A stretch of DNA of 64,000 nucleotides, from contig OX031070.1 in NCBI GenBank assembly GCA_943736015.1, positions 26,185,673 to 26,249,672 on the forward strand, written 5' to 3'. A program made the translations under genes and the position numbers. The notes beneath the pieces are model-generated. The model worked only from the letters and a program-made list of their open reading frames with translations. It was not told the origin of the DNA and ran no database searches. Origin of the DNA: Tridacna crocea. Lineage: Eukaryota > Mollusca > Bivalvia > Cardiida > Cardiidae. How positions within the stretch are numbered: the first letter of the stretch is position 1; each line of letters begins with the position of its first letter. This document shows positions 1-64,000 of the stretch, in pieces.

Positions 1-560
1 ATGGACCAGGTCGTGTTACATGCATTCTATCATAGCAAAAAAAGGTGCTTTCGACGCTAGGAAGTGCAAGTAAATTACAAATATCCTCATCAAATTTCAG
101 AGTCTTCCCCTAAAGCCTAAAATAAACCAAACTTTACAACATGTAATCTTGTACATTGGCCCAAATGACCCTAAAAATGTAATAATGGACAAAGACATTC
201 ACATCCGTAATAGAACGCCTAGTAATTACCATTTACTGTCTATATTGTGGTTATTCGGGTGACAGCACGCTATCATTTCGTCACGTCATATCGCATGATA
301 GCACCATAGGTCACATGCCAAGCAATTTCAATGAATCAAGCGTGAAAAGGTGAAAAAATTAACTTGCCCTTAATTTCAAATTCTCTCTGGGAAAAATATG
401 CAATACGAATTTAAGCCATCTTCCTTGAGGTTTACAAGTCTTACATTCTACCAATTGAGCTTTGCGAGCTGGTCATCAAGTTACTGTTTGAGTTATTGTT
501 GTAAAATGGCGCCGTCTGTAGTACAACAGTCAAAACGCATGTTGTACTTATCTCACGTTT
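1..560. other. unassigned AT-rich sequence
   Basis: No exon, repeat family or RNA gene recognised. The only open frame (68 codons near 398-604) has no recognisable product. Confidence 0.5.
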
Positions 561-573
561 GTCCCATGGTAAC

Positions 574-693
574 ATATCGTCGGTTTACTTCCAAAAGCTC
601 GTAACTACAGCTTGTCGGTTTACTACCAAAATCTCGTAACTACAGCTTGTAACAAGCTGTAGTTACGAGCTTTTGGAAGTAAACCGACGATAT
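574..693. repeat. family E foldback element, copy 1
   Basis: Inverted arms start ATATCGTCGGTTTACTTC and meet at CAGCTTGT/ACAAGCTG. The left arm carries an extra duplicated half-arm (CGGTTTACTACC... to CAGCTTGT), so it is longer than the right arm. No target duplication is obvious. Confidence 0.75.
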
Positions 694-785
694 GCAAAGT
701 TTAATTCAGAGAGATAAATGGCGAGGAATATTGTCTGCATTACAGGAAGTATAACCTTTTACAAGACATCCCGGAGGCGACTTAT

Positions 786-957
786 AACGACCCTCAGGAA
801 GAGGGCTTTTTAAAACATTGTTGGAAAAGGAGACAATGCTGGTAACCAGCATGTTTTTTACCCTCTAATAAACAAATTAGGTTGTTCAGGCCACTATTAA
901 CTTGTCGTCTGCCAATGCTTTCAATTAGGATCAGACTATCGTTTGATAAAGAGTTTT
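786..957 (-). mobile_element. family A TTAA-hairpin element, degenerate
   Basis: Keeps GGAGACAATGCTGGTAACC at the hairpin centre and TTGTCGTCTGCCAATGC in the long arm. The right half of the hairpin is lost soon after the centre, and both termini are worn. Confidence 0.6.
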
Positions 958-1512
958 ATTGACACCAAAATCGGTACCGTGCAATATACTGTCTACAAAA
1001 ACCACCCAGGACCAAGAGATGGTGTCACATGACCAAAAAATTTTCAGAAAGTGTCTTTGTCGAGGATCAGGTAACCGAAACAGAATATGTGAAGTTTTGC
1101 AGACAATCATTACCTATCTTGTCCATAAAACCACAAGAGACCGCAAGATAGTTTCACCTTACAAAGCAAGTCCTTCCTTTATGGATTTTAACATAGCTAA
1201 CGTGTTTCACGTTCTTATTTTAAGTGTAACATTTATTACTCTGGGTGAAAAACTCTCTCTGAGTCTTTTTATAACATCTATTATTGTAAATTATTAAGCG
1301 GCAGTTTAAATAGTGATTTTAGGGTATAATGGAGCAGAGAGCATAGCAAAAAGATGGTGATGAACATCATGTTCTCCGTTTCAAAAGTTCTTTCCCAGCG
1401 TGTCTTTTCTTTTGGCCTGAAAATTATATTCACATATTGTGTGGTGAACTGCCTTTTCTCAAAACAGAACGAAGCTTGTGGTGAGCTTTCCTCGGAGATG
1501 GCAAATACAGTT

Positions 1513-1700
1513 AACATTTTACCTAAAGGCGAAATTCAAAACTGGACCAGGTTGAAAGCATTTGACGACAACAAATGCGGCTGAAAAGATTGACAACATG
1601 TATGTCTCAAAAAGTGCAGAAAAAAATGTGGAATAAGACAAAATCTTTGTTACCAGCACTTTCTCCTTTTCCTACAATGTTTTCAAAACCTCCCTCCCTC
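1513..1700 (+). mobile_element. family A element, degenerate
   Basis: Recognisable by CTGGACCAGGTTGAAAGC and by the right hairpin arm CAGCACTTTCTCCTTTTCC. The left hairpin arm is largely eroded. Confidence 0.5.
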
Positions 1701-1710
1701 ACGGGAGGGC

Positions 1711-1940
1711 TTGACTCATTACCAAACGACGATATTTTAGGCTTGTCCAAATCGAAAGCATTTGCAAACGACAAAATAAAAGTGACTAAAATTTTGAAAA
1801 TTGTTTTGCGAAGGGTAGAAAACATTGTGGGAAAAGGAGAAAATGCTGGTTACCAGCATTTTATCCTTTTTCCCACAATGTTTTCTAAAGATTTCTTTCC
1901 AATTGGCGTCAAAAGTAGGGATTGTGTGGTAATGGGTTAA
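1711..1940 (+). mobile_element. family A TTAA-hairpin element (reference copy)
   Basis: Layout of family A, read in this orientation: TTAA target (here TTGA); terminal CTCATTACCAAACGAC; a long arm with CAAATCGAAAGCATTTGC and GACAAAATAAAAGTGACT; a central near-perfect hairpin with arms of about 33 bases (GAAAACATTGTGGGAAAAGG inward to ATGCTGGT) around a single central base; a short arm with GGCGTCAAAAGTAGGG; terminal GTAATGGG; TTAA. No coding capacity. The TTAA target and C-rich terminal triplet are piggyBac features, so I infer a non-autonomous piggyBac-like element. Strand here means long arm before the hairpin. Confidence 0.85.
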
Positions 1941-2407
1941 ATAACCTCTGCAATCACTCCAACAGATGCAGTCCTGCATTAGACTGGTTGCCTTCCCCCT
2001 ATAAAGCAAATGGCTGTATAAATGATTCTGTTTGTTAACTCCGGGGACAGCTGCACCTGCTTCTATTTCTTCAATTGCAACTAACTTGTTGTTTTATGCT
2101 GGTAGCTTACTTCTAATCTACTATATACAATTTTGATCAGGACTTCCAACCAAGATGATGTCATCTTCGTCATCATTATGCTGTCATTACCATTATCACC
2201 AAAGACATTATAATTATGACAATACCAAATATAAGAGACTAGTGCCCGTTTTTATTTCATAAAACTCATAATGTTTGCGTGCCTATTTTGTAAAACCGTC
2301 ATAAAAGCATCATAAAGTTGGTCGTAATATTCGAATTCAACTTGATATTACATGACACGTGACAGGGTAAATAAAAACATATAAGTATCGTAAAAGTAAT
2401 ATGGATA

Positions 2408-2637
2408 ATAACCCTTTACCTGATATGCTAATTTCAGGCTCTTCCATTTCAGCAGCAAAATAAGATATGATGTCAAAAATATGGACAAATGAGGGTACAA
2501 ACATCTGATTGGGTGGAAAACATTGTGGGAAAAGGAGAAATTGCTCGTTACGAGCAATTTCTCCTTTTCCCACAATGTTTTCAAAAGCTGTCTGTTGTTG
2601 ATACGTCAAAATGAGTATCTATGGAGTGAAGGGTTGA
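2408..2637 (+). mobile_element. family C TTAA-hairpin element, copy 1
   Basis: The ends match family A (ACCCTTTACC and GTGAAGGGTTGA), but the arms differ: CTTCCATTTCAGCAGC on the left and CAAAATGAGTATCTATGG on the right. The hairpin reads GGAGAAATTGCTCGT then its complement, with outer arms identical to family A. The right arm also matches family B. Confidence 0.8.
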
Positions 2638-2846
2638 ACATAAATATGGAATTTGGTCCTGTGACCAATATTTGCGATTTTCAGGCAAACTATTGATTCT
2701 CTGTATGCTTCATGGCTAGCCAAGGTGCTCTTTTAGGCAATGCAGCTCAACATCACATAGCTAAACACGTGCTCTTCCGTTGCAATAATTTTTGGGTATT
2801 TTTTTTTTCTGGTGCTTGAACCTTTTATCAAAATTTCGTGGGAGTG

Positions 2847-3040
2847 TAACTCATTACCTCTCCACACAATTTTTGACTGGACCAAATTAAAAGCATTTGC
2901 AGACAACAAATTAAAATGTGGCACAAGTGATGATTTCTGTATATTAAAGTATATGAAACACTATGGCAAAAAGAGAAAAATGCTGGTAACCAGTATTTCT
3001 CAATTTTTCCAAAACGATTTCAAAAATCTTGACAGTGCTG
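2847..3040 (+). mobile_element. family A element, degenerate
   Basis: The left terminus CTCATTACC and long arm are present. The hairpin is worn (GAAAAATGCTGGTAACC, then a diverged right arm) and the right terminus is not found. Confidence 0.6.
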
Positions 3041-3500
3041 GTCATTTAAAGTCGGGGGCGCTGGTACAACGTTAAGGTTTTATTTTGACCCGAATAACCG
3101 TAATTTTGATCATTTTTATCTCTTTTTGGTGACTCTTGCGAAAAACAGTTTGTAGATTCGCACATTGAGTCACGTTTTATGCAAACTGCTTTTACGGCAT
3201 CAACGAATTATGCATCAAACAATGATATAAAAAAAGCAAATATCGGAAACAAATCCAGTTACGTCTGGGATTGATCTGTAAGCAGCCAATGAGACGCACA
3301 GCAATTTCGTTATGATGTTTAATCATAACGGACATTCGTTCTGATGTCAGTAGACGCTGGAATACAGTTAACATCGATTTTGGAACATGTTGGGCGACTT
3401 CTCGTTTTTCTTGGTCCTATCCCGATGTCATAAACTAAATGATAAATAAACATTACTATGATGACCACAAATTACCCTAGTGTCTCGTTGTCCAGTTTCT
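3041..3500. other. unassigned sequence
   Basis: No gene or recognised repeat. ORFs here lack recognisable products. Confidence 0.45.
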
Positions 3501-3518
3501 TTATTGACCAACAATACT

Positions 3519-3600
3519 TAAACCTTTACCAAACGACAACATTTTCGACTGATCCAAATTGATATAAATGATCATAATGTTAAAAAGAAATGGCAAAGTT
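3519..3600 (+). mobile_element. family A left-end fragment
   Basis: ACCTTTACCAAACGACAAC and the following GATCCAAATTG match the left terminus. The element breaks off before the hairpin. Confidence 0.5.
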
Positions 3601-3648
3601 AGATAGAGAACATGGTCTTTTCCTTGCCTTTGGAATACATGTACTAAA

Positions 3649-3705
3649 ATCGTCGGTTTACTTCAAAAACCTCGTAACTACAGCTTGTTACAAGCTGTAG
3701 TTACG
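3649..3705. repeat. family E foldback, copy 2 (right arm shortened)
   Basis: ATCGTCGGTTTACTTC leads into the CAGCTTGTTACAAGCTG hairpin. The right arm stops after GTTACGAG, so only the hairpin tip remains. Confidence 0.7.
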
Positions 3706-3945
3706 AGACTATTTTGCATTTGAAATGTTGTCCCGTTCTCTTTGTCCAGTGTGCGCAATTTTAATAATGACCACTGCAACAAGACGCTTGTACTGGACTG
3801 AAATTTTCCTTTTTCTTAGATTTTAGAAAACATCTCCTGAAATGCCGCAATTTCGTCAAGTAACTAACAGGAGGCTTTACTCAAACTTTGTATAAAAACT
3901 AGAGAAATTCGATATATCATTCGAACGACAATAAATTATATAGTC

Positions 3946-4200
3946 TGCAACACACGAAAAGGGGCCATTCGAACATTTGAGTAAAGTGTCGTTTCGGATC
4001 AGCCTGCGCAATCTGCGCAGGCTAATCCGAAACGACACATTCCGTTTTATGTAATTTTCTGTTTTGCCTATGTCTACTGTAGCACGAAATTTATTGAAGT
4101 CGTAAAGTGCCGTTTCGAATTAGCTTGTGCGGACTGCGCAGGCTGATTCGAGACAACAATTTCCGCAAATGTCCGAATGCCCCCTTTTCGCATGTTGCAA
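3946..4200. mobile_element. family D two-hairpin element, copy 1
   Basis: Termini GCAACACACGAAAAGGGG and its inverted partner ending CATGTTGC. Inside are two separate palindromes, each built on GTGTCGTTTCGGATCAGCCT / GCGCAGGCTAATCCGAAACG, separated by about 70 AT-rich bases. No coding capacity. It lies in a segment duplicated at 5187-5845. Confidence 0.8.
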
Positions 4201-4396
4201 GCCATAAATGAACAGGCGAAAGCTATGCAAATGTTTACTTAAATCGTATTGTCGTGAAATTTATTAAAACTTGTGTTGGGGGTTCATTAACTTCACGCAT
4301 GCGCAGTGTAGTGTAAGGCTGCCCTAACGAGTTCTGTATATTTTGATTTTGTTTTAAGCATTTACTTAGCCCTGTTTTGTCGTCTGTCAGAGTAAG

Positions 4397-4492
4397 CATA
4401 TCGTTAATTGGTTTACTTCAAAAATCTCCTAACTACAGCTTGTTTCAAGCAGTAGTTACGAGGTTTTAGAAGTAAACCGACGATATTTAGTT
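4397..4492. repeat. family E foldback, copy 3
   Basis: Arms ATATCGTTAATTGG... and ...GTAAACCGACGATAT pair around CAGCTTGTTTCAAGC. The left terminus is diverged and the right terminus is intact. Confidence 0.72.
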
Positions 4493-4499
4493 CGCAGCA

Positions 4500-5180
4500 A
4501 CCTTCTTAAGCTTTTTTCGAGTGGCAGAATTTCGTTCAAGTACGAGGACACGTATATGACATCTACAACTTCCTTCCACGAAGAAAACCTGCTGAATACC
4601 AACGGTGGATTCTCGTCAAACAGAATTCTAGCTACAACAAATCATACTTAAGTTTTACGAGTAAATAAAGCTTATAGAAATATATCTATTATTCAAATTT
4701 CCAGAAAATCCAGGGGGACAATTTTAAGACTTTATTGCTGGCAATAAAAGTTTGTGATTTTTCGTTTTGTGGGATATTGGACAATTCTAAGGATTATTTT
4801 ATTATGTTTGTAATGTCAAGCTTTCTCCCATTTGTGCAGTAAAAACATTTTTGTAAAATTTTGTCTTATTTCTTTTATATTGTTGTCGTGTGCCTTACCT
4901 TAGAGTGCCGTTTAAAAGTAAATAGGCAGTATGACAGGCATTTTACTTATTCATTTGTTTATTATTTATTTATTTATCTATCTATTTATCTATCTATCTA
5001 TTTAGTTATTTTCAGTTGCACATTGGAATATCTCAGAAAACAATACATGTATAAGAATACATCACTCAGTGTCGCACAATTTCGATAAAAGATCTGCGCG
5101 GCTTTCATCTAAACAGCGTTGATTTCCACATTTTTTTCAATGTTATGTACACATATCCCATCCCTATTTCATAAAAAGGT
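4500..5180. other. unassigned AT-rich sequence with a (TATT/ATCT)n stretch
   Basis: A short tetranucleotide tract lies around 4955-5010. No gene seen; the 75-codon frame across it comes from the simple repeat. Confidence 0.45.
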
Positions 5181-5186
5181 ATGTGG

Positions 5187-5445
5187 CTTGCAACACGGGA
5201 AAACGGGCATTCGGACATTTGCGTAAACTGTCGTCTCGGATCAGCCTGCGCAGTCCGCGCAGGCTGATCCGAGACGACACTTTACGACTACATAAGATTT
5301 TGTGCCACAGTAGACATGCGCAAAACAGAAAATTGCATTAAAACGGAAAGTGTCGTTTCGAATTAGCCTGTGCGGACTGCTCTGGCTAATTCGAGACAAC
5401 AATTTACGCAAATTTCCGAATGCTCCCTTTTCGCATGTTGCAAGC
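5187..5445. mobile_element. family D two-hairpin element, copy 2
   Basis: Ends CTTGCAACACGGGAAAACG and ...CGCATGTTGCAAG. The first hairpin is a perfect CGTCTCGGATCAGCCTGCGC palindrome. Sequence downstream (CAGGCGAAAGCTATGCAAAT) matches that after copy 1, so this is a duplicated block rather than an independent insertion. Confidence 0.82.
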
Positions 5446-5540
5446 AATAAATGATCAGGCGAAAGCTATGCAAATATGTACTAAAATCGGATTGTCATAA
5501 AGTTTATTAAAACTTGTTTTCAGACTTTATGCTTGCTTAC

Positions 5541-5769
5541 TGAACCCTTTCCCAAACGACAAACTTTTGGACTAGACCAAATTCAAAGCATTTACAGACG
5601 ACAATTCAACTCTTGCTGAAAAGATGATTTCTGTCTTTGATAGGGTAGAAAACATTGTGGGAAAAGGAGAAAATGCTGGTTACCAGCATTTTCTCCTTTT
5701 CCCACAATGATTTCAAAAGGCTACTATTCTAGACCCGTAAAAACCAGGGATTGTTTGGGAAAGGGTTAA
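5541..5769 (+). mobile_element. family A TTAA-hairpin element
   Basis: Termini TGAACCCTTTCCCAAACG and GGGAAAGGGTTAA. The hairpin is intact except for one base in the right arm. It sits inside the duplicated block but is missing from the paralogue near 4290. Confidence 0.83.
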
Positions 5770-5779
5770 ACTTCGTACG

Positions 5780-6082
5780 TTAACTTCACACATGCGCAGT
5801 ACAGTCTAAGACTGCCCAAACATGTTCTGTAGATTTTGATTTTGAACCTAGCAAGAAGAATCGGAATCACGATTTACCTAGAATTTATTTCTTAAATAAA
5901 ATTTAATGTGTTTTCGGAATTTTCCTTGTTAAAGCGGAATATTTTATCTGTTTTTTTTTTTTTTTTCTAAAGCATTTTAGTTTCTTACATAATATATATT
6001 GCAACAAAAGGACAGCAAAACTTTTGCGTAGCCAGATAAGAAGTAACTTCTACTCTTTGATAACAATTGTACCTGGAACCTT
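5780..6082. other. end of duplicated block, then AT-rich sequence
   Basis: CATGCGCAGTACAGTCTAAG and the following bases repeat sequence at about 4297-4350. The remainder is unrecognised, with a T-run near 5950. Confidence 0.45.
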
Positions 6083-6301
6083 TTAACCCTTTACCCCATA
6101 AGGCATTTCTATGGTTTCTCTAATTGACAGCAAGGACGAAGCTTTTTCTTAGGTGTATATGACACCTTTTGATACCGTAGAAAACATTTTGGCAAGAGGT
6201 GAAATTGCTCGTCACGAGCAATTTCACCTTTTGCCAGAATGTTTTCCATAGGCTCCTACAAGAAATGCGTAGAAATGAGTATCTATGGAGTAAAAGGTTA
6301 A
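6083..6301 (-). mobile_element. family B TTAA-hairpin element, copy 1
   Basis: Bounded by TTAA with ends CCCTTTACCCCATAAGGC and TATGGAGTAAAAGG. Hairpin GGTGAAATTGCTCGT and complement; the outer arms resemble families A and C except GGCAAAAGG replaces GGGAAAAGG. The only family B copy outside the Mondo gene. Confidence 0.82.
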
Positions 6302-6419
6302 GTTATATGAGCAATAATTTACCTTCTCATTACCCGTTGAACACAAGACTTGCGATAGGAAATAAAGGCCATCTATTTTTCGTATATCTTCGGAAACTAC
6401 CTATAATAGTACATTCAAG

Positions 6420-6648
6420 CTAACCCTTTACCAAACAATTCCTGGTTTTTACAACCCTGAGATAGAAGCCTTTTGAAAACATTGTGGGAAAATGAGAAAA
6501 TGCTGGTAACCAGCATTTTCCCCTTTTACCACAATGTTTTCGACTCTGCTGGAAACAAGTTTCAATTTTTGAGTTATGTTTCTTTTGTCGTCTGCAAGTG
6601 CTTTCAATTCGAACCAGTCCAAAAATTTGTCGTTTGCTAAAGACTTAA
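6420..6648 (-). mobile_element. family A TTAA-hairpin element
   Basis: Complete; left target is CTAA, right is TTAA. Short arm ACAATTCCTGGTTTTTAC, long arm TTGTCGTCTGCAAGTGC. Confidence 0.83.
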
Positions 6649-6697
6649 AATGGTACATATACCTGTCTAGTTCAAGGTCATTTTTTTTCTGGACGAT

Positions 6698-6926
6698 TTA
6701 ACCTTTACCAGACGACAAAATTTGAGCTTTATCCAAATTGAAAGCGTATGCAGACGACAATTTCAACGTGGCTTAAGTGGTGATTTTTTTCTTTAATAGA
6801 GTAAAAAAGAAATATAGGAAAAGGAGAAAATGCTGATGACCAGAGTAATACACATTTTCTTCTTTTCCAAAAATGGTTTCAAAAGGTTTCTTTACTTGAA
6901 GTCAGCATTGTGCGGTAAAGAACTAA
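6698..6926 (+). mobile_element. family A element with disrupted hairpin centre
   Basis: Both termini are present (TTAACCTTTACC, GGTAAAGAACTAA). About ten unrelated bases (AGAGTAATACAC) interrupt the hairpin centre and the arms carry several mismatches. Confidence 0.7.
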
Positions 6927-7138
6927 ACGATTTGCTCGACAGAAAAGGAAAAAAAAAACAACAGGAAAGCACAAATTACCCCAATGGAGGCTGACGAATA
7001 AGAGAATAAATATAAATTATAGTTAATGATACATTCTGTGTGGCTTACAAATATTTCCTCTATTCCTTACAACGTTCGGCAATTTGGACATTTTATGGGT
7101 TTAGATCAATAAGTAATCCCCAGTAAACATCAAAAGGC

Positions 7139-7350
7139 TTAACCCTTTACCACATAATCTCTAGATCCAACGACCCCTGAAGAAGAAATCATCTGAAAAC
7201 ATTGTGGGAAAAGGAGAAAATGCTGGTCACCAGCATTTTCTCCTTTTCCCACAATATTTTCTATTGTTTCAAAGTCAGATAAGTCGTGTTTAAACGCTTT
7301 AAATCTGTGTTAGTCCAAAAATATGTCCCTTGCTGATGTCGAAGAGTTAA
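7139..7350 (-). mobile_element. family A TTAA-hairpin element
   Basis: TTAA at both ends. The hairpin centre is GGTCACC rather than GGTAACC, still a perfect palindrome around one base. The long arm is more diverged than usual. Confidence 0.78.
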
Positions 7351-7858
7351 TTTTCTACAGAACATAATACTGTTAGGGGAAACGATGTATGGACCATTTC
7401 CACGAGCATGCGCACTGAGCGGAACTTGTTCTATCGGAATATTTATTGAAATTTATGATGCCACTTATTTCGGACGAAAGATTTATCAATAATCATATCG
7501 AAGATGGACGAGGGTTCCGAATAAAACGTGATGGGAACCAATTTTGGGAAAAGCAACAACTTGCATCGATTTTCGCGCCAACTTGTCAAACAACAGGGGA
7601 ATAAGACAAAGTTCCATCCCATCGACGCCGTTATTAATCAAGAAGCTGACGACTGCGAGTTATTTTAATAATGTTTCATATTTCTCATTTTCATTTTGGA
7701 GGAGGGATGTTTCGTTATCTGTCAAACATCTTGTTAGCCTTTTTTGGTAATGTTTTGGCGCGAACGAGTCATTCGTTGACTGCTTTTTGAAATAAGTCTT
7801 CGATTGTTTTGCGTATATTTCAACAAGAAACGTGTACTTAATGATAATCTCAGACTGT
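7351..7858. other. single-copy block, possible conserved non-coding sequence
   Basis: Less repetitive and less AT-rich than its surroundings. Contains ATTTATCAATAATCATATCG and other homeodomain-like AT motifs but no convincing exon. Function unknown. Confidence 0.25.
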
Positions 7859-8060
7859 GTGGTGTCCATGTTTGTGAGATAGAGCGTCGGCTTCGTAACC
7901 TAAAGGTCTCGAGCTCGATACCTGGGAGAAGCTGTCAAGTTTTAAATTTTTCATTGGCCCACATATTCGGCTCGAGTACAGATGGAGGTACAAGGAATCA
8001 GAATCGAGAGAGATTTGTATAAGTTGTGAAAAATTGTTTCTAAATCGATGCGAAATAAAT
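7859..8060 (+). mobile_element. tRNA-derived SINE (type 1), copy 1
   Basis: The head resembles a tRNA: GAGATAGAGCGTCGG with a B-box-like GAGCTCGATACC. A body with TTTTTCATTGGCCCA, GCGAGTAC and CAGAATCGAGAGAGATT follows. The same head and body recur at 9338-9545. Confidence 0.75.
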
Positions 8061-8064
8061 ATAT

Positions 8065-8286
8065 CTAACCCTTTACCACACAATCCCGACTTTTAACACC
8101 CATGTGAAAGAAGCCTTTTGAAAACATTGTAGGAAAAGGAGAAAATGCTGGTTACCAGCATTTTCTCCTTTTCCCACAATGTTTTCTTATCTTCCTAAAA
8201 AAAATTAATTCTATAGTCACATTCATCTTGTCGTCTGCAAACGCTTTCAATTTGGACCAGTCTAAAATTTTGTCTTTTGGTAAACA
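8065..8286 (-). mobile_element. family A element
   Basis: Left end CTAACCCTTTACC. Hairpin complete apart from one change (GTAGG). The right end stops at TTTTGGTAAAC without a clear TTAA. Confidence 0.75.
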
Positions 8287-8391
8287 GACAACCCCAGACT
8301 GAAGATACATCTTCAGGAAATAAATTCCCGTTTACCGGAGTTTTCTTCTTGTCTCACAATATTTCAGTCTATCCTTTCAAACAGAAAGATT

Positions 8392-8470
8392 ATAATTTTG
8401 GCTACTTTTAATTTGTCGTCTGCAAATGCTTCCAATTTGGGCAAGTCTAGAATTTTGTCGTTTGGTAAAT
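8392..8470 (-). mobile_element. family A right-half fragment
   Basis: Only the long arm remains, from TTGTCGTCTGCAAATGC to CGTTTGGTAAAT. Confidence 0.6.
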
Positions 8471-8795
8471 AGCACACTGTAAAAGAATACAATAGTTAAG
8501 GATACCTTATCTAAGACTGTCCGACATTGTGGCAAACTATGTTCCAACTATGACGCCAACCTAAGCTGGTGAAAAATTCATGCGAGTTTCGTAAAACGAA
8601 AACCTGTATAGTGAAATTTAGAATTCTCAAGGATGCAATAATGTAATATATAAAAACCAACATGTCCGTGACAAATAGTGATGGAGCAACACTGTTTGCT
8701 AATGTTCTTTATTATCTGTTGAACTTACAAACGTTTTCAAAACGATGCTTTCAATTCGGCCAGATCAAAACTACAAGACTGTACAGAGCTCTAGA

Positions 8796-8995
8796 TAGAG
8801 GAAGTGATCTTGATTTCAAAATTGAAAACATTAATTATTCTCCACTTAATCCTATGTTATGGGTACTCAGAGACTCAGAGTCTCATTGCGACGATCCTAA
8901 TGAGTACCCACAACATAGGGTTTGGACGAGAAATAATGGATTTACAATATCATCACTTTCTCTAATCTGGAGCTCTGCTGTAAAACAGTCTCCAG
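8796..8995. mobile_element. family H foldback, copy 1
   Basis: Shares with copies at 11.9, 50.3 and 62.6 kb the order: AGAGGAAGTGATCTTGAT, CCTATGTTATGGGTACTC, a central inverted repeat, AATGAGTACCCACAACATAG, and CTGGAGCTCTGC. The centre is scrambled by a short CAGAGACTCAGAGTCTC duplication. Confidence 0.65.
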
Positions 8996-9337
8996 GCAGC
9001 AGTGTTTACCCTGGACGCATCCCTCCGAGCCCAATCTTTCAAAATTAGTTAAGACAGATAGACCAAGGTTGAGCACCCTGTCTTAGACACAATGAATCAA
9101 CTCAGATCGACAAAATCATCAGTTCTCGGCTTGAATACGTTATTTATACAGACCATACTTCACTATGACAAACATGACCTATGCTCTCAGACAGACCATT
9201 TGTAAACATATAGATTATACCGACGCCCAGACAGATTCTAATTCTGATCTCCACAAATCTACATCTAAACATTGGCAAACTAAGGCTGCGGGGGATATAG
9301 CTGTCCTTCAGACTGCTTTCTTGTTCATATTAAGAAA

Positions 9338-9545
9338 GTGGTGTCCGTGGTCGTGAGGTCGAGTGTCGACCACATAACCATAAGGTCCTGAGTTCGATAC
9401 CCGGGGGCAGATGTCAACTTTGGTATTTTTCATTGGCCCAAACTATCGGTGCGAGTACTGTGTAGTTCCTAGGAAGCAGAATCGAGAGAGATTAGTAGAT
9501 GTAAGAACTTGTTTCTCAATCGATGTAAAATATGTTTAAACATTG
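9338..9545 (+). mobile_element. tRNA-derived SINE (type 1), copy 2
   Basis: Matches copy 1 from TGGTGTCC through GAGTTCGATACCCGGG, TTTTTCATTGGCCCA and CAGAATCGAGAGAGATT. Flanked by inverted segments (GACCATACTTC about 9151-9161; GAAGTATGGTC about 9586-9596), so it may sit inside an older foldback. Confidence 0.75.
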
Positions 9546-9619
9546 TTTCTAACAGTAAGTCCTGTGAGACGTAAGTGTCTTCCCCGAAGTATGGTCTACA
9601 GAAATAACTCATTTCAATA

Positions 9620-10204
9620 CTTTACCAAAAGACAAAATATTTTTTATTATGAAATGAAAATCACCCCTCTATCTGGAGCTCTGGTCTGATTTCTGGTCTA
9701 CACTGTCCAGTGCTTTATTGTATTAAGACTGAACTCTGTTTTCATCTTGCACCAAAACTGAATTTGTTGCCATTGCGAAAATGCAGTTTATTTCAGCTAA
9801 TTAAAACACGAAAAAGTTTTGCAAAGGGTTAGATAATTCTATACGGTTTATGGTAAACACTCCAGACGATGTCGTAATATTGCGGTCAAAGAACTTTGAC
9901 TACTGACAGAGCATTCACATCGCCACCATTGCCATTGTACCGTATTCAGAGTAACTGGTTTTTTCCTGACCCTTTGCAGTGTCCATTTGACAAGTTGTAT
10001 TTTATACGAGTTCTGAGTATCATTACTGCAAAAGGCTATGTGGATTTTTTTTTACATGTAAACGTTTTTTTTTTTCAAACGGAAAAATTGCTATTCATGA
10101 TCAATTTCTCCTTTTGCCACCTTGTTTTTTTTTTTAAATCGTGTCGTGCATAACGAAAAATGTTCTTTGCAAGAGATACAGAGCTTTCTCTTGCATTTTC
10201 CCCC
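9620..10204. other. unassigned AT-rich sequence
   Basis: No gene or recognised repeat except T-runs and a faint hairpin-arm remnant near 10090 (AATTTCTCCTTTTGCCAC). Confidence 0.4.
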
Positions 10205-10435
10205 TGAACACATTACCAAATGACAAAATTTTAGATTTGTCCAAATCAAAAGCATTTGCAGACGACGAAATAAAAGTGACTAAAAATTTGAAATTTGTTA
10301 AAAGTGAAGGATAGAAATCATTGTGGGAAAAGGAGAAAATGCTGGTCACCAGCATTTTCTCCTTTTCCCACGATGTTTTCTACAGGCGTCTTTCTCAGGG
10401 TCGTCCAAAGTTGGGATTTTGTGGTAAAGGGTTAA
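10205..10435 (+). mobile_element. family A TTAA-hairpin element
   Basis: Target TGAA on the left, TTAA on the right. Hairpin centre GGTCACC, with one mismatch per arm (AATCATTG and CCCACGATG). Confidence 0.82.
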
Positions 10436-10580
10436 ATAAAAAATATGATAATAGACATCTCATGAAGCATGAAGAAATACTTTTAAATTCAAGTTAAAGT
10501 AATATTTCCTTTCGCGACACTGTTTTCGTTTTAAATCTAACCTGGTGTAGGACTAACAATTGGCCGTAGGATGTACTTTA

Positions 10581-10809
10581 TTAACCCCTTACCAAACAAT
10601 CCCTGGTTTTTACGACCCTGAGATACAACCCTTTCGAAAACATTTCGGGAAAAGGAGAAAATGCTGATAACCAGCATTTTCTCCTTTTCTAACAATGTTT
10701 TCTACCCTGCTGGAAACATATTTCAATGTTTGAGTTACGTTTATTTTGTCGTCTGCAATTGCTTTCAATTTGGACCAGTCTAAAATTTTGTCGTTTGGTA
10801 AAGAGTTAA
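10581..10809 (-). mobile_element. family A TTAA-hairpin element
   Basis: TTAA at both ends and complete arms. The hairpin has an A in place of G on the left of the centre (GCTGATAACCAGC). Confidence 0.83.
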
Positions 10810-11020
10810 GGGCGTGGCTTGAAGTAGCTTTAATAAAGAATATGACGCGTTCTAAATATTCAACATTAATAATAATATCATCGATTTTTCACACTGTTTT
10901 TTTTTGTTTTGTTGGGAATGGACGATATGTTCCAGGGATGATTCACGCACTCTCACATCTGCTGTCACGTGGGCATCGAACCGTATCAAGTAGTTTGGTA
11001 TTGATTTGTAATTTAGCCTA

Positions 11021-11180
11021 AAAACCTCTTTCCATACAATCCCAGCTTTTACCAAGCCTAGGGAAGAGGCCTTTTAAAAACATTGTTGGAAAAGGAGAAA
11101 ATGCTGGTAACCAGCATTTTCTCCTTTTCCCACAATGTTTTTGACCCTTCTGATGCTGATCTGAAAAACCAGCTGAAACT
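11021..11180 (-). mobile_element. family A element, right side missing
   Basis: Starts CCTCTTTCCATACAATCCC and carries a full hairpin, then stops shortly after CCCTTCTGATGC. Confidence 0.68.
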
Positions 11181-11661
11181 GAACCAAGCCGTTCTAAGGA
11201 TTGATAAAGGCACTATCGGGCCCCTCTAAAACTCCGATCACAAGGCCCCTTTTTTGGGCCGTAGTAAGTCAGAAAATATTTAGATCTACCACTTTTCATC
11301 CAAGATCAAATATTCCACTGTTTTTTTTTTCAGTCTGATGTTAGTCTTTATAGTACACGAAAGCAACTTACGTCACATTCACCATTCTATGGTTGTTTTG
11401 ATCCTTTTTAATATATTTCTTTTTTTCATATACAAGAACGATAACCTAAGCTTTCAAAACATATTATATAAGAAAGAATTGCCGTTCTTATACTGAGATT
11501 AAAAATTTGATTGTCTCAGCGCCATATAGGGGAACTCAGAGGCTTTTGTCGGCAGCATAGATAGAGATCAGACTGTTGTCTTATCTTGTTCATATATCGG
11601 CCGATCGTTGAGTCATGTCTTTAAGATATAAGAATTGTCTAGAGAACAATGTGTATTGCAT
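11181..11661. other. unassigned sequence
   Basis: No exon or clear repeat. A possible family G trace (GAGATCAGACTG) lies near 11565. Confidence 0.35.
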
Positions 11662-11894
11662 TTAACCCATTACCACACAATCCCTGCTTTTGACGCCCCT
11701 GAGAAAGAAGCCTTTTGAAAACACTGTAGGAAAAGAAAAAAATGCTGGTAACCAGCATTTTCTCCTTTTCCCACAGTGTTTTCTACCCTTCCCAGAACAA
11801 ATTTCATTATTTCAGTCACCTTTATTTTGTCGTCTGCAAATCATGGCTTTCAATTTGAACCAGCCAAAATATTTGTCGTGTGGTAAAGAGTCAA
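11662..11894 (-). mobile_element. family A element, CACTG subfamily
   Basis: The hairpin arms carry a matched change on both sides (AACACTGT and ACAGTGTT instead of CATTG/CAATG). TTAA on the left, TCAA on the right. Confidence 0.82.
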
Positions 11895-11927
11895 ATCGTC
11901 AAAAATGTCGTGAAAGAGTTACAGAGA

Positions 11928-12120
11928 TTCAGATCAGGCGGAGTGATGGTTCGAACTCAATCCAATGTTTCTCTTTCAAACTCTATGTTGTAGGTACTCA
12001 TTAGAATTGTCTCGTTGAGACGATTCTAATGAGTACCCACAACATAGAGTTTGGTGCAGAAAAATTAATATTTCTAATTCTAAAATCAAAATCATTCTAC
12101 ATGTATTTGGAGCTCCGAGT
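11928..12120. mobile_element. family H foldback, copy 2
   Basis: A near-perfect palindrome at 11978-12052, starting AAACTCTATGTTG and turning at GTCTCGTTGAGAC. Outer sequence GGAGTGATGG and TTGGAGCTCC matches the other copies. Confidence 0.72.
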
Positions 12121-12238
12121 TGAAAATGATCTAAGTTTGTTGTAACTGATTTCGTTTTCCAGAAATATTCCATCTTTATGACGGTAACAATACACCTACT
12201 TATGTAACTACGGTCAACATTTTAGTAAGACTCTAGCC

Positions 12239-12465
12239 TTAACTCTTTATCAAACGACAACATTTTAAACTGGTCCAGTTGAAAGCACTTGCAGACGAAA
12301 ATTAAACGTAAATCAAAAATTGAAATTTGTCTCCAGCAGGGTAGAAAACATTGTGGGAAAAGGAGAAAATGCTGGTTACCAGCATTTTCTTCTTTTCCCA
12401 CAATGTTTTCAAAAGGCTTCTATCGCATAGTCGTAAAAACCAGGGATTGTTTGGTAAGGGGTCAA
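12239..12465 (+). mobile_element. family A TTAA-hairpin element
   Basis: Termini TTAACTCTTTATCAAACG and GGTAAGGGGTCAA. The hairpin is intact but for one base (TTCTTCTTT). Confidence 0.82.
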
Positions 12466-12533
12466 ACGGACTTATCCTTACTTAAACAAACTTCACATTC
12501 TGTAATGTAATATATGACAGAGGGTAAAGTTTG

Positions 12534-12745
12534 TTAACTCTTTCCTAAACGACACAGTTTTAGACCTGACCAAATTAAAAGCTTGAGTACGCGACAGATT
12601 AAAACTGAGTCAAAAATTTAATTTTTTACCTAAAAGGTAAGGAAACATTGGCTGCCAGCATTTTCTCCTTTTTTTTTCAAAATATTTCCCAAAGGCTTCT
12701 TCCAGATTGTCGTTAAACTCGGGATACTGTAGTAAAGACTGTTGA
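12534..12745 (+). mobile_element. family A element, left hairpin arm deleted
   Basis: Termini TTAACTCTTTCC and GTAAAGACTGTTGA are kept. Most of the left hairpin arm is gone, so GGAAACATTGG runs into CTGCCAGCATTTTCTCC. Confidence 0.65.
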
Positions 12746-12804
12746 AAAACATGCCGTGTCATTCCCTCGTCTTTTTGGAGGTTATTTTGCCCTGTAACAG
12801 AACA

Positions 12805-13090
12805 ATTAACCCCCGGACAGTTGCCCCCCCCGGACCATTGTCCCCCGGACAATTGACCCCAGAGGACAATTTTCCCCCCGGACCATTGCCCCCAGGACAA
12901 TTCATCCCGGACTATTGCCCCTCGAGGACAATTCCTTGTCCTCGAGGGGCAATGGCCTGGAGGAAATTGGCCTGGGGGGGGGGGCAATAGACCGGGGGGG
13001 ATTGTCCTCGGGGAGCAATGGTCAGGGGAATTGTCCTCAGGGGGCAGTAGTCCGGGGGGTGCATTTGTCCTAGAACCATTTTGCCCCTTG
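12805..13090. repeat. GGACAATTG / CAATTGTCC inverted repeat cluster
   Basis: Repeated units CCCCGGACAATTG run in direct orientation up to about 12930 and in the opposite orientation after it, pivoting on CTCGAGGACAATTCC / TTGTCCTCGAG. Each unit contains the self-complementary GGACAATTGTCC. Strikingly G/C-rich for this window, with strong C-rich/G-rich strand asymmetry. ORFs across it on both strands come from the repetition. Confidence 0.8.
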
Positions 13091-13330
13091 AGGTACTTTT
13101 ATCACAAATGTTGTTTTTTAGATTTTTTTTAAATACTAAATATCTACTTGCATACGTAAAACTAATTCAAAAACATTTTTTTCTCCCCCAACTGGAAATT
13201 GCAAAGCCCTACACCCATATACCTAAATGCATTGACATCAAAGTCGTACAAATAAAGATCAATAGATTCATAACCAAAATATCAAACTCTTAACCAATCA
13301 GGTACTATGTAATCAAGGTCCAATTCTCAT

Positions 13331-13394
13331 GCGGACAGTACATATCTAAGATCAGACCGTATAGTATAGTCTGATCTTTAATTTATCCTGTCCG
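13331..13394. repeat. family G hairpin core
   Basis: GCGGACAGTACATATC... and ...ATCCTGTCCGC pair around GATCAGACCGTATAG. TTAA ends are not identifiable. Confidence 0.6.
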
Positions 13395-13732
13395 CTATAG
13401 GTTCTTTCCAATGTGGCATCCAAATTTCAATAACTGGTTTATTTAAACGGTATATTCATGGCCCGTTACATATACCCCTGTCGCTTTAAGGGCAGAAATT
13501 TAAAACCTTTTTATGATTATGAATAGAGCGCATCGACTTACTTGACCGACTTTTCTGACCGACTGACCGACTGACTGATCAAGTAATTAGAGGATTAACT
13601 TTTCGTTTATGAAGAACAACACTAGATGCTTTTGCCAACATCGTAGATGACATGTAAATTTCAGCGGGCATTTTCAGTCTAGAAAAAAGACCTAGAAGTA
13701 ATTGGAGTATCAAGATAGCTATTGTCCATAAT

Positions 13733-13797
13733 GTTGAAACAAAGCGGAGATCAAACTGCGTGTTTTGTGCAGTCTGATTTTGATCTCCACTAGCTGT
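13733..13797. repeat. family G hairpin core, diverged
   Basis: GCGGAGATCAAACTGCG and TGCAGTCTGATTTTGATC form the arms. Confidence 0.55.
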
Positions 13798-14113
13798 ATA
13801 GGCAACTAAAGTTGTGAAAAGCGCTCTAAGAGTTAAGATCTTATTGCAAAGAATGCGCTGTCTGATCTTGATCAATACCCTCCGCAAAAAATTTCCTGTT
13901 TTCGTCACCGACGCTGACAGGGAAAATTCGAGTTCGGGCCTGTAGGGGAACGGATACCGAAACGTGGCTGTAAAAAATATTTGAAAGACAAGAAACTTCT
14001 GTAAAATAATGAAAGAGCAAATGTTTGCAACACTCAGTCATCCAACCCTCACAACGTTTACAAAGTCGGTGAATCTCCATTTTCTACTTTTCCTACTGTA
14101 TTACACCACCTTA

Positions 14114-14334
14114 TTTACCCCTTACCAAACGATCACTGAGTTTTACAATCCTGAGATAGAAGCATTTTGGAAATATATTTGGAAAAGGAGAAAATGCTGG
14201 TAACCAGCATTTTCTCCTTTTCCAACAATGTTTTCTATCCTGCTTGAAACAAATTTCAATTTTTTGAGTTAGGTTTATCTTGTCGTCTGCAAGTGCTTTC
14301 AATTTGTAAGATTTATCGTTTGGTAAAGAGTTAA
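14114..14334 (-). mobile_element. family A TTAA-hairpin element
   Basis: Left terminus CCCCTTACCAAACG, right TTAA. The inner arms show a matched change (TTGGAAAAGG and CCTTTTCCAA), while the outer left arm is worn. Confidence 0.8.
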
Positions 14335-14427
14335 GGTAATAATTATGTTACATGACCGATTTTTTCACGTGACTATATTTAGTCCAATGTTATATTCGTA
14401 CCAAACGACAAACTAGCCAAGTTTAAA

Positions 14428-14656
14428 GTAACCCATTACCACACAATCCCTACTTTTGACGCCCCTGAGAAAGAAGCCTTTTGAAAACACTGTAGGAAAA
14501 GGAGAAAATGCTGGTAACCACGATTTTCTCCTTTTCCCACAGTGTTTTCTACCCTTTCCAGAACAAATTTCAAGTTTTCAGTCACCTTTATTTTGTCTTC
14601 TGCAAATGCTTTCAATTTGAAACAGTCTAAAATTTTGTTGTTTGGTAAAGAGTTAA
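14428..14656 (-). mobile_element. family A element, CACTG subfamily
   Basis: CACTGTAGG on the left and CCCACAGTG on the right. CAG is changed to ACG at the centre (GGTAACCACG), breaking the hairpin tip. Confidence 0.82.
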
Positions 14657-14769
14657 AAGCAGTTGCAGACGACAGATGAGACATAGTTCAAATTCTGGTA
14701 ATTGTCTTAAAAAGGTTAGAACATAATATATTGTATTTAAAGGACAATATACTGTTAAAAAGGTTAGAG

Positions 14770-15102
14770 CACATTATAAGTAAAGAAGAATAATATTATA
14801 CTGGTTATCAGTATTTTCTGCTTTTCCCACGATGTTTTCAAAACAATTATTTCACAGGGTCAATAAAACAAAGATCGTTTGCTTCAAATATTCCGAGGTT
14901 TAACGATTCCCGAAGGAAAAGCCTTTGAAATCATTGTGGGAAAAGGAGAAAATGCTGGTAACCAGCATTTTCTCCTTTTTCCACAATGTTTTCTTTCTTT
15001 TCATAGACAAATTCTATGATCGGATCCACAATTGAATTGGCCTCTACAAATGCCTCCAATTTCGAATGAATCTACATTTTTTGTTGCGTGACAAAGAGTT
15101 AC
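14770..15102. mobile_element. two degenerate family A elements
   Basis: The first keeps GGTTATCAGTATTTTCTGC and CCCACGATGTTTTC. The second (about 14890-15102) has a good hairpin around GGTAACC with worn termini. Order and spacing suggest separate insertions. Confidence 0.6.
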
Positions 15103-15294
15103 TCGTAAGTAAAGAGTATTACTAGAGACTCCAGCCATCTCATGACCTTGTATACCTGGTGTAATACAAGGACAAACAAATATGGAACAGTATAAAGCAC
15201 ATTCACCAAACAGTCTTATTTCAATACGAATTTTAATGCGAATATCAGCTATCTCATTGAGCGAGGCTTTATTTGAAGATTTCTTGTCTTTGAA

Positions 15295-15683
15295 CATCTT
15301 CGCCAGCCAAGGATGACGATTCACTACGCTACTCTACCCTCGGCGGATCGAGCTCCCCCGATACGCTTTTTCATTGGATGCAGCTCGCTCTAACTGCAAC
15401 GAATAAAATTGCTCGTAGCATTTCATCTTTGATCAAAATAGAATAAGGTCGCTACCTTTCGAATAGAAGGTAAACATGGAAACCCACATGGATGTCTGTT
15501 TATCGCTTCATGTGTATTCGTAAGCGGTTTGTAAAACGATATTTCATTGGCTTTTAGAAGTATGATGTAAAGGGGGGTAATAACCAGCATCCAATAGAGG
15601 GCACGTCGCAGGAATCTGGAAATCGGGATCAATCAGCCAAGGTAAGATCCACGTAGTGATCGTAAACTTAGCTCGCGAAGGTG
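15295..15683 (+). mobile_element. family I Mutator-like element, copy 1
   Basis: Begins CATCTTCGCCAGCCAAGG and ends with the inverted AGCTCGCGAAGGTG. Flanked by an exact 9-bp target duplication GTCTTTGAA at 15286-15294 and 15684-15692. About 390 bp, no ORF. Nine-base duplications are typical of Mutator-like transposases, so I infer a non-autonomous Mutator-like element. Confidence 0.85.
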
Positions 15684-15724
15684 GTCTTTGAATCATCTTG
15701 ACAAGGCCCATATGCACTCCTAGT

Positions 15725-15790
15725 CTTATTCTATAGAATTGTCAAGATTTGAAAATAACGCAGTTTCTGATTGGCTAAACTAAAATGCTC
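15725..15790. repeat. family F arm fragment
   Basis: CTTATTCTATAGAATTGTC and TTTCTGATTGGCTAAAC match the left arm of family F. No right arm. Confidence 0.5.
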
Positions 15791-15809
15791 TTGCTAATCA
15801 GACATGACG

Positions 15810-16013
15810 TTAACCCTTTCGCTGCTTATCGGGACTCCCAGACGTTTTGCGGACAGCGTAGATCAAGATCAGACTGCACAGAAGGTGCAGTCTGATCTTG
15901 GATCTACGCTGTCCGATTTGGAGATTATATTCCCTAAAACATACCTTTTAAATAACAATATTTGGGTTCTTACTATCGAATTGAAAATTTCATTTTAGCA
16001 GTATAAGGGTTAA
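15810..16013. mobile_element. family G TTAA-hairpin element (reference copy)
   Basis: TTAACCCTTTCGCTGC at the left and GTATAAGGGTTAA at the right; 204 bp. The internal hairpin is GCGTAGATCAAGATCAGACT / CAGTCTGATCTTGGATC. The TTAA target and CCC end match families A-C although the hairpin is unrelated. Confidence 0.8.
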
Positions 16014-16420
16014 TTTCGAAATTCTGAATAAAACTAAGAGGTATAGTTACAATAGACAACGGTAAATACGGCACCAGAGATGCGTGATCCCTGAGAATTT
16101 TCTCAGTTAATTTCTATAGACAACATTTAATTAAGGGCGCGATTTTCCATCTTTCCTCCCAAAGCCATATAAGTATAACGTGCATAAAGTCTTTAATTCC
16201 ATCTTGGAGCGCTAACAAAAGCTCTTTTCTATATTCTCCGCAGGAGAAAACTGATGGGACAGCTTCCGGCTGACTCCGTCGGGACATTAGCGGAAAGATA
16301 AACGCATATATCTGAATAAAATTTAAATATATTTGGGTTTGTAGCGGAGGGTTTTCATTGCCGACAAGATATAACATGTCTGTGTTTCATGCATTTGACT
16401 CTTCACAGCGGAGGAAGAAA
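16014..16420. other. unassigned sequence
   Basis: No recognised repeat. The 87-codon minus-strand frame here resembles nothing I know. Confidence 0.4.
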
Positions 16421-16421
16421 A

Positions 16422-16543
16422 GTTTCTTATTTGACTCTTCCTGTTGAAAAGCAAAAGCCTATGTTTAATTGTGTATATGCTATTTTCTTATTTGACTCTT
16501 CATTTTGAAAAGCAAAAGCCTACGTTTAATTGTGTATATGCTA
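16422..16543. repeat. tandem duplication, about 60 bp x 2
   Basis: TTCTTATTTGACTCTTC through GTGTATATGCTAT occurs twice back to back with few differences. Confidence 0.8.
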
Positions 16544-16561
16544 TACACAAAAAGTATACAA

Positions 16562-17095
16562 TTTAAAGGTGGGTATTTAGATTTTGCACATCTCGCCAAA
16601 TTACAAAAATACATATACCAGAGAAATTTATACGAAAAAACAATAAAAATCATCAACAATTAAGAATCATAAAATTACAAAGAAAAGATTTTTTGATGGT
16701 ATTCCCTTAAAAGGCTATGTAGCCTCTTAGCTATTGTAAGATTTCACGCCAAAAATCAAAAAAGCATTGTGAGAATGTCAAGTGACTGTGGCGTGACTAA
16801 TGACGCTTAAATTCCATAACACAACAAACATGTTATTATTTTCCATAATATCTTCATCTGATGCTATGTTTGAAGCTTGGTTTGTGTATTTCTGGTATGT
16901 AAATGAGCGAGTTGCTCATGTAAAGATAAACCACGTGACCCGGGTCGTAGTAAATCTCTAATTTCTGTTGTTGCCAGATAGTTTTCGACTACTCGGGTTT
17001 TATGAATGAAAATCAAAAGGCTTTGGGAATACAAGGATGCTATTTTTGTATTTCTGTAAAATTTTCGTCCCAAAATCTGAAGGGCCACCTTTAAA
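16562..17095 (+). mobile_element. family J element, copy 1
   Basis: Ends TTTAAAGGTGGG and CCACCTTTAAA form a short terminal inverted repeat. The 534-bp interior includes GAGTTGCTCATGTAAAG and TGAATGAAAATCAAAAGG. Non-coding. A second copy is inverted at 33673. Confidence 0.7.
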
Positions 17096-17222
17096 AATCA
17101 CTCTAAATATATGTCATTTCAGATTTTATTTTGGATTTTGGGCCTGTGGCCTTATTTCAAAAGTCACTCTAAATATAGGTCATTTCAGATATTTTTGTAT
17201 TTTGGGCCGGTGGCCTTAAACT
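17096..17222. repeat. tandem duplication, about 65 bp x 2
   Basis: CACTCTAAATATATGTCATT and GTGGCCTTA recur in two adjacent copies abutting the end of family J copy 1. The tail AATAAACTACTTGAATTTG follows. Confidence 0.65.
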
Positions 17223-17324
17223 AGTATATGCTGAATAAACTACTTGAATTTGAATTTGTAGAAATATATTTGAATATAGTCTGTGAGAAATGGTTTGATG
17301 TGTCTTGTGATGCATGATACGAAG

Positions 17325-17728
17325 CATCTTCGCGAGCTAAGTTTACGATCACTAACCTACGTGGATCTTACCTTGGCTGACTGAGCCCGATTTCGAGATT
17401 CCTGAGCGCCCTCTATTGGATGCTGGTTATTACCCCCGTTTACATCATATTTCTAAAAGCCAATGAAATATCGTTTCACAAACCGCTTACGAATACTCAT
17501 GAAGCGATAAGCAGACATCCACGTGGCTTTCCATGCTTACCTTCTATTCGTAAGGTAGCGACCTTGTTCTATTTTTATCAAAGATGGAATGCTACGAGCG
17601 ATTTCATTCGTTGCAGTTAGAGCTGGCTGCATCCAATGAAAAAGCGTATCGGGGGAATGTAAAAATCAAGCTTGATCCGCCAAGGGTAGAGTAGTGTAGT
17701 GAATCGTCAGCCTTGGCTTGCGAAGATG
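17325..17728 (-). mobile_element. family I Mutator-like element, copy 2
   Basis: Inverted relative to copy 1 and 404 bp long. Exact 9-bp duplication GATACGAAG at 17316-17324 and 17729-17737. Confidence 0.88.
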
Positions 17729-17737
17729 GATACGAAG

Positions 17738-18780
17738 CAAGTCATCACACAGCTATGGATCCATATGTGAGCCATCACGCAAAAAGGGATCTACTGTGAA
17801 CTGCGAAAAGTGTCGACCCTCGTCAGACTGCGCGAACTGCACAAGGTCGACACTTTCGCTTTAATGACATTTTCTGTATGAAAAGTGGTCCTTTTACCTT
17901 GTTATATAATCATATTTGAATTATCAGCTTAAACTGACCTGCACTATCGTTGATCTGTTTTCATCTAATTGATGTACAGAATCCCCAGATGGTCCCTTTT
18001 CGTGTGATGGGATTCAATCTATTTTGTCTGACAAGCAAAGTGAATCATGTGCTAAAATGGCCCTTTTACATGGGAAAAATGTGAATATAGCAAAAAGTTT
18101 AAACTCAGGTCAGGTTGTGCGAATTGCAGATGTATTTAACACCCTCCTTTTTTACGAAGCATGGCTCATTTTTGAAAACAGTTACAAATATATACAATCG
18201 AAACAGATTTTTTTCTCCTAAGAATTAAAGAATTAAAGCAAAGAAAAGAATAATAGGTATCACATGATATCACTGTATCACCAATCAACGGACATATTGA
18301 AAATAAAGAAATAAATGTTTAACTGTATTCTTTCCTTCAATTTTCTATTTATGTTAAGATAGTATGTGAAATATACATTTATATTTAAGTCACTGAAGTT
18401 GTTAAGCTTATTTCACATGACACTATTTTACAAGTAAAAGAGTTCACCCTATGACAATCTTCCATTTTTAACTTTCACATAAGGCGTCGAAGTCAAAACG
18501 TTATTTTTTGTATTTTCTGAGAATATTCGCAGAGCAAGGGAAAAAAATTAACTAGCTTATCTTCGACTTCCTCCGCAAACAGTGACCCAAACAATGATTC
18601 CTAAACAGCCTTGACTATTTCATTGCAGAAAGGTTCCACAATAAGGTATACTATGAGGAGGATTTCGGATTGCCTCTGTTCTTTAACCATTTAAACATAC
18701 AATGTCAAGTATTAAGAAGACCTTGGGGACTGAAGCTTTAGTAGGCATTCTGGGACAAGGAAAAAAATATAAAGACATTC
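17738..18780. other. mostly unassigned AT-rich sequence
   Basis: A fragment of family D (GTGTCGACCCTCGTCAGACT with a weak inverted partner) lies at about 17808-17880. Nothing else recognised. Confidence 0.4.
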
Positions 18781-18789
18781 TGTCGTTTG

Positions 18790-19518
18790 AGCCACACTTG
18801 TTTCGTCGTCTACAAATGCTTTCAGGTTGGACAAGTCTTAACCAAATGTCTAACGTTACCGTACCTGTGCCATGAAAAAAAATCACCATATCCAATTTGT
18901 TTTTCATTTTATGCATTTCTCTTTATTGTGCTTATACGTACAGTATATGCAGTCATTTTAAGTCTTGCATATCAATGGTAGACAAATTAAAACAGTTATT
19001 TTCAAAAGGTATAAATTTGTCAACGTTTGTACAATTCATTTTAGCACCTTTTACACCCTCCCCTATTTTTTTTTTTCAAATGTCACGCGTTATGGAAGCT
19101 TTGAACAGTGACTTTGCTCTTTAAACCCATGGCAACACAAATACGTGTCCTTAACGTAGTGGACCTTTCATAGAAAACAGCTACTTCCACCATAATATTA
19201 TCCTTAAAAAATTGCTAATGTTAAAAATGAGTATTATTGTGCTACTTTCACCGAGCCAGTTCTACCTTTTTGTTCTTCCTAGAATTATCATTTATAAATC
19301 TAAAATCACTATATTCTAATTAAAAATATATGTGATAATTAACCCCCCCTTTTCTGGAAACTAACTAAAGTATCAAAAAATAATTTCAACATAGACAGCA
19401 AAGGAATTTCTGGTCGGTTAAAAATGTGCAAAAGTATTATATCTGTACAAATCTGTCTTTATCAATTGTCAAGAAATTTTATGCCATGCTGCTCTAGGTC
19501 TATTATGGGTTCACTACC
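18790..19518. other. family A long-arm trace, then unassigned sequence
   Basis: TCGTCTACAAATGCTTTC with TTGGACAAGTC at about 18808-18840 is a remnant of family A. The rest shows no feature. Confidence 0.4.
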
Positions 19519-19747
19519 TTAACCCATTACCAAACGACAAAATTTTAGACTGGTCCAAAGTTAAAGCATTTGCAGACGACAAAATAAAGGTGAGTGAAAA
19601 ATTGAAATTTAATCTGGGAAGAGTAGAAAACACTGTGGGAAAAGGAGAAAATGCTGGTTACCAGCATTTTCTCCTTTTCCCACAGTGTTTTCAAAAGGCT
19701 TCTTTCTCAGGGGCGTCAAAAGTAGGGATTGTGTGGTAATGGGTTAA
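19519..19747 (+). mobile_element. family A TTAA-hairpin element, near-consensus
   Basis: TTAA at both ends. The hairpin is perfect over about 33-base arms and carries the matched CACTG/CAGTG change. One of the best-preserved copies. Confidence 0.88.
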
Positions 19748-20082
19748 TTAGTGTGCAAAAAAAAAAGGAAAATATGCGAATGCTTGTTACAAGCTCCCTT
19801 TCCAGCAGTTTGCTCTATGTCTTCTTATTCTGTTTTTTTTTCTGTCTTTCAACGCTTTCTACTATGTGCAGAAATTAATCTGTCAGGGAAGGGGTTAATT
19901 TCACTGGAATGCTTTTAAGTATTTCCCTTGACATTAATGGAGTCGAGTAACCGCAAAATCCAGAAAAAAAAAACGGCGAAGCCTTTCAAGCGTTAAGTTA
20001 ATTTGATTTGTCGAACAATAAAACATTCGATTCCAAATTAGAACTGTTTTGTTTGTTATTATGATTACCGTATAAAGTTCTC

Positions 20083-20178
20083 TTAACCCCTTGCCACACA
20101 TCCCGGAGTTTGACAACCCTGAGAAAAAGGGTATTTTGAAAACAATGTGGGAAAAGGAGAAAATGCTGGTAACCACGA
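20083..20178 (-). mobile_element. family A left half, cut at the hairpin centre
   Basis: Runs from TTAACCCCTTGCCACAC to GCTGGTAACCA, then switches to unrelated sequence just past the palindrome centre. Confidence 0.7.
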
Positions 20179-20239
20179 CCTTGAGATCAAATTTAGACTG
20201 CACGTAACGTCAGGGTTTTTTTTCATCTTCGCATTCACA

Positions 20240-20402
20240 GAACATTCTCAGCTTGTTTCTGAAGAATTTGAGTAAGTTTCAAAGTATGGCTTTTTTTTTT
20301 CATTGGCTAAACCCAATTGTTTTAGCCAATCAAACTTATGTTACTGTCTAAATCTGGTGCGTGTATTTATTAGACTAAGAATTTTATTCAGAATGGTTGG
20401 TT
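20240..20402. repeat. family F foldback, degenerate
   Basis: CATTGGCTAAACCC and GTTTTAGCCAATCAAAC form the centre. GACTAAGAATTTTATTCAG and ATGGTTGG continue the right arm. Confidence 0.6.
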
Positions 20403-20499
20403 GTTACAGACCTTGGTACAAAAATAAACAAGAACTTTCAATGTTTGGCTTTTGTTTATTGACAAATATTAACAAAACCTTAAACGATCATTTCGCATG

Positions 20500-21120
20500 A
20501 AATAAAACGATCCCTAAATGAGTTACTAAATTTCTCCCGAGCTCTCTCGTGACAAGGCCGTATAGAGCTGGTTTTTCCTACCATAACTTCCAATCACTAA
20601 AAGTTATATTTTATTGGCATTGACGCAAAACTACGGGTTCGTATGTCAAATGGCGCGATAGATCCCCATTCGCCTGATTGCATTGACTAAACGGTCAGGA
20701 ATGTTCCCTGCTACAGCAAAAGATCGTTAATCATGGTAATTTGTAATATTTTCTGGGGAAAGATTTCTTAGAATTCGTCATATCAGCCCTGCCAATAACG
20801 GACGCCTTTTGACATTGCTTGATTGCTTTTTTACGGTCGATGGCTGGGATGCCGATGAAACTTGTTGGGTTCCTTTGAATTGAGGGTTGTTTGTCAAATT
20901 GAGCATTCGGCGATGGAAGAGAAAAAAAATAAGATATTAAATTTGCTTGTGCAATTTCTGCCTTGATGTGAACGAATTGATTTTGGCGTGCAATTCCGCT
21001 ACATTTGATATTTATTCATATTTCTCTCCAGAAACCCGGCCATTTTAATTTGCATCAGTTTACGCGTTATTTATATCACATTTTTCCAACACCGCAGCTC
21101 ACGATGGTATTACAGGGCAG
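20500..21120. other. single-copy block, possible conserved non-coding sequence
   Basis: No repeat family or exon. Contains AATTGATTTTGGCGTGC and CCATTTTAATTTGCATCAG, which resemble homeodomain/POU sites. Regulatory role is a guess from composition. Confidence 0.25.
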
Positions 21121-21608
21121 AGTTGATAGCTACAAACTGTGGTAGCAACAATAAACGTCTTTCAGTATATATATATATGATATCACAACTCCACCCTTTG
21201 ACGCCAAATTTTATAAAACTCTATTTTTTTTTGACGGCTAAAGTAAGTCAATTGCTGTTGAATAGACATTATTTTTGTTATGGCACAGGTCAGGTCCAGT
21301 TAGCAGATGGTACTTGATAAAGATCATGCACCTACTCTTGTGCAACTTGAGATTGAGAAACAGAAACAAAAAGGCATCCAAATGATAATACTACACGAAA
21401 GCTTTCATTGGAATCTCAAGTCTAACTACGAGTATTTAAGGATTTGTTTGATATTTTCCCAGTGTTTTGTGTACAATAACTAGAGTCTCTTACTTTGATA
21501 TTTTTCCTTTAGACCTCAGCTAAAGAGTGCGGTATTGGTATGTGGGTATCACTCACGAGAAAGTTTCAGAGTAGCACGCAATGAGGACAGATGTCTTCAT
21601 TTACTAAC

Positions 21609-21690
21609 ATTCTTTAGAACATTCTAAGTCCCATTCTCAATATTTTTCTAATGTCATAATTTCTGATTGGCTAAACCGGATGGTGTAATG
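21609..21690. repeat. family F left-arm fragment
   Basis: TTCTTTAGAACATTC and TTTCTGATTGGCTAAACC match family F. Confidence 0.5.
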
Positions 21691-21730
21691 AACACACAAG
21701 AAAAGAATGAAAAACAGATCAAATATGGAG

Positions 21731-21983
21731 TGCAACACGCGAAAAGGATCATTCGGACATCTGCGTAAAGTGTCGTCTCGGATCAGCGTGTGCAGTCAGC
21801 AGAGGCTAATCCGAAACGACACTTTCCGATTGTATGTGATTTTCTGTTTTACGCAAGTCTACTGTAGCACAAAATCCAATGTAGTCGTAAAGTGCCGTCT
21901 CGAATTAGCCTGCGCGGACTGCGCAGGCTAATCCGGGACGACACTTTACGCATATGTCCGAATGCACCTTTTCGCGTGTTGCA
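21731..21983. mobile_element. family D two-hairpin element, copy 3
   Basis: Ends TGCAACACGCGAAAAGG and CGCGTGTTGCA. The outer bases ATATGGAG and CTCCATAT also pair, lengthening the inverted repeat. The second hairpin (CGAATTAGCCTGCGC) is nearly perfect. Confidence 0.82.
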
Positions 21984-22784
21984 CTCCATATAGGAAGTCT
22001 ATGGTTAGAAGGAAAATCAATGGACGACCAAGCTCCAACACGACAAACATATGGATCCTTGAAATGAAAGGGCAAATATTCAAATGCCCTTTTCCTGGTC
22101 AGAATGCGAGACAACACCCAAAGTTCAAAAGAAAAGGGCGAAACGAAGCAAAAAAAAAAAAAGAAAATGTGAATCACGCATGGAAACCTTGCCACGGAAA
22201 CGAAATACAAGGCAAAGGAGGGACAAAGAATGATAGGGAACAAAATGGAGGCAGTGCTCACAATATCTTATTATCATTTGCCAGCGTTTCCATTCCCTTC
22301 CGGCATTCAGAACTGGAATAGTTTACCATAAGTAGCAATTACGGCTCTGTCCCTCGTTGTCTTCAACTTTAGCTAGGAAGCACCTAGGCCACTTTAATGC
22401 CTAAGCAATGTGTTATAAACTTTATATTAGGATTTGTCTAGCGAATCCGGGTTTCAGGATGAAGCATTTCACATCTTTTTTTTGTTTTTCTTTGTAAAGA
22501 ACGTTTAGACAAGCCAAAAGATTCAGTTTTGAAAAATGGCACAAAAATTGAACTCTTTTCAATAATAAAGAAACCTCATCATTTTATTGATAAATTGTTT
22601 ATGTAAAAGCGGTACACAGAGTACATCCAAAACGCAATAAACAAAACGCTGATTTGGTTATTGTGAATAATGGATGAGACAAATATGATAATAAAAACGA
22701 AAGAAATACTACCGTTGTCAGCAAATCATCAGAACTCTGACACATGGTATCATATTTGTCAGTTAATAAACAAGGTATTTTTAA
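21984..22784. other. unassigned sequence
   Basis: Overlapping 118-119 codon frames on both strands (21905-22321) look like chance: a lysine-rich product across an A-run. No repeat recognised. Confidence 0.4.
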
Positions 22785-22952
22785 ATTTGGCGCCAAAAAT
22801 CAATAAAGCATATTGGGAATTTCAAGTGACTGGCACGTGACTCATACCGATTAAATTCCATTACATAACAAACATGTAATATTTATTTTCCATAATGTCT
22901 TCTTCGGACGCTATGTTTAAAACGTCGTCTGTGTATTTCTGTATGTAAATGA
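22785..22952 (+). mobile_element. family J internal fragment
   Basis: GCCAAAAATCAATAAAGC through GTATGTAAATGAGCAAA matches the middle of family J. Both ends are missing. Confidence 0.65.
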
Positions 22953-22954
22953 GC

Positions 22955-23008
22955 AAATGTTTTCAATTTGAACCAGACTAAAATTTTGTCGTGTGGTAAA
23001 GATTTAAT
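22955..23008 (-). mobile_element. family A right-end fragment
   Basis: TTTTCAATTTGAACCAGAC through GTGGTAAAGATTTAA, directly after the family J fragment. Confidence 0.6.
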
Positions 23009-23119
23009 AAATATCATAGCTGAAATGTTTCTTCTCTGGCAATGTCAGAATTCTAAATGCTACACTTTCATTGCTTCTGCTTGATCGTCGGCGTACATTT
23101 CTGGTCTAGTATTTACAGA

Positions 23120-23262
23120 CTATTTCAAGTGATATTCTTAGCCTTATTCGCAGGAATTTTATTGAAATTGAAAGTAAAGTAATATCTGATTTGCTTGATC
23201 AAATGGTTTAGCCAATCAAAAACTGTGTAACTTTCTAAATAAGGAAATCAGACTAGGACTGC
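23120..23262. repeat. family F foldback, degenerate
   Basis: ATATTCTTAGCCTTATTC, then GGTTTAGCCAATCAAAAAC and a decayed right arm. Confidence 0.55.
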
Positions 23263-23267
23263 AATCT

Positions 23268-23497
23268 TAACCAATTACCACACAATCCCTACTTTTGACG
23301 ACCCCGAGAGAGAAAAGCCTTCAGAAAACATTGTGGGAAAAGGAGAAAATGCTGGTAACCAGCATTTTCTCCTTTTCAAACAATGTTTTTTTCTCTTGAC
23401 AAAACAAATTTAAAATTTTCAGTCACTTTTATTTTGCCGTCTGCAAATTCTTTCGATTTTGACAGGCCTGAAATATTGTCGGTTACTATTGAGTTAA
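23268..23497 (-). mobile_element. family A TTAA-hairpin element
   Basis: TTAA at both ends. The right outer arm is altered (TTTTCAAACAATG), otherwise a full hairpin. Confidence 0.83.
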
Positions 23498-23548
23498 ATG
23501 GTTGATGGGTTCAGCCGGTGTGTAAGTCCAGCATCAGAAGTATTTCAG

Positions 23549-24240
23549 TGACCCTCTTGCTTACGTGTAATTCTGCCGGAGCTTGACTTTTGTACATATA
23601 TAGCAAGGAGGAAAAACAATAAAAAGCTCTGGCAGCCACTCTATCTTCCTGTCTGATCCTGCACTGAATTCACACCGTGTACCAGGCAGACCCATCTTCG
23701 CAAGCCAAGGCTGACGATTCACTACGCTACTCTACCCTTTGCGGATCGAGCTTGATGTTTACATTTCCCCGATACGCTTTTTTCATTGAATGCTGCCAGC
23801 TCTAACCGCAACGAATGAAATCGCTCGTAGCGTTTCATCTTTGATAAAAATAGAACAAGGTCGCTACCTTTCGAATAGAAGGTAAATATGGAAACCCACG
23901 TGGATGTCTGCTTATCGCTTCATGTGTATTCGTAAGCGGTTTGTAAAATGATATTTCATTGGCTTTTAGAAATATGATGTAAAGGGGGGTAATAACCAGC
24001 ATCCAATAGAGGGCGCATCGCAGGAATCTCGAAATCAGGCTCAATCAGCCAAGGTAAGATCCACGTAGTGATCGTAACCTTGGCTGGCGAAGATGGTGAC
24101 CCTCTTGCTTACGTGTAACTCTGCTGTAAGTTGACTTTCTGTACATATATAGCAAGGAAAAAAAAAACAAGAAAAAGCACTAGTAGCCACTGTCTCATTC
24201 TCTTAACCTACACTGAATTGACACCATGTTCCTGGCAGAC
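23549..24240. repeat. direct duplication flanking family I copy 3
   Basis: The two copies begin GTGACCCTCTTGCTTACG and share TGTACATATATAGCAAGG and CACTGAATT; they end in GGCAGAC. They are diverged by several substitutions. Confidence 0.75.
23693..24095 (+). mobile_element. family I Mutator-like element, copy 3
   Basis: Full-length with both CATCTTCG ends but no 9-bp duplication. Instead about 145 bp on the left (23549-23692) is repeated directly on the right (24096-24240), so the locus was rearranged after or during insertion. Confidence 0.82.
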
Positions 24241-24318
24241 ACAGAAGCCCCGTTTGTCTGAAACGTGGTGCGCCAGGATAATTATTTTGTTCGTTTTTCC
24301 ACCGTTTAGTAAGTTTTG

Positions 24319-24550
24319 TTAACTCTTTATCAAACGAAAAAAAAAAATTAGACAGGTCAGAATTGAAAGCATTTTCAGACGACAAAATAAATGTGACTGA
24401 AGAATTGACATTTGTTTTAGGAAGGAAAGAAAACATTGTGGGAAATGGAGAAAATGCTGATTTCCAGCATTTTCTCCTTTTCCCACAATGTTTTCAAAAT
24501 GCTTCTTTCACAGGGGTGTTAAAAATCGTGATTGTGTGGTAAAGAATTAA
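24319..24550 (+). mobile_element. family A TTAA-hairpin element
   Basis: TTAA at both ends. Hairpin centre GCTGATTTCCAGC has an internal mismatch; an A-run lies in the long arm. Confidence 0.82.
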
Positions 24551-25133
24551 GTATCTTTAGGGTCCCTCACTTTATCCGTGACAAGCCATGGAGGAAACCC
24601 TACGTTGACACCATCTTCACGGCAGCCATGTTTCTCATGACAACCGTGGACCGTTGTCTGCGCATGTCATATTCTTCGAAGATTCGACTGTCTTATATGA
24701 CGCATCACTAGCCCCGAAAGCGGGCAGAATATAATATTACGCTTTAAAAAGTATCAATGTAGAAAATAGCCTTTATCAATACGTTTGAGGAGAAATGAGA
24801 CCTGCTTTAGCACCAGATTTCTATAAACTGCTGATCATAGCCGAGTGAATTGCTCGAGGTAGCGTTTTATTGAGTAAACCTTTATTTCAGTTTGAAATTC
24901 AAACGTTAACGGTTGTCGCGTAGGAAAGTGGTTCAGTTTCTGTACCCAGGATGCCCAAATTAGATAGATGAGTATTTATAGAATGCCATCTAGCGGGAGA
25001 TAATGAACCGTGGACAAAACAAGATTGAGGCATTTCAAAGTAGAGAAACAGGACAAGCAAACTTGTCAGACCGTGATCGCCCGGGTTGCCGTGCCAGAGT
25101 TTTGACTGTCAAAAACTGGCCACGGTAGTCCCG
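24551..25133. other. unassigned sequence
   Basis: No exon or known repeat seen. Confidence 0.4.
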
Positions 25134-25331
25134 GGTCCGTATTCACTATACCATTCTTAAGAACTTTCTTTGTCTTATTTTCCAGAATTTCTATATTTGA
25201 AAGTAACACAACTTCTGATTGGCTAAACCAAATGGTTTAGCCAATCAGAAGTTTGTGATACTTTCAAACTTTGAATACCTTGTAGAATAAGACTAAGAAT
25301 ATTCTCAAGAATGGTTGGTGAATACGGTCCC
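25134..25331. mobile_element. family F long foldback element, copy 1
   Basis: The arms cover almost the whole 198 bp: GGTCCGTATTCAC at the left, GTGAATACGGTCC at the right, meeting at CTAAACCAAATGGTTTAG. Two CCAAT motifs (ATTGGCTAAACC and its inverse) flank the turn. Confidence 0.8.
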
Positions 25332-27039
25332 CAATAAGGAACCCAACAGACCATAGCAGATCGGGTTGATCCTTGCGTTCTACAAGGGCCTGATCGATAC
25401 CGGTGAAAAAAAGGCTTTATATCCAAACCCGGGTCGTCTCTCAAATACCTCGTTGTTTTGTCCGTGGTTGTCAGAAGCGGGGCTGTCGTGGCTCCCGGGA
25501 ATCGATATAAACGTAGAACTTTGAACTAAATTACGTCAAAAAGGTCACGCCCTTTCACAAAGTCAGTTACATAAAAAGGTTGAATTTTTCAAGAGAGAAA
25601 GACAAAATTGGAAAAACTACTGTCATTCAAGAAAACTTCAGTATTCTGAATCTAAAAACAGTATAAAGTCGTCACAAAAACATTAGATCCATATACTAAA
25701 CTACCTTTATGATAAAGAAAATAACAACAAAAAGAAACTTTTTACCCAAAAGAACAGTAAAGCGGACAAAAATTAAGGATTTTACGGTTCAAGTCGTTAA
25801 CGTGTGCAGTATGTCAAGATTCAGAACAGACGTCAGTAAAATGAATACCAAATTAATTCTTCGCTTAATTTTAGGCGATTTTATCGTTAGGGGTACATAT
25901 TTTGAAGGATAAAAATATGCATTTTATCCGTTGTTAAAAGTATTCTGTTGACTCAACGATATTTTTGCTGAATTAATAAATATTGTTAGTATTTGGATAC
26001 CTAGCCTAATTCACGTAGAAATTATTGAAATTGCCCAGTTATTTTCGCGGATCAAGCCAAAAAAGAGTTCGTCACTGCTTTTAGTTCGGCCAAAAAATAT
26101 GTGCCACCTACATTGCTCGATCTCATGCAAGAAGTAACTTTAAGTCTGTAGGAAGATGAAGTTACCTTTACTTGTTCTATGGAAAAGTACAGAGTCGTAC
26201 GAAGAGTAAATTGGTTTGATCACTGTGATCTAAATTTATGTTATCATCTAGTAAAGGGAAAGGCAGAGCAATAATCAACATTTTACTGTATGAAACGCCA
26301 AACAATGTATGATGGTGACATCGTAGTTTATGCTATCTTCTTAATGCGCCACTTTAGAGTGTCTGAATACCGTCGGATCTTCTCAAATTATGGTGCTATT
26401 ATGTAACCAGAGTTCCTTGTTTCTTGCTGCTATATTGTCTTTTTTAAGAACTATCATCTCAATTGGTCATTAAACTGTGTTATACGTGAATTATATCTTG
26501 CTTAAACATACTGTCCACTCCTAAATGTAACACATTATTTTGTCAAAATGACAATTTTTCTGGTAAAAGCATCTTGATATATTCTTCAAGAATCGTATAC
26601 AAGTACGTGTACTTCTTTCAAAAAGTTATGTTACCAAGGCATTCTATCTCTTGACCACACTATGGTATCCTTTTCACATATTATTCTATAGCATTAATTT
26701 CTCGTGTCATACCTTCTTATTATGCTGTGTTTTTTTGTATGAGCTGACAATGTTACATAATGTTAGAATGCAGAATTAATTTGTTAGACCCCCGCATTCA
26801 CCTAAAACTGCATCATGGTACATGTGTACCATATTGTTAAAAGCACGCACTGTCTTGTTTATAAAATCTCAATGGTGTTTTGTTAAAGAACCGCCATATA
26901 ATTTCAAACACAAGTGCCATTTTTCAAAAAGACGTTTTGTCCCTTTGAACATGTACTTTATGTCAGAAGACCGCCTCTATCTTTTTTCAGAATACGCTTT
27001 AACAAGATATGAATGTATTAAGAAGATAATATGAACCAG
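25332..27039. other. unassigned AT-rich sequence
   Basis: No repeat family, exon or RNA gene recognised in about 1.7 kb. Confidence 0.4.
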
Positions 27040-27235
27040 CGTCCGTATTCACCAATCATTCTTAAGAAAATTCCTCGGCTTATTCTTTAGAATTTTGTCA
27101 ATGTGAAAGTAACAGAACTTCTGATTGGCTAAACCAATTGGTTTAGCCAATCAGAAGTTCTGTTGCTTTCACAGTCAGAAAATCTTGAAGATTAAGACAA
27201 AGAACATTCTTAAGAATGGTTTGTGAATATGGTAC
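27040..27235. mobile_element. family F long foldback element, copy 2
   Basis: CGTCCGTATTCACCAATC to GAATGGTTTGTGAATATGG. Centre CTAAACCAATTGGTTTAG is perfect. Confidence 0.8.
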
Positions 27236-28667
27236 CAGTAGACATGTTACGATGTTCCAAATGTAGACATGTTTATCTGTTTTTCGTATGATTGCGGACA
27301 GTAACACATGTTAAGAGTAATATACTAAAAAAGTTAGAGGGGCCAAAGACAGGTTTGGTCGGGCAACCGGAAACACAGCTTTAATTTTTTTCTAGACCTT
27401 ATAATATACTAGTATGCGTTGACGATTTGAGGCCAGAGGAAATGATACCACATCCATGGGATATGTTAAGCCTGCACGTCGAATTAAATGCATTTTGTCA
27501 AATATTTCCACTTGATATGTTACAATTATAACTTTTTTAAATACATGAGGTAACATGGGATCTGCATAATACCTGTACGGTAAAAAATGCCCTTTTCCCG
27601 TATATTTGATTGATAGCATCACCTTGTCAATAGCTTATTATAATCAATACAGTAAATCATTTAACAAAAAGCTTAAATTTGTCTGTTTTTGGTACATATA
27701 AAAAATCGAAAGAAAAACATTCTTTTTGTAACATTTAATTCTATTTACAAAAACAAGAAAATTCAACACACACATCGCTACAAGTATTTCCTTTTTCTCC
27801 CATATTTATAACCCTTGTTAGGAAAACTCGCATAATTTAAGCCATACTGAAATGAAGTGCAAGTGCTTTTAATTGTAAAAGGTCAGAAATTAGCATGATC
27901 GACTGATGGAGGGATAAATTATAAATACCTGCCCCTGCTTTGACTGAAAGTGTTGGTTGCCTTTACTCTCATCTGCGGTATGGATTAAAACATTACCTTC
28001 TTGAAATAATTTAATAAAATTCATTATCAAACTTTTTTTTTTTTTCGTTAAAAAAGTCTTTTCTATCAACTCTTGCTAGGTTTTTGTTATTGTTTCCTCA
28101 TGTTATAAAACGTTCATTTCACCTTGCTTTTGTAATTCAACGATAACTATATATTTCTCGCTTTTGTTATAAAATGATTGTTTAATTTCGTTTTTGTTAT
28201 TAAAAAGATACCCCTGTTGTTTTTTCACTTTAGTATTAAATGGTTCACTTCTACTCTATATAATAAGCAGATGCTTACGCGTTTACTGGAACTGAATAGT
28301 TATTTTATTCTTCTATAGTCATCAAAATTGTTAATTCTTTCCACAACTAATTCTAAACAAGAAATGTCATTAGAGGTCGGAACAATTTGGCGTTTAAATT
28401 CAGAAGTCTAAAACGTTGAAAATATCCAATTTCATGCATTTTTATTCAATGGGTTTTAATTTGAGATTTGAAATTGTCGCAAACTAACCCCACAAATGTT
28501 AAAGAAGTAAATGTTTAATTAGACTTCGTAACATTGAAATCGTCAAAAGTTTTTGAATTGTCTTCATACATGAAGGCAACCGTCACAATATGTAAAATTT
28601 GGTCCATAAGGACGTCAAGACATTTTTTTCATCAACAATTTTAAACTACAGGTGAAGTCTCTTCCCC
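27236..28667. other. unassigned AT-rich sequence
   Basis: No gene or repeat family recognised. Several T-runs near 28030 and 28140. Confidence 0.4.
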
Positions 28668-28760
28668 AAGATATTCTAAATTATACAATAATTTAATTTC
28701 TGATTGTTTATGCATAACGGTTTAGCATATCAGAAATGGTGATACTTTCCTTATCAAAAA
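28668..28760. repeat. family F central fragment
   Basis: TTTCTGATTGTTTATGC and GGTTTAGCATATCAGAAATG are the two inner arms. Confidence 0.5.
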
Positions 28761-28954
28761 ATGAACAACGGACATACAATTTAAAACGATAGGTCAGTGC
28801 GCGCCAAAATGCCCTTTGTGCATGATGCCAAAACGAGTCTGCGTACCCCTGCATTCTACAGCTAAGTGTTTGGTCGCGTCGGTCAGCGAAGAAATACATT
28901 ATTGTTAAACAAAACACAAAAAAATTAATCGATTTTCATACAAATAATCAATGT

Positions 28955-29166
28955 TTAACCCTTTCCCAAACAAACCCTGGATTTTACGTGTGTGCAGTAA
29001 AAAGTCTTTTGAAAACACTATGGGAAAAGGAGAAATTGCTCCTTCACCCATAGTGTTTTCTACCCTTTTTGAGAACTTTCAGCCATTTTCTCCAAATCTA
29101 AAATTGTCGTCTGCAAATTCTTGCGGTTTGGAAGGGTCCAAAATTTGTCGTTTGGGAAAGGGTTTA
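28955..29166 (-). mobile_element. family A element with shortened but matched hairpin
   Basis: The outer arms carry two matched changes (CACTATGGG and CCCATAGTG). The inner hairpin is cut to GGAGAAATTGCTCCTTCACCC, removing most of the tip. Left TTAA intact, right end worn. Confidence 0.75.
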
Positions 29167-29420
29167 TTGAAATAATAATGACTTACCAGTAATCTTTGTC
29201 AATAAGTTGAATATTACAGATATAGGTTTTGAGAAGTTTAATATCTAACTTACATGTAATATTCAATAGTAACTTACAATAAGACTAAGATAAAAGAAGA
29301 CTGCGTATTTGAAGTCGTATTTTGTTCCATAATATTCTCGTCGCAAAACTCCTTTCTTGTCGTGTGGTGGGATGGGGTGTGCTTATCATAATAACGGAAA
29401 TAAATCACCATTCAATTTAC

Positions 29421-29643
29421 ATTTTACCACACAATCCCTACTATTGACGACCCTAAGAAAGAAGCCCTTGAAAGCATTGTGGGAAAAGGAGAAAATGCTG
29501 GTAACCAGCATTTTCTACTTTTCCCACAATGTTTTCTACCCTTCACAAAACAAATTTAAAATTTTCAGTCACTTTTATTTTGTCGTCTGCAAATGCTGTC
29601 AATTTGGACAAGCCTAAAATATTGCCGTTTGGTAATGAGTTAA
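29421..29643 (-). mobile_element. family A TTAA-hairpin element
   Basis: Complete except for the left TTAA. Hairpin has one mismatch (TTCTACTTT). Confidence 0.8.
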
Positions 29644-30685
29644 AAGAAATGTAAGCAAATGACCATATAGTAGTAACAATTATTATGACTGTAAAGAATA
29701 ATAGTGCTAAAACACCTACGGCAATAATTCACTTTTTGTGATGATAACAGTAGTAATGACACCATATTCAACTCCTATTAAATCCACACAGTAAGGTATT
29801 TCAAATATTCAGAACATTTAGCGACACTAAAGGAAGAAACTAACTACTTAATGCATCCTTACCTCTACGAACTTTTCCATCATCTTCTTTTAAAAATACT
29901 ATCATCGTCGTTGTTCCCCGGAACCAAAAAGCCAAATGGCGTCAAAATGCCGTAGAGTCAAGAGAAACCATCGATGTGGTCCAACAGTGCTGGAAAGCGT
30001 CGGCATGATACCCTTGGGATAGCAGCCAAGCGACAGACAAACCATCGGTAATTAATTGTTAAAAGACATTCAAATATCTTCTTTCCAGATCACGGCACTT
30101 TGCTGCGGGAGCCTCGTCCCGACTGTAGCTTCTGATTAAAGATATTTATTGACGGAGGCTTCCGCAGACGACATTTGGCGCCAAGAAGTCTTCTGCAAAA
30201 TATTGGCTCGGTTATGTTGTAATGTTGTCCAATATTTATTGCTACAGTATTGACTGTTGTTCCCTCCCACCATTGCTACAATAGCACCGCCCAAAGTCTC
30301 TGCATCACGCGGATTAAGATGCAAGAATTTGGGAAATCAAACTGAAAGTTTCTGGAAAATTATTGATTGCCCAAAATTCTGATCTTTTTCATCGAACAAC
30401 ATCCAGAAACCATCATACTGTCATTTCCAAACTTGCGAATTGCCATTTTATCAATCTTTTCCCACAGAAACAGGAATTTTCGTAACTTTGTAGCGGACCA
30501 ATTTTGAAAAAAAAAAAAAGAATGTGGAAAAAGAAGCGATGGCAAAGTACATGCAACTGGTTTACTTTTCCAGCATGATTTTCTCTACCTTTCCAAAGTG
30601 ATACTATATTTTTTTTAATTTTTTTTCGAACACTTGTCTGTTTTGTCACTTGAAGTAGTTTATAGTATGCCAATAATTTAGTCAA
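29644..30685. other. unassigned; part may be conserved non-coding
   Basis: 29.9-30.35 kb is repeat-free and less AT-rich, with no intact exon. Beyond it the sequence is AT-rich with A-runs. Confidence 0.3.
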
Positions 30686-30790
30686 GGTCCGTATTCACCA
30701 TCCGGTCTTAAGAATATTCTTGGTCTAATTCTCAAGTGTTTTCTAGATTCGAAAGTAACACAACTTCTTATTGGCTGGACCAATCTTCAT
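30686..30790. repeat. family F left arm
   Basis: GGTCCGTATTCACCATCC through CTTCTTATTGGCTGGACC. The right arm is absent. Confidence 0.65.
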
Positions 30791-31311
30791 GTTTTGACAC
30801 CATGCCACAATTACTTTTTGATTTCGCCGTTTGAATGTGATTTGTTCGTTACATAGTACGAGCGTATTCCTACCACTGGGACTCAAGCGAAGATCACAAA
30901 AGGGGTATCCTATAATTAACAGAGTTAGAATTTCAAAAATGTAATTATGTTTTAAAAGTTTTTTTCGGTGTGATTTCCTGCCTTTGACAATCAATAAAAA
31001 AAACATGATCCAGACCTTAATATTATTTATCTCTGAATCATGTTCTGTTTATTGATGGTAAAAGGAAAAAACACACAAACACCAAAACAACTTAAAACAG
31101 AACAAAATATTTTCTATTTATATATACTTATAACTCGGGTAATTGAAACTGACAGTAAACTTTTCCTAACTCGTTCGATTACACTAATTGGATTCGCTCA
31201 AATTTCTCACAGAAAAATCAAGTGTTCCAATCCGTGCTCATCAAAAATGAATGGCGTTTGACCTTTTCCGTGAGACAGTGATCAATGGATCAGTCCTGAA
31301 TGGCGAACCAT
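30791..31311. other. unassigned sequence
   Basis: Nothing recognised. Two roughly similar TTTGACAATCAATAAAAA / TTATTGATGGTAAAAGG stretches near 30985 and 31050 form a loose inverted pair. Confidence 0.35.
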
Positions 31312-31585
31312 ATATGGCCTGCAAACATGCGATAAAAGGGCATTCGGACATGTGCGTAAAGTGTCGTCTCGGATTAGCCTGCGCAGTCCGCGCAGGCTAA
31401 TCCGAGACGGTACTTTACGACAACATTAGATTTTGTTCATCAATAGACTTGCCCAAAACAGAAAATTACATCAAAACGGAAATTGTCGTTTCGGATCAGT
31501 CTAAGCAGACTGTGCGGGCTGATCCGAGACGTCATTGTGGGCAAATGTCGGAATGTCCCCTTTTTTTTCGCGTGACAAGCCATAT
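31312..31585. mobile_element. family D two-hairpin element, copy 4
   Basis: Ends ATATGGCCTGCAAACATGCG and CGCGTGACAAGCCATAT show that the true termini include ATATGG. First hairpin CTCGGATTAGCCTGCGC is perfect; the second is weaker. Confidence 0.8.
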
Positions 31586-32642
31586 TTGATATTTTCCTGT
31601 GTAACATTTGAGCCGTTTTGTGATCAAATGGGGATTTATGCATCTTTGAGATTCACCATACAAAGCTTGTCATCACATAAATATGCATTCATAAAATCCA
31701 TATTATTATACAATATCTTAATCATAAGCTAGACCGGTCCTCTGATATGCATAAAAATACTAATGGCGAATTGTTTCGATCAAGATCAAATTGCGCAGAC
31801 TGCTTAGGCTGACCCAAGTTGATAGTTTTTTCAGATGAATTAACCCCCCTTTTTTACGGAGCATAGTTTAATTTGTGGAATCAGAGCGAGTCACGTTTAT
31901 TCCAATTTTATCTTTTTATGGAAATTTAATTTTATTCGCTGGAGAATCATAAATTTTATACCGATTCATCTTGACCCTCAAGGCGCCCAATAAACTCAAC
32001 GAGAATTTGCAGTCTAGAAATAAGACATTTTATTTGCCTTTCTGCACAATGCCATAGCCAGGTAGACGATGTAGAGAAAAGACAGGCTGCTTGTTTGATT
32101 TTTTATTCACAATGGCAGCAAAGGCAAGTAGAGTTGTAAAAGGAGTTTCAAATATGGGTTACAGTTTGTCCCCACATCAGGGGTCACATGTTTTACATGG
32201 GTTTTTGTGGTGAAAACTTTCTAAGTCATCTTGTTACTAACCATAATAAAGACTAGGGCTACTGAATTTAGCCCTTTCTCGTGGGTTTCATGTTTTATAG
32301 GGCCTTTTATTGAGAAAACTTCGAAAATCTACTTGTTTATAACCACACATTCTAGACTCTTGCCTAGGGGTCACAATTTTCTTGTAGGATTTTATAGAAA
32401 AAAAATTTGTATGTTCTCAAGTTTGAAACCAATTGGCCAAATATTGTAATGTTCGGCTTGTAGTGTTTTTACTTATTGGCCAGTTGAGCGATACAGGGTC
32501 ATCATGACCCTCTTGTTCTGTTTACATTGTCGATAACCTTGGTTTTTCAAGCCAAGAATCGGGACAAAACGATCAAGTGAGTGAAAGTTTTGTTTCGACG
32601 CATTGAGTTAACACATAGTGTTTACGTCACTATTACGTCACT
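31586..32642. other. mostly unassigned sequence
   Basis: A weak family G trace (GATCAAGATCAAATTGCGC) lies near 31781. No exons seen. Confidence 0.4.
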
Positions 32643-33308
32643 GCGGAGACTCACGACCGGTGTAATGCAGAGAAATGACCCCATTACAAAATGACCCACG
32701 GTCATTTCTCGACGTAGAAGAATGACCCATGGATCATTTCTCTACGTCGAGAAATGACCCATGGGTCATTTCTCGACGTAGAATAATGACCCGGGTCATT
32801 TTTCTACGTTGAGAAATGACCCATGGGTCATTCCTCTATGTCGAGAAATGACCCGTGGGTCATTTTGTAATGGGGGTCATTTTTCTGCATTACACCGGAA
32901 AAGTCGGCTAATCGTCGGCGATCATCAATGTAAACAAACAGATAACGCGTCATGGTAAAATCTGTTCCAGTTTCAAAATTCTTTGACTGAAACTTTTACG
33001 AACTGCACCTTTTAATATCATAAAAGTCATAAAAGTCGCCATACTTTCACACAGTAAAAGTGAAATTTACTTTTATTTTATAAAAAGACCATTTTACATT
33101 TGAACGCCTCTAAGTCTGAAATTTTACCGTGTGAAAAGCTGGCGATTTTTATAACTTTAACGATATGAATAGGTGCAGTTCGTAAAAATTCCAGTCAATG
33201 GCAGAAAAAAGAATTTTGAAACTAGAATAGATCCTACCATGCCGCACTAATCTGTTTGTTTGCATCGATGATGCTGACGATTAGCCCACTTTTTGTCGTA
33301 AATCTCCG
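32643..33308. repeat. large imperfect inverted repeat with a second palindrome nested in its left arm
   Basis: The left arm reads GCGGAGACTCACGAC, then resumes after the nested element with GTCGGCTAATCGTCGGC, AAACAAACAGATAACG, GTTTCAAAATTCTTTGAC and TTTTACGAACTGCACC. The right arm has the complement of all of these in reverse order, ending GTCGTAAATCTCCG. Each arm is about 200 bp, with the turn near 33090. No coding capacity. Confidence 0.78.
32657..32898. mobile_element. nested palindromic element of GAAATGACCCATGGGTCATT units
   Basis: Ends CCGGTGTAATGCAG and CTGCATTACACCGG are exact inverses. The interior is a run of units built on the palindromes ATGACCCATGGGTCAT and TCTCGACGTAGAA, so the 242-bp whole is near-palindromic at two scales. 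It interrupts the left arm of the larger inverted repeat. Confidence 0.8.
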
Positions 33309-33345
33309 TATATTCGACACACCTCGGGTGGTGAGAGCCATCAAA

Positions 33346-33395
33346 GTGAATATGCGAAATGGGGTCTTCGGACATTTGTGTAAAGTGTCGTCTTA
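33346..33395. repeat. family D terminal fragment
   Basis: TATGCGAAATGGGGTCTTCG and GTAAAGTGTCGTCTTACG match one end of family D. Confidence 0.5.
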
Positions 33396-33484
33396 CGTTT
33401 GAGGAAAAATCGGGGCTGTTTTATTTAGCTCCAGATTTCTCTGACCTGACCTTTATTCTGAATATTCAAGGAAGCATTCTTACG

Positions 33485-33617
33485 AACAATGTTCGTAACA
33501 AAGAAAAAAATGAACCAATGCATGGCAGAAATAAGAGACCGGGCAGGATTCGAACCCCAGACTTCCCGGACGAATGTCAAATGCCGTAACCACTGAGCCA
33601 ATGAGATATCTCCCCAA
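33485..33617 (-). mobile_element. tRNA-derived SINE (type 2), copy 1
   Basis: Read on the minus strand: GGAGATATCTCATTGGCTCA (A-box-like GGCTCAGTGG), then a B-box GGTTCGAATCC, then CTTATTTCTGCCATGCA and a tail ending in ACGAACATTGTT. The long minus-strand frame over it is a tRNA-like translation artefact. Confidence 0.78.
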
Positions 33618-33672
33618 CCCAGTTGATGAAGCCATGCAGGAAGGAGTGGTTTCCCGTAACAGTGGTCTCTCT

Positions 33673-34220
33673 TCTTAAAGGTGGCCCTTAAGATTCGGGA
33701 CAAAAAGTTTACGAAAATACCAAAAAATAATCTGTATACTCCCAAAGCCTTATAATGTTCATTCATAAAACCCCAGTAGTCGAAAACCATCCAACAAGAG
33801 AAATTAAAGATTTGCTAAAGCCCAGGTCGAAGCCGACGGGAAACACGGTCTAATTTCACATGAGCAACTTGCTCATTTACATACTGGAAATACACTGACA
33901 AAGCTTCAAACATAGGGTCTGAAGAAGACGTTATGGAAAATAATTACATATTTGTTGTTTTATGCAATTTAAGGGTCATTAGTCACGTGCCAGTTACTTA
34001 ACATTCCCAAAATAGTTGTTTTGATTTTTGGCAAGAAATCTAAAAATAGCATAACGGGCTACATAGCCTTTTAAAGGAAAACCACCCCCAAATTTTTCTT
34101 GTAATATAATGATTCATAATCAATGATGATTTGTATTTTCTTTTATTATATAAATTTCAGTGATACATATATTTTTTTGATTTGATGTGATGTGAAAAAC
34201 CTAAATACCCACCTTTAAAG
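33673..34220 (-). mobile_element. family J element, copy 2
   Basis: TTAAAGGTGGCCC at the left and ACCCACCTTTAAAG at the right. The interior matches copy 1 in reverse (GAGCAACTTGCTCATTTAC). It lies between the two type 2 SINE copies. Confidence 0.7.
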
Positions 34221-34326
34221 TCATCATTTATTGATGACTCAAAGCCTTTATTACAGAAAGTCCGTTTTTGGACAACAAATGGGATGAATGAATCAATGGC
34301 CAATCCCGGACGAGCCCCTATCTCAC

Positions 34327-34452
34327 CAACAATGTCCGTAACAAAGAAACAAGTGCATGGCAGAAATAAGGGACCGGCCAGGATTCGAACCCAAGAATTC
34401 CCGGACGAAAGGTCAATACCTTAACCACTGAGCAAAAAAGATATCTCCCCAC
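34327..34452 (-). mobile_element. tRNA-derived SINE (type 2), copy 2
   Basis: The same head and body as copy 1 (GGGTTCGAATCCTGGCC on the minus strand). The A-box is damaged (GCTCAGTGG preceded by TTTTT). Confidence 0.75.
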
Positions 34453-34472
34453 AGCAGGTGTTAGGTATTCCA

Positions 34473-34702
34473 TTTACCCATTACCACACAATCCCTACTT
34501 TTGACGCCCCTGAGAAAGAAGCCTTTAGAAAACATTGTGGGAAAAGGAGAAAATGCTGGTAACCAGCATTTTCTCCTTTTCCCACAATGTTTTCTACCCT
34601 TCGCAAAACAAATTTCGAATTTTCAGTCACCTTTATTTTGTCGTCTGCAAAATGCATTCAATTTGGACAAGTCTAAAATTTTGTCGTCTGGTAATGAGTT
34701 AA
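34473..34702 (-). mobile_element. family A TTAA-hairpin element, near-consensus
   Basis: Perfect hairpin with long arms. Left target TTTA, right TTAA. Confidence 0.86.
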
Positions 34703-35679
34703 ATTGGGGCGAAGCCACATGCAGGAATGCCCCTTTTTTTCGAGTTCTGAAAGCCATGTCTTGTTCATGAGCCGGATTTTCTGTGTCGTCTGCTAATGCT
34801 TACTTTTTAGACGTACAAAAGAAGATGACTCATATAGGCACCCAAAAATGGTCATACAGATAATATTTGGGCGTTGCTTGTGAAATGCTCACTCCATACA
34901 GCTCGTGATTTCGGGGTCTCCAATTTCCTATTGAAGAGCAATGAGACGGCGTGGTGTTTGGTATTCAAGAGGAAGTGCCACCCAGGATCTTGCAAAGACA
35001 AAACAGCGCAAAAATGAGGGAACTACTTTGCTTTTTGGTTGTTTGGGACACCAACAGGTAGGAAAAGACTCTTAAAGTGCATAATGAAATCTTTATCACA
35101 GGGAAAAAAATGTCGGTCTCGAAGGAATTACAGAGGTAAAATTTGATATGTCTCGAATATTTGAACCGGAAGTTTGTTTTCTTTGGAGATACAGCTGAAG
35201 GTAGAGGCGAATATGCTGTACCCCGACTCGAAGACTAGGTCCGATGCCATATTTGTGATCTCTTTGTCTGCGGAAAAACAATCAAAAATAATATCGGAGT
35301 AACCCTTCAGATTGTATGTAAATATAGTGATGACCAATAATTGCTCTTGTTCCGTTTTCAAAAGCCCAGTTTTCCAAGTCATTTAAAATCGTTATTGATT
35401 GATAAAGGGATCAGTTGAGTACGGGATACCAAAGATATTTTTACAGTCTCGGTATTCTCACAAAATTATGTAGAGAACAAGATCAGAAAGTGCAGTTTGA
35501 TCCTCATTTATATGCCTACTCCCAGGAAAACATTTGTTTTGTCATGCAAAGCACTTTAAGGGTTTTTACATTATTTCAGTCTAACCTGTTTTAGTATTTT
35601 GTGGGGGGAAATTATTATTAACGTTCTATGACACTATTTGACTAAGTAAGTCCGGAAACAAATTTCCAGCAGACGACAT
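34703..35679. other. single-copy block, possible conserved non-coding sequence, then AT-rich
   Basis: 34.77-35.3 kb is repeat-free with mixed composition and no exon. An isolated TGTCGTCTGCTAATGC near 34783 may be a family A trace. Confidence 0.25.
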
Positions 35680-35906
35680 TTAATCCATTACTAAATAATC
35701 TCTGGTTTTTACGACCAAAGAAGTCTTCTGAAAACATTGTGGGAAAAGGAGAAAATGCTGGTAACCAGCATTTTCTCCTTTTCCCACAATATTTTCTACC
35801 CTTCCCAAACCAAATTTCATTTTTTTTAAAGTCATATTAATTTTGTCGTCTGCAAATGTTTCGAATTTGGACAAGTCTACAATTATGTCGTTTGGTAAAG
35901 AGTTAA
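35680..35906 (-). mobile_element. family A TTAA-hairpin element
   Basis: TTAA at both ends. Hairpin perfect to CACAATATTTTC, where one outer base differs. Confidence 0.84.
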
Positions 35907-36480
35907 AACACATCCCGTTGAAAATAAGGACATTCCTTATTAGGTAATGTTTATTCGGTGAATGCGTGTAAAAGCAATAAAGCACGAGGAGAATTAGCTC
36001 AGTACGAGTAATTTCTCCTTTAGCCACAGTGTTTTGAAAAAGTCGTCTGCTGCATGACGTCTAAAAAGTCATCTGCAGATAATAATGTAGTAATTAATGG
36101 CGATTTTTTTGTTTCAGCTTGTTTTCTGTAAGATTACTATTATTATCATAATATAGTAAAACACAGAAAACCAACTACGAATGCCAAATTTAACGCAGGG
36201 CTGCGCGAAATTTTGATGAACGCGTATTTGAAACGGTTTATTTGATTCTCTGTTGAACACGTTCATACTTAATGGCACTAGTTATGCCCATGCGTCAGAC
36301 GCCGTTTGATAACATTGAGGGAAAAGCAGCCATAGCATATTTTGCAAGCATACATGTATATGCACCTGAAGAACAAAACTTTCATTTCCTTCAATTTTTC
36401 CAGTGTGTTTTGATTTTATTATTATTATTGGTTCAAGTCTAGAAAGAATCATGTGTGGACTTTATTGGGAAATAGCAAGG

Positions 36481-36713
36481 TTAATTCTTTTACCACACAA
36501 TGACGACTTTTGACGACCCTTGGAAAAAAATACCTTTTTGAAAACATTGTTGGAAAAGGAGAAAATGCTGGTAACCAGCATTTTCTCCTTTTCCAACAAT
36601 GTTTTCTATCCCATCAATAAACAGTTACACCATTTGAGCCGTACTGAAATTGTCGTCTGCAAATGCTTTCAATTTGAAAAGCGAAAAAATTTTGTCGTCT
36701 GGTAAAGGGTTAA
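36481..36713 (-). mobile_element. family A element with matched TTGG/CCAA change
   Basis: TTAA at both ends. Both hairpin arms changed together (CATTGTTGGAAAAGG and CCTTTTCCAACAATG), leaving the palindrome perfect. Confidence 0.86.
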
Positions 36714-36801
36714 AACAACAGAGAAACAAATTAAAACGTTTTACGTATCGGAATTTTAGATGGAGAAGCGTGTTCCGAGACGATTACAAGCAAAGTAAGA
36801 T

Positions 36802-36995
36802 TTAACCCTTAACCGTTAAGCTACAATAAGCAAACTATACCCCTTTTTTGGAGTCAGTGTTGATCAGGATTAGACTGCACGAAACTTACAGTCAGATCTT
36901 TGATCTACAGCGTCCTGTGCGTCGCAATATTGTCCAGCAATAGGAACCTTATGGCTGAAATATAGAACTTGTGTAGCTGTTTAAGGGTATAGTGT
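36802..36995. mobile_element. family G TTAA-hairpin element, diverged
   Basis: TTAACCCTTAACCGTTAAGC at the left and GCTGTTTAAGGGTATAG at the right. The hairpin GATCAGGATTAGACTGCAC is worn. Confidence 0.6.
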
Positions 36996-37099
36996 ATATT
37001 ATTTTCTATCTCCTGTTTCATCCATATACCCCTGTTCCTATATATATCCGGTAAACATATACCGACGAAGTATGCCACATTACGAGCTTTTCTGGATAT

Positions 37100-37622
37100 G
37101 CTTCCTTGGTCACTTACAAGTACTGAAGCACATTCTCGATAGGCTTCCTTGGCAATTTACCAGTACTGAAGCGCATTCTCGATATGCTTCCTTTGGCACT
37201 ACTTACCAGTACTGAAGCACATTCTCGATAGGCTTCCTTGGCCATTTACCAGTACTGAAGCACATTCTCGATATGCTTCCTTGGCTACTTACCAGTACTG
37301 AAGCACATTCTCGATTTGCTTCCTTTGGCACTACTTACCAGTACTGAAGCACATTCTCGATATGTTTCCTTGGCCATTTACCAGTGCTGAAGCACATTCT
37401 CGATATATTTCCTTGGCCATTTACCAGTGCTGAAGCACATTCTAGATATGCTTCCTTTGCCACTTACCAGTACTGAAGCACATTCTCGATATGCTTCCTT
37501 TGCCACTTACCAGTACTGAAGCACATTCTCGATATGCTTCTTTGGCCTATTACCAGTACTGAAGCACATTCTAGATATGCTTCCTTGGCCACTTACCAGT
37601 ACTGAAGCACATTCTAGATATG
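37100..37622. repeat. 43-bp minisatellite, 12 copies
   Basis: Unit GCTTCCTTGGCCATTTACC, then AGTACTGAAGCACATTCTCG and ATAT. Some units gain three or four bases (TTTGGCACTAC). ACCAGTACTGAAGCACATTC recurs with little change. A single diverged unit at about 38818-38860 belongs to a nearby duplicated block. Confidence 0.92.
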
Positions 37623-38187
37623 TAAGAACCAGTCATTTGATCATGTTATGCTGTCATGTTATAAGACAGTGTTTGGCACATGGGTAAGATTTAAGTGCCA
37701 CATGGAATTCCCGATAGGATGAGATATACGAGAGGGGATAGGAACAAACAACTGTTGGAGGAAGAAAGTCAGCTGCGGACGTGCTGTGTTTTAAGGTAGG
37801 AAACATTGATCTATACTTTTTCATCCTGATTTCAGCATATCAATAATTGTTTGGTCCACGCGAGGCTTTCATTGCAACAAACCAGTACTTAAGCCGTAGA
37901 ACAGGACAAGAGAAACATCCCACAATTCATTTTCAACGATCTTTAATGAATTATGAATTGCCTGGTATTAACTTTTCAAATGTCATTGCGTCATTGTGAC
38001 TTCAAATATTTTGTTCTCCTCGGACACCAACCAGTACCTAGTAACACTGGAGACAGGCAATACCATTGTGCACATCTCATATGTACGAATGCCATGATTA
38101 CCCCCCCCCCCCCCGAAATTTAGCAACACTGCCAATAAAATAGCCATTGCGCCTTGTTGCATTATCCTGATACTTTATAATATCTAC

Positions 38188-38573
38188 GAACACAGTGTCC
38201 TTATCACCTGTCCCTTGGATAATTCAGTGCTGCAATGAATAACAATACCTTATCACAACGACACGAAAACATTAAACAGGCTGCATCAGAATTCCCCTCA
38301 TTTTGATGACACCTTACTGGTTAAGGCTCCATTGGTGACACGCCTAGGCTATGCACTGAGGAGGAAAAGTGTGTGGAAAAACGAACACAGTGTCCTTGTT
38401 TGCTGTCCCTTGGATAATTCTGTGCTGCAATAAATAACAATACCTTATCACAACTACAGCACGAAGACATTAAACAGGCCGATTCAGAATTTCCTCATTT
38501 GATGATATTGTACTGGTTAAGGCTCCATTGGTGACAGACCAAGGCTATACTGAGGAGAAAAGGTGTACGGAAA
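38188..38573. repeat. tandem duplication, about 190 bp x 2
   Basis: CGAACACAGTGTCCTT, CCCTTGGATAATTC, ACAATACCTTATCACAAC and TTAAGGCTCCATTGGTGAC occur in the same order in both halves. A C-run at 38099-38113 lies just upstream. Confidence 0.85.
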
Positions 38574-38578
38574 AACAT

Positions 38579-38810
38579 CTAATTCTTTACCACACGATTC
38601 CAACTTTTCACGACCCTGATAAAGAAGCCTTTTGAAAACATTGTGGAAAAAGGAGAAAATGCTGGTAACCAGCATTTTCTCCTTTTTCCATAATGTTTTT
38701 TGCCCGTTCACTAAACAAATTGGAAATTTTCAGATACTTCTATTTTGTCGTCTGCAAATGCTTTCACTGTGGACCAGTCTAAAAAACTTTGTCGTTTGGA
38801 AAAGAGATTT
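38579..38810 (-). mobile_element. family A element
   Basis: Left end CTAATTCTTTACC. Matched extra A/T in the arms (GGAAAAAGG and CCTTTTTCC). The right end reads GGAAAAGAGATT, without TTAA. Confidence 0.78.
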
Positions 38811-39486
38811 CTAGACTACCTACCAGTACTACACTGAGGCACATTCTCTGTTCGATGGTATGATGCCATTAGATGTCTTGGTCCTTAACTCAATGTCATG
38901 AAGAAACTGTTAGTTGATCATACAATACTGTCAGTATAAAATAATGTTTGGCACATGGGTAAGTTGTAAGTGCCTTGTGAAATTACCCAACATGATGGAG
39001 GGAGACGGAGGAAGAAAGGAAATGATCAGACAGCTCACAGAGGGAGTCGTCCTTGGATCAGATGTGTTTGAAGGTAGGAAATTCAATCTTTAATTCGCAC
39101 GTTAATGTCCCCTGTGCATTTGCGACCTTACAGAACATTGTCCAGAACGCAAAAGGCATACACTTAAGTGAAAACATTGACAAACTGAACTATGAATTGC
39201 CTCGTATTTAGCGATTGTAACGAAAGTTATTGCAATCTTTCAAAGGTTTCAGCTCCTATTGAAACCAAACGGTTTTAAATCCAACAAGAACTCGTTGAAA
39301 TATACAGCTTGATTGAACCAAAAGTAGTGAGCAAGTTCACAGAGAAAATTTCCAGCCAGTCGAACCTATTTCCTTAGTCTACAACAAAACCACCCAGCCC
39401 CCATTCTTCTATGTTAGTATTTCGGTTTAATTTGGAGAGATGGCCATAAAATATACAAAATTTTCGCTTCGCTACTCAAAATCTGA
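38811..39486. other. part of duplicated block, then unassigned
   Basis: After about 39080 no repeat or exon is recognised. Confidence 0.35.
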
Positions 39487-39715
39487 TGAACCCTTTAACG
39501 CACAACAAAATTTTAGACCTGTCCAAATTGAAAGCATTCACTGATGACAGTTTCAATTGGCTCATATGAAATGATTTTTCTTTGAAAGGGGAGAAAACAT
39601 CGTGGGAAAAAGGAGAAAATGCTGGTAACCAGCATTTTCTCCTTTTCCCACAATGTTTTCAAAAGCCTTCTCTTTCAGGGGCAATAAAAGCCGTCATTGT
39701 GTGTTAAAGAGTTAA
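39487..39715 (+). mobile_element. family A TTAA-hairpin element
   Basis: TGAA left, TTAA right. Left arm has one inserted A and a C (CATCGTGGGAAAAAGG). Confidence 0.82.
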
Positions 39716-39774
39716 GTATTACTATTTTTCCCGTTTTGTTTTAAAACCGTAACCAGGCAATCCCGCGTTTCATC

Positions 39775-39865
39775 TTCTTTACGAATGGAATTTAAAAAAC
39801 GTTTTAGAAAAAGGAGAAAATGCTGGTAAATAGCATTTTCTCTCCTTCCGATAGCGAAACGTCGC
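39775..39865. mobile_element. family A hairpin remnant
   Basis: GTTTTAGAAAAAGGAG, AATGCTGGTAAATAGCATT and TCTCCTTCC only. Confidence 0.55.
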
Positions 39866-40048
39866 GAAACAAATAATTCAGATGGGGACATGCAAGCTTT
39901 ATATAAACTTTTTGCGTTTTTTAAAAATATTGAAAAGTTTTTCTCTTAGCAGCAGTGGTGTTAGACCTGTTCCTACGAAACAAAGAACTCGATGCTTTGA
40001 TCTTTAGCTCGGCCGATGCCCTTACGTGGATTGATCTCCGTAGGGTTA

Positions 40049-40518
40049 AATTTTCTCACCTATGAACAGTCTCTTCATAGTATTTATATGTTAATAAAAG
40101 GCTGCAGTGGCCTTAAAGATTATTGTGCAAAAAAGAAAACTGGTGAAAGAAAACTCCAGGAAGTTAGCTATAAATTTTTCTCGCCAATTAACAGTCTCTT
40201 CATAGTATTTATATGTTAATAAAAGGAGGCAGATGCCTTAACCCATTACCACACAATCCCTACTTTTGACGCAACTGGAAAAGAAGCCTTTTGAAAACAT
40301 TGTTGGGAAAAAAGAGAAAATGCTGGTAACCAGCATTTTCTCGCTTTCCCTCAATGTTTTCTGCTCTTCACAAAACAGATTTTAAAATTTCAGTCACTTT
40401 TCTTTTGTCGTCTGCTAATACTTTTGATTTGGACAAGTCTAAAATAATGTCATCTGGTAATGAGTTAAAGATTGTTGTGCAAAAAAGAAAACCTGTGAAA
40501 GAAACTCCAGGAAGTTAT
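40049..40518. repeat. tandem duplication, about 120 bp x 2, second copy split by a transposon
   Basis: Copy 1 is uninterrupted (CAGTCTCTTCATAGTATTTA ... GCAGTGGCCTTAAAGATTAT ... CTCCAGGAAGTTA). Copy 2 has the same order but family A sits at the TTAA (40238-40468). Confidence 0.88.
40238..40468 (-). mobile_element. family A element with a paralogous empty site
   Basis: The filled site reads GATGCC-TTAA-element-TTAA-AGATTGTTGTGC; the empty paralogue at 40113-40116 reads GTGGCC-TTAA-AGATTATTGTGC. Exactly one TTAA became two, with nothing lost. Confidence 0.93.
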
Positions 40519-41264
40519 GTATACGTTCACTAGTCCCTGCGATATAGCTGAAACCCACTCTCTTGCACTCCGGATCATTACATTTACCTCTGTAGTGGGC
40601 TCAGAAAGTAGCGTCATTACGTCATATTTTTGTCACATGACCAAAACTCAAAATAGCTACACAAACGCCGGTGAAAGAAAGACCAATACCGATTGTTTCG
40701 TGTGCTGTTTAAACAGCATGGGACCAATCAGACTTAAACGATAGTTATTGAACACAAGAGGGATTTTCTGAAAAGCCTAAATATCTTTACAGGACGATAA
40801 CTTGATTTTTAATCGTACAAACTTAGATCCAGCGGTGTGTCAAATCAGTTGTCATCATTGATGGGCGCAGCTATTTTTGTTACAATCGGTGTAAGATTCT
40901 TAAAAGTGAAGAGGCTAAAAGAAAAATAGTTCCATTTAATACAGGTAAATTCATCAGTTTGAACGCACCTATAATGTACCCAGAATCATATTTCCTTTGT
41001 CTAACTTACAATTTTACATATGAAACAGTTAAACAGTTTCAAAACATCTTTTCCTCGGTTTGACAAGATTCTTGTCATTTAGCCCATCGCAGAGATGTAT
41101 GTGAGGTAACGAACGACAACTCTGCTCGGAGATTGGCTGAAACCATGTGTAAAACGGTGTTAAACACCATACAAACAAACTGTTCCAAAGTTTAGTGCCT
41201 ATTTATACCAAACTTCAGGTAAACTTAATAATAAGTTGTGTTTGGGGGGAGTAATATATATTCT
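40519..41264. other. unassigned sequence
   Basis: No exon or repeat family recognised. Confidence 0.4.
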
Positions 41265-41373
41265 TATCGGACAGTGTAGATCCAAGATCAGACTGCACGT
41301 TCTGTGCAGTCTGATCTTGATCTACACTGTCCGCAAAAGGTCAGTGAGTCGTGCTTAACTGCCTAAGGGTTAA
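41265..41373. mobile_element. family G element, right portion
   Basis: Near-perfect hairpin CGGACAGTGTAGATCCAAG / CTTGATCTACACTGTCCG, then GGTCAGTGAGTCG and terminal CTAAGGGTTAA. The left TTAA is not identifiable. Its right TTAA is also the left TTAA of the next element. Confidence 0.75.
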
Positions 41374-41598
41374 CCCTTTACCTGATATGCCAATTTGAGG
41401 CTCTTCCATTTCAGGAGCAAATAAAGATATGATGTCAAAACTATGGACAAATGAAGAAAATGAGATCTGATTCAGTGGAAAACATTGTGGGAAAAGGAGA
41501 AATTGCTCATTACGAGCAATTTCTCCTTTTCTCACAATGTTTTCAAAAGCTGTATGTTGTTGTATGTCAAAATGAGTATCTATGGAGTAAAGAGTTAA
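41370..41598 (+). mobile_element. family C TTAA-hairpin element, copy 2
   Basis: TTAA at both ends. Hairpin GAAATTGCTCATTACGAGC has one mismatch near the tip. Very close to copy 1 at 2.4 kb. Confidence 0.83.
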
Positions 41599-41629
41599 TT
41601 ACTGTACGTATCTATGTTAATTAGCTGAC

Positions 41630-41890
41630 CCACCGAAAAGCTATAAAATGCTGTCTTTTCCTCGCAAAAAAAAAGTTGGATTTTTTCTGACCTTCCGTCG
41701 TAAAATTTTTATCATTATAATTTAGAAAAAATTCACAGCATGTATTACAATATACATATAAAATTTCATTATCTCGTACGTAGGAAGTAAGTTTGGATAT
41801 TTTCTGGCCATCCCTCAAACTTTTTTTTTTATGTTTATGATTTAGAAAAATATTACATTGTGTATTGTATACATTTTTTATCATTATGTT
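41630..41890. repeat. diverged tandem duplication, about 140 bp x 2
   Basis: TTGGATTTTTTCTGACC ... TATAATTTAGAAAAAATTC and TTGGATATTTTCTGGCC ... TATGATTTAGAAAAATATT. A 87-codon frame here is a by-product. Confidence 0.6.
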
Positions 41891-42054
41891 ATTTTCCGCG
41901 AGTTTTGAAAAGTTGAATCAGCCCTGCGTTAAATTTGGAATGTACAGGCACACTTCACAGTGGGCCTGGCAAGTTCGATCGCGATATTGAACGCGAATTT
42001 TGGAGTTGTGAAATTCGCGATATTTTTTTCGGGTATTTGAAGATTGGTCAGTAC

Positions 42055-42310
42055 TAATGGACTCTGATATTTTTAAAAATATTTTTGGAAGCTTTATTTT
42101 ACTTTTTTGACTCTGGATTTTTCTTTTTTTTTTATTTGGAAGCTGTATCAAAAATATTTTTGGAATCTTAATTTTACCTTTTGGACTCTGGAGTTTTCTT
42201 TTTTTTTTTCTGGAAGCTGTATCAAAAATATTTTTGGAAGCGTGATTATACCTTTTGGACTCTGGATTTTTCATTTTTTTTCTTGCTGGAAGCTGTATCA
42301 AAAGACTTTG
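42055..42310. repeat. tandem repeat, unit about 70-80 bp, 3-4 copies
   Basis: GGAAGCTGTATCAAAAATAT with TTTTGGACTCTGGA and a T-run recurs. ORFs of 103-127 codons on both strands follow from the repetition. Confidence 0.85.
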
Positions 42311-42385
42311 CAGGTTAAAGGGGATAGTATCATATTACGATGGTTTTACCCATGTCTTGCGTTTGGCTACTGTTTAAGCCTTGTG

Positions 42386-42452
42386 AGAAGAGTGTATACC
42401 AAGATCAGACTGCACTGACGTGCAGCCTGATCTTGGTGTACACTCTTCGATA
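42386..42452. repeat. family G hairpin variant
   Basis: GAAGAGTGTATACCAAGATC and GATCTTGGTGTACACTCTTC pair around CTGCACTGACGTGCAG. The outer stem differs from other G copies but both arms agree with each other. Confidence 0.72.
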
Positions 42453-42819
42453 CCTTATAAATCGTTAACTGCATACAGTAAGATATATGAACTTGAAATA
42501 AACTGTGCGTTTGATTGAATATTTCAGTGTCGCAAGATAATAAGCTATTTGTAGATTTGGGCTCATTTCGTGTTTTTTTTATAGTTGAATATAATTGGGT
42601 TGAAAGACAAACTTAATACATGAAGATGTGAGCAGTAGATTAGTTCGAGAGAGGGGAATGAAAAAATGAGAGAGAGAACGCGGAAGAAAATAAATCGTTT
42701 GAAAATTTGAAGAAAAAAAAAAACATTGTAATTGAAGTAGCTGATAGGCTCAACCAAAAATCTAAATTGATAGATTGAACTGGAATCTTAATTAATACCA
42801 ATTACACGGAACCAAATAG

Positions 42820-43048
42820 TAAACTCATTACCATACGACACAATTTTAGGTTTGTTCGAATCGAAAGCATTTGCAGACGGCAAAATAAAAGGGACTGAAA
42901 ATTTACAATTTCATTTGTGAAGGGTAGAAAACATTGTGGGAAAAGGAGAAAATGCTGGTTACCAGCATTTTCTCCTTTTCCCACAATGTTCTCTGAAGGC
43001 TTCTTTCTCAGGGTCGTCAAAAGTAGGAATTGTGTGGTAATGGGTTAA
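42820..43048 (+). mobile_element. family A TTAA-hairpin element
   Basis: Terminal CTCATTACCATACGAC; right TTAA. Perfect hairpin to the outer CAATGTTCTC. Confidence 0.83.
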
Positions 43049-43057
43049 AAACCTGTC

Positions 43058-43170
43058 TATATCCGTCCTTCTATCCGTCTGCCCGCCTCTTTTTCCGTGT
43101 ACGTGGCTGTCCGCCCGTTGTCTGTCCGTCCGTCCGTCCGTCCGCCTATCTGTCAGCCTGTCTGCCTCAT
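43058..43170. repeat. (TCCG)n-like simple repeat
   Basis: An imperfect run of GTCCGTCCGTCCG and CTGTCTGCC motifs. Confidence 0.8.
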
Positions 43171-43184
43171 CATTCCGTTTGGTC

Positions 43185-43256
43185 AGACCAGGTAGCTCAG
43201 TGGTCAGCGTATCTGACTCGCGTCCTGCTGGTTGAGTGTTCTTCCCAGCGATTTTT
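43185..43256 (+). repeat. tRNA-like segment
   Basis: GGTAGCTCAGTGGTCAGCG resembles an A-box and GGTTGAGTGTTC a decayed B-box. No acceptor-stem pairing, so a SINE head or tRNA relic rather than a working tRNA. Confidence 0.5.
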
Positions 43257-43376
43257 TATCTCTCACCTCTGATCCATGTTAGAAATTGATCAGTGGCTTG
43301 GAAAGAAAGTTGTGTAAGTACGGGTGTGAGAAAGCCAGGAAACATATGTGTAGGTGCAATGTAGAGCATCGTCACA

Positions 43377-44130
43377 ATGCGGTACCTTCGTAACAGAATG
43401 ATACCTTCGTCACAGGGCAGTACTTTCGTCACAGTGCAGTACGTGCTTTCGTCACAGCACTGTACTCGTGTCGCAGAGCGCGTTTCTTTCGTCACAAAAA
43501 GTGGTACTTTCGTCACAGAGCGGTACTTTCGTCACAGAGCGGTATTTTCGTCACAGCATGGTACTTGTGTCACGGAGCGCAGTACTTTCGTCACAGAGCG
43601 GTACTTTCGTCACAGAGCGGTACTTTTGTCAAAGCGCGGTACTTTCGTCACAGAGAATGGTAACTTCGTTACACAGCACGGTAATTTCGTCACAGAGCGC
43701 GATACTTTAGTCACAGAGGGTTCTTTTATCAAGGCGCAGTACTTTCGTCACATACACACAGAGAGCGGTACTTTCGTCACAGAGCACAGTACTTTTGTCA
43801 CATACACACAGAGCACGGTACTTTGGTCACAGAGCGCGGTACTCACGTCACATACACACAGAGAGCAGTACTTTCGTCACATACACACACAGCGCGCATA
43901 CTTTCGTCACAGCGCACGTACTTTCGTCACATACACACAGAGCGCGGTACTTTGGTCACAGAGCGCGGTACTTTCGTCACATACACACAGAGCGCGGTAC
44001 TTTCGTCACTGAGCGCGGTACTTTCGTTACAGCACGGTACTTTCGTCTCAGATTGTGGTAGTTTCGAGACAGGGTGTGATACTTTTGTTACAGAGTAAGG
44101 TACATGTATTTTCGTTCCAAAGAGTGGTAA
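43377..44130. repeat. satellite 1: GGTACTTTCGTCACAGAGCG units
   Basis: Units of about 17-20 bp on the core GGTACTTTCGTCACA, alternating in the middle with longer units that carry CATACACACAGAGCGCG. The array decays toward 44400. Frames of 76-211 codons on both strands are products of the repeat. Confidence 0.9.
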
Positions 44131-44460
44131 GTTTGTCTCAGAGCAAGTTACATTCATAACAGAGCATGATGTCTAACTCACAGACTGTTTTCGTCACAAA
44201 GCACTGCAGTTTATTTACAGAGCATGTTATGTTTGTCACAGAGCCAGGAAATTTGAATTTAAATTCACATAAGTTTGTCTCAGGGCAAGTTACTTTCATA
44301 ACAAAGCATGATATCTAACTAACGCACTGTTCTCGTCACATAGCACTGCAGTTTATTTTTACAGAGCATAGTATGTTTGTCACAGAGCCAGGTAATTTGA
44401 ACTAAGTTCAGGTAAGTTTGTTACAGCACACGGTCAGAAAATATGGTATAAACCCTCTTG
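44131..44460. repeat. decayed edge between satellites
   Basis: Diverged copies such as GCAAGTTACATTCATAACAG and a duplicated ACAGAGCCAGGTAATTTGAA stretch lie between the two arrays. Confidence 0.6.
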
Positions 44461-45440
44461 AAAACTTTCGTCACACAGCACGCCAATTAATCAACGACGC
44501 CAGTACTTTCGTCACACACAACGCCATTGAAATCAACGACATCGGTACTTTCGTTACGCAGAACGCCACTGTATTCGACGACATCGGTACTTTCGTCGCA
44601 CAGAACGCCACTGTATTCGACGACATCGTACTTTCGTCACAGAGAACGCCATTTTAATCGACCACATCGGTACTTTCGTCACACTGAACACCACTGTAAT
44701 CACCATCGATACTTTCGTTACACAGAACGCCACTGTAATCGACGACATCTGTCCTTTCGTCACACAGAACGCCATTGTATTCGACGACATCGGTACTTTC
44801 GTCGCACAGAGCGTCATTGTAATCGACGACATCGGTACTTTCGTCGCACAGAGCGCCATTGTATTCGACGCCATCGGTACTTTCGTCGCACAGAACGCCA
44901 TTGTATTCGACGACATCGGTACTTTCGTCGCACAGAGCGTCACTGTAATCGACGCCATCGGTACTTTCGTCGCACAGAACGCCACTGTAATCGACGCCAT
45001 CGGTACTTTCGTCGCACAGAACGCCACTGTATTCGACGCCATCGGTACTTTCGTCGCACAGAACGCCATTGTGATCAACGACATCGGTACTTTCGTCACA
45101 CAGAACGCCCCTGTATTCGACGCCATCGGTACTTTCGTCACACAGGACGCCACTGTGATCAACGACATCGTACTTTCGTCACACAGAACGCCACTGTTAT
45201 CAACGACATCGGTACTTTCGTCACACAGGACGCCACTGTGATCAACGACATCGGTACTTTCGTCACACAGAACGCCACTGTGATCAACGACATCGGTTCT
45301 TTCGTTACACAGGACGCCATTGTAATCAACGACATCGGTACTTTCGTCACACAGCACGCCACCGTTATCGATGTTATTGGTACTTTCGTCACTCAGCACG
45401 CTGCTGTTATCAGCAACACTGTGACAGCACTTTGGTCACC
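44461..45440. repeat. satellite 2: 42-bp units, about 23 copies
   Basis: Unit: GGTACTTTCGTCGCACAG, AACGCCACTGTAATC, GACGACATC. The period is a multiple of three, so frames of 310 (+) and 281 (-) codons stay open as 14-residue repeats on both strands. It shares GGTACTTTCGTC(A/G)CA with satellite 1. Confidence 0.92.
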
Positions 45441-46104
45441 GAACACAGCATTCTTTTAAATGAACAAGATCCTCTACAGGTAAAACACATTTTTTTTTTA
45501 CTAAACAAAACGGCAAATTATTTTTTTACTTATCAAAAGAACACGTTACTTTTGTCATAGATGAAGTTACCAAGAGAAAAATGATAAGTTATATTAAAAA
45601 AAAAAAGGCATGTCATTCTCTGTGATGACCTTTTAAAGGATACTTACAGTGGAAGGCGGCTTAGACCCGATGATTGACTACTGGGTGACAGAGCTCCCCG
45701 CCAATTCTCTGCTTTCGTAAGGCAAAAATGTACAGAAATATTACTACGCATTTGTATATTTCCTGTATTAAGAAGGACCATTTTACCTCATAATTCAGTT
45801 TGTTTGTAAACAAAATGGACATTATGAATCCCCAATCACGTGATGCCTTTCATGTAATGGAAGATCAAGTTTAAAACAAAAGAACTAAGTCATTGGTTAA
45901 GGAAGAATAATGCACAAAGCACTGGTAAAAGATAGCTAAGAAAAGCACGGTTGATGCACTGGTTGTCTCGATAAAACTTAAATATTGTTGTTCAGCATTC
46001 ATTAAAAAAATGCGCCAGCGATTTTCTGAACATTCTTGGTCACGAAATCGGTGCGTCTTTCCCGGAAAATTTATCCCCTAGTGACTTGCCATTTTTCATA
46101 GGAC
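45441..46104. other. unassigned sequence
   Basis: A/T runs near 45490 and 45595. No gene or repeat family recognised. Confidence 0.4.
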
Positions 46105-46333
46105 TTAACCCATTACCACACAACAATATTTTAGACTGGTCCAAAATGAAAGCATTTGCAGACGACAAAATAAAAGTGACTAAAAATTTGAAATTTGTTT
46201 TGTGAAGGGTAGAAAACATTGTGGGAAAAGGCGAAAATGCTGGTTACCAGCATTTTCTCCTTTTCCCACAATGTTTTCTAAAGGCTTCTTTCTCAGGGGC
46301 GTCAAAAGTAGGGATTGTGTGGTAATGGGTTAA
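46105..46333 (+). mobile_element. family A TTAA-hairpin element, near-consensus
   Basis: TTAA at both ends. One mismatch in the left arm (GGCGAAAATG). Confidence 0.86.
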
Positions 46334-46437
46334 TCTGTGCCTCGGTGATAACATGGTTCAATTTCTTTTCCAAAGGTCCCGTTTTCTATCCCCGTTCTGG
46401 GTGCTGGTCGCGTGGTAGTTTCCTTGTGTAAGTCACT

Positions 46438-46483
46438 CCATGTATGTATGTATGCATATATGTATGTATGTATGTATGTATGA
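46438..46483. repeat. (TATG)n microsatellite
   Basis: About eleven GTAT/TATG units with two interruptions. Confidence 0.9.
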
Positions 46484-46660
46484 AGTTTTAGCTTAGTTCT
46501 GGTGATACCCAGGAAAAGCAATGTTGCTATGAGTAGAAACTGTTGCAACCGATGACATTGGTTCCAGCAAAAGCCATGTTCCTTTAGTAGTACAAGAAAA
46601 CTCGAACAGAAATAATGGATCGATCTCACGCGTAATAGAGGATCACAACACGCGAATTTC

Positions 46661-46897
46661 TTAACTCATTACCAAACGACAAATTTTTAGGTTTGTCCAA
46701 ATCGAAAGCGTGTAAAGACGACAAAATTAAAGCGACTGAAAATTTGAAAGTTGTTCATATTATGAGGGATGGAAAACATTGTGTGAAAAGGAGAAAATGC
46801 TGGCTACCAGCATTTTCTCCTTTTCCCACAATGTTTTCTAAGGGTTTCTTTCTCAGGATCATCAAAATAAGGATTGTGTGGTAATGGTTATGGGTTA
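46661..46897 (+). mobile_element. family A TTAA-hairpin element
   Basis: TTAA on the left. The right end has a small duplication (GGTAATGGTTATGGGTTAG). Centre GGCTACC. Confidence 0.82.
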
Positions 46898-47083
46898 GAG
46901 AGTTGCAAGCATTTTGTCCTTTAACCACGTGAGGTAACCTTAGTTCATAAAACGTGACGTAATCAATTTTTACCGTCAATGTTTCATCAGTCGGTTCAAA
47001 TGTACGCCATTGCTATTCAGTCCCTACAGAACAATTCGAAGAAAGGAGAAAATAATGGGATTTCAACCCTGATGTATAGCTAA

Positions 47084-47966
47084 GCGAGACTTACCAGCCT
47101 TTTGGTTTGAGGAATAATGACATCCGGCATTAGAAGGAGGGCGGGATCTGTTGTTAAGCGCCACTTAGTGGCCTTTCGGTTTGATGAAAAATGATATCCG
47201 GCATCCGGAGGAGGGCGGCAGCTGTTGCTAAGCGCGACTTACTGGCCTATTGGTTTAAGGAATAATAGTATCCGGCATCAGGAGGAGGGCGGGATCTGTT
47301 GCTAAGCGCGACTTACTGGCCTTTTGGTTTAAGTAATAATGGTATCCGGCATCAGGAGGAGGGCGGGATCTGTTGCTAAGCGCGACTTACTGGTCTTTTG
47401 GTTTTACGGAATAATGATATCCGGCATCCGGAAGAGGGCAGGAGTTGTTGCTAAGCGCGACTTACTGGTCTTTTAGTTTTACGGAATAATGACATCCGGC
47501 ACCCGGAGGAGGGCGGGAACTGTTCCTAAGCTCGACTTACTGGCCTTTTGGTTTTACGGAATGATGATATCCGGCATGAGGAGGAGGGCGGGAGCTGTTG
47601 CTAAGCGCGACTTAATGGCCTTTTAGTTTTACGGAATGACGATATCCGGCATCAGGAGGAGGGCGGGAGCTGTTGTTAAGCGCGACTTACTGGTCTTTTG
47701 GTTTTACGGAATATTGATATCCGGTATCCGGAGGAAGGCAGCAGCTGTTGCTAAGCGCAACTTACTGGCCTTCTGGTTGAAGGAATAATGATATCCAGCA
47801 TCAGGAGGAGGGCGGGAGCTGTTGCTAAGCGCGACTTACTGGCCTTTTGGTTAAAGGAATAATGGTATCCGGCATCAGGAGGAGGGCGGGAGCTGTTGCT
47901 AAGCGCTACTCACTGGCCTTTAATTAAGGAAAAATGATATCCGGCATCCGGAGGAGGGCGGGAGCT
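47084..47966. repeat. 74-bp minisatellite, about 12 copies
   Basis: Unit: AAGCGCGACTTACTGGCC, TTTTGGTTTAAGGAATAATG, ATATCCGGCATCAGGAGG, AGGGCGGGAGCTGTTGCT. ATCCGGCATC.GGAGGAGGGCGGG is the most constant part. GC-rich against its surroundings. Confidence 0.92.
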
Positions 47967-48300
47967 CTGTCTGGTGTATAGCAGCACCACTGATGATGGC
48001 CTGGTGGTGGCCGAAACAGAGATGTAGAGGATATTTTCTTTTTCGGTGAAAGATCGAAATTTAATTCATCGAGTGAACACCATCGGTCATATTTTCACGA
48101 GTGGCGCACTCCAGGGTGTACCCTCCAAGAAATGTACGGTAAATGACATCATATTTCCATCTGGTTGTGAGGCACGCGCAATTTACCTAGGCAACAAGAA
48201 CATGAAAACCGGTATTTTCACTGGACTTACCCGTGTAATATCGAAAAATATTTCCACTGCTATTTTTTCGATATCTTACAGGAATGCATGAAATATGTGT
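47967..48300. repeat. retroelement-like segment after the 74-bp array
   Basis: CTGATGATGGCCTGGTGG then TGGCCGAAACAGAG resembles the CTGATGA...GAAAC signature near Penelope-like element ends. It is followed by GGTCATATTTTCACGAGTGG and inverted matches such as CCACTGCTATTTT. The 81-codon frame has no recognisable product. Confidence 0.35.
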
Positions 48301-48342
48301 CGTGTATTTTTGTAAAAAAAAAAAGATCTAGATTTAAATCTC

Positions 48343-48550
48343 TTAACTGTTTACCAAACCACAAAATTTTAGACTGGTTCAAATAGAAAGCACATGCAGA
48401 CGACAAAATAAACGGAACTCAAAAATTGAAAATTGTTTTCAGCAGGGTAAAAAACAAAACGAAACATCGTGGGAAAAGGAGAAAATGCTGGAAACAAAAA
48501 GCCTCTATCTCAGGGTCGTAAAAACCAGCAATTGTTTGGTAAAGGATTAA
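48343..48550 (+). mobile_element. family A element, right hairpin arm deleted
   Basis: TTAA at both ends and both terminal arms kept. The hairpin stops at its centre (AAAATGCTGG) and runs straight into AAAGCCTCTATCTCAGG. Confidence 0.78.
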
Positions 48551-48590
48551 AAGATGTCTTCGGTTGTTTTCGATTGTTTAGGATTTACCT

Positions 48591-48849
48591 CAACACGCGA
48601 AAAGGGGCATTCGGACATTTACGTAAAGTGTCGTCTCGGATCAGCCTGCACAGTCCGCGCAGGCTAATCCGAGAAGGCACTTTGCGACAACATTAGATTT
48701 TGTTCTTCACTAAACTTGTGCAACACAGAAAATTACTTAAAATAAAAAAGTATCGTTTCGCATTAGCTTGTGCGGACTGTGCAGGCTGATCCGAATCGAC
48801 ATATAACGCAAATGTCCGAATGCCCCTTTTCGCGTGTTGCAAGCCATAT
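48591..48849. mobile_element. family D two-hairpin element, copy 5
   Basis: CAACACGCGAAAAGGGGC to GTGTTGCAAGCCATATT. Both hairpins present with several mismatches. Lies between family A debris and the Mondo promoter. Confidence 0.8.
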
Positions 48850-49089
48850 TGGGGTCGTTTCAGACTTTACAGCATTTCACAATTATCCACTACAGCTTCT
48901 ACTGCACGTCTTCAAATGTAAAACACAGAAAAAGATAATGTCCTTTTCTTATTCAAGAAAAGTAACTCTTGTGATCTTAAATTAATCTATTGAGTTATTT
49001 CCCTTTAGCTATTCTAAACATCGTTAGTTATACAACGGAACAAGCCGAAACGGTTCGACTTTAAACGTCCTTCACCTAGTTAATAGTTT

Positions 49090-49153
49090 ACCGTAATTTG
49101 ATTGGTCAGCTTACTGTGTCACGTTCTTTGTACATGATAATTCGCTAAAAAAC
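49090..49153 (+). promoter_or_regulatory. putative proximal promoter / 5' leader of Mondo
   Basis: A repeat-free stretch just upstream of the first exon holds an inverted CCAAT box (GATTGGTCAG, around 49100-49109) and a CRE/E-box-like TCACGTTC around 49119-49126. No TATA box is clear. Assignment rests on position and these two motifs only. Confidence 0.35.
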
Positions 49154-49201
49154 ATGGCGGACATTGAAGCACAGAAAGATTGTTTTGTTTACATGAAGTG
49201 A
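49154..49201 (+). other. upstream ORF in the Mondo leader (15 codons)
   Basis: ATGGCGGAC has a strong initiation context (A at -3, G at +4) and reads MADIEAQKDCFVYMK then TGA, ending 35 bases before the main ATG. It could limit translation of the main frame. Alternatively it is the true first coding segment of another isoform: AA|GTGAGA at 49198 is a plausible donor in phase 2, the phase exon 2 needs. Confidence 0.4.
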
Positions 49202-49236
49202 GAATATAGAAATTTATTTCCGTGACAGGTAGAAAA

Positions 49237-49607
49237 ATGAGTACTCTTCAAGCACATACGATACATTCATCGCAAAGAATGAAGTCTCCAATGCACACCC
49301 AGTTCAAAAGCGTTGCAAAACCGCAAGGTAAGAAGGAATCTGTAGATGACCGAAGTAAGAAAAACATACACAGTGGTCAGTTCATGGTAAGTCGGCTGCA
49401 TGACAAATCTGCTGGAGATTACTTATCAGATGAAGATGATGACACATCTCCAGGCCATAAAGAAAAGACAAGTGCCGATGGATACAACTTTGACGATGCG
49501 AGGAAGGACACATACACGACTTACAGTTTTGGATCCAAATCGACCCAAACTCTGGCAATAGACGCTTCATTGTCGAGGTTGTTTGAACACATGACTTTGG
49601 CATACAG
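49237..49607 (+). CDS. MLXIP: Mondo exon 1 (coding part)
   Basis: Encodes residues 1-123 and two bases of codon 124. The start is the ATG of MSTLQAHTIH: the frame is open only a few codons upstream and no in-frame ATG precedes it. A family-typical variable N-terminus with a lysine-rich stretch (28-42) precedes IHSGQFMVS. An acidic run SDEDDD follows at 64-69, then TYSFG, then the export-type helix ending LAY. The donor is AG|GTATCT at 49608 (phase 2), cutting inside LAYS as the homology requires, since exon 2 supplies the last base of Ser124. Confidence 0.92.
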
Positions 49608-52600
49608 GTATCTCTCACCAACACAAATTTTTGCCTCTTAAAAATACTATTTACACCTGACAACTACCTATATTTGGTGATGGTACTATATGATGCAATA
49701 GGAGATCAGCAGTCCATCATTTAAGAGGACTTTTGCAGAGTTGTTCAGTAGACATAATTTGAAACCTAGGGTTTAGGCTCCATGGCAAGCTGCACAAGAC
49801 TTTATAATAGTGCAAGAATTACTGGCTGTAAGAATTGCATATAGTTACGTGCAGTTACTTTTCCACATATGCATCCTTACCTTGACTGTCATTTTTCAAT
49901 ACAGGAGTAATTGATAGGTGAAGTCTATGATAACATTCAGATTTTAATGCCAGTTTGTTCGTTATAGCCCCGCAAAATGAATGTTTTTGGGGGTATACTG
50001 GAATCAGCCTGCCTGTCCGTGTGTGTGTCTGTGTACAAAATACTAGCTATTGCCTGTTTCCGTCAAAGCGCTGGTGGGGGTATTAAGACAAACTTAGTGA
50101 CAGCTTTAGTTTTATTTTGTATCGATTGTCTGAATAAAGAAAATAGGCTGATTGGTTTATAGTATCACACTCATCTTGTACATAACTTGCCAAGCTAGAT
50201 AGAAATATGTAAGAGACATAGCTCCAAATAAGTGGCAGTGAAAACCATTATTTCTCTCTTTAGAATCATCTCAGTAAGACAGTTCTAATGAGTACCCTTA
50301 ACATAGGATTTATTGGAGAATAATAGATATTTTCAATTTTGAAATCAAAGTAACCTTCCCATCTGGACTGCTGTAAAGATTTTAAATGCAAATCAGCCTG
50401 ATTGCCACCCAAACAACAGTGGTATGGTGAAAAATACCTCTTCAGTCTCTGCAGCAAAAGTGAATTTATTGTCTGTACAATTAATGTTGATATCTTTTTT
50501 TCAATTTTCAGTGGAAAGATAACTTCTCCAAAATGGAAACCTTTTCGTGGTATGCATTTGAGAGTAAAGGACAAGATAAGGTTGAATAACATCATTTGGA
50601 GAGAATGGCACATGCAGTGTAAGTTAATAGATGTCGAAACTTAGTATCTGATGTTAAAAGGCGTTTAGATAATTGGTTGATTTGTTTACATAAGCTATTA
50701 ACTCTTTACCAAACAACAAATTTTTGGACTGGACCAAATTCAAAGCATCTGCAGACAACAAATTATATCTTGATACTGATGATTTCTGGCTTAAAGGGTA
50801 GAAAATATTGTGGGAAAAGAATAAAAAGCTGTTGCATCACTTTTATATTAATCTATGGGTTGACTGTACTAGTCAGTCTTCTTGAACCCAAACTCTTTTA
50901 GAGAGTGTAGGAACTGTCACTTTGATTTTCTTTCAACATTATTAGCAGGTATGGATGATTTCATAGTTTGGTCCCAGAAGAGAGAATTTTCAGCAAATAC
51001 ACAATGGCAATGAGAAAACCGACAAATCTCAAAATTTGGCTTAAAAAAAATATATCTTTACAGCACACCTGCATTGTATTTGAAGATCACTATAGAGACT
51101 GCCAAAACGCATACACAGTTCGCTGGCCTCCATCTGATAAAGGCTTAAACTTGGTTATCAAAGGCTAGGACCAGATTACCAAAATAAGCTATTGACAGAT
51201 GTAGCAGGAGTTTTTTCGTTTAGATGATTACTAGTATGGAAAACTCGCTCTTTTTGAGAAGTGAAATCGCTGATATTTGGATTGTCTATGTAATGTACTC
51301 TGAATGATTGGAGGTATGATTTCAACCCACCACAGAAACATTAGGAAAACCGACACCCAAGCTTTTCTTTGGAATAACTACATTATGCAGTGAAAAACAC
51401 AACTCATTTTGCTTAACCCTTTACTCCATAGATACTCATTTCTACGCATTGCTTGTAGGAGCCTTTGGAAAACATTGTAGCAAAAGGTGAAATTGCTCGT
51501 CACGAGCAATTTCACCTTTTGCCACAATGTTATCTACAATATCAAAAGGTGTCATATACACATAAAAGGCTTTATCCTTGCTGTTATTTAGGGTCAATTA
51601 GAAATACCATAGAAATGCCTTATGGGTTAAAAGGTTAATACATTGAGCAATTTCGGGAAAAATGGTGATACTCTTTTTGGACTGGGAACAGACTCTACTG
51701 AACATTCATAGAAGGGAAAGAAAATGCTGTATTAGAACAAAATTGACATAGAGAAGATATTTTGATGTTTGATTTCTTTCATCTTAAAAAAAAAATGCTG
51801 CAGACAACTTTGAAAACATCCTAGCTTAACTCTTTACCAAACAACAAAGCTTACTGGTACTCTATCAGGTTTGTTAAAATTGGGAATCGTGTGGTGAAGG
51901 AATTAAAAAGGAGTTCCCCTGTACTGCACAGTGCCAATTTTTGACAACACTACTCACCCCTAAGAAAGAAGCCTTTCGATAACGTAGAGGAAAAAGGGGA
52001 AAATGTTGGTAACCAGCATTTTCTCCTTTTCATGCAATGTTTTCTACTCTACCAAAGAAAGATTGCACCATTTAACCCATTACCACACAATCCCTACTTT
52101 TGACGCCCCAGAGAAAGAAGCCTTTTGAAAACACTGTAGGAAAAGGAGAAAATGCTGGTAACCAGCATTTTCTCCTTTTCCCACAGTGTTTTCTACCCTT
52201 CCCAGAACAAATTTCAAATTTTCAGTCACTTTTATTTTGTCGTCTGCAAATGCTTTCGATTTAGGCAAGCCTGAAATTTTGTTGTGTGGAAATGAGTTAA
52301 GCGACAATAGAATTGTTGTCTGCAAAAACTTCCATTTTTGGACTAGGCTAAAATTTTATCATGTGGTAAAGGATTAACCCTTTACCCCATAAGACATTTC
52401 TATGGTATCTCTAATTGACCCTAAATAACAGCAAGGATAAAGCCGTTTTCTTATGTATATATGACACCTTTTGATTAGCGTAGAAAACATTGTGGCAAAA
52501 GGTGAAATTGCTCGTCACGAGCAATTTCACCTTTTGCCACAATGTTTTCCAAAGGCTCCTTCAAGCAATGTGTAGAAATGAGTATCTATGGAGTAAAGGG

Positions 52601-55600
52601 TTAACATATACTATTTATAGCCAATGCACTTACCTGCCAATAATTTATAATTTCAGATGTGTTTGGTAAGAAACCACTTGTGTGTCACTTTGCTACACCC
52701 CTCCATGATGATGTTCACACAAAACCTGAGGTGAGCTTGTCCCATATTTTGATTTGGTAATGGTTACCAGAGTTACAGATGAGTAGTAGGATAAGTTTCC
52801 TTTTAGAATATTTATGGGCTAATAGAAAATGTTACAAACCCTTCTCTGAACCAGTATTCTCTCTCTCATAAACTACTGCGTAACTCCGTACGTTCACATT
52901 TTAGCTAGCTCTATATTACATCGATTTTAGTTATGCTGACGCTGAGTTCCCAAAATAAAGGACGGGATACAGTAGTGCTTTCCAAATTTTCATAGTTAAA
53001 CCCGTTTCGCGCATAGTTAAAATAGTTGTGAAAACAAATCCTTGGCTATCCGAATATACTCAATACGGCTCGACACTACCATATAGAAAAATCATCTTTT
53101 TAGCAACTGTAAATTGGTCACTTGCAAAATGCTTTCAATTTGGTCTGGTCCGAAATTTGCTGTTTCGGAAAGGGTTAAAGGGTAGAAAACAATGTGGGAA
53201 ATGGAGAAAATGCTGGTTACCAGCATTTTCTCTTTTTCCCATAATGTTTCCTATAGACTTTATTCTTAGGGTCATTATAAGTCGGGCTTGTGTTGTAAAG
53301 TGTTAAACTTTGGAATTTAGACAATGTTGATGAATACCTTTAAAATAGGTTATCGCTGAAGGGTATTTTATTAAGAATTACTCCAGTTTGCCAATATAGT
53401 TCCATTCAGTGACCTTATCATAATTTTAAGATTTTCTGTGTTTGATCACAATACTTAGGCTTCTCTGGAACTCTGGTAGCATTTTTTTTTTTTCTTAAAT
53501 TGCTAAATGTGCATCTTTAAACTGTATTATTTACACTGATGTTTGGAGCTGATTATATAAGAAAAAATTGCATTAGGTCAGCAAATGCAAAGCTGTGTTG
53601 GTTTAATTAAAAAATATGAGATAGTGTAGATCCAAGTTCAGAGTTGATGTTTTTGTACGAGGGCTGTTAGAAAAGTATCCGGAAAGGTTTCGTAACTTTT
53701 TCATTTGTGCACTAATCGTGATAAAATTTGCAACACTGATATTTTCGGGAATTATGCTTATGGCCCGGCAGAAAAAAGTAAAATATTTATACTTATGCAT
53801 TACCTACAGTCACAATGGCAACATCGGGTGATGTCGAGCGAGGCAACTTCGTATTGGTTAAACGATCACATATTTACATGTACCTGTTTCTAAAGAGATA
53901 AGAAATTGTATTTCTTACGTCAAAAATTGACCACATTGCACGTGACATTTTTGCACACTTTATCTTGACCAAGGTAACGTCATTGGCTGTAATATGTCAT
54001 TTCTGTAAACAACAGAAGTTGAACACATCGCTGTACTGATATTGCAGTTACGGCGCTAGAACAGCTATATTCAATATAAGTTTTGCGTGCTAATGGGAAA
54101 AACAAAATCAGAGACGATCTTTATGATAATGAATACCTACGGCAAAAGTTCTATGAAGAAATCAAGCAAAAATGAGAGGTAAAACATATTTAAAAACGAT
54201 TCTGCGTGTGATGTTGCTGACCGCCAAACATCTGGATGACCCAACACGACGGTCATGATTTGCCAATTAATGTTCGATAAACGATTCTTAAAATTCCCCA
54301 AGATCAGTTCAAGTCCTGTTTTGACAAGTGGATTCATAGATGGGAGAAGTGTGTATCGTGTAGTGGAGAATATTTCGAAAAGGTGTGATTTTTAGATGCG
54401 TGGGAACGATTTTCCTGAAGCTGTATCCCATCCAGGAGTAAGTTGCCCTGCTCAACGTAACCCTACGTTACCAGAGATACTGTGGAATGCACATTAATGC
54501 AAATAGGGATTTTTTTTTCAACTGGATCATAAGCATTATTCTCCAAGTAGCAATGTTGAATATTTTATCTAGATAATATTATGTTTGTAAAAAAAAATGG
54601 TTATGAAACCTTTCCATATTCTTTTCTAACCGCCCTCGTAGTCTTATTTGGATCTACATTGTCAACAAAAACAGTTTAAGTTGTGTTTAGCACTTGGGTT
54701 GGGGACTACGAAAATTTATTTGTTTAAATGATACTAATCTAATCAATCTGCTTCTTTTCTTTTCCTGCAGAGTGCCAAATAAATGAAATAGACATGTTTA
54801 GCTTCGCTGTTTTTGAGGAAAACATAGCCCTGTTGTCATCTGCCTCATGGTTGTGGCTGACATGCATGTATCTTCAGTGTTTTATCTCATCTATATTATA
54901 AATGAATGTACGCGCTTAATAGTACCAGTCAGAAACAAAATCCATACAAGAAGGGTAGTCAACCTTCAAAATATTTTTTTTTCGACAATTGACATATACT
55001 TGTGCCCTTTTTTGACAAAAGAAAAAACTCCCACAGATCAAATTCAAAGCATTGCAGACTACAACTCGAATGTAGCTAAATTGCTGGTGTCTGTCCTTGA
55101 TAGGGCAGAAAGCATTGTAGAGAAAGAAGGAAACGTTGCTTAGCCCATTACCAAACGACAATATTTTAGACTGATCCAAATTGAAAGCATTTGCAGATGA
55201 CAAAATAAAAGTGACTGAAAATTTGAAATTTGTTTTGTGAAGGGTAGAAAACATTGTGGGAAAAGGAGAAAATGCTGGTTACCAGCATTTTCTCCTTTTT
55301 CAACAATGTTTTCTGAAGGGTTCTTTATTAGGGGCGTCAAAGATACGAATTGTGTGGTGATGTGTTAACAACACATATGTTGCAATTTCAAAACTTTTTG
55401 TCCAGTATGTTTTTGGAGATACTGAGGCTTGCATGTAAATTACTTTTAATCCCTATCTTGTCAAATTTGAGTGGCTGACTACAAAAATAGGTCTCAGTTC
55501 GGTTTATTTGTATTGGGTTGGGTTCAGATTACCAAAGGTACTGACAGAGCGGTTGAGAGTTTAGAGCAAGATCAGACTGCACATATGTGGAGGCTTATCT

Positions 55601-58600
55601 TGCCCTTATGCACATGGCCAAATACTTCCATGGTGGCAAATGGCAAGAGAAGAGTTAAGATGCTGTGTCTAGATCATGGCTGTCTGTAAATTCATTTATT
55701 TGGCACTTAACCCATTACCAAATGACAAAATTTTTGGTTTGTCCAAATCAAAAGCATTTGCAGACGACAAAATAAAAGTGACTGAAAATTTAAAATTTGT
55801 TTTGTGAAGGATAGAAAACATTGTGGGAAAAGGAGAAAATGCTGGTTACCAGCATTTTCTCCTTTTCCCACAATGTTTTCTAAAGGCTTCTTTCTCAGGG
55901 GTTAAACCCATTACCACACAATCCCTACTTTTTACAACCCTGAGAAAGAAGACTTTTAAAAACATTGTGGGAAAAGGAGAAAATGCTGGTAACCAGCATT
56001 TTCTCCTTTTCCCACAATGTTTTCTACCCTTTACAAAACAAATTTCAAATTTTCAGTCACTGTATTTCGTCGTCTGCAAATGCTTTCAATTTGGACCAGT
56101 CTAAGATTTTGTCATTTGGTAATGAGTCAAAAGACATAAAGCTTAAATAACACTGCTTTTTTCTTGCACTAGTTTTGCTTTTATGGGCAGGTTTTTACTA
56201 AAGCATGTAGAAGTTTGATTCACCCTTATGCGAAACAGTTCTGAGTTTCAACAACCCTGAGACGGAAGGCTTTTGAAAACTTTGCAGGAATGAGGAAAAA
56301 TGCTAGTAATCAGCATTTACTTCTCTTTTCACATTGTTTCCTAGCCCTTATTAATTTGAGTGGTACTAAATTAGTTGTCTGCAAATGCAGTCAATTTAGA
56401 CTTAACGTAAAATACTGTTATGTGGTAAAAGATTAAGTCTTTTTCCTCGATGTTTTTACACGTCAATAGATGACAAGAGGCAAAAGATGTGTTGCTTCAA
56501 TTTATGTTGCTTCTTGAAATTGCCCTAAATATATCCGACTTTTCAGAACTTTACGCTTGAAATGTGTGAGTATTTTTCCTGCAGTTCTCAGCTGTTGACT
56601 GCCATGGTCATTGGTGCCATGAACAACTTATGTTGCCGTTTTGGACTTCATAAATCATGATCAGACTGCACAGACTGTGTAATCTGGCCTGTGATCTGTA
56701 CAGTCCAAAGTTTCCTGAGATTCCATATCTCTAGATTGCATTATCAGGGTCCGTATTCACTAACCTTTCTTGAAAATATTCTTAGTCTTATTCTCCGAGG
56801 TTTTCTAAATTTGTAAGTAAAACAACTTCATATTGGCTAAACCATTCGGTTTAGCCAATCCGAAGTTGTGTTACTTACAAATGTAAAAAATTCTGGAGAA
56901 TAAGACAGAGAACGTTCATAAGAATGGTTGGTGAATACGGGCCCTGGTCTTCCTTGTGGATTGACGGAAACTGAAAGATTCAAGACAATAGAGAGATTGA
57001 TAATTGATTAAGAAGTTAAAGACTTGCCTGTAGAAAATACTTGCAAACAAGAACCGATACAGAAGAAAGATGACTACACATCCAGGTTGACTAGCTAATG
57101 CATAGAAAATCTGAATTGTCAAACTATTGAATGTATGCTGTTGGGTGGTAAGCAAAAGTCAAAGACTGATAAGTTAGTGTGGTCATTCCAGGCAATTGTT
57201 TTGGAGGGTTACTACTGGAAACGGAGACTGGACACAATCACAAATGAATATAAACGGTTTCGTAAGTTCTTCAGGCAGCAGAGGACAAAGCGCATGTCTG
57301 TGGAAGTAAGTAACATACACTGATTTAGGAGAATAGTGCACATCTTCGCAAGCCAAGGGTTACGATCCACTACTCTACTCTACCCTTGGCAAATTGAGCT
57401 TGATTTCGGCGATCACCCGATACACATTTTCATTGGTTGCAGCTAGCCTTAACTGCATCAAATCAAATTGCTCGTAGCATTTCATCTTTGATAAAAATAG
57501 AACAGGGTTGCGATAAAAATAGAAGGTAAACATGAATACCTCCATGGATGTGTGCAGGATCTGCGATGATTTATTTACCAAAGAAAACATAGACAAATAA
57601 TATTTACACAAAGTTTCAATGTGACCAATCAATTATCAGATGTTTTAGGCTATATCACAGCACCTGACCATGGAATGTCGAAGTATGTTTATGGTTATTG
57701 CTTCTTGTTGAATTATTGTATTTGTAAGCGGTCTGTAAAACGACATTTTATTGGCTATAAGAAATACAATTTAAAGGGAGATAACAAGCAGCATCCAATA
57801 GGGGGAGTGTCGCGGGAATCTCGAAATCTGGCTCAATCTGCCAAGGTAAGATCCACATAGTGATTGTAATCTTGGCTTGCGAAGATGAATAATGCAGGGC
57901 TCATCCCTATGTAATTGTCAGCTTCAGGGTTGGAAAAGTGAACCTCAGAGTTTTCAATTTTTTAACAACCACCATTTCACTGTTACTCTTCTTACATTTG
58001 ACTCTAACCCTTTAAGCACTTGTTGAATCTTTTCTAAGGTGTAGGTAACTGATCATTTACCAAACAACAAATTGATGAATCTTCATAATCAAATTTTTCT
58101 GAAAAAGAATAAATGAATCAATGGTAAAAACTCACAAAAAAAGTCTCTATGATGAAGCTTTTTTTTTTAAATATCTCGCTAGACAAAGAGAAAGTGTGAC
58201 TCAAAATAGAACATATTCCTCTGAGTAGCTTGATTGTGATCTACTCGACATAACATATTAACCCATTACCACACAATCCCTACTTTTGACGCCCCTGAGA
58301 AAGAAACCTTTAGAAAACACTGTGGGAAAAGGAGAAAATGCTGGTAACCAGCATTTTCTCCTTTTCCCACAGTGTTTTCTACCTTTCTCAGAACAAAGTT
58401 CAATTTTTCAGTCACCTTTATTTTGTCGTGTGCAAATGCTTTCAATTTGGACCAGTCTAAAATTTTCTTGTGTAGTAAAGAGTTAAATTCTCTTTGCATC
58501 TTCAGAGTAAACTTTTGGCAGAATATAAAGATTCTAGACCATCCAATTTAAAAGCATTAATTTTGAAGATGACATATTAAAAGTGGCACAAATGAAATGA

Positions 58601-61600
58601 TTTGGTTCAAAAAGGGTAGAAAGCATTGTAGTAAAAAAAGAAAATGATGATTATTAGTATTTACTCTGTTTATTTCAAAAGCTGTTTTTCTAAAGGTCAC
58701 TTGATTACAAGATTGTTTGGTGAAGGGTATTTTTGCTTCAAGGCCTAGTAAAATGATATAACTTTAAATGTATCATGACACCTGCTTTGATCAAGACCCT
58801 GGTAAAGACGGCTTTTGAAAACAATGTGGGAAAAGGAGAAAATGCTGATTACCAGCATTTTCTCATTTTCCCACAATGTTTTCTACCCTATCAAAGATCT
58901 CAAGGTTATTTGTGCCAATTTTTGAATTTCTTTGTCCACAGATTTTTTTTTTAAATTGAAAGAGTCTAAATTTTGTCATATCATGGGAAAGGGTTAAAAG
59001 TATTGTGGAGATGACAGTCTGATATTGTGTGGTTGGGCCATATGTTAGTTGCTGGTAGAAAAAAATAAAAGCAAGCAAAAATTAAATGAAAGATATGCTA
59101 CCTGGCAGCTTTTAACCTAGTTTTGAAATTAGTTTCTCTATCAGTAACTAACTTGTGGACCTACTGTACAATAACAGATTGTCTTTTTCATTATGAAATT
59201 CAAACTTTTAGATGTTACGCTTTAAATTCAAATGCATTTTAACACTCACTTTGCTCAGTTTTAAGCTTTAATACCACTTTAACAAAACAAGAAATTTTAG
59301 GCCATCCAAGTTGAAAGCATTTGCAGATGACAAATTACATGTGGGTCAAATGTTGGAAATTAATCTTTAACCCTTTACAAAAAAATCCCTGGTTTTTACG
59401 GCCCTGAGACAGAAGCCTTTTGAAAACATCGTGAGAAAAGGTGACAATGCTGGTAATTTCAATTTTTGAGTTACTTCTGTCTTCTGCAGATGCCTTCAAT
59501 TTGGACCAGCCAAAAATTTTGTCGTTTGGGAAAGGGTTAAAAGTGTAGAAAACATAATACAAACTGGATGGGGGGAGGGGGAATGTTATCACCTAATCAG
59601 ACAGTGTAGATTTAAGATCAGACTGCATGTTTATTGCAGTCTGATCTTGATCTACATTATCTGCAAAAGGTCAGTGAGATGCTCTTGGTTACCTAAGGAT
59701 TATAACATAGTTGTATGGCAAAGAGCTACAGAAAGCAGGTTGAAGAAACTTTGCATGTCCACCTGAGTTATCGAAGGATTGTAGAGTATTTTTTGTACTT
59801 AATGTCTTCTTTTTTCTCGTTTCAGGACTTGTTTGGAGTAAGTAGCAAATTTGTGTTAATTTTCATTATGAAAGTCTACATGTATTATGTCTTGTTAAAA
59901 TCTTTGGATTTCTATCTTCAAAATAAAAAAAAAGGCAGAAAAAGAGAGAAAACAGTCACTGAAGAGCTTCATGCTGGGAAGGGAATATGCCTGGGAAGGG
60001 AACTTGGACCACTCTATCATTTTGTCGTTTGGTAAAGAATTAAACTTCTTTTTTAGCTTCTCTTTTAGCTCTACTGGCTGAAAGCCAGCAGAGCTTATGT
60101 CATGGCGGGGTTTCCGTCATCCGTCCGTCTGTCTGTCCGTCCATCTGTCCGTCCGTTAGTCTTTTTCTTGTTTACGCGATAAAGTCTGCATTTGTCAGAT
60201 TTTTGTGAAACTTGCACAGTTTGTTTATCACATCAATAGCTTCAAGCCTATTGATTTTGAGAAAAATCCAACAAACAATATTGGAAAAGTAGCCATTTCA
60301 ATTTGAAAATTTCCAATTCTTGTTTACGCGATAGTCTTCATTTCTTGTCAGATTTTCGTGAAACTTACACAGTTTGTTTATCTTATCAATAGCTTCAACC
60401 CTATTGATTTTGAGAAAAATCCGAGAAACAGTATGGGAAAAGTAGCCATTTGAAGTTGAAAATTTCCAATTCTTGTTTACGCGATAAAGTCTTCATTTGT
60501 CGTCAGATTTTCGTGAAACTCGCACAGATTGTTTATCTTATCAATAACTTCAACCCTATTGATTTTGAAAAAATTCCAACAAAGAGAATGGGAAAAGTAG
60601 CCATTCCAAGTTGAAAACTTTCATTTCTTGTTTACGCGATTTAGTCTTCATTTTTGGTCAGATTTCCTTGAAACTTGCAGAATTTGTTTATCCATCAAAA
60701 GCTTTAATCCTATCGATTTTGAAAAAAATCTGACAAACAGTATGGGAAAAGAAGTCTTTTCAAATTGAACACTTTCATTGCCTGTTTACATGATAAAGTA
60801 TTTATTTGTGATCAGATTTCATGAATTTTTCAGCTTGTTTATCCCATCAATAGCTTTTTAACCCTGTTGAGTTTGAAAAAATTCAACCAACAGTAATGGA
60901 AAAGTAGCCATTTTGAGTTGAAAATGTCAATTTTTTTGTCTTTTTGCGTAATGAATTCCTATGTATGCTTTATTTGAAAGCGAACTCTCTGCCAGTAGAG
61001 CATATTCAGGCCCTTCAGGGCCTTCTAGTTTTTTTTGCCAGCTCTTGGACTGAAGATGCAATAACTGTTTCATCTTCACAATAATTTAAGTACTTTTCAA
61101 ATCTTTTATTAAACTCTTTACCAAATGACAAAATTTTTAGACTTGTCCGTATTGAGAGCATTTGCAGACAACAAAATAAACATGACTATAAAAATGAAAT
61201 TTGACCATAGAAGAGTGGAAAACATTGTGGGGAAAGGGGAAAATGCTTGTTGCCAGCAGTGTTTCAGGAGGGTTCTTCTTCTGGGTTGTAAAAACCAGGG
61301 ATTTATTGGTAAAGGGTTAGGTTAAATGCATTTTAACACACATAATGTCTACTTTTGGCCTCCACTGGGCCTTTGATTTTGTTTTTATTGCCCAGCATTA
61401 TAAATTCTTACAACCTTGGCATAGAGGCCCTCTGTGGCTTAGTTATTAACCCTTTACTCCATAGATACTCATTTCTACGCATTGCTTGTAGGAGCCTTTG
61501 GAAAACATTGTGGCAAAAGGTGAAATTTCTCATGACGAGCAATTTCACCTTTTGTCACAATGTTTTCTATGCTATCAAAAGGTGTCATATACATATAATA

Positions 61601-62292
61601 AATGGCTTCATCCTTGCTGTTATTTAGGCTCAATTAGAGATACCATAGAAATGCCTTATTGGGTAAAGGGTTAAGTTGATGAAATCGTAATCAAGCAATC
61701 CTGATCTAATACAGGGTTGTTCTGGAGTGGCCTTGGGCAAGGCATAGTGAAGTCCTAGCCATGCACTGGTGAATCTTAGGAAAGACATGAATCAGTAAGT
61801 TCTAACTAATCAGAATGAATTACTTTTGAAAACAACCCATTTCAAATGGATCAAATCAACAGCAATATTGAACATTTTTAGATGCATTTTAAAAAAAAAA
61901 TGGGGTCTAAACTGGAAAAAAACACCCAATTGCATACAACAAGTAAAATGTGGCCCAAAGTATAAGATTTGCTTGTGAATCTTGATTGAAATTATTGTGA
62001 GAAAAGGAGGAAATGCTGTGTAACAACAGTACTGTATAACAAACCTGATTATTCTTTTTGAATTCCAAAAAATTACCAAATCTGTGTTGTTGAGTACTTT
62101 AACCCCTTACCAACTTATTATGCAATATCCAGATTTTAGATTTTCCGGAATTCAAAGCATTTCTCCTTTTTCCACAATGTTTTCTTACTCTATTAAAGTC
62201 AAGTTGCATTTTTTGAGTCATGTTTATTTTTGTCTGCAAATGCTTAAATGCTTACATTTTAGACAAGTCTAAAATCTTTTCATTTAGTAAAA

Positions 62293-62323
<31 letters not shown>

Positions 62324-63260
62324 TAAAAATAGAAATACATGTACATCTGAGCCATACTATGTGAAAAGGAGGCTTCATGCATCCGCAAAAAAAAAAAGGG
62401 AGAAAAAAACTATCGACCAAGGTCAGCCTGCCAGGTCAGCACAGTCCGGCCTGGGCCAAAACTTTAAGCTGTTGATAAATTTTCTGCATGCTCAAGGACC
62501 AGTGCATCTCATGTAGATTGGTTGTTATACACAATGGATTTCATGGACCCATAATCAGATCTCCAGACAGAGGGAGTGATTTTGATTTCGAAATTGAAAA
62601 TATTTATTTCTGTTCACTAAACCCTATATTGTGGTTACTCATTAGAATCGGCTCATCGAGCCGATTCTAATGAGTACCCACAATATAGGGTTTGAAAGAA
62701 GAAATAATGAATTTGGAATACAGTCATTCCTTTTCTGGAGCTCTGTGTATTAACCCTTTACTCCATAGATACTCATTTCTACACATTGCTTGTAGGAGCC
62801 TAAATGGAAAACTTTTTGGCAAAAGGTGAAATTGCTCGTGAAGAGCTCGTGATGAGCAATTTCACCTTTTGTCACAATGTTTTCTATGCTATCAATTGGT
62901 ATCATTTACACATAAGAAACGGCTTCATCCTTGCTGTCATTTAGGGTCAATTAGAGATGCCATAGAAATGCCTTATGGGGTAAAGGGTTAATACTATCGT
63001 GACTTGGATGGTATCATGCACCCCTTTTGCAAGAGCACGGCTCAATTATGCTTTTTCCTTGTTGTAGGATAGTGGAACCACTGCATTGCTGGAAAAGGTT
63101 GGAGAAATACACTCAACTGCTGACTTTCCGAGGCAGCAACAGACCTCACACACGGACCTCATCTTGAACACTCGAGATCTACAGGACATGATGGATCTGT
63201 CAGATAGTCTGTTTTCTAGTCTCAACCAGCCATTTGCCTTTCCCAACCCTAGAGAATTGT
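49237..63260 (+). CDS. MLXIP: Mondo (MLXIP/MLXIPL-type) transcription factor, 5' part, six coding exons, incomplete at right edge
   Basis: Joined exons 49237-49607, 50512-50618, 52657-52730, 57192-57305, 59826-59837 and 63068-63260 give 290 residues in one frame plus one base. Seen: IHSGQFMVS at 44-52 (Mondo conserved region I), GYNFDDARKDTYTTYSFG at 82-99, the leucine-rich LSRLFEHMTLAYS at 112-124 (region II, export signal in the family), SPKWKPFRG at 129-137, KIRLNNIIWREWHMQ at 145-159 (region III, 14-3-3 contact in ChREBP), VCHFATPL at 168-175, the basic YYWKRRLDTITNEYKRF at 191-207 (region IV, nuclear import) and SDSLFSSLNQPFAFPNPRE at 271-289 (region V/GRACE). Family knowledge: Mondo proteins pair with Mlx, shuttle between cytoplasm and nucleus, and activate genes through carbohydrate response elements in response to glucose-6-phosphate. 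The DNA-binding half must lie beyond 64000. Most invertebrates have one Mondo gene, so this is probably the single orthologue of both vertebrate genes. Confidence 0.93.
49608..50249. other. Mondo intron 1, unique part
   Basis: AT-rich intron sequence without recognised repeats or a second promoter. Confidence 0.5.
50250..50375. mobile_element. family H foldback, copy 3 (truncated), Mondo intron 1
   Basis: AGTTCTAATGAGTACCC, ACATAGGATTTATTGGAG and TTTTGAAATCAAAG match the right half of the family. The left arm is reduced to TAGAATCATCTCAG. Confidence 0.6.
50512..50618 (+). CDS. MLXIP: Mondo exon 2
   Basis: The acceptor is a T-rich tract ending TTTTCAG at 50511 and the donor is T|GTAAGT at 50619. 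It encodes GKITSPKWKPFRG and KIRLNNIIWREWHMQ, the most conserved block of the Mondo N-terminus. In ChREBP the helix containing RLNNAIWRAW binds 14-3-3 and holds the protein in the cytosol at low glucose. 107 nt, entry phase 2, exit phase 1. Confidence 0.95.
50698..50845 (+). mobile_element. family A left half, Mondo intron 2
   Basis: TTAACTCTTTACCAAACAAC through GTGGGAAAAG. The hairpin tip and right half are gone. Confidence 0.7.
51413..51638 (+). mobile_element. family B TTAA-hairpin element, Mondo intron 2
   Basis: Layout of family B in this orientation: TTAA, CCCTTTACTCCATAGATAC, GCTTGTAGGAGCC, hairpin with CAAAAGGTGAAATTGCTCGT and complement, CAAAAGGTGTCATATACAC, CTGTTATTTAGGGTCAATTA, CATAGAAATGCC, TATGGGTTAAAAGG, TTAA. 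Nearly perfect hairpin. Confidence 0.86.
51826..51906 (+). mobile_element. family A ends without hairpin
   Basis: TTAACTCTTTACCAAACAAC joins directly to GGGAATCGTGTGGTGAAGG-AATTAA; the whole central hairpin and most of both arms are deleted. Confidence 0.65.
51930..52071 (-). mobile_element. family A element, right half missing
   Basis: Hairpin around GGTAACC is present. Right arm stops where the next element's TTAA begins. Confidence 0.65.
52072..52300 (-). mobile_element. family A element, CACTG subfamily, Mondo intron 2
   Basis: TTAA at both ends. CACTGTAGG and CCCACAGTG arms. Very close to the copies at 11662 and 14428. Confidence 0.87.
52301..52373 (-). mobile_element. family A right-end fragment
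   Basis: TTGTCTGCAAAAACTTCC through ATGTGGTAAAGGA, ending at the TTAA shared with the next family B element. Confidence 0.65.
52374..52604 (-). mobile_element. family B TTAA-hairpin element, Mondo intron 2
   Basis: TTAA at both ends. Hairpin perfect over the inner arms. It ends about 50 bases before exon 3. Confidence 0.86.
52657..52730 (+). CDS. MLXIP: Mondo exon 3
   Basis: The acceptor is TAATTTCAG at 52656 and the donor is GAG|GTGAGC at 52731. It encodes VFGKKPLVCHFATPLHDD and VHTKPE, matching the vertebrate NPVCHFVTPLDG...RPE segment. 74 nt, entering in phase 1 and leaving in phase 0. It is flanked by family B and family A transposons in introns 2 and 3, with no element inside the exon. 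Confidence 0.93.
53100..53306. mobile_element. rearranged family A element, Mondo intron 3
   Basis: A long-arm fragment ending GGAAAGGGTTAA is joined to a hairpin (GCTGGTTACCAGC) and a short arm ending GTAAAGTGTTAA: apparently two broken copies fused at TTAA. Confidence 0.6.
53618..54668. mobile_element. family G hairpin split by the mariner insertion
   Basis: ATAGTGTAGATCCAAGTTC lies just left of the mariner and TTATTTGGATCTACATTGTC just right. Together they are the two arms of a family G hairpin. Confidence 0.65.
53658..54638 (+). pseudogene. degenerate mariner element in Mondo intron 3
   Basis: Inverted termini CGAGGGCTGTTAGAAAAG and CTTTTCTAACCGCCCTCG are flanked by TA at 53656-53657 and 54639-54640. 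Seen inside: ADRQTSG-stop-PNTT at about 54218-54252, like the N-terminal SGRP motif of mariner transposase, and KWIHRWEKCVSCSGEYFEK at about 54325-54381, like the transposase C-terminus. The catalytic region between them is missing and frames are broken, so it cannot be active. 981 bp against about 1.3 kb for a full mariner. Confidence 0.82.
55020..55139 (+). mobile_element. family A fragment
   Basis: CAGATCAAATTCAAAGC, GGGCAGAAAGCATTGTAG and GGAAACGTTGC. Interrupted by the TTAG of the following copy. Confidence 0.5.
55140..55368 (+). mobile_element. family A element, Mondo intron 3
   Basis: TTAG left, TTAA right. Hairpin right arm reads TTTTTCAACAATG (two mismatches). Confidence 0.84.
55560..55615. 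repeat. family G hairpin trace
   Basis: AGCAAGATCAGACTGCAC with a weak inverted partner AGGCTTATCTTGCCC. Confidence 0.4.
55707..55905 (+). mobile_element. family A element, right end lost at a junction
   Basis: Complete up to CTTCTTTCTCAGGG, where it meets the TTAA of the next, oppositely oriented copy. Confidence 0.82.
55902..56130 (-). mobile_element. family A element, head-to-head partner
   Basis: TTAA left, TCAA right. Perfect hairpin. With the preceding copy it makes a larger inverted pair of hairpins about 150 bases apart. Confidence 0.84.
56216..56436 (-). mobile_element. family A element, old copy
   Basis: All parts recognisable, but the hairpin has many mismatches (GCTAGTAATCAGC tip). 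Confidence 0.65.
56640..56706. repeat. family G hairpin, diverged
   Basis: TTTGGACTTCATAAATC, GATCAGACTGCACAGAC and CTGTACAGTCCAAAG. Confidence 0.55.
56747..56944. mobile_element. family F long foldback element, copy 3, Mondo intron 3
   Basis: GGGTCCGTATTCACTAACC and GGTTGGTGAATACGGGCCC. The most complete termini of the family. Confidence 0.8.
57192..57305 (+). CDS. MLXIP: Mondo exon 4
   Basis: The acceptor is CATTCCAG at 57191, with a weak pyrimidine tract, and the donor is GAA|GTAAGT at 57306. It encodes exactly 38 codons: AIVLEGYYWKRRLDTITNEY followed by KRFRKFFRQQRTKRMSVE. This is the basic helix that carries the nuclear import signal in the family and also contributes to 14-3-3 binding. 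Both boundaries are phase 0. A Mutator-like element is inserted 36 bases downstream. Confidence 0.94.
57341..57887 (+). mobile_element. family I Mutator-like element, copy 4, Mondo intron 4
   Basis: The 9-bp flanks differ at one base (AATAGTGCA at 57332-57340, AATAATGCA at 57888-57896). At 547 bp it is longer than its siblings because about 140 unrelated bases lie between GGATGTGTGCAG and TTATTGCTTC. It begins 36 bases after the donor of exon 4. Confidence 0.83.
57888..58257. other. Mondo intron 4, unique part
   Basis: No repeat family beyond a short CATTTACCAAACAACAAATT trace of a family A end near 58054. Confidence 0.4.
58258..58486 (-). mobile_element. family A element, CACTG subfamily, Mondo intron 4
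   Basis: TTAA at both ends. Perfect hairpin with CACTGTGGG and CCCACAGTG. Confidence 0.87.
58535..58735 (+). mobile_element. family A element, very old
   Basis: CCATCCAATTTAAAAGC, AGAAAGCATTGTAG and a worn hairpin (GATGATTATTAGT). Confidence 0.5.
58780..58997 (-). mobile_element. family A element, degenerate
   Basis: Good hairpin (GCTGATTACCAGC) and right TTAA. The left terminus is lost and the long arm is diverged. Confidence 0.65.
59270..59366 (+). mobile_element. family A left-half fragment
   Basis: CACTTTAACAAAACAAG, CCATCCAAGTTGAAAGC and TTTGCAGATGAC, cut by the TTAA of the next copy. Confidence 0.55.
59367..59540 (-). mobile_element. family A element, right hairpin arm deleted
   Basis: TTAA at both ends. 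The left arm runs to the centre (ACAATGCTGGTAA) and continues straight as TTTCAATTTTTGAG of the long arm. Confidence 0.78.
59599..59702. mobile_element. family G element, Mondo intron 4
   Basis: CAGACAGTGTAGATTTAAG / CTTGATCTACATTATCTG hairpin, then GGTCAGTGAGATG and CCTAAGGATTATAAC as in the 41.3-kb copy. Confidence 0.65.
59826..59837 (+). CDS. MLXIP: Mondo exon 5, 12-nt microexon (DLFG)
   Basis: A T/C-rich tract ending TCTCGTTTCAG is followed by GACTTGTTTGGA and then GTAAGT, a consensus donor. The 12 nt keep phase 0 on both sides and encode D-L-F-G between MSVE and DSGTT. This matches an acidic segment (EDL) that follows the basic region in vertebrate MondoA. Exon 4 joined directly to exon 6 would also stay in frame, so this microexon could be alternatively included. 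Confidence 0.72.
60060..61035. mobile_element. composite repeat with five tandem 150-bp units, Mondo intron 5
   Basis: Opens with the foldback GCTCTACTGGCTGAAAGCC, then GAGCTTATGTCATGGCG and a (TCCG)n run. It then has units starting near 60167, 60319, 60472, 60627 and 60772, each CTTGTTTACGCGATAAAGTC ... GGAAAAGTAGCCATT. It closes with CCAGTAGAGC and the foldback GGCCCTTCAGGGCC. Matches a layout I know from mollusc genomes; mechanism unknown. Confidence 0.78.
61109..61320 (+). mobile_element. family A element, hairpin right arm mostly deleted
   Basis: TTAA left, TTAG right. Tip reads ATGCTTGTTGCCAGCA, then jumps to GTGTTTCAGG. Confidence 0.72.
61446..61674 (+). mobile_element. family B TTAA-hairpin element, Mondo intron 5
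   Basis: TTAA at both ends. Hairpin with two mismatches near the tip (TTTCTCATGACGAGC). Confidence 0.85.
61675..62097. other. intron sequence without recognised repeats
   Basis: Only a worn GTGAGAAAAGGAGGAAATGC near 61997 recalls a family A arm. Confidence 0.4.
62099..62298 (-). mobile_element. family A element, left hairpin arm deleted
   Basis: TTAACCCCTTACC is kept. The element resumes at AAGCATTTCTCCTTTTTCC, so the left arm and tip are missing. Confidence 0.62.
62298..62322. repeat. (CA)n microsatellite
   Basis: About twelve CA units. Confidence 0.9.
62565..62746. mobile_element. family H foldback, copy 4, Mondo intron 5
   Basis: A clean palindrome at 62619-62693, starting AAACCCTATATTGTGG and turning at GGCTCATCGAGCC, flanked by AGAGGGAGTGATTTTGAT and CTGGAGCTCTGT. 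The most intact copy. Confidence 0.75.
62750..62991 (+). mobile_element. family B TTAA-hairpin element, Mondo intron 5
   Basis: TTAA at both ends. The tip is enlarged by a short duplication (GCTCGTGAAGAGCTCGTG). It ends about 75 bases before exon 6. Confidence 0.84.
63068..63260 (+). CDS. MLXIP: Mondo exon 6
   Basis: The acceptor is TTCCTTGTTGTAG at 63067 and the donor is T|GTAAGT at 63261. It encodes 64 codons from DSGTTALLEK to NPREL plus one base. The C-terminal half, DLQDMMDLSDSLFSSLNQ then PFAFPNPRE, matches the vertebrate SDTLFSTL...PNPREI block that begins the glucose-response activation element (MCR V/GRACE). The first 30 residues are not recognisably conserved. Exit phase 1. Confidence 0.92.
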
Positions 63261-63313
63261 GTAAGTATAAATTTTGTTTATTTTATTTGCTAATTGGTAA
63301 CTGTGTTTTCTTT

Positions 63314-63440
63314 TTAACCCTTTACCAAACAATATTATGTCTTATAACCGTTGAGGAAAAGTCTAAATTCAACACATGGGAAAAGGAGAAAACGCTAACT
63401 AGGACAAGTCCAAAATTTTATCCTTTGGTCAGGAGAGCCT
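63314..63440. mobile_element. family A internal-deletion derivative, Mondo intron 6
   Basis: TTAACCCTTTACCAAACAAT, ATGGGAAAAGGAGAAAACGC and GGACAAGTCCAAAATTTT, with no second hairpin arm. Confidence 0.6.
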
Positions 63441-63658
63441 GAATTTATAAAGTTCCTGAACTTTGAAAATACATGTAGTAATGTGTTATTCTGTAAGTGA
63501 AAATGCTCTGATTTTCGACTTTATTTAATGAAGTCTTTTCATTACCTGATGAATCAAATTTACAGTAGACAATACCCATGTAGTACCAGCAACACGAACT
63601 AAGGTTGCGTACATCAGTAAAATCAAAGTAAAACAAAGCAACAAGAGAAATTTCTCCT

Positions 63659-63887
63659 TTAACCCATTACTCCATAGATATTCATTTCTACACATTGTTT
63701 GTAGGAGCCTTTGGAAAACATTGTGGCAAAAGGTGAAATTGATCGTCACAAGCAATTTCACCTTTTGTCACAATGTTTTCTATGCTATCAAAAGGTATCA
63801 TTTACACATAAGAAACCACTTCATCCTTGCTGTTATTTAGGGTCAATTAGAGATGCCATAGAAATGCCTCATGGGATAAAGGGTTAA
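63659..63887 (+). mobile_element. family B TTAA-hairpin element, Mondo intron 6
   Basis: TTAA at both ends. Tip GATCGTCACAAGC has two mismatches; all other modules intact. Confidence 0.85.
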
Positions 63888-63980
63888 AGCTGTTAAAATG
63901 TTTTCCCTTTTGCCACCATGTTTTCTATAGCAGTTTTATGCTTGAGGTGAAAAGAATGTCTGCAGGAGGTTGTTTGTTAA

Positions 63981-64000
63981 CTTTGTTTCCTATCTTACAG
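63981..64000 (+). other. MLXIP: probable acceptor of the next Mondo exon
   Basis: A pyrimidine-rich run ending TATCTTACAG finishes exactly at the window edge. No other strong acceptor with an open phase-1 frame is evident in intron 6, so exon 7 probably starts at the next base outside the window. Confidence 0.55.

Follow-up and report, generated by a model that had tools for sequence, protein, structure and literature searches.

Two adjacent copies of a sequence of approximately 125 bp, lying in the window (the whole 64,000-nucleotide stretch of Tridacna crocea DNA that was analysed), differ by one 231-bp element in the second copy. This element is very probably a non-autonomous piggyBac element (a MITE), and its ends suggest that it most likely moved by cut-and-paste using a transposase supplied in trans. 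As a demonstration of insertion at TTAA the pair is clean but nothing out of the ordinary, and the family to which the inserted element belongs is of a kind already known, the piggyBac MITE, though very large.

An empty and a filled TTAA site in a tandem duplication

Reading, repeat finding and alignment agreed on a tandem duplication of two units (Table 1), the border between which is ambiguous by 1-2 bases. The sequence-only reading had described adjacent copies of about 120 bp that differ by one element of family A, and this was borne out, although the positions that it gave for the copies, 40049-40168 and 40169-40518, are a few bases off. When the element was taken out of the alignment, the units were identical in 113 of 125 columns, the flanks being separated by 12 substitutions plus one 1-base gap per copy. 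Copy 1 carries a single TTAA and copy 2 carries TTAA-element-TTAA, and the junction letters were as originally reported, namely GGCC-TTAA-AGATTATTGTG in the empty copy and TGCC-TTAA-element-TTAA-AGATTGTTGTG in the filled one. The accompanying statement that the flanks are preserved to the base is correct for the junction, which is exact with 0 bases lost and 0 gained, but not for the flanks, given their substitutions. No remnant of the element was found in copy 1 (40047-40172), and solo remnants in both paralogues, named beforehand as evidence against insertion, are thus absent.

TTAA starts at 0.73% of the positions in the window, and the alignment gap falls exactly between two TTAA sites. 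The joined flanks of the filled copy matched the empty copy with E = 8e-40, and the piece between them is itself a complete copy of a family for which the profile gave 34 full-length matches in the window. A search of the genome (1.05 Gb, 31 contigs) with positions 40040-40175, which skipped very common words and scored the best candidates only, gave three matches, its own place and both halves of copy 2, and returned no further copy of the 125-bp unit that could serve as an outgroup to orient the event. Since the search gave only these two units, the duplication looks private.

Table 1. Positions of the features of the window discussed in the text
Feature	Position	Strand	Basis
Empty unit, single TTAA at 40113-40116	40047..40172	+	Reading, repeat finding, alignment
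Filled unit, element included	40171..40523	+	Reading, repeat finding, alignment; genome search gave no further unit
Non-autonomous piggyBac element (MITE; very probable), 231 bp including TTAA at 40238-40241 and 40465-40468	40238..40468	+	Ends match those of a transposase-bearing element
Internal hairpin, imperfect in this copy	40293..40361	+	Inverted repeats; DNA fold z = -6.1 versus 200 shuffles
Second family copy, nested in an older relative; second unoccupied-site case	52072..52300	+	Flank comparison
Third family copy, nested in a relative; left target now GTAA	14428..14656	+	8 homologous sites, TTGA in 7 of 8

Size, ends and target sites of the family

A profile built from 22 window copies identified 74 non-overlapping pieces of the family in the window, occupying 13.0 of 64 kb, with 34 at full length. 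In a 200-kb sample of the genome, drawn from 18 contigs as twenty 10-kb places at round coordinates, the same search found 171 pieces covering 29.1 of 200 kb (14.6%), 60 of them full length. Extrapolation gives roughly 300,000 full-length copies genome-wide, a rough figure since the number of full-length copies per 10-kb place ranged from 0 to 8. The members are short, uniform in length (mode 229 bp), present in high copy number and apparently non-coding, as expected of MITEs. At 43365-45557 of the window there are long overlapping open reading frames on both strands, which by eye look more like translated tandem repeats than genes.

TTAA was present at both ends of 41 of the 60 sampled full-length copies versus 12 of the 34 in the window. 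Among the 22 window copies without it, 15 differ by one base at one end, and we read these one-base deviations as decay of TTAA. A different matching pair of tetranucleotides, which would have indicated target duplications other than TTAA, occurred in 0 of 60 sampled and 0 of 34 window copies. The claim that the element is mobile and duplicates TTAA is thus supported by these ends, and also by the further unoccupied sites and the transposase-bearing relative described below.

The terminal inverted repeats of 40238-40468 begin CCC/CYC, as in the piggyBac superfamily, with CCCATTACC at the left end and, read inward, CTCATTACC at the right; the ends had initially been given, incorrectly, as CCCTTTACC. 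The end motifs that the cited section of PMC10813416 gives for piggyBac elements include CCCAT and CCCTT. Two other TTAA-bounded sequences in the window, 16563-17094 (532 bp) and 33675-34218 (544 bp), have inverted ends that begin AGGTGG and are possibly Kolobok-like, judging by these ends.

Unoccupied sites elsewhere

For 93 of the 94 full-length copies (one lay too near the end of its piece), both flanks, with one TTAA between them, were compared to sequence from the window and the 200-kb sample, excluding matches at the copy's own place. A homologous unoccupied site was found for 13 of the 93, and the commonest or only target letters at these sites were TTAA in six cases, one step off TTAA in five and other letters in two. 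The copy at 40238 is among the six. Three of these six are less independent since an element end lies within one flank, and in a fourth, which is nested, 5 of 9 homologues are gapped near the junction; such a gap also affects one of the five one-step-off sites and both of the remaining two.

The best-populated site is that of 52072-52300, where 65 homologues span the junction, 46 of them without a gap near it, and the target letters are TTCA in 32, TTGA in 12, TTAA in 5, TTTA in 5 and others in 11. At the copy 34473-34702 the left target reads TTTA, as do the two empty sites homologous to it, perhaps owing to insertion at a non-TTAA target or to decay.

A transposase-bearing element with matching ends

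The piggyBac transposase family PF13843 gave 118 matches in the genome, approximately 30 of which are nearly complete and several of which share the same score and frame length. Ten of these near-full-length loci were read, so a closer partner than the one described here may exist. Seven of the ten have TTAA-CCC ends of other sequences. For L032 and L035, element ends were not found. A set of five elements shares a 492-codon frame. By comparing the contig 3 and contig 5 copies we placed the right end of this element at C5:7871668; the left end, C5:7864466, was located first by its letters, and the copies on contigs 3, 9 and 15, whose outer flanks differ, bore it out as a boundary. The element is thus 7,203 bp long including both TTAA, with TTAACCCATTACCGTTCAATAACGCCTTTTGACGCCCCT at its left end and GGTAATGAGTTAA at its right.

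The left end of the MITE agrees with that of the 7.2-kb element at 32 of 40 bases in the same orientation, and at the right end the outermost 14 bases, TTAA included, are the same. As a comparison we used 12 of the 14 ends of seven other piggyBac elements. Likeness to the MITE left end was 28/36 for the 7.2-kb element and at most 18/36 for the others, and over the first 10 bases of the right end it was 10/10 and at most 5/10, respectively. Over 36 bases of the right end the 7.2-kb element scored 13/36, below the 16/36 of an unrelated end, and the likeness there is therefore limited to the terminal repeat. Apart from inserted pieces of the family, nothing of the MITE interior, hairpin included, was found inside the 7.2-kb element. 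There are five such family A pieces within it (L039, C5:7864466-7871668), two of them abutting, and they look like later insertions.

Of the five element copies, four are as expected at the left end and four at the right; the contig 9 copy is without the right TTAA (L051, C9:10147050-10147300) and the contig 10 copy without the left (L052, C10:12642550-12642800), an unusual break for the family. The pieces fetched from the contig 3 and contig 5 copies were 98.6-99.9% identical. The 492-codon frame (stop to stop) is uninterrupted, matches DDE_Tnp_1_7 over positions 1-349 of 349 and matches the solved piggyBat (E 6e-40) and piggyBac (E 4e-36) transposases. The aligned aspartates in DEAMI, FDN and VDLHDQ are presumably catalytic. 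The sequence-only reading had proposed searching for a full-length piggyBac transposase flanked by like ends, and this element has such a transposase frame, with outermost ends that agree with those of the MITE. Just inside its left end there is an array of 3.6 copies of a 35-bp unit, of which the MITE has approximately one, spaced as in the 7.2-kb element.

The internal hairpin

The family consensus contains a hairpin with a perfect 32-bp stem and a 3-base loop. In 128 of 135 copies (the seven picked by likeness to 40238 were left out), divergence from the consensus was 7.1% in the hairpin versus 18.2% elsewhere. A branch-based test, in which ten CpG columns were excluded and changes were taken from parsimony on an approximate tree, gave a per-site change in the hairpin, relative to outside, of 0.64 for terminal branches (437 of 1984 changes within the hairpin) and 0.29 for internal ones (63 of 548; Fisher p = 1.4e-8). 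Since the ratio is lower on internal branches, the constraint appears to act mostly in source lineages. Protection of each copy by the hairpin after insertion was considered and rejected: singletons amounted to 2.05% in the hairpin versus 2.76% outside in 27 window copies, and to 0.49% versus 0.22% in the 128 copies, the reverse relation, with the outside columns saturated with shared variants.

Seven stem pairs changed on both sides on internal branches, six of them to complementary bases (0-2 and 0 with slid partners), and 27 did so on terminal branches, 14 complementary (14-18 and 3-4 with slid partners). Set against one-sided changes, complementary two-sided changes numbered 6 versus 44 on internal and 14 versus 357 on terminal branches (p = 0.02), although the numbers are small. 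A count of both-sided changes over copies, 85 versus 27 expected, is confounded by relatedness and was not relied on.

Related palindromes were found on other elements. Family B, represented by five window copies, has other ends than family A, and the two are identical at 58 of 67 hairpin positions and at 104 of 134 alignable columns in the rest, where there are many gaps. By eye, eight of the nine hairpin differences form four complementary pairs, and the ninth lies in the loop. Two autonomous piggyBac elements with other ends carry similar sequences: one has a hairpin with like outer and different inner letters (L041:1576-1653), and the other has motifs resembling the MITE palindrome (L033:960-1420 and 3560-3830). 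Each of these elements gave five hairpin motif hits versus approximately 0.5 expected from single-base shuffles only, and the other five of the seven elements gave 0 or 1.

Discussion

The difference between the two units could in principle have arisen without transposition, either by a chance deletion that emptied copy 1 or as an artefact of assembly. We regard this as scarcely credible since the gap corresponds to precisely one full-length copy of the family, with a single TTAA left behind, and since units that differ at 12 of 125 positions are not one sequence assembled twice. Very improbable, too, is membership of another TTAA-targeting group such as Kolobok. TTAA had been called the piggyBac signature, and this part of the original argument did not stand: Kolobok likewise duplicates TTAA (PMC6004289, in the part cited) and the window holds two AGG-ended TTAA pairs, so TTAA alone is not diagnostic. 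The piggyBac type itself did stand. The ends described for Kolobok start with purines, RR or AG (PMC6004289), whereas those of 40238-40468 begin CCC or CTC, and the matching ends sit on an element encoding a DDE_Tnp_1_7 transposase; it is the CCC ends and the transposase that carry the piggyBac assignment. The order of events is less secure. We infer that the insertion followed the duplication, which is the order needing the fewest events, but this is not proven, contrary to what had at first been claimed, because piggyBac excises seamlessly and the age estimates overlap. The element might instead have been present before the duplication, the empty unit being a site that it vacated, which we consider unlikely but deserving of weight. 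PiggyBac excision is usually precise, as described in the cited part of PMC2872659. The terminal branch of the element measures 0.058 (approximately 13 changes) and the unit divergence of 12/125 corresponds to about 0.05 per lineage, so that under Poisson counts the element has a probability of 0.33 of being younger than the duplication, or of 0.16 with 16 private changes. Against this, the age intervals (0.032-0.095 versus 0.026-0.081) overlap widely, the terminal branch may hold changes predating the insertion, and an element older than the duplication requires one event more than insertion after duplication.

The paired changes in the stem could reflect selection for pairing or template switching. 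On the latter reading, to which we give somewhat less than even chances, template switching at replication would mend imperfect palindromes and so keep the stem perfect, and the hairpin would have no role in transposition. Such switching is able both to build and to preserve perfect stems, with paired changes as a result (PMC8794818, as far as cited here), and complementary two-sided changes occur on terminal branches as well (14 of 384 changed pairs). By itself it leaves unexplained the lower rate of change in the hairpin, more so on internal than on terminal branches, and internal branches have, in proportion, more of the complementary two-sided changes, albeit in small numbers. We tentatively propose, while thinking it rather doubtful, that the palindrome, common to MITE families with different ends, present in a related form in L041 and enriched as a motif in L033, is a transmissible cis-module of piggyBac elements, held during transposition for its pairing as a hairpin, a cruciform or a dimer-binding palindrome, which together with a reduced subterminal array might have let one MITE group reach approximately 15% of the genome.

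In the pathway that is most likely for 40238-40468, a transposase supplied in trans would excise a MITE copy elsewhere, which would then integrate at the TTAA of one unit and duplicate that target. The likely supplier would be a transposase like that of the 7.2-kb element in the same genome, and from the matching ends we infer that this enzyme may move the MITE. The MITE itself has the terminal repeats, approximately one subterminal 35-bp unit where the 7.2-kb element has 3.6, and an internal hairpin. More speculatively, it might have become a good substrate through the loss of subterminal units. PiggyBat, the activity of which is reported to be restricted by its own extra subterminal sites (PMC11707139, in part), offers an analogy for the MITE described here, and no more than an analogy.

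The nearest precedent in the open-licence literature, as far as the cited part of PMC2872659 describes it, is provided by the CMITEs of the coral Acropora. These are short piggyBac-type elements with TTAA and CCC ends and an empty/filled pair; their several families share a conserved internal region and differ in their ends, as do families A and B, and the terminal repeats of an autonomous element are identical to theirs. CMITEs are approximately 100 bp long, of which the internal region takes up 75 bp, and number an estimated 1,600 (PMC2872659), whereas the T. crocea MITE is approximately 229 bp long, has a hairpin and is far more numerous by our extrapolation; the two were compared by description, not by internal sequence. 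The piggyBat element of Myotis (PMC11707139, in the part cited; chain 9c0f) has a related transposase with a cysteine-rich C-terminal part and an array of subterminal motif units at its left end, but the palindromes described there are short protein-binding sites and not a 32-bp stem. The T2-MITE and Kolobok elements of Xenopus resemble the present family in their TTAA target and their abundance of short non-autonomous elements and differ in having AGG or AG ends and another transposase, according to the cited part of PMC6004289. No paper containing the hairpin letters was found in the open-licence literature, and the family may already be catalogued in Repbase or Dfam.

That one group of piggyBac MITEs fills approximately 15% of a 200-kb sample is the wider result, and a more useful one than the empty/filled pair. 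As autonomous elements with matching ends are present in the same genome, mobilisation in trans is directly testable. The pairing-preserving change in the hairpin bears on a question raised by the coral CMITEs, namely why the internal region is conserved while the ends diverge.
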